Shown in pieces: positions 1 through 21,086 of a stretch of 21,086 nt of DNA. A model generated the notes under the pieces. That model worked only from the letters and a program-made list of their open reading frames with translations, ran no database searches and was not told the origin of the DNA. The translations under genes and the position numbers were made by a program. The stretch is from a virus: IMG/VR virus record IMGVR_UViG_3300012954_000115, positions 1-21,086 of that record. The stretch is one strand, 5' to 3'. Each line of letters starts with the position of its first letter. Within the stretch, counting starts at the first letter, position 1.

Positions 1-413
1 AGTGAGTTACCTAAAGCACCACCACATCTTGCAATCCATTTTCCAACTGTACCTGCAGCCCCGCCAGATTTGTATGTATTGATGTAATCATCAGAGTGTT
101 TTAGTAATGTTGATGAGTGACCCGCCTGGTTAGCAGAAAACAAACCTGTGTTTGCGATTCTAACTACACTTAGGGAACTTCCATATTTCAAGAATGATTC
201 TGCTGAATAGAAGTCTTCAGCCCCAGCGTCAGTATTAGCCGGTTTATAAAACTCATCCACTAACTGTTGTCCGTCTGAAACTGTTTTTACTTCATCAACA
301 GGACCCCATTGAAATATGCCAGCAAATGCACCTCTTGTTGAGGAAACAGCTGGGACAACATTCGATAAGTCAATTTCTTTGACTTGAACGCCTGGTGAAA
401 CTTGAAATGCCAT
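1..413 (-). CDS. gp18: Tail sheath protein gp18, N-terminal part (3' end outside window)
   Basis: About 137 codons are visible, starting at ATG 413-411 and running off the left edge. I translated them by hand. The protein opens MAFQVSPGVQVKEIDLSNVV and continues with RGAFAGIFQWGPVDEV, an SFLKYGSSLSVVR segment and GGALGNS. These are the conserved N-terminal signatures of contractile tail sheath proteins of T4-like marine phages. The sheath polymerises around the tail tube and contracts to drive injection. The start is supported by an AGGAGA ribosome site about 6 bases upstream. A T4-late promoter lies at 463-470, giving a leader of roughly 43 nt. Its position directly after gp17 matches T4 gene order. 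Only the C-terminal part is missing, because of the window edge. Confidence 0.93.
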   Translation of the reverse strand, partial: MAFQVSPGVQVKEIDLSNVVPAVSSTRGAFAGIFQWGPVDEVKTVSDGQQLVDEFYKPANTDAGAEDFYSAESFLKYGSSLSVVRIANTGLFSANQAGHSSTLLKHSDDYINTYKSGGAAGTVGKWIARCGGALGNS

Positions 414-433
414 ACTTTTCTCCTGTTAATGTA

Positions 434-448
434 TTTTACATTGTAAAA
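434..448. repeat. Inverted repeat in gp18 leader
   Basis: TTTTACA and TGTAAAA flank a single central base, a perfect 7-bp inverted repeat between the late promoter and the gp18 ribosome site. It is entirely A/T-rich except for one C/G pair per arm. It may be a weak mRNA hairpin or a protein-binding site, or may be chance in AT-rich DNA. Confidence 0.35.
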
Positions 449-462
449 GTTGTTTACACTTT

Positions 463-470
463 TATTTATA
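463..470 (-). promoter_or_regulatory. T4-type late promoter for gp18
   Basis: On the minus strand this reads TATAAATA, the exact T4 late (gp55-dependent) -10 element. It lies in the 79-bp gap between the gp17 stop and the gp18 start. Initiation about 6 nt downstream would give a leader of about 43 nt that contains the AGGAGA ribosome site. An own promoter fits a highly expressed sheath gene. Confidence 0.75.
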
Positions 471-492
471 TATTTTATTCATCTAAGAACTA

Positions 493-2064
493 TTAACTAT
501 ACCATCTTGTGCCGTCTGCATCTATAAATGATTCGTCTTCTTGTTCTCCGAATACCCCCGCTGGTAATAAATCATCTTCTATCATCTTCTGTTGTTCTGC
601 ATAAAGCAGGTCTTTAACAGCGGTATCTGTAAGATTTGTAAAGAAATCTGTTGTCACAAACCATGAGAATAAAACACAATTCATAACCATATCATCATTA
701 TAACCTTTATCTGCCTCAAACGATGACCCTTTATTTACGAATGTCATCATCTCGGTTATAGTTGGTCTATCTACTACTTGTAATCTATTCTCTTCTATCA
801 ACTCTTTAAGTGTTGAACAACCGACCCTTTTAATCTTTCTTGACATTGTTACCCCAATATCTGTTGATTTGGTCATGCCTTGAACAAAGACATTTGGATA
901 TTCAATGTCATAATGTAATTGTAGTGCGACCATAGAACCCTCTGCATTATTCTCTATAATAACTAGGGCTTCATTATAGGGACTACAATACTTATTTATT
1001 AAATCCGGAAACAGCATGGGGCTTATCATGTTATCTCTATATGTGCAAACTTGTTTAAATGGTTTTGAAGTCACATCGAAGATACTAAAAGTAGAATAGT
1101 CAAACCCTCTTCCTTGTGATACATCTACTGTTGCAACATAGTTATGACCCTTTTTAGGTCTTTCGTATACACTGACTCCCTCTTTACGCCAGTTTGGGTC
1201 TATTGCTCTCATACCCAATAATGCATCAGAACTTATAAGTGTATTACCTGTTCCTAAGAAACTATTACCATACTCTTGTTCAAACTGTGCCTCTGATGTG
1301 TTTGCAATTGTTTGTTTCTTCCATTCTTCATCTCGACCTGGAACATCAAACCAACTAATCAGATAACTCTTATATTCTGAATTGCCATGAACTGCTGATT
1401 CATATATCTTATGAAACATATTACCCACACCATTTGCAGTAGATGTAATAATCACTTTGGAGTTTTTACCAGATGTGATTACAGGATATGTCGCAGTATA
1501 AAATGTTTCTGCATCTTCTACGAAAGCAAACTCATCGAGATACAGCATGTTGATTGACATACCACGAATCGATGATGACGATGTAGCAGCCGCAACAAGT
1601 TTACTATCATTACCAAATTCTATATTACCTTTATTCAGTATCTTTACGCCTGGTTGTAAGAAGAAAGGAACGGTTTCCAGCATGGTTACAATTCTTGATA
1701 CCATCTCTCTTGCGATTGCCCCTTTGTTCGCCAGAATCGCAACGGTGACTTCTGGAGTGAACAGTAGATACCATAGTAGATATGCACAAGAAGTTATTGA
1801 TTTACCTGACTGCCTTGCAGCCAAAACAACACTAAATCGATTATCATTGAAGTGTTCTATCAAACTCTCTTGATATCCACGCAACTTAAATGGCACTAAA
1901 CCTTCATCAAGAGATATTATTTGACAATAGTTCTCTATAAAATGGCAGGGGTCTTCGGAACATTTTTGATATTCTAATAGTTCCTCTTCGGTGTAAGATG
2001 TTTCTACACCTGCTCTTTTGATGAGGTTGTTACCTAGATAACCCTCGTTTTTCGCTTGAACCAT
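493..2064 (-). CDS. gp17: Terminase large subunit gp17 (packaging ATPase/nuclease)
   Basis: 523 aa, somewhat shorter than T4 gp17 (610 aa). The N-terminal ATPase half has a Walker A motif AARQSGKS (residues 82-89), a Walker B motif LYLDEF with catalytic D177/E178, and a coupling motif ITSTANG near 206-212. The C-terminal RNase H-fold nuclease shows the expected acidic residues: D314 in ATVDVSQG, E371 in VIIENN and D457/D458 in GYNDDM. The protein pumps DNA into the prohead through the portal and cuts concatemers to headful length. The gene begins 2 bases after the gp16 stop, so the two subunits are probably co-translated. All catalytic motifs are intact, and I see no intein or intron interrupting it. 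Confidence 0.97.
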   Translation of the reverse strand: MVQAKNEGYLGNNLIKRAGVETSYTEEELLEYQKCSEDPCHFIENYCQIISLDEGLVPFKLRGYQESLIEHFNDNRFSVVLAARQSGKSITSCAYLLWYLLFTPEVTVAILANKGAIAREMVSRIVTMLETVPFFLQPGVKILNKGNIEFGNDSKLVAAATSSSSIRGMSINMLYLDEFAFVEDAETFYTATYPVITSGKNSKVIITSTANGVGNMFHKIYESAVHGNSEYKSYLISWFDVPGRDEEWKKQTIANTSEAQFEQEYGNSFLGTGNTLISSDALLGMRAIDPNWRKEGVSVYERPKKGHNYVATVDVSQGRGFDYSTFSIFDVTSKPFKQVCTYRDNMISPMLFPDLINKYCSPYNEALVIIENNAEGSMVALQLHYDIEYPNVFVQGMTKSTDIGVTMSRKIKRVGCSTLKELIEENRLQVVDRPTITEMMTFVNKGSSFEADKGYNDDMVMNCVLFSWFVTTDFFTNLTDTAVKDLLYAEQQKMIEDDLLPAGVFGEQEDESFIDADGTRWYS

Positions 2065-2066
2065 AT

Positions 2067-2465
2067 TTACTCTTTAACAGTTTTCTTTTTCAAAAACTTC
2101 TGCAATTCAGAAGTTGAACCCACATATAAATGATTGTGTTGAGTTCCAACTTTCTGTTCTTCGCCTTCTAATTTCTTTAATTTACTTTGTAAGTCTATGA
2201 GTTTTTCTGCTGTTTCGCCCACTGTTTTGATAAGTTGACCTGCAACTTCATAGGCTCTTGGATGTTCTGTTTCTTTAGATAGTTCTAAGATACCATCGAT
2301 TGCATCTTGTCCTCTTTCTACAAGATTGTATAGATTCTCTCTAGCATACTTGTAGTCTGTTTCGACATTCTCTTTTCTATCTGGAAGTTTTACTACTGCC
2401 GTTTCTTGTTTGATATCGGATTCGATATCCAATATGGCATCCAGTTTTGTATCTATTTCACTCAT
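2067..2465 (-). CDS. gp16: Terminase small subunit gp16
   Basis: 132 aa, predicted mostly helical. The central block around residues 37-80 (DYKYARENLYNLVERGQDAI, then ELSKETEHPRAYEVAGQLIK) matches the conserved core of T4-like gp16: paired helices with the HPRA-EV segment. Residues 80-103 are a heptad-like coiled coil rich in Lys and Leu. The small terminase forms a ring that recognises or synapses DNA and regulates gp17. Its position directly before gp17 and after gp15 is the T4 arrangement. The start overlaps no gene, and a weak GGAT ribosome site precedes it. The basic C-terminus (FLKKKTVKE) could contact DNA or gp17. Confidence 0.88.
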   Translation of the reverse strand: MSEIDTKLDAILDIESDIKQETAVVKLPDRKENVETDYKYARENLYNLVERGQDAIDGILELSKETEHPRAYEVAGQLIKTVGETAEKLIDLQSKLKKLEGEEQKVGTQHNHLYVGSTSELQKFLKKKTVKE

Positions 2466-2471
2466 AATATA

Positions 2472-3836
2472 TTATCCAGTAATATTTATAATGCCACCCA
2501 TACCACTATGATTCTTACAATAGTAGTATAGATTTGATGGCGCATCAGCGGCAATTGCGATTTCAGTCCATGCATTTGCTTGACCTGGTGTACCATTATA
2601 TGATACTCCTGTTGTGTATTCAGTTCCACTTGCGTGAGTTCCATTTGAAGTTGTAGAGATTCTAATTGGATGTGATGTGTTAGATGAATCTTCTTGCATG
2701 AATCTGTATGTCACACCTCTGACAAAATTAAATGTGTATTGTTCTGTGCCACCATAATTAAATCTATTTCCAGAACCAGAATTAGAAACTCTGATAGCAT
2801 AGTCTGTTGTATTGCCTTCACTGTATTGGTCGATGACACCATCATCAAAGAATGTGGCATCTTCTGCAACTACGAATGAATCACTTGGGTCTACTGAACC
2901 AACGAACTTCAATGTAGTATTTGCGTTGATAGTAATGTTTGAACCTAATACCATTGATAGTTTATTAGATGCAATAGATGATATTGTTGGTTCAGATGAA
3001 TTGCCTGTTCCAAAAACTTTATCACCTACACTAATCTTACTATTGATTGCAGTTGCGAATGTCACTGTAGATGAATCTGATACTGCATTTGCCACTTCAG
3101 CGAAAGCAGGTTCGTAAAACTTAACTTCTTTTACCAAACCTGATTGACTTATTTGTGTAGTTGTGAATTGATTGTTACCATCACCAATAAAGGTTCTTTC
3201 TTGAACGGCTTTAATGATATTACCTGTGTAGACAGGTCCAAAGAAGTATGTCTTCATTGTAAAGTCTAAAGTGTATTCTATAACTCTTCTATCTTCAAAT
3301 GAACCTTCGTAATCATCACTGAATGATACACTGTTTAATACAATTGGAACATCTCTGTTGTCTGGCATGTTATCAACCATTTTCATTGTGACTGTATACT
3401 CTGGTTGAAAGTATGGTAATATCTGTTCAACTATCTGCAATGCATCGTTCATATTCTTTGTTAGAATAGACAATGTAAAATTCAAATTGTAAGGTGCAGG
3501 TGCGTATTGAAAACCTCTCTTGCCATCTGATTCAGCAGTATTCTTTATTGACTTGATTAATTTGTTTTGTTGTCTTGCGACATCATATTCAAAACCTGTA
3601 AGTTCAAATGCCATACGAGGCAATGATATCGCACTTCTATTACCATCTGATAGATTTGGTTCTTCTGCAAGTCTATCTAAAAACTTTTGTTTTGGTCCAT
3701 AAGATATAGGAACAATAGGCGATGTTAAAACAGTGCCATCTGATTTGACTTTCTTGAATTGAATATTATTGAACATGGTACCAAAAACTGATACACATCT
3801 CTTAATTGTTTCATTGTAAAAATAAGTTCCAAACAT
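2472..3836 (-). CDS. gp15: Tail sheath stabiliser/completion protein gp15 with C-terminal cupredoxin-like domain
   Basis: 454 aa, against about 272 aa in T4. Residues 1-205 are typical gp15: the start MFGTYFYNETIKRCVSVFGT, a KQKFLDRL motif, and a run about residues 100-200 ending DFTMKTYFFGPV. gp15 caps the tail tube and sheath and joins them to the neck. Residues about 205-335 are a beta-rich linker. Residues about 340-454 resemble a cupredoxin fold: a strand with SHPIRIS (H389), then YYYCKNHSGMGG near the end, giving C440-x2-H443-x2-M446. That is the ligand set of a type 1 copper site. Start and stop overlap gp14 by one base (TAATG), which indicates translational coupling. The gp15 identity is secure; the copper-binding claim is inference from ligand spacing. 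Confidence 0.93.
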   Translation of the reverse strand: MFGTYFYNETIKRCVSVFGTMFNNIQFKKVKSDGTVLTSPIVPISYGPKQKFLDRLAEEPNLSDGNRSAISLPRMAFELTGFEYDVARQQNKLIKSIKNTAESDGKRGFQYAPAPYNLNFTLSILTKNMNDALQIVEQILPYFQPEYTVTMKMVDNMPDNRDVPIVLNSVSFSDDYEGSFEDRRVIEYTLDFTMKTYFFGPVYTGNIIKAVQERTFIGDGNNQFTTTQISQSGLVKEVKFYEPAFAEVANAVSDSSTVTFATAINSKISVGDKVFGTGNSSEPTISSIASNKLSMVLGSNITINANTTLKFVGSVDPSDSFVVAEDATFFDDGVIDQYSEGNTTDYAIRVSNSGSGNRFNYGGTEQYTFNFVRGVTYRFMQEDSSNTSHPIRISTTSNGTHASGTEYTTGVSYNGTPGQANAWTEIAIAADAPSNLYYYCKNHSGMGGIINITG

Positions 3837-4690
3837 TATGGTTCACCAAATGGGTTAGTTTCTGATAAGTCTAAGTAGTTGCCGTCTTGTTGTTCAAATG
3901 CCAAGTTCTGAGCAGATGCATCGTTATCAAACTTCATTCTATCATCGATAGATGCAATAGTGAATGTTGCACCTGATGTTGCACCAACTAATACATCACC
4001 AACTGCGAGAGTTGTAGTGATATCTTTTGCAAGTAGTTTATCTGTTGGGTCACTCCAAGATACAACTTCTGCGACAACTGTTCCACTCTTCGTTAGATTC
4101 TCGTTTGCAAGATAATCTGTATTGTTTCCATTGTTCATGGTCATATGCAATGCGTATGCCTGTTTGTCTTCTATCAAGTCTATATCTGCCATGCCTGTAT
4201 CGAAATCTTCTTGACTGTATTCGAACAGTTCACATCTCATTTTAAATACGAATAGTTTACCAACTTGATAGAAAGGGTCTTCATGTTCTACGAACTTGAT
4301 TTCGAACATTGAACCTGATAATGGGAAATGAATTAAATCTCCCTCGTTAGGTCTAAATGATGTTGCAAGGTTTGAATCTAATGATATGAATCTTTCCCAA
4401 CTTCTAAGAGATATAATAAATGTTGCTTGGTCTCTAACTTGAATACCAAACTTAGACATTAAATCGCCTTCACCTTCGAAACCATCGGTGTTCTCGATAT
4501 ACATCTCTACTGAATACGCATCACCAAACTTAGATTGAACATCTTCGTTGAGTATAGTATCTTCTTCTACTATCTCTCTAGGTAGATAAAAACATTCGTG
4601 TCCGTAAATCCTTAAAGACTCAACTACTAAATCTTCGTATAGTTGTTGTTCTGTTTGGACTGCGTGGTTGAAAAAAACATTTGTTGGCAT
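3836..4690 (-). CDS. gp14: Neck protein gp14
   Basis: 284 aa, close to T4 gp14 (256 aa). The N-terminus has MPTNVFFNHAVQTEQQLYED, then LRIYGHECFYLPREIV and FGDAYSVEMYIENTDGFEGE, followed by RDQATFIISLRSWERF. These are the conserved landmarks of gp14-type neck proteins. With gp13 it forms the collar that closes the filled head and receives the tail. The C-terminal stretch about residues 200-270 (LAVGDVLVGATSGATFTI) is a small beta-rich insertion resembling one in gp15. The gene lies 4 bases after gp13, with TAGGAT as ribosome site, and overlaps gp15 by one base. Confidence 0.92.
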   Translation of the reverse strand: MPTNVFFNHAVQTEQQLYEDLVVESLRIYGHECFYLPREIVEEDTILNEDVQSKFGDAYSVEMYIENTDGFEGEGDLMSKFGIQVRDQATFIISLRSWERFISLDSNLATSFRPNEGDLIHFPLSGSMFEIKFVEHEDPFYQVGKLFVFKMRCELFEYSQEDFDTGMADIDLIEDKQAYALHMTMNNGNNTDYLANENLTKSGTVVAEVVSWSDPTDKLLAKDITTTLAVGDVLVGATSGATFTIASIDDRMKFDNDASAQNLAFEQQDGNYLDLSETNPFGEP

Positions 4691-4694
4691 ATCA

Positions 4695-5510
4695 TTATCC
4701 TATCATGTCCATAGGTAACATGTCATGATTAAGTCTTGCTTCCTCTTCGAGTCTTTGTATTTCTTCTTGAGCCTCTTGTTTTATCTGCTGACCATCTAGT
4801 GTCACACCACCTGGTAATGCGATACCTTGGAACTTAGATAAGTTTTCACCCCACTGATATTTTACTTTAGCGGTTGCATATTTCTTTAACCACATATCAT
4901 TGTAGATATCTGTAAAGTCATTGGGGTCTAATTTTCTATAACATTCTATAATTAAAAATTCGTTTGCATTAATCGAATCTGCATCCATATCAATATACAA
5001 TCTATTCTGATGTTGATTATATCTGATTGGTTGTCGACCAACTAAAATGTTATCTAATAATCTGATATGTTGTTGCACTTGTTCGTAATACAATACATTA
5101 GTTGCAGTTAAATCGTATAAGTCATTAAGTCTTAACTGATATCTTAGGTCAAACATATTCAGATTATGTTTATCATTAAAAGGAAATATGTTCATGACAG
5201 CCATAACAAAGTCTGGTAAGACTATGTAATTCTGTTGTTGTTTAAACTGTTCATCTGTATACGCATGAGTTCCAGCAGAACTTTCTGTAAAACTTTCGTC
5301 TGTTTTTAGATTCGTAATTTTTGAGTCGGTCATTTGATGTTTTAGATACATCTTAATAGAACCATCATAATGATATTGATGAAAATACTGCAATGCCTCA
5401 TCTATTCTATCATCCATCTGGTCATCATCGACATTGATTTCTAGAACAGGTGCACCAAGAGCCCTTTTGATATACTCTTTGAATGTTGCTTTTGAATTTG
5501 GGGTTGCCAT
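4695..5510 (-). CDS. gp13: Neck protein gp13
   Basis: 271 aa (T4 gp13 is 309 aa). The conserved opening is SKATFKEYIKRALGAPVLEI followed by NVDDDQMDDRIDEALQYFHQ. Further on are MFDLRYQLRLNDLYDL, an RPIRYN-type strand and FLIIECYRKLDPNDF with a WLKKYATAKVKYQWG segment. This is the head-completion or connector protein that binds the portal and recruits gp14. The start at 5510 has AGGA 11 bases upstream and a late-type promoter at 5533-5540, giving a leader of about 17 nt. The gene opens the gp13-14-15-16-17 cluster, whose members are separated by 0 to 6 bases. Confidence 0.94.
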   Translation of the reverse strand: MATPNSKATFKEYIKRALGAPVLEINVDDDQMDDRIDEALQYFHQYHYDGSIKMYLKHQMTDSKITNLKTDESFTESSAGTHAYTDEQFKQQQNYIVLPDFVMAVMNIFPFNDKHNLNMFDLRYQLRLNDLYDLTATNVLYYEQVQQHIRLLDNILVGRQPIRYNQHQNRLYIDMDADSINANEFLIIECYRKLDPNDFTDIYNDMWLKKYATAKVKYQWGENLSKFQGIALPGGVTLDGQQIKQEAQEEIQRLEEEARLNHDMLPMDMIG

Positions 5511-5532
5511 AGTAATAAATCCTGTTTATTAC

Positions 5533-5540
5533 TATTTATG
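5533..5540 (-). promoter_or_regulatory. Late-type promoter for the gp13 cluster
   Basis: CATAAATA on the minus strand, one base off the T4 late consensus, in the 36-bp gap before gp13. Predicted initiation near 5527 leaves a 17-nt leader with an AGGA ribosome site. It could drive the packaging and neck genes down to gp17. Confidence 0.6.
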
Positions 5541-5546
5541 CAATTT

Positions 5547-5807
5547 CTAATCTTGGAAGTAAGTTTTGGTTTGAAGTCTATCTATTTTCTCATCAATTCT
5601 CTCTATAGAATCAATGATACGCTGAAAAGTTTGTTCCATTTGTTCTCTGGTAACATAGTCTTTTGCGATTTCTTCTCTTGTTTTATTGATGAGAATATCC
5701 ATTCTCTTTTGTTCTGCAAAGATGCCACGAATCATCCAACCAACAGGCACAACTACTACAGTGAGTATTACATTCCAGAGTAAGTGTGGGTCGATGACTA
5801 TATCCAT
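5547..5807 (-). CDS. Small membrane-anchored coiled-coil protein, unknown function
   Basis: 86 aa. Residues about 8-25 (LLWNVILTVVVVPVGWMI) form one hydrophobic segment preceded by acidic residues. The rest is a charged helix, roughly residues 40-80, with heptad-like spacing (FQRIIDSIERIDEKIDRL). This suggests an N-terminal membrane anchor with a cytoplasmic or periplasmic coiled coil. Its position between the oxygenases and gp13 gives no clear role; spanin-like, holin-associated or virion-associated roles are all possible and none is shown. No ribosome site precedes the ATG. Instead CATAAATA ends 6 bases before it, so the late transcript may begin at or next to the start codon. Confidence 0.75.
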   Translation of the reverse strand: MDIVIDPHLLWNVILTVVVVPVGWMIRGIFAEQKRMDILINKTREEIAKDYVTREQMEQTFQRIIDSIERIDEKIDRLQTKTYFQD

Positions 5808-5813
5808 ATAATC

Positions 5814-5821
5814 TATTTATG
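5814..5821 (-). promoter_or_regulatory. Late-type promoter abutting the 86-aa gene start
   Basis: CATAAATA on the minus strand. It overlaps the stop codon (5817-5819) of the upstream oxygenase gene. Initiation about 6 nt downstream falls at about 5808, next to the ATG at 5807, which predicts an mRNA with almost no leader. Confidence 0.5.
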
Positions 5822-6524
5822 AAATAACTTTGCCGGACTCGTCTGTTTCGTAGAGAAAATCTACATTCTCTTCGATTAATTGTTGTTCTGGTTTTATTCT
5901 TAAACCACTATGGGTGTCATTGACTTCGCAATTGAAAGATATACTGTATCTTTCTTTGTCTGTTTTATTTGGTTCTACCATATGCATCAAACCACTAGGG
6001 AAAACATACAAGTCTCCTGTTCTAGGATAATGAACAATCGACTCTCTCATTCTAGGCACTGAAGGCATATTACCAACTACTTTAGGATGAGTGTCTATAA
6101 ATCTAATTCCACCTTCATCTCCGTCAGCACGAATATACATTACACCAGAATAATAACAACCGTTATGTAAATGTGGTGCGTTCCAACCATGTTTGTAGTT
6201 TACATTTGCCCATGAGTTATGCATTATACATTCAGAAGTTCCTGGTTCTGCACCCATGTAATGCATAAGTTCACGACCAACAACTCTTTTAATTTCTCTC
6301 ATTGCTTTAGTAAATATAGGACTTGTATCAATACCATCATTTGATTGCCAACCATTACCTGCATTTGAGCGTTTTCTTCCTTGTGGGTCTCTCATTCTCA
6401 TTGCATCGATTTCATTTCTAAGCATATCAAAATATTCAGGAGTCATTCCTGGTGCAAAATCTTCTTCTTTGTGTAAATAAGATTTCTCAACTGTTACCGT
6501 TGGAAATAATAATCTAATCGCCAT
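5817..6524 (-). CDS. 2OG-Fe(II) oxygenase (TIGR02466/2OG-FeII_Oxy_5-like)
   Basis: 235 aa. The core reads NAPHLHNGCYYSGVMYI (H118 and H120), then RFIDTHP, GDLYVFPSGLMHMVEP (H181) and ERYSISFN (R192). This follows the family pattern of a double-stranded beta-helix with metal ligands H-x-[HD]...H and an Arg that binds 2-oxoglutarate. Here the second ligand position is His rather than the usual Asp, as seen in this subfamily. Such enzymes hydroxylate proteins or small molecules using Fe(II), O2 and 2-oxoglutarate; the substrate is unknown. The gene overlaps the upstream DUF6065-like gene by 11 bases and has a GGGGAG ribosome site, so it is translationally coupled to it. Confidence 0.9.
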   Translation of the reverse strand: MAIRLLFPTVTVEKSYLHKEEDFAPGMTPEYFDMLRNEIDAMRMRDPQGRKRSNAGNGWQSNDGIDTSPIFTKAMREIKRVVGRELMHYMGAEPGTSECIMHNSWANVNYKHGWNAPHLHNGCYYSGVMYIRADGDEGGIRFIDTHPKVVGNMPSVPRMRESIVHYPRTGDLYVFPSGLMHMVEPNKTDKERYSISFNCEVNDTHSGLRIKPEQQLIEENVDFLYETDESGKVIS

Positions 6525-7389
6525 CGTGATTTAACTCCCCATGCATTGGACATTCTGGTGGTGGTTCTCCTTCTGAATAGAACTGACCCTTTTCTTTCCA
6601 ATATCCTTCGTTTCTATAAGGACCTAAAGACATTGGTTTATCTTTTTGTTTCTTTGCACCCGATATTGCAACATCATACTTAGTTCTGCCTTGTTCATCC
6701 ATTGTCATCATATCATGATTAGATGTATGCATACTTCTGTTTTCATGCCATATCTTGTTGTCTTTTAATTGATATGTTGCAACCCACTCTTCTCTTTTGA
6801 ATGGTATGATTTGACAAAGTGGTGTTCCTTTTGGTATAGTAAATGAGTGATTTACTTTAGGATAGAATATAATTTGTGAATTGTCTTGGTTGACATTGAA
6901 CTCATCTGTATCTATAATACCTTGCCAACATGCAAAGTATTTGTTTTGAAATAAAAATGGGTCCATATAATATGTTGAATAACCTTTTGGTGTTTGTATG
7001 TTCCAAGGATTTCTCATTTTAAATGCATCTTTAACTTGACCAAACTCACCGTCTTCTATGTAATCAAAAGCATTATCGAATTGGTCACTTGGATGTGTTG
7101 GTGATGAATAACCTTTACCACTTGGGTCTTTTGTTGCAAACTTAGTTGAAGTTAAATCTCTTTCAGAACCACACAATATTTCCATATCTCTGTTTGCAAG
7201 TAGATACCAACCTGATTTTGTCCAATCATGCATTGCTGGGCAAGCACGAATAGTTTGTATTCTTCTGCCTCTTATAGATTGAAATATCTTCATCTTTTTC
7301 CACCAACTCGGCATAACTGACTTTGCTAAGACAGGTTTGAAATTACGAAGTGTTTCTTCGTTAAAAGTTGTAAAGTCTATCGTTGGCAT
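6514..7389 (-). CDS. DUF6065-like protein, unknown function
   Basis: 291 aa. Landmarks are VMPSWWKKM near the start, TIRACPAMHDWTKSGWYLLA (residues 46-65), a KYFACWQGIIDTDEF block (about 150-164) and HSFTIPKGTPLCQIIPFKRE (about 181-200). These resemble the DUF6065 family as I remember it; no function is established. The C-terminus has PPPECPMHG, and its Cys and His, together with C50 and H54, could bind metal, though this is unproven. The gene overlaps both flanking oxygenase genes (29 bases upstream, 11 bases downstream). The three are therefore translated together and probably act in one pathway, perhaps as substrate-binding partner or third enzyme. Confidence 0.72.
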   Translation of the reverse strand: MPTIDFTTFNEETLRNFKPVLAKSVMPSWWKKMKIFQSIRGRRIQTIRACPAMHDWTKSGWYLLANRDMEILCGSERDLTSTKFATKDPSGKGYSSPTHPSDQFDNAFDYIEDGEFGQVKDAFKMRNPWNIQTPKGYSTYYMDPFLFQNKYFACWQGIIDTDEFNVNQDNSQIIFYPKVNHSFTIPKGTPLCQIIPFKREEWVATYQLKDNKIWHENRSMHTSNHDMMTMDEQGRTKYDVAISGAKKQKDKPMSLGPYRNEGYWKEKGQFYSEGEPPPECPMHGELNHDGD

Positions 7390-8092
7390 TAAAAAATTCT
7401 TCGTTATCTACTAGTTCTATTTCGTCACCCCTTAAAACTATAGAACATCTATCGGCATATCTTGCCCTTTCATTTGGTGCATCTGCACCATGAGGTATTC
7501 TTCCATCAAACATAACAAGACGATTCGGAACAAACTCTATACTTCCGATTTGATGATTCTTAATATGTTCATCTCTTCCTATAAGACCATTTTGCATTTC
7601 ATCATACAATCTTAAATCGCCACCCCATGCAGGATTCCAGAATGTATTATAGTAATACAAAAATGATAAATTCCATTCGTCATGTGGAGCACAATCAGCA
7701 TGAGTTGTTCCATGTTGACCCATTGTTTGAGAGTTCATACCCATATACTGAAATCTTTTCCATTTGAATCCAAAGTCTTTTTGAATTCTTCTATTAAAAT
7801 ACTTACCAGGTATTACAGTAAAGTTATCCATCTCATTTCCTGATATCAAACTTCCGTCTTTTCTTTGACCACTGAAATAAGCTGCACCCCAAAAGTCATG
7901 ATGAGGTAAACCTGTTTTACTTGCTCCTCTAACTCTATTTGTTTTAGACCAGATACTAGCATTTCTTATACTCTGTTCTAACCAATGATGTAAAGAAGTT
8001 TCTAAGTAATTGTCTATCACATAGACTTTATTACCTAATGGAAAGTCTTTAATTGCGAATGGAGTTTCAGTATAAACTACATCAAGTGACAT
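7361..8092 (-). CDS. 2OG-Fe(II) oxygenase, prolyl 4-hydroxylase-like
   Basis: 243 aa. The motif order is HGTTHADCAPHDEWNLSFLY with H131-x-D133, WGGDLRLYD, then VMFDGRIPHGADAP with H201, and RYADRCSIVL with R215 as the likely 2-oxoglutarate ligand. This is the complete facial triad of the P4H-type 2OG-Fe(II) family. Many marine T4-like phages carry such genes beside tail-fibre genes; substrates are mostly unknown. The preceding 185-codon gene ends 3 bases before this start. The 3' end overlaps the DUF6065-like gene by 29 bases. Protein prolyl hydroxylation is one possible activity, attractive here because proline-rich repeat proteins are encoded just upstream. Confidence 0.9.
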   Translation of the reverse strand: MSLDVVYTETPFAIKDFPLGNKVYVIDNYLETSLHHWLEQSIRNASIWSKTNRVRGASKTGLPHHDFWGAAYFSGQRKDGSLISGNEMDNFTVIPGKYFNRRIQKDFGFKWKRFQYMGMNSQTMGQHGTTHADCAPHDEWNLSFLYYYNTFWNPAWGGDLRLYDEMQNGLIGRDEHIKNHQIGSIEFVPNRLVMFDGRIPHGADAPNERARYADRCSIVLRGDEIELVDNEEFFNANDRLYNF

Positions 8093-8095
8093 AGT

Positions 8096-8647
8096 TTAAC
8101 CTATAAGTGATTGCTGTGGATTTGGTAATTGATTTGCATAAAACTCAAAGTCTTTGAGTAAATCTTCTCTAGTTTCTTTGACTTCATTCATGATGTTTAA
8201 ATATACATTCCAAATTGCATCATAATATTCTAATACTCTTCTATCATCAGACCTTAAAGGATGATTTGAACCTTCTCTGCCAGCGGCAACTACTTCTACA
8301 TCACTTGTAAATCCATAAGACTGAATTTGACGATTAACATAATCATTCACTAGTTTTACGAGTTCTTCACTATATTGATTGTTTAAATTTACACCTTCTG
8401 GTGGTGCTGAGTTTTCAATGTATTGTTCAATCGCATCTACTTCATCATCTGTTAATGTGATTTTGGTTTGATTTTCAAAGGGAACACCTTCTTCCCATTT
8501 CATGATTTTGACTTCGATGTCATCGTATACCAATACATCATAATCAAAACCTAAATTGGGTCTATCAGTATTTTGATATGACCATTCTAGTCTGTTTGGT
8601 TTTCTGATAGTGAGATTTCCGTTCTCACAATAAATTAACATATTCAT
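8096..8647 (-). CDS. Hypothetical protein, possibly fibre-associated
   Basis: I do not recognise this protein. I prefer ATG 8647 (183 aa), because a GGAG ribosome site ends 4 bases upstream of it. A GTG two codons earlier (8653) overlaps that site and is unlikely to be used. The N-terminal third is beta-rich and acidic (DYDVLVYDDIEVKIMKWEEG). It is followed by a short helical segment (TDDEVDAIEQYIEN) and a long helical C-terminal half containing GREGSNHPLRSDDRRVLEYY and WNVYLNIMNEVKETREDLL. A beta N-terminus with a helical C-terminus recalls tail-fibre assembly proteins, but I see no diagnostic motif. It lies between the glycosyltransferase and the first oxygenase in the same tightly spaced run. 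Confidence 0.7.
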   Translation of the reverse strand: MNMLIYCENGNLTIRKPNRLEWSYQNTDRPNLGFDYDVLVYDDIEVKIMKWEEGVPFENQTKITLTDDEVDAIEQYIENSAPPEGVNLNNQYSEELVKLVNDYVNRQIQSYGFTSDVEVVAAGREGSNHPLRSDDRRVLEYYDAIWNVYLNIMNEVKETREDLLKDFEFYANQLPNPQQSLIG

Positions 8648-8664
8648 AATCACTCCATTATAAC

Positions 8665-10182
8665 TTATTTCATGTGTTTTGACAACAACCTTTCGTAAAT
8701 ATTTAGTTGTCCTATTTCAGAGGTATCCATATCTTCAATCCATGGACCGCCTCTTGTATAATGATATGCACTTGGTCGCCAATTAGTTTCTTCGGTATCA
8801 TGTCCTTCTGTAAAGACATACCAATCTGGTATCTGAGATATCTTATCAGTCCATTCAAATTGATGTAGATACTTTCCTGATTCTGTATTAATTACTTCTG
8901 GTGTAAGTTTTCTACAATCTTCGTGACCATTATTGAATATCATCAACGAAGACCAAAGTTTCTTCGGATAAGAAACATTCTTTTCACCTGTAAATTTAGT
9001 ATCTGCATACTTATCAAAATCATATTGTATACATGCAACTGCATCATCAAGATTTAACATATTGAACATAGGCAATATAGATTCCGTGAATAGTATATCG
9101 TCATCTAAGAATATACTAAATCCTTCGTAGTTTTCTAAGTAAGGTATTAAGAATCTACTATATGTAAACTCTGTTGATTGATTTGCATAATCTCTAGTAT
9201 ATTCTGGTATCTTAGATATATCTAAGAACTTAATCTCAGGTACCCAACTATTCATTTCATTATATGTAGGACCAGAACCTGCACCAAATTTACATGCATG
9301 TTCTATTGCCTTTTTGCTAAGTTCTGCAAGATTACTATGTCTAGAATCATAACCAATATAGATATTCAATCTTTTGCCTTTGCACATTTGACTGACTCGT
9401 TTGTTGAAATCATAAACTTCATTTCTGAATTTCATATTCATTATATCTGTATGAATTTCTAAGTAACCATGTGTGTAAGTAAAAGACATACTCTTATGCA
9501 TATCTTCTTTTAGATTATCATTTACCCACTCTATGACATCATCAATTGTTATTTCTGAAACAGGTATCGCATCATACTTATCCCATATCCACATATCTAG
9601 ATTTGGGTCGTCTAATGTTTCGAATACACCAGAACGAACTGAACCTGGATGAATCTCTAATCTAAAAGTATCATCACTTGTTTTGATGACATTACCTTGA
9701 ATAGGATTTCTTAAACCTTCTTCTCTTATGTTCTGAGTCAACCAATGTGCTTTTGCACCATGATAATAACAAGAATCAGCCATACCTTTATCAGCACCTT
9801 CTTCTAGAAAACTTGTAATATCTACATACTCGTCATCAAGATTCATCATATCCATACCAGAGTGTCCAGGTTTAGGTGTTTCTGGTTTCTGAGTATAACC
9901 GTAAGGTAAGAAGTAATGATATGCGTATGAAAGTGATTGTAGTTTATTCCAACCTGTAAATTTTTTCTGTTTGATTAAATTTACTATATCACCCCATGTA
10001 ACCTTTTTGAGTTTACCTGTGTGATTCTCCATAACCCATTTGACTGACTTATAGGTTTCAGACTCTTGATAGTCTTCATTAACATTGATTGAACCGAGAT
10101 TGCAAAAGAAGAACTTTTCTTTTGTATCTTCTGATTGAAAAATTTCTTTAGTATGCTCTAAAGATTCTGATTTTACCGTCAT
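8665..10182 (-). CDS. Glycosyltransferase (GT8-like) with N-terminal extension that may be ParB-like
   Basis: 505 aa. Residues about 272-485 look like a GT-A fold transferase. They include LNIYIGYDSRHSNLAELSKK, FTYSRFLIPYL, FSIFLDDDILF with a DDD metal/nucleotide-sugar motif at 360-362, LHQFEWTD, and HYTRGGPW at 474-481. This set matches sugar transferases found in LPS clusters and phages. Residues about 140-205 carry HWLTQNIREEGLRNPI and, later, IHPGSVRSGVF (H178 to R183). The spacing resembles ParB/sulfiredoxin-like domains (a GL..PI strand, then a G-x-R loop). That second call is tentative. Residues 1-135 are unassigned. A late-type promoter at 10210-10217 and a TAGGAA ribosome site precede the gene. 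The acceptor could be a phage fibre or a host glycan. Confidence 0.85.
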   Translation of the reverse strand: MTVKSESLEHTKEIFQSEDTKEKFFFCNLGSINVNEDYQESETYKSVKWVMENHTGKLKKVTWGDIVNLIKQKKFTGWNKLQSLSYAYHYFLPYGYTQKPETPKPGHSGMDMMNLDDEYVDITSFLEEGADKGMADSCYYHGAKAHWLTQNIREEGLRNPIQGNVIKTSDDTFRLEIHPGSVRSGVFETLDDPNLDMWIWDKYDAIPVSEITIDDVIEWVNDNLKEDMHKSMSFTYTHGYLEIHTDIMNMKFRNEVYDFNKRVSQMCKGKRLNIYIGYDSRHSNLAELSKKAIEHACKFGAGSGPTYNEMNSWVPEIKFLDISKIPEYTRDYANQSTEFTYSRFLIPYLENYEGFSIFLDDDILFTESILPMFNMLNLDDAVACIQYDFDKYADTKFTGEKNVSYPKKLWSSLMIFNNGHEDCRKLTPEVINTESGKYLHQFEWTDKISQIPDWYVFTEGHDTEETNWRPSAYHYTRGGPWIEDMDTSEIGQLNIYERLLSKHMK

Positions 10183-10209
10183 AATATAAATTCCTAAAAC
10201 TCTTTCGAG

Positions 10210-10217
10210 TATTTATG
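10210..10217 (-). promoter_or_regulatory. Late-type promoter for the glycosyltransferase/oxygenase run
   Basis: CATAAATA on the minus strand. It overlaps the TAA stop (10213-10215) of the upstream repeat gene. Predicted initiation near 10204 leaves a leader of about 21 nt with a TAGGAA ribosome site before ATG 10182. Confidence 0.6.
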
Positions 10218-11271
10218 ATGTAATAGGAGTACCAGGCCACTGATTTCCAGGCACACCATCCCAACGGATAACTGGTGTTTGCCCTTGTCTTGCATAAGTG
10301 AATGGCGACCTGTGGTCATAAGTTGTCGGTGTTTGCCCTTGTCTTGCATATGTAGAAGGACTTCTGTGTTGATATGTGAAAGGTGTTTGACCTTGTCTTG
10401 CATATGTAGAAGGACTTCTATGGTCATATGTAAATGGTGTCTGACTATTTACAGGGTCCCTATATGTAAATGGACTTCTGTGATTGTATGTAAACGGCGA
10501 CCTATGGTCATATGTAAACGGTGACCTATGTTGATAAGTAAACGGTGTTTGATTATCTCTAATGTTAGGTTCTTGTGCGTTTACAGGATGCTGATAGTTC
10601 GCTGTTGTTTGTCTGTTTCTAATATTAGGTTCTTGCTGGTCTCTGATATTAGGTTCTTGTGCATTTGCAATATATGGTTGTTGACCATTTCTAATAAACG
10701 GATTCTGAGCATTTGCAATATAAGGTGATTGTCTGTTTCTAATATTAGGTTCTTGAAATGAGTTTTGACCATCTCTGATATTAGGTTCTTGTGCGCTTCT
10801 TATATTTGGTTCTTGATTGTTTCTAATATTAGGTTGTTGTGCTGACCTAATGTTTGGTTCTTGAGCAGATGCTGGATGTCTATATGTAAACGGACTTCTA
10901 TGTTGATAAGTAAATGGATTTCTATAACTTACAGGGTTTCTATATCCAGCAGGTTGTCTTGCATCTCTAATATTAGGTTGTTGTCCATTTACAGGTAATC
11001 TATATCCTGCTGGTTGTTGTGCTGACCTAATGTTTGGTTCTTGAGCAGAAACAGGATTTCTATATCCTCTAGGTGACCTAGCATTTCTAATATTTGGTTC
11101 TTGTGCTGACCTAATGTTTGGTTCTCTTCCTTGTGCAATATAAGGCGACTGATAGGTAAATGGATTCTGACCAGTAAATGGTTGTCTTCCTGATGCAATA
11201 TAAGGCGACTGATAAGTAAACGGTTGTTGAGTCGGTTGTTGGAAGTTTGTAATCGATGGTTGTCTTGGCAT
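10213..11271 (-). CDS. Proline-rich octapeptide-repeat protein, likely fibre or virion surface component
   Basis: 352 aa, almost entirely repeats. Prolines recur every 8 (sometimes 6) residues in units such as Q-E-P-N-I-R-N-A, R-S-P-F-T-Y-D-H and Q-S-P-Y-I-A-N-A. QEPNIR occurs nine times. Three tandem 18-residue units with ARQGQTP lie at residues 285-338. The composition is rich in N, Q, R, P, T and Y, has no Cys, and is basic. The N-terminus RQPSITNFQQP resembles that of the 278-aa repeat protein (RQPSIGQFQQP). It starts 3 bases after the Hint-domain gene ends, with a GAGGAGAA ribosome site inside that gene's end. I know of no assigned function; an elongated adhesin-like or collagen-like role is inference. 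Confidence 0.82.
   Translation of the reverse strand: MPRQPSITNFQQPTQQPFTYQSPYIASGRQPFTGQNPFTYQSPYIAQGREPNIRSAQEPNIRNARSPRGYRNPVSAQEPNIRSAQQPAGYRLPVNGQQPNIRDARQPAGYRNPVSYRNPFTYQHRSPFTYRHPASAQEPNIRSAQQPNIRNNQEPNIRSAQEPNIRDGQNSFQEPNIRNRQSPYIANAQNPFIRNGQQPYIANAQEPNIRDQQEPNIRNRQTTANYQHPVNAQEPNIRDNQTPFTYQHRSPFTYDHRSPFTYNHRSPFTYRDPVNSQTPFTYDHRSPSTYARQGQTPFTYQHRSPSTYARQGQTPTTYDHRSPFTYARQGQTPVIRWDGVPGNQWPGTPITS
10258..10419 (-). repeat. Three tandem 54-bp repeats (18 aa each)
   Basis: Residues 285-302, 303-320 and 321-338 of the repeat protein share the frame R-S-P-[SF]-T-Y-A-R-Q-G-Q-T-P. At DNA level the copies share blocks such as ggtgtttgcccttgtcttg. Copy number could change by slippage or recombination without shifting the frame. 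Confidence 0.8.
10831..10893 (-). repeat. 63-bp perfect direct repeat, copy in 352-aa gene
   Basis: Identical over all 63 bases to 12160-12222 in the neighbouring Hint-domain gene, with mismatches immediately outside both ends. It encodes the peptide ending at P127, in the same reading frame in both genes, so exchange between copies would keep the frame. The copies are 1329 bp apart in direct orientation. Confidence 0.92.
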
Positions 11272-11274
11272 CTG

Positions 11275-12966
11275 TTATTTCTCCTCGCCGAATAATCCGT
11301 GTTCGTTTCCACCAAAGTTATGCACTAGCATACCATTTGCGAAGAAGGTGTGATTATCTTTAATCACGGATAAGTTATGAACTTTCATTTCAGAATTTTC
11401 TTTTACTGACATTATTTCAAGTCCCATTTCGTCTGCCCTATCAAACATGATAGCATCTGTCATTGAGAATAAATTATCTCCAACTTTGAGTTCATGAGAG
11501 TTTATACCCTCCATCCAAGTGTGTTCTCTAACACATTTCTCTACATCAAAAGCACCCCACTCACCATTAGCGAGCATGATTGGGTGACTATCTGTAATCT
11601 GTAATATTCTTCCGTCTGACAACTCTACATCCCATATAGCAGATATAGGTTGTGGATTTATCTTTTCTATTGGTTGTGGTTCAAGTAGTTTAGAATCTTC
11701 GTTCCAAGTCATAACCATTTGACCAACTACGCAGTGTTCTATTGGTGCGTGACTGCCATCTGCCAACCAAATCATAGTGCCTGGTGCGAAACAACCACCA
11801 CCGCCACCACCAAAGAATGGGAACTGAACATTAGTTGATGCAGGTGTTCTAGCTGGTGTTCTTCCACTATTAGGTTCTCTTGCCTGGAATGTAAATGGAT
11901 TCTGACCAGTGAACGGTTGTCTAGCAGCGTTAGGTTGTCTTGCGTTGAATGTAAACGGAGACCTATGATTGTATGTAAATGGTGACCTATGATTGTATGT
12001 AAACGGTAACTGATAACCTACAGGATTTCTATATGTAAATGGTGACCTGTGATTATATGTAAACGGATTTCTGTATGACCTTGGGTCTCTATATGTAAAT
12101 GGTGACCTGTGATTATATGTAAATGGTATCTGATAACTTACAGGGTTTCTATATCCAGCAGGTTGTTGTGCTGACCTAATGTTTGGTTCTTGAGCAGATG
12201 CTGGATGTCTATATGTAAACGGTGACCTGTGGTCATATGTAAACGGACTTCTATGGTCATATGTTGAAGGACTTCTATGGTCATATGTCAACGGACTTCT
12301 ATGTTGATATGTAAAAGGTTGCCTACCTGGTGACCTATGGTCGTAAGTATGTGGTTCTCTATGTTGATAAGTCGATGGCGACCTATGTTGATAAGTGAAC
12401 GGTGTTCTGTTCTGATATGTTGAAGGACTTCTATGGTCATATGTCGTAGGACTTCTATGGTCATATGTAGAAGGATTCTGATATGTCCTAGGGTCTCTGT
12501 ATGTAGAAGGCGACCTATGCTGATATGTTCCTGGTTGTCTTGCATCTCTGATATTAGGTTGTTGTGCGCTTCTTATATTTGGTTCTTGACCATCTCTTAT
12601 ATTTGGTTCTTGAGCTGATACAGGATTCTGATATGTTCCTGGTTGTCTTGCATCTCTAATATTAGGTTCTTGTGCATTTGCAATATAAGGATATGGTTGT
12701 TGTGCGTTTCTAATATTAGGTTCTTGTGCATTTGCAATATAAGGATAAGGATTTTGTTTATTTCTTATATTTGGTTCTTGACCATTTGCAATGTAAGGAT
12801 ATGGTTGTTGAACAGACTCTTGACCTGAGGCATTATTCCAACCTGTTGGTGTTTTGATATAAATTTGGTCTACATCTTTCCATGTGCCTGATGCAGTCTT
12901 TACCCAAGCACCTCGGGTTGCATTCCAACCTGATGGTGTTTTTACCTTCTGTGAGCCTGTTGCCAT
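11275..12966 (-). CDS. Proline-rich repeat protein with C-terminal Hint self-processing domain
   Basis: 563 aa. Residues 1-50 contain KVKTPSGW, AWVKTASGTWKDVDQIYIK and TPTGW, a short V-K/W module seen in phage fibres. Residues about 53-371 are proline-rich octapeptide repeats (QEPNIRNA, RSPFTYDH, QQPYPYIA types). G386-G391 are six glycines. Residues 392-550 form a Hint domain: C392 in CFAPGTMIWLADG (block A), TDSHP around 459-463 (block B), and VHNLSVIKDNHTFFANGMLV ending H549-N550 (blocks F and G). F551 replaces the Cys/Ser/Thr that true inteins need, so splicing is unlikely and cleavage is more likely, as in bacterial intein-like domains. A 13-residue tail follows. A late-type promoter and an AAGGAA site precede ATG 12966. 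Confidence 0.88.
   Translation of the reverse strand: MATGSQKVKTPSGWNATRGAWVKTASGTWKDVDQIYIKTPTGWNNASGQESVQQPYPYIANGQEPNIRNKQNPYPYIANAQEPNIRNAQQPYPYIANAQEPNIRDARQPGTYQNPVSAQEPNIRDGQEPNIRSAQQPNIRDARQPGTYQHRSPSTYRDPRTYQNPSTYDHRSPTTYDHRSPSTYQNRTPFTYQHRSPSTYQHREPHTYDHRSPGRQPFTYQHRSPLTYDHRSPSTYDHRSPFTYDHRSPFTYRHPASAQEPNIRSAQQPAGYRNPVSYQIPFTYNHRSPFTYRDPRSYRNPFTYNHRSPFTYRNPVGYQLPFTYNHRSPFTYNHRSPFTFNARQPNAARQPFTGQNPFTFQAREPNSGRTPARTPASTNVQFPFFGGGGGGCFAPGTMIWLADGSHAPIEHCVVGQMVMTWNEDSKLLEPQPIEKINPQPISAIWDVELSDGRILQITDSHPIMLANGEWGAFDVEKCVREHTWMEGINSHELKVGDNLFSMTDAIMFDRADEMGLEIMSVKENSEMKVHNLSVIKDNHTFFANGMLVHNFGGNEHGLFGEEK
11854..12810 (-). repeat. Proline-rich repeat tract of the Hint-domain gene
   Basis: Covers residues 53-371. 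Many near-identical short DNA blocks recur, for example aatattaggttcttg (QEPNI) and ggacttctatggtcatatgt (TYDHRSP). The tract mixes QEPNIR-type units near the N-terminus with a long HRSP-[FS]-TY run in the middle. This makes it prone to recombination and explains the long spurious open frames in other phases. Confidence 0.85.
12160..12222 (-). repeat. 63-bp perfect direct repeat, copy in Hint-domain gene
   Basis: Identical to 10831-10893. The first codon of the repeat on the minus strand encodes P249 of the 563-aa protein, which is the same codon phase as P127 of the 352-aa protein. It lies upstream of the Hint domain, so a crossover between copies would remove that domain. Confidence 0.92.
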
Positions 12967-12984
12967 ATTATAAGTTCCTTAAAC

Positions 12985-12992
12985 TATTTATT
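12985..12992 (-). promoter_or_regulatory. Late-type promoter for the Hint-domain gene
   Basis: AATAAATA on the minus strand, one base off the T4 late consensus, overlapping the TAA stop of the 745-aa fibre gene. Predicted initiation near 12979 gives a 13-nt leader that begins with the AGGAA ribosome site. Confidence 0.55.
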
Positions 12993-15228
12993 AAGAGTAA
13001 AGAATCCATAAATCTCCAACTGCGCCATCACTTGAACCTGGTGCGGATGTAGATTGATGAATATTTCTCATAACACCACCACTATTGTTAGCGTATGATG
13101 TTGTCATCTGAGCAGCCCTAAAGTTTGCTTCAGTTAATGTAAGAGCACCTGTTGATGCGCCAGTAGCAGATGTTGTTGCGACTGTAAATCTACTTGCACT
13201 ATCATCCCAACCCATGAATACATTGTCTTCGTCACCTCTTTCGATAACGATACCAGCATCATTTGAAGGTGTGCCTGTAGTTCCTGTTCCAAGTTCTATC
13301 AATGCATCTTCGATTGTTGTATTTGTTGCACTGTTGGTTACTGTTGAACCATTAACTGTTAAGTTACCTGAAAGTGTTAAGTTTGCAAACTGAACATTAC
13401 TGTTTGTTGCAACTGCCTGACCAATAGATACTGTTGAAGTTGCACCTTCACCTGAACCACTTACTGATACACCAGTTCCTGCACTTACGGCAGCAATATA
13501 GTTACCTGTTGTATCTGTTCCAAGTGCAACTGAGTTAGCGGCAATTGTTGTTGCGATTGATACATTACCTTTTGCAGTCTGCGTGACTGAACCTGTGACA
13601 TCTCCTGTCAACTCAAAGTCTGAATCTGCAACTACGAAATCTATATTACCATCTGTATCATCGTATGATACTGAGATACCTGTTTCGGTACCATCTAACA
13701 TACCACCAACTATGTCTTCTACATTCTCAGTTGATAATTGAGTGTTAGTTGTTGTGACTGAACCACCCAATGCAACTGACTGACCATCAATTGTTATTGA
13801 ACTGTTTGCAAGTTTAGCGTTTGCAATTGAACCTGCGAGTTTGTCATTTGCAATAGACCCTGCCAACATGTCATTTGTTATAGCGCCACTTCCAATCGCA
13901 AAGTCTAAAGTTCCGTCTCCGTCTTCGTAGGTTACTGCAATACCTGTTTCAGTATTACTTGATACCATGCCCCCAACAATATCTTGAACTTGTTCTGTTG
14001 TTAATTGTGTATTGTTTGTTGATATTGAACCACCAAGTGATACTGATGTGCCATCAATTGTTATTGCACTATTTGATAGTAATGAGTTTCCAATTGAACC
14101 TGCAAGTTTACTAGCAGCGATTGACCCTGCCAACATGGCATTAGTAATACCACCTGCCTTAACTTGAACTGCATCTGAGTCTAATTCGATTGAACTATCA
14201 TCTACGCCAACTGCAAGAACACCTGATGAGTATGATAAACCATTACCATCAACTGTTGATGATAATGCAATATCGTTTGCGTTTGCAGTGATACCATCAC
14301 CACCTATAACATTTAGTGTGACATCTCCTGATGTTCCACCACCTGTTAGACCAGAACCAGCGACTACACTTGTTATGTCAGCACTATTTGTATTTGCAAT
14401 AGTTAAAGAACCAGCGGCGTCATCATATGTTAATGATATGCCTGTGCCAGCAGTCAATAGTGAGTCAACTCTATCATCTACTCTTTCGTTTGTAAAGTAT
14501 AGATTTGATGAACCTTCTGAGAGGTCGTCTGTATCATTGTTTGAAAGGTTATCTTCTGTAGCAGCGATTGTCAAAGTGCCAGCGGCGTCATCATATGTTG
14601 TTGTGATGTTTGAACCTGCTGTGATTAAAGCATTAACTCTATCGTCTACTCTTTCGTTTGTGAAATATAAATTAGATGAACCTTCTGTAATTTCGTCTGT
14701 ATTATCTTTGCCTGCAACTGATGAATCTACATATGCTTTAATTGATTGTTGAGTTGCAATATGAGTATTACTATTAGATGACATATCATCTTCATCTTTG
14801 ATAGCAGTACCTGAAACTGTCCCATTTATGATTGGGGTTGTAAGTGTTTTGTTAGTTAATGTCTGAGTGCCTGCTAAAGTGGTTACTACTGATGTATCTA
14901 CTTCGATATCATCTGCATTTACTGTAATACCTGTGCCAGCACCAATGTTAAGTGTTGCATCACCTGATGTTGCAGTTCCTGTTAGACCAGCACCTGCGTT
15001 GACTCCTGTGATGTCACCTTGTTGTCCGTTGATTGTTAAAGTTCCAGCAGAATCATCATATGATAATGATACGCCAGTTCCTGCGGTTAAGAGTGTATTG
15101 ACTTGGTCATCAATTGCTTCTAGAGCAGCTGTTCCGAAAGCGGCAGCTGTTAAGTCTCCTGAACTATCTACAACCTCAGTTGTTCCAACAGTAAGACCAT
15201 TTTTGATTATAAAATTCTTACTTGTCAT
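12991..15228 (-). CDS. Large fibre-type virion structural protein
   Basis: 745 aa, low in aromatic residues and rich in T, S, G, N and D, typical of cyanophage-like tail fibres. The N-terminus (NFIIKNGLTVGTTEV) matches that of the 72-aa protein encoded just upstream. Repeats include LLTAGTGVSLSYDDSAGTLT-type units at about 46-67, 199-221 and 255-277, SSNLYFTNERVDDRV at 184-198 and 240-254, and two copies of about 85 residues at 361-445 and 451-533. Residues about 617-650 (SGNLTVNGSTVTN...) recur in the 272- and 488-aa proteins. The C-terminus SAPGSSDGAVGDLWILYS is a common fibre ending. The start overlaps the preceding stop by one base (TAATG), with a GGAGGAA ribosome site. Confidence 0.85.
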   Translation of the reverse strand: MTSKNFIIKNGLTVGTTEVVDSSGDLTAAAFGTAALEAIDDQVNTLLTAGTGVSLSYDDSAGTLTINGQQGDITGVNAGAGLTGTATSGDATLNIGAGTGITVNADDIEVDTSVVTTLAGTQTLTNKTLTTPIINGTVSGTAIKDEDDMSSNSNTHIATQQSIKAYVDSSVAGKDNTDEITEGSSNLYFTNERVDDRVNALITAGSNITTTYDDAAGTLTIAATEDNLSNNDTDDLSEGSSNLYFTNERVDDRVDSLLTAGTGISLTYDDAAGSLTIANTNSADITSVVAGSGLTGGGTSGDVTLNVIGGDGITANANDIALSSTVDGNGLSYSSGVLAVGVDDSSIELDSDAVQVKAGGITNAMLAGSIAASKLAGSIGNSLLSNSAITIDGTSVSLGGSISTNNTQLTTEQVQDIVGGMVSSNTETGIAVTYEDGDGTLDFAIGSGAITNDMLAGSIANDKLAGSIANAKLANSSITIDGQSVALGGSVTTTNTQLSTENVEDIVGGMLDGTETGISVSYDDTDGNIDFVVADSDFELTGDVTGSVTQTAKGNVSIATTIAANSVALGTDTTGNYIAAVSAGTGVSVSGSGEGATSTVSIGQAVATNSNVQFANLTLSGNLTVNGSTVTNSATNTTIEDALIELGTGTTGTPSNDAGIVIERGDEDNVFMGWDDSASRFTVATTSATGASTGALTLTEANFRAAQMTTSYANNSGGVMRNIHQSTSAPGSSDGAVGDLWILYS

Positions 15229-15446
15229 TAGATAGTTCCTCCATCAATAGTTGCGTTTGATAATCTTGTATCAAAAGAACTGTTAAATCTTGTTGATGTA
15301 AAATACTGATTCGTTGAACCTTCTGTTATGTCATCTGAATCAATATTACTTAATGCACCTGCGACTATTTTACCTGATGAAGTGATAACTTCTGTAGAAC
15401 CCACTGATAATCCATACTCAATTACAAATGTGTTTGTTGTAGCCAT
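15228..15446 (-). CDS. Small fibre-type protein (72 aa) sharing the N-terminal module of the 745-aa fibre
   Basis: Residues 1-30 (NTFVIEYGLSVGSTEVITSS) align with the 745-aa protein's start. Residues 38-52 (DITEGSTNQYFTSTRFNSS) resemble its internal EGSSNLYFTNERVDDRV unit. The protein ends IDGGTI, a variant of the IDGGTF ending of two other proteins here. It could be a short assembly or trimerisation piece, or the remnant of a larger fibre. The stop overlaps the downstream ATG by one base, and the codons for Gly-Gly (GGAGGA) double as the ribosome site of the next gene. It has AGGA upstream and a late-type promoter 38 bases before the ATG. Confidence 0.75.
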   Translation of the reverse strand: MATTNTFVIEYGLSVGSTEVITSSGKIVAGALSNIDSDDITEGSTNQYFTSTRFNSSFDTRLSNATIDGGTI

Positions 15447-15483
15447 ATATGTGTCCTATTGCAAATGTTAAAATTAACACCAT

Positions 15484-15491
15484 TATTTATG
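15484..15491 (-). promoter_or_regulatory. Late-type promoter for the 72-aa and 745-aa genes
   Basis: CATAAATA on the minus strand in the 93-bp gap before the 72-aa gene. Initiation near 15478 would give a leader of about 31 nt containing AGGA. Confidence 0.6.
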
Positions 15492-15492
15492 A

Positions 15493-15519
15493 GATAGTTG
15501 TGTTCTAAAACACTCTATC
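15493..15519. other. Hairpin in intergenic gap
   Basis: GATAG and GTGTT pair with AACAC and CTATC around a CTAA loop, giving 10 base pairs with a small 2/1 bulge. On the minus strand it lies directly upstream of a late promoter and has no U-run after it. It could be a weak terminator, an RNA processing signal or a 3'-end stabiliser for the upstream 272-aa gene. Confidence 0.45.
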
Positions 15520-15539
15520 TTATTATTTCTAAACTTTTT

Positions 15540-16358
15540 TTATACTGCGTGGTCTATTCTTTTGAACTTATAAACTGTTGAATTTGTAGATGCGCTTGCA
15601 ACTCTAAGTCTAAGATTTCCACTATTGATATCTACTGTAAATGTTCCAAGTTCACTTGAACCACCTTGTAAGACTGTGCCAAACTGCGTTATACTTGCAC
15701 TTGAACCATCATGTATTACATGCACCTCTGTTATCTGATAGACGCCTCCTGTAGCGTCTGACACTGTTATAGAGTATTTGGCACCTCTGTATGATGCGAT
15801 TGCAATACTATCTAAAGTTGTAGCACTTGTTGATGTTGTTGTCAATGTTCCTGATTCTAATCCACCACTTGCATCTGCAAAAGAAAGTGTGCCACTTCCG
15901 TTTGTGACTAGAACTTGATTAGCAGAACCATCACTTGTAGGATATGATAAACTTGCAGCTGTTAGTGTAGTTGCAGTTATATCACCTGCTTTAAAATCTG
16001 CGAGTGAATATCCTGTTCCTGATGTGTTGACTGTAGTTCCTGGTTCTACTTCTAGACCATCAAATAAAGTCCAAGTAGAATCTGATGCATCTCTAAAAAG
16101 TCCTGTATATTCTGATGCACCACCATCTGACAAACCATCGTTATAATTTCCGTATATACCAATATCAATTAAATCGGCACTTGTATTTTGATTCGCAAGT
16201 TCGAACATTGAGTCGCCAACTGATGTTGTTGTCGAGTTTACGGTGACTGTAGTTCCTGTTACCGTCAGATTTCCTGCGACTGTTAAATCGCCGTCTACTT
16301 GTGTATTAAGTGCTGACTGAACTCCTAGGTCTGCGAAAAATTTTACTTTTGATGCCAT
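15540..16358 (-). CDS. Virion structural protein with shared C-terminal domain (272 aa)
   Basis: Residues about 23-55 (GDLTVAGNLTVTGTTVTVNS) match modules in the 488- and 745-aa proteins. Residues about 139-160 (YPTSDGSANQVLVTNGSGTL) match the 274- and 488-aa proteins. Residues about 190-272 (AKYSITVSDATGG, EVHVIHDGS, INSGNLRLRV, STNSTVYKFKR) form a C-terminal domain shared with the 136- and 274-aa proteins. The role is inferred as a fibre or baseplate-associated protein. The gene is isolated from upstream transcription by a strong terminator. Its TATAAATA promoter ends 5 bases before the ATG, so a leaderless mRNA is predicted. There is no clear ribosome site. Confidence 0.82.
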   Translation of the reverse strand: MASKVKFFADLGVQSALNTQVDGDLTVAGNLTVTGTTVTVNSTTTSVGDSMFELANQNTSADLIDIGIYGNYNDGLSDGGASEYTGLFRDASDSTWTLFDGLEVEPGTTVNTSGTGYSLADFKAGDITATTLTAASLSYPTSDGSANQVLVTNGSGTLSFADASGGLESGTLTTTSTSATTLDSIAIASYRGAKYSITVSDATGGVYQITEVHVIHDGSSASITQFGTVLQGGSSELGTFTVDINSGNLRLRVASASTNSTVYKFKRIDHAV

Positions 16359-16363
16359 ATGCC

Positions 16364-16371
16364 TATTTATA
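16364..16371 (-). promoter_or_regulatory. Consensus late promoter directly before the 272-aa gene
   Basis: Exact TATAAATA on the minus strand, separated from ATG 16358 by 5 bases. With T4-like initiation about 6 nt downstream, the first transcribed base is the A of the start codon. It lies one base from the U-run of the preceding terminator. Confidence 0.7.
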
Positions 16372-16372
16372 T

Positions 16373-16396
16373 AAAAAAGGGGGCCGAAGCCCCCTT
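16373..16396 (-). terminator. Rho-independent terminator with UUCG tetraloop
   Basis: On the minus strand AAGGGGGC, loop TTCG, GCCCCC and then TTTTTT: a 6-bp all-G/C stem closed by the very stable C(UUCG)G loop and followed by six T. It lies 20 bases after the stop of the 136-aa gene and ends the transcript that starts further right. Confidence 0.95.
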
Positions 16397-16415
16397 AGTC
16401 GATTTTTTGCTTTAC

Positions 16416-16826
16416 TTAAGCTTCTACTAATGTTCTGTCAAATTTAATGACAGTCGAATTTGTGGATGCTGGTGTGCATTTTAACCTTAAATTCGCACCA
16501 CTAATGTCTGCATCAAATGTCGCTAATGTTGTATCTTTCAAAGTACCGTATGCGGTCAATGTGACTACGGAACCATCGTGAACTAACATAATCTCTGTTG
16601 AGTGAAAGTTAGTTCCCTCAGACATTGCAACTATGTATCTAGCAGCTCTGAAATCAGCGTGAGCAAAAGTATCAAGATTAAATTGTGAAGTAGAAGTCTT
16701 AGTTTCTGAACCTCTCTTCTTGTTTTTATCCTGAGTCCTTTTATCCGTTTTGATTACATCGTCTGTAGAATCATATTCAATATGACGAATAAGTTCCGCA
16801 AGTTTGAATGATTTACTGACTGGCAT
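16416..16826 (-). CDS. Small virion structural protein with shared C-terminal domain (136 aa)
   Basis: Residues 1-50 are a charged, Lys-rich N-terminus (KTDKRTQDKNKKRGSETKTS) without recognisable domain. Residues about 60-136 (ARYIVAMSEGTN, TEIMLVHDGS, ISGANLRLKCTPASTNSTVI) align with the C-terminal domains of the 272- and 274-aa proteins. It is therefore a short version carrying mainly the terminal domain, perhaps a fibre tip or assembly partner. A strong AGGAGGAG ribosome site precedes ATG 16826. The gene is followed by the UUCG-loop terminator. Confidence 0.8.
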   Translation of the reverse strand: MPVSKSFKLAELIRHIEYDSTDDVIKTDKRTQDKNKKRGSETKTSTSQFNLDTFAHADFRAARYIVAMSEGTNFHSTEIMLVHDGSVVTLTAYGTLKDTTLATFDADISGANLRLKCTPASTNSTVIKFDRTLVEA

Positions 16827-16839
16827 TTCTTACTCCTCC

Positions 16840-17664
16840 TTATGAATGTCTAATCTGGAATGTATCAATTGTAGTGTTGGTATTTGCAGGTGTCACGAGT
16901 AATCTCATATTACCTGAGTTTATATCAGCACTTAAACTGAACAACGATGAATTTGAGTAAACATCTCCGTATTGAACGAAAAATGCATTACTTCCGTCAT
17001 TAATCAACAACACTTCAGCGGCGTGTGTGCCTGCTGAGGCGTGTGTAGCATTTATAACATACTTGATAGCTTTATTCGCAACTGCATTGGCAGATAATAC
17101 CTGATTAGCAGTTGTTGCTGTAAATGAAGATGCAGTGTAATAACCTTGCACTAAGTCTGCACTTGTGTAAGATACTACTTCGACTACATCGCCATTGATT
17201 GCAGCTTGAGCCAATGTGATAGTTGTTGAGTTTGTAGCAGTATAGTCTGTGCCACCATCAACTAATTTTACACCATTCAAGAAGACTTGTTCTTTACCTG
17301 CTTCGTAGGTTAAAGAATTATTAGAGTCATCGTTACCTGTTATACTTGTAGTATTACCTGTAATTGAATATGTGAAAATTGTAAGACCTGTTCCACCAAC
17401 AGTTGAGAAACTTAATTGTCCTGAACCATTTGTGACCAAAGCCTGTCCATTTGAACCATCACTTGTTGGGAAAGTTATAGCGTCATTGATAGTTAAAGAA
17501 GCTGGGACAGACCCAACTTCTACAACTGATGCTGAACCATCATTCTTCTCGGTATAAAATCTACCGTGATAAGTATTGACAGCCAATTCTCCAAGTGCTA
17601 AATCACTTGTAGAAGGAACATCATTTTGTGTAGAACTTCTTTTAAACTGAATAACTGTTGCCAT
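16840..17664 (-). CDS. Virion structural protein with Mtd_N-like start and shared C-terminal domain (274 aa)
   Basis: The N-terminus ATVIQFKRSSTQNDVPSTSD followed by LALGELAVNTYHGRFYTEK resembles the N-terminal domain of phage receptor-binding proteins (Mtd_N/hyaluronidase-fibre type: I-Q-x-[KR]-R ... L-x-x-GELA). Residues about 65-85 (FPTSDGSNGQALVTNGSGQL) are a linker shared with neighbours. Residues about 120-160 contain VFLNGVKLVDGGTDYTATNS, a strand-rich unit common in marine phage fibres. Residues about 195-274 (IKYVINATHASAG, EVLLINDGS, INSGNMRLLVTPANTNTTI) are the C-terminal domain also found in the 136- and 272-aa proteins. An AGGAGA ribosome site precedes the start. Confidence 0.83.
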   Translation of the reverse strand: MATVIQFKRSSTQNDVPSTSDLALGELAVNTYHGRFYTEKNDGSASVVEVGSVPASLTINDAITFPTSDGSNGQALVTNGSGQLSFSTVGGTGLTIFTYSITGNTTSITGNDDSNNSLTYEAGKEQVFLNGVKLVDGGTDYTATNSTTITLAQAAINGDVVEVVSYTSADLVQGYYTASSFTATTANQVLSANAVANKAIKYVINATHASAGTHAAEVLLINDGSNAFFVQYGDVYSNSSLFSLSADINSGNMRLLVTPANTNTTIDTFQIRHS

Positions 17665-17690
17665 TTCTTTCTCCTGTTATAAACGATTAA

Positions 17691-19157
17691 TTAAAATGTA
17701 CCGCCGTCTATAGCAGTGATAGAAACCGCACCACTTGAAACTGTAAAGTTGTCTGATGAGAAAGAAGCAATACCTTTATTAGAAGTTGTTGCATCTTCTC
17801 CAGCGATTGTAATTGAACCGTCAGCATTTGTGACATCAATACCTTCACCAGCAGTCAAAGTTCCAGCAGCGAAATCTCCGTTGGTACCATGTCCAATCAT
17901 CAACTGACCTGCTGTTGGAGCAGAACCATCTATTGATGTGATTGAACCCGAAAGAGCAAGTCCTGATGCCTCAACTGTTCCGAATACTGCACCAAGTGCT
18001 GTACCTGAGAATGTTGAAGATGAATCAGTTGCAGCTCCAAGAGCTACGAACTTGCCTGTAGAATCGTCAAACCCGAAGAAACCAACTTTTGCACCTGATG
18101 AGTTATACTTAAATTTAATACCTCTATCTAGGTTGTCATCTGAACTATCATCACCGATTTCAAAAACAGGGTCAGCGATAGACACTGTAGTTGAATTAAC
18201 AGTAGTAGTTGTACCACTAACAGTTAAGTTACCAGCGATTGTGACATTATCAGGAAGACCGATTGTGACGGTATTACCTGATGCACTTGTTGTTACCTCG
18301 TTTGCTGTTCCAGCAAAGACCATAGTTTCACTATCTAAATCAATTGATAATGCACCACCTGAGTCTGCTTGGAAGTCAAGGTCTGAACCAGTTAATTGTG
18401 TATCTACATAATCTTTAACAGCAGCTGATGTTGGTAATGTTGTATCATTATCATTTGAACCAATGCCTTCTGACTCAGTGACGAATACTGCATCGTCAAA
18501 GTTTGCGAAGACAACGGCGTCATCTGCAAGTTTAGCAGCTGTGACTGCATCGGCAGCCAACATATCTGTTTCAACAGCGCCTGCTGAAATTGTTAAAGCA
18601 CCATTTGATGCAAGTGTAGCATCTCCTGATACTGCGACATTATCAAAAGAATCACTTCCGTCATGGACAAGAATGTGACCAGCACTTGCTGAACTGATAT
18701 CAGTATCAGAAGCACCTGCGATTGATGATGTAGTAGAAACGAAAGACAATACTCCAGAACCATTTGTTCCTAGAACTTGTCCATTCGAACCATCTGCGGA
18801 TGGTAATGTAAGGGTTAGGTTAGAACCGATTGTATCGGCAGCTTTCAATGCTACATAGTTTGAACCGTTATCAGAATCTTCCATTAACTGTAAAGATGCA
18901 CCAGCAGTTGAACCATTACCAACTTTAAAGTTGGCAGGGGTTGCAGTTGAACCTGAAAGTATATCTGTATAGTATTTACCACCAATAGCATGTATAAGTG
19001 GCGTAGAGTTATCTGAATCTACTGATTCAATGTATAATTTAGCGCCGGCACCCGAATTCGACCTATCCTGCACATAAGCTAATTCGCCTTCAGCTAAATC
19101 ACTGACTCCTGGCGCACTTACTCCTGTGCTTCTTTTAATTTGAATTACTGTTGCCAT
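17691..19157 (-). CDS. Fibre-type virion structural protein (488 aa)
   Basis: The N-terminus [20 protein letters not shown] then [10 protein letters not shown] is the same Mtd_N-like module as in the 274-aa protein. Residues about 118-140 ([20 protein letters not shown]) and about 300-330 ([20 protein letters not shown]) are modules shared with the other fibre genes. The middle carries repeats of the type [20 protein letters not shown]. The protein ends AIDGGTF, like the 79-aa protein. The composition is poor in Cys, Trp and Arg and rich in Ser, Thr, Gly and Asp. It has an AGGAGAA ribosome site and a 126-nt predicted leader reaching back to a late promoter at 19289-19296. A role as tail or baseplate fibre is inferred. 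Confidence 0.85.
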
Positions 19158-19227
19158 TTTTTTCTCCTACGAAAAAATTTAATTAATTAATTAGTTTTCT
19201 CTGCACTATTCGAGAATGATTCATTAT

Positions 19228-19266
19228 AAAAAACAGTCCTCTCACTATGAGGGTCGTGTCCCACTG
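19228..19266 (-). terminator. Terminator- or attenuator-like structure in the 488-aa gene leader
   Basis: On the minus strand CAGT, a 10-nt bulge, CCTC, a 7-nt loop, GAGG and ACTG are followed by TTTTTT (19233-19228). That is 8 base pairs with a U-run. A competing hairpin uses GTGTC (19274-19270) with GACAC (19260-19256), and its loop contains the outer CAGT arm, so the two could form a pseudoknot or alternate. It lies between the late promoter and the gene, so it may stop some transcripts after about 55 nt. The stem is imperfect. Confidence 0.4.
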
Positions 19267-19288
19267 AATGACACCTTGATTGTTTAAT

Positions 19289-19296
19289 TATTTATA
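19289..19296 (-). promoter_or_regulatory. Consensus late promoter upstream of structured leader
   Basis: Exact TATAAATA on the minus strand, 3 bases after the TAG stop of the 79-aa gene. Predicted initiation near 19283, which is 126 nt before ATG 19157. This is an unusually long leader for this region. Confidence 0.72.
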
Positions 19297-19299
19297 AGA

Positions 19300-19539
19300 C
19301 TAGAATGTTCCACCATCGATAACAGTGGTTGTTTCCCACTTATCATTCGACTGATTGTATTGTAAAAGACCTTTATCTGTTTCTGATGCTTGAACATCTG
19401 ACAATTCTTGTATAGACTTAGCAGTTAAATCTACACCAGATTGTGAACCAATTGTGATTTGTCTTGCTCTTAGATTGGTTGTATTTGTTAGTTTACCACC
19501 GACTGTCGCAGTCCTAGAAACTACTCCTTTTATGCTCAT
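19300..19539 (-). CDS. Small fibre-type structural protein (79 aa) ending IDGGTF
   Basis: The N-terminus is MSIKGVVSRTATVGGKLTNT. Residues about 44-72 (IQELSDVQASETDKGLLQYN, then NDKWETT) follow the 'LSDV ... G-L-L-Y-N ... W' pattern frequent in marine T4-like fibre proteins. The end IDGGTF is shared with the 488-aa protein and, as IDGGTI, with the 72-aa protein. The start overlaps the stop of the 111-aa gene by 4 bases (ATGA) with a CAGGAG ribosome site inside that gene, so the two are translationally coupled. Probably a small virion or fibre-base protein. Confidence 0.78.
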   Translation of the reverse strand: MSIKGVVSRTATVGGKLTNTTNLRARQITIGSQSGVDLTAKSIQELSDVQASETDKGLLQYNQSNDKWETTTVIDGGTF

Positions 19540-19871
19540 CGTGTGACTCCTGGTGTTATGATTGCCTGACCTTCGACTACTCTTGTTGTCACTCCTGCAC
19601 CACTAGTTATGTTTAAATCATAAACATATCTTCCTGCTTCTAAAGCAGATGTCTGAGTATCAGTTAATGACATTGTGACTTTACCTTCTGATGGTGTTCC
19701 TGTAGATGTAGTGAATGTTGCAGCTGCTGAAGAAGAACTATATGTCTTTCTTATTTGAGCTGCTGTTGAATATCCAGTTAAATTTAAGACTTCACCTAAA
19801 GCATCAGTGACATCTACATTAATTGAGAAATCAGTTCCTTGGTCAATAAATAAATTTGCGATAATAGCCAT
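19536..19871 (-). CDS. Ig-like virion structural protein (BppU N-terminal-like, 111 aa)
   Basis: A beta-sandwich pattern is visible: NLFIDQGTDFSINVDVTDAL, LNLTGYSTAAQIRKTY, GKVTMSLTDTQTSALEAGRY, YDLNI and RVVEGQAIITP. This resembles the N-terminal domain of phage baseplate upper proteins and related fibre-attachment domains. The expected role is docking fibres to the baseplate or decorating the virion. An exact TATAAATA ends 5 bases before the ATG and no ribosome site is visible, so the late transcript is predicted to start on the A of the start codon. The 3' end overlaps the 79-aa gene by 4 bases. Confidence 0.82.
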   Translation of the reverse strand: MAIIANLFIDQGTDFSINVDVTDALGEVLNLTGYSTAAQIRKTYSSSSAAATFTTSTGTPSEGKVTMSLTDTQTSALEAGRYVYDLNITSGAGVTTRVVEGQAIITPGVTR

Positions 19872-19876
19872 ATAAC

Positions 19877-19884
19877 TATTTATA
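19877..19884 (-). promoter_or_regulatory. Consensus late promoter directly before the 111-aa gene
   Basis: Exact TATAAATA on the minus strand with a 5-base spacer (GTTAT) to ATG 19871. Geometry is identical to that at 16364-16371. Confidence 0.7.
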
Positions 19885-19889
19885 CAAAT

Positions 19890-20726
19890 TTAGTTGCCGA
19901 ACTGAGCGGTTGGTACTGATTGATGAATTTGTTCGACTGTTGAACTGTCTTTTTTGACAAATGCCTTCTCTACTTTTCTTACACCTTGTGCTTCTTTGAT
20001 AAACACACCTTTGACTTTTGCAACTGGTCCTATAGGTCTTCTTGTAGAATATGTGTGTTGATATATGAAAGGACTTCTATGATTGTAAGGCACAGGTATA
20101 CGATGATTGTATGGTTGATTATTTTGTGCGTTTGCAATATAAGGTTGTTGCGTATTTGCAGTCACGGTGTAAATAAAAGGCGACCTATGATTGTATGTAA
20201 ATGGACTTCTATGATTGTATGTAAACGGACTTCTTGCATCTCTAATATTAGGTTCTTGTTTGTTTCTGATATTAGGTTCTTGTTTGTTTCTGATATTAGG
20301 TTCTTGTTGGTCTCTAACAAAAGGAGTTTGTGCATTTACAGGATGCTGATAGTTCGATGTTGTTTGTTTACTTCTAATATTAGGTTCTTGTGCGTTCACA
20401 GGATTTCTATAGAAAGCAGGTTGTTGTGCCGCCCTAATATTTGGTTCTTGTGCGCTTGCAATATAAGGCGATTGTTTGTTTCTAATATTAGGTTCTTGTG
20501 CATTTCTGATAAATGGATTTTGAGCATGTGCAATGTAAGGCGATTGTCTATCTCTGATTACAGGTTGTTGTTTATCTCTAATATTGGGTTGTTGTGCCGC
20601 CCTAATATTTGGTTCCTGAGAATTTGCAATATAAGGAGATGGTTGATTACGAATATTAGGCTGTTGGAATTGACCAATCGATGGTTGCCTGGTACTTGCT
20701 GTGACTGGTTGTTGACCTACTGACAT
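19890..20726 (-). CDS. Proline-rich octapeptide-repeat protein with C-terminal V-K module (278 aa)
   Basis: The N-terminus has TRQPSIGQFQQPNIRNQPSP, similar to the 352-aa repeat protein. Residues about 22-228 are repeats. QEPNIR occurs seven times, mixed with QSPYIANA, QQPNIRD and RSPFTYNH units. Residues 229-278 (GPVAKVKGVFIKEAQGVRKV, then EKAFVKKDSSTVEQIHQS) are a non-repeat tail. It resembles the V-K/W module at the N-terminus of the Hint-domain protein. There is no Hint domain here. The start overlaps the upstream stop by one base (TAATG), with a TAGGAAGAT ribosome site. A fibre or surface role is inferred from company and composition. Confidence 0.8.
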   Translation of the reverse strand: MSVGQQPVTASTRQPSIGQFQQPNIRNQPSPYIANSQEPNIRAAQQPNIRDKQQPVIRDRQSPYIAHAQNPFIRNAQEPNIRNKQSPYIASAQEPNIRAAQQPAFYRNPVNAQEPNIRSKQTTSNYQHPVNAQTPFVRDQQEPNIRNKQEPNIRNKQEPNIRDARSPFTYNHRSPFTYNHRSPFIYTVTANTQQPYIANAQNNQPYNHRIPVPYNHRSPFIYQHTYSTRRPIGPVAKVKGVFIKEAQGVRKVEKAFVKKDSSTVEQIHQSVPTAQFGN

Positions 20727-21086
20727 TATCTTCCTACCGTAAATGTATAAATTTTATTATTGTGATTATAACTTTGTGTCCAACCACTATCTGAAACTAA
20801 CCAATCCATATCATAACATGAAAACAGGCTGCTTAGATTTTCATCTATTACTGTATCGTATATAAGTTCTTCTGCATTTTTCCAATAAGCGTAATTATCA
20901 AAACTACCTACACTAGATATTGCAACATGTTCTCCATTTGTCAATATATCCTTATTATTCATTCTGGTCATTACATCAGACAATGTGACTAATTGTTCTT
21001 TTGCATACAAGTTAAAAATTATTTTACCATCAGTATTCAAGACTGCTTTCATTTCTTCTATGCACTCTTTTGTGTATTCATATGTG
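20726..21086 (-). CDS. Unknown protein, C-terminal part (5' end outside window)
   Basis: The frame stays open through the right edge. Codons before the ATG at 21052 read TYEYTKECIEEM, so that ATG is probably internal and the true start lies beyond the window. The visible residues are KAVLNTDGKIIFNLYAKEQL, then a mixed helix/strand region with YAYWKNAEELIYDTVIDENL, and an aromatic end (WLVSDSGWTQSYNHNNKIYT) closing TFTVGR. I recognise no family. If the ATG at 21052 were used the protein would be 108 aa, with AGAAGAA as a possible ribosome site, so a short gene is not excluded. It is coupled to the repeat gene by a one-base overlap. Confidence 0.65.
   Translation of the reverse strand, partial: TYEYTKECIEEMKAVLNTDGKIIFNLYAKEQLVTLSDVMTRMNNKDILTNGEHVAISSVGSFDNYAYWKNAEELIYDTVIDENLSSLFSCYDMDWLVSDSGWTQSYNHNNKIYTFTVGR

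Follow-up and report, generated by a model that had tools for sequence, protein, structure and literature searches.

A predicted self-removing, type-A BIL-like Hint domain at the C-terminus of a fibre-like protein from a marine T4-like phage

Background

To our knowledge, little is settled about what BIL domains do in nature, and the ones that have been studied are scattered among bacterial proteins. Type-A BILs are Hint domains without a +1 nucleophile, for which reviews describe predominant cleavage and weak splicing (PMC4031507, PMC7664689, PMC5874633). The weak ligation can proceed through a freed alpha-amine, and a BIL with Tyr at +1 spliced only once this Tyr was changed to Cys (PMC4031507). 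A second system is BIL2 of Tetrahymena BUBL1 (6Y75/6TMM), which releases a Gly-ended domain via a thioester. BIL2 joins the Gly end to a lysine by an isopeptide bond (PMC8616854).

In this study, we analyzed a stretch of 21,086 nucleotides (hereafter the window; positions 1 to 21,086 of IMG/VR virus record IMGVR_UViG_3300012954_000115), which belongs to a marine, uncultured bacteriophage of the T4-like kind and which encodes, in a tail/neck gene cluster, a fibre-like repeat protein with a Hint domain near its C-terminus. This Hint shares with type-A BILs such as C. thermocellum BIL4 (2LWY) the fold, Cys1, the terminal His-Asn, the absence of a +1 nucleophile and of an endonuclease, and the placement in a non-conserved region of the host protein; it differs in following a glycine run near the C-terminus of a phage fibre-like protein and in a +1 residue that is mostly Phe, and its activity is predicted. 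BUBL1 BIL2 is the nearest solved relative by both fold and sequence, but identity is about 20%, the N-partner of BIL2 is ubiquitin-like whereas that of the window Hint is a fibre repeat, and an isopeptide step is putative here. Class 1 mini-inteins (Npu/Ssp DnaB) have blocks A, B, F and G and the fold in common with the window Hint, which in contrast to them has no C/S/T at +1 and does not sit in a conserved enzyme active site. The Hedgehog Hog domain resembles it in fold, C-terminal position and Gly-Cys junction; unlike Hog, the window Hint has no sterol-recognition region and keeps His-Asn. By analogy, the S74-type C-terminal intramolecular chaperones of phages are also self-removed C-terminal modules of a fibre or spike (removal being predicted for the Hint), but they have a different fold, Ser-Lys chemistry and no homology to it.

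We consider it probable (roughly 0.68) that the Hint is an optional C-terminal type-A BIL-like module that cuts itself off, the Gly391 thioester being mainly cleaved, Asn550 freeing the tail and a Gly-ended fibre being left behind.

Results and discussion

Identification and classification of the Hint domain

A previous reading of the window (the earlier note) had proposed a Hint domain without a +1 nucleophile at the end of a phage repeat protein, and its residue numbers and coordinates (six glycines, C392, TDSHP, H549-N550, Phe551) proved exact on re-reading; block B is T458-D459-S460-H461-P462 and residue 551 is Phe. The profile search and the structure prediction that it had recommended both bore out the identity of the domain. 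The isolated Hint region matched Pfam Intein_splicing with E = 8.6e-7 and 29.3 bits, single-sequence scores of the window Hint (25-29 bits) lying below the curated cut-off of 35.8; the same profile was matched at E <= 0.01 in 20/20 aligned homologs, and its cut-off was passed by four of eight close relatives. The AlphaFold2 model of the Hint was confident (pLDDT 84, pTM 0.81), and Foldseek returned BIL2, inteins and the hedgehog Hint with a probability of 1.00, the best solved structure being Tetrahymena BUBL1 BIL2 (TM 0.86 over the target), with mini-inteins also near. The Hint domain of the window protein is real, well above chance.

Its features suggest classification as a type-A BIL-like domain. 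Blocks A, B, F and G of inteins are present within a Hint fold, the C-terminal His-Asn was found in 22/22 distinct homologs, there is no conserved +1 nucleophile and no homing endonuclease, and the domain sits in a variable, non-conserved region of the protein. The phage Hint profiles were also nearer to BILs than to inteins: the narrow family profile (A2) scored 49 bits with BIL2, 42 with BIL4 and up to 39 with inteins, and the broad profile (A4), built from phage Hints with the window Hint among them, scored 92, 76 and at most 44 bits, respectively. A tree of 86 Hints placed the marine family together on a supported branch, which a single long-branched archaeal intein alone joined.

Other Hint classes were considered and rejected. 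A class 1 intein would have C/S/T at +1, where Phe is found in the window and none of the three in 22 homologs, and would be inserted at a conserved position in a protein with an essential role; the window Hint instead lies in a Gly-rich tail of poor conservation, with the stop only 13 residues further on. A genuine intein that turned up in the same search, within the helicase of a Vibrio phage, does carry the expected Cys at +1. A Hog domain is contradicted by the missing sterol-recognition region and a polymorphic-toxin PT-HINT by the missing toxin domain, as only 13 residues follow the Hint. The missing +1 nucleophile, as claimed earlier, was thus confirmed; since it is the known state of type-A BILs, it is not new in itself. 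The absence of C/S/T does not in itself point to avoidance and excludes only the intein requirement.

Gene organization and probable location in the virion

The coordinates of the features are listed in Table 1.

Table 1. Coordinates of the Hint-bearing repeat protein, its parts and neighbouring genes in the window
Feature	Coordinates	Strand	Remarks
Hint-bearing repeat protein ORF	11275..12966	(-)	563 aa + stop
N-terminal domain, residues 1-48 (KVKTPSGWN..)	12823..12966	(-)	
Repeat region, residues 49-385	11812..12822	(-)	even-length units with [QR]xP; 1 Lys, 0 Cys
Hexaglycine G386-G391	11794..11811	(-)	-1 Gly kept in 22/22 distinct Hint-bearing homologs
Hint domain C392-N550	11317..11793	(-)	159 aa, without endonuclease insert
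C392	11791..11793	(-)	predicted N-S acyl shift nucleophile, invariant
H461	11584..11586	(-)	invariant His of block-B TDSH motif
H549-N550	11317..11322	(-)	predicted Asn cyclisation pair, invariant
C-terminal tail FGGNEHGLFGEEK	11278..11316	(-)	13 residues; Phe at +1
Upstream structural protein phrog_697	12991..15228	(-)	conserved neighbour
Second repeat protein	10213..11271	(-)	352 aa, 0 Lys, 0 Cys; next gene of cassette
GT8-like protein	8665..10182	(-)	conserved neighbour
T4-like neck genes	2472..5510	(-)	head-tail adaptor, head closure, tail sheath stabiliser

The repeat stretch of the window protein spans about 340 residues and runs into the six glycines. Successive [QR]xP motifs were evenly spaced (mostly by 6, 8 or 10 residues) in 2337/2341 units of 54 proteins and in 45/45 units of the window protein, and this strict two-residue register suggests an extended beta-type fibre. 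The N-domain carries five Lys in 54/54 homologs analyzed.

The cassette order phrog_697, N-domain/repeat protein, second repeat protein, GT8-like protein, a protein of about 183 aa and a 2OG-Fe(II) oxygenase was common to all 54 homologs, and within 5 kb no neighbour separated Hint-plus from Hint-minus loci. The Hint-bearing gene lies between the gene for the phrog_697 structural protein and the T4-like neck genes, and tail fibre and structural genes occupy the equivalent place in Phage C48C1, the nearest phage by terminase; judging from this gene order, the protein is likely to be present in the virion. Phage C48C1 was rejected as a relative at the Hint site itself, where it has other genes. 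The gp15-like sheath stabiliser (2472-3836, (-)) bears beyond the T4 gp15 domain a C-terminal extension (residues ~223-454) matching the tail-fibre families phrog_693 and phrog_30742. Searches of the window against Rfam gave no match.

Pro-rich repeats occur also in the products of 10213-11271 and 19890-20726 (-). Beside the Pro-rich repeat genes lie two 2OG-Fe(II) oxygenase genes (7361-8092 and 5817-6524, (-)) and the GT8-like gene, the latter and the first oxygenase gene recurring in homologous cassettes. As an idea only, the GT8-like protein and the oxygenases could glycosylate and hydroxylate the repeats.

The Hint as an optional module among relatives

A total of 301 N-domain relatives were found in IMG/VR, of which 80 were fetched; 54 distinct proteins were counted, the truncated L057 and L087 being set aside. 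By their C-termini, 21 of the 54 carry a Hint, 25 a short and mostly Gly-rich tail and 8 another domain of about 130 aa. No cultured relatives of the N-domain were found. The Hint-less relatives have a Gly-rich end and have the N-domain, the repeats and the gene cassette in common with the Hint-bearing ones, which makes the Hint a C-terminal module that is optional. Along the tree of N-domains, the Hint appears or disappears about 7 times (at least 4 on supported branches), with the truncated L057 and L087 contributing part of the total of about 7; the Hint has thus been gained, lost or swapped at the C-terminus. In L087 the ORF stops inside the repeats and repeat sequence goes on downstream, which is probably a frameshift or an assembly error. 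In L076, L079, L083, L088 and L095-L098, the other domain of about 130 aa is followed directly by an 86-95 aa gene absent from the other classes.

In summary of this distribution, an intact BIL-like clade is tied to one fibre-like gene and one homologous site, and cassettes that are otherwise identical carry alleles with the Hint, without it or with the other domain. Because such alleles exist naturally, the use of a BIL to its host protein can be tested by comparing their products.

Conservation and selection

Cys1, the block-B His, the terminal His-Asn and the Gly at -1 were invariant across 22 distinct homologs, and the +1 residue was F, G, Y, M, L or K, never C/S/T. The block-F His539 was not kept in one subclade (N/S there). 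The Hints were 152-161 aa long, and none of them contained an endonuclease. Pairwise dN/dS between Hints was about 0.15 (mostly 0.11-0.30), and no decayed copy was seen among 21 Hint-positive N-domain homologs, all of which keep Cys1 and His-Asn; these values show purifying selection on the Hint. The tails (5-29 aa) have little sequence in common while the Hints are 60-80% identical, which argues that the C-extein itself is not the thing preserved. Each contig of 89-140 kb that had any Hint had exactly one, and the possibility of several Hints per phage was therefore dismissed.

The tail lysine

Lys was present in 21/21 Hint tails and stood within the last four residues in 19/21, compared with 1/26 Hint-less homologs and 18% of the other ORFs on the same contigs. 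In the window, the last codons of the tail contain GAGGAG ahead of the ATG of the next gene, which probably doubles as its ribosome-binding site; a better ribosome-binding site follows the stop in L031, L033, L041, L043, L052, L056, L060, L065 and L068. A tree-corrected test had 4 independent Hint switches on supported branches, about 3 concordant and 0 opposite (sign test p 0.25). The association of Hint and tail Lys is hence strong in raw counts, but it becomes weak and non-significant once the tree is allowed for, and ribosome-binding sites account for part of it. Among more distant phage C-terminal Hints with short tails, +1 was Lys in 11/20 clusters; the association of short tails with the +1 residue was significant in one set (p 0.0009) but not in a wider viral one with many tandem Hints (p 0.18). 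Where bacterial and archaeal Hints (loci L187-L266) lack C/S/T at +1, Lys is the commonest residue there (VHNK), also when the C-terminal partner is long.

Proposed self-removal and alternative explanations

After folding, Cys392 would attack the Gly391-Cys392 bond and form a thioester by N-S acyl shift, which would be resolved mainly by cleavage with water or a small nucleophile, giving a repeat protein with a polyglycine carboxyl end. Cyclisation of Asn550 would separate the 13-residue tail from the Hint, and the freed Hint would be discarded. Removal would leave ..GGGGGG, the shape of the Hint-less homologs, so that the mature fibre would be like those with Gly-rich ends. We infer catalysis and the order of the steps from the conserved residues and from characterized BILs. 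The reactions listed in the earlier note find support as possibilities, but its release of the repeat fibre from a C-terminal domain needs correction: what follows the Hint is the 13-residue tail and not a folded domain, which leaves the Hint itself as the one C-terminal domain from which the fibre could be released. The conserved His-Asn suggests that C-terminal cleavage matters though the tail looks dispensable, a point left unexplained by simple N-terminal release. Hydrolysis, for its part, does not explain the near-universal tail Lys.

A rival is ligation, in which the Gly391 thioester would pass to a lysine epsilon-amine and give a covalently attached fibre without ATP, as reported for BUBL1 BIL2; the earlier note's idea of attachment to an amine thus has a precedent. 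The acceptor could be the tail Lys, an N-domain Lys on a second subunit, or else a partner or the host surface. The tail and +1 lysine counts given above speak for such transfer, as do the Gly at -1, the nearly Lys-free repeats next to an N-domain with five conserved Lys, and the fact that the nearest relative in fold and sequence, BIL2, is an isopeptide maker (PMC8616854). The tail counts, however, rest on four independent switches, the Lys codons lie inside the next gene's ribosome-binding site at some loci, Hint-less homologs have Lys-poor repeats too, the tail is disordered in the AF2 model and no acceptor was identified. Lysine transfer is accordingly a possible and serious rival, of doubtful probability, and not our conclusion. 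Its fullest form, in which the Hint would be an ATP-independent ligase passing a polyglycine thioester to Lys (tail, subunit or host surface), making virion isopeptide links by ubiquitin-like chemistry with a C-terminal Lys in place of the intein +1 nucleophile, seems to us rather unlikely. Ligation of another kind would be weak splicing, with the Phe551 amine attacking the thioester after both cleavages and the 13-residue tail being joined to the glycines. This mechanism has been proposed for type-A BILs (PMC4031507), for which reason the earlier statement that splicing should fail, right as to the missing C/S/T at +1, was slightly too strong. Such splicing would restore a Hint-less-like protein, a Gly run plus short tail being the exact Hint-less architecture, and would fit the conserved Asn550; but BILs mostly cleave, the BIL with Tyr at +1 needed Cys to splice (PMC4031507) and the tail sequences are not conserved, and we hold this outcome to be quite improbable.

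The remaining alternatives concern the purpose of the domain. As an S74-type-like chaperone, the Hint could aid fibre folding or trimerisation and, as a sensor of folding, cleave itself off. Phage tailspikes offer examples of C-terminal chaperones that are auto-cleaved (PMC3742443), a different C-domain of about 130 aa stands at the same place in other homologs, and fusions of a Gly run and a Hint recur on unrelated phage tail proteins; on the other hand, many homologs have neither the Hint nor the other C-domain, and the Hint model showed no element for trimerisation. An assembly aid, unlikely in our estimate, would be compatible with self-removal rather than exclusive of it. A selfish or decaying mini-intein of no benefit to the phage would account for patchy presence and the lack of a partner gene, yet the absence of any endonuclease or degenerate copy, the low dN/dS, the invariant C1 and H-N and the lack of a +1 nucleophile across a whole diverged clade all argue against it; a decaying parasite is unlikely on these sequence grounds, and the reading as a whole has very little probability. 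Self-removal remains the preferred reading.

Wider occurrence of phage Hint domains

Fusions of a Gly run, a Hint and a short basic tail were found on unrelated phage tail proteins (L144-L149, L162/L164), L144 matching the tail protein phrog_2048 and L162/L164 having tail fibre matches. BFVD also lists an uncultured phage protein with collagen repeats that has a Hint-like match. Hint-containing phage proteins are present in databases by annotation, and searches of the open-access literature yielded no account of a Hint domain on a phage fibre. The window case seems to represent a single clade within a broader class that has been little described, and the Gly-run/Hint/Lys-tail fusions suggest a wider, little-described processing of virion proteins.

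Some members depart from this architecture. L150 has NPG repeats with a Hint ending ..LVG and no His-Asn; in L150 (residue 739) and L338, C-terminal phage Hints end in ..GVLV plus one residue, and without His-Asn they would be capable of N-terminal cleavage at most. Tandem Hints were seen in the viral loci L157, L158 and L160. In L157, RA/KA spacers separate three Hints in a row, the last of which is followed by a single Lys, and L195, from a Thermoplasmata archaeon, has about nine in tandem.
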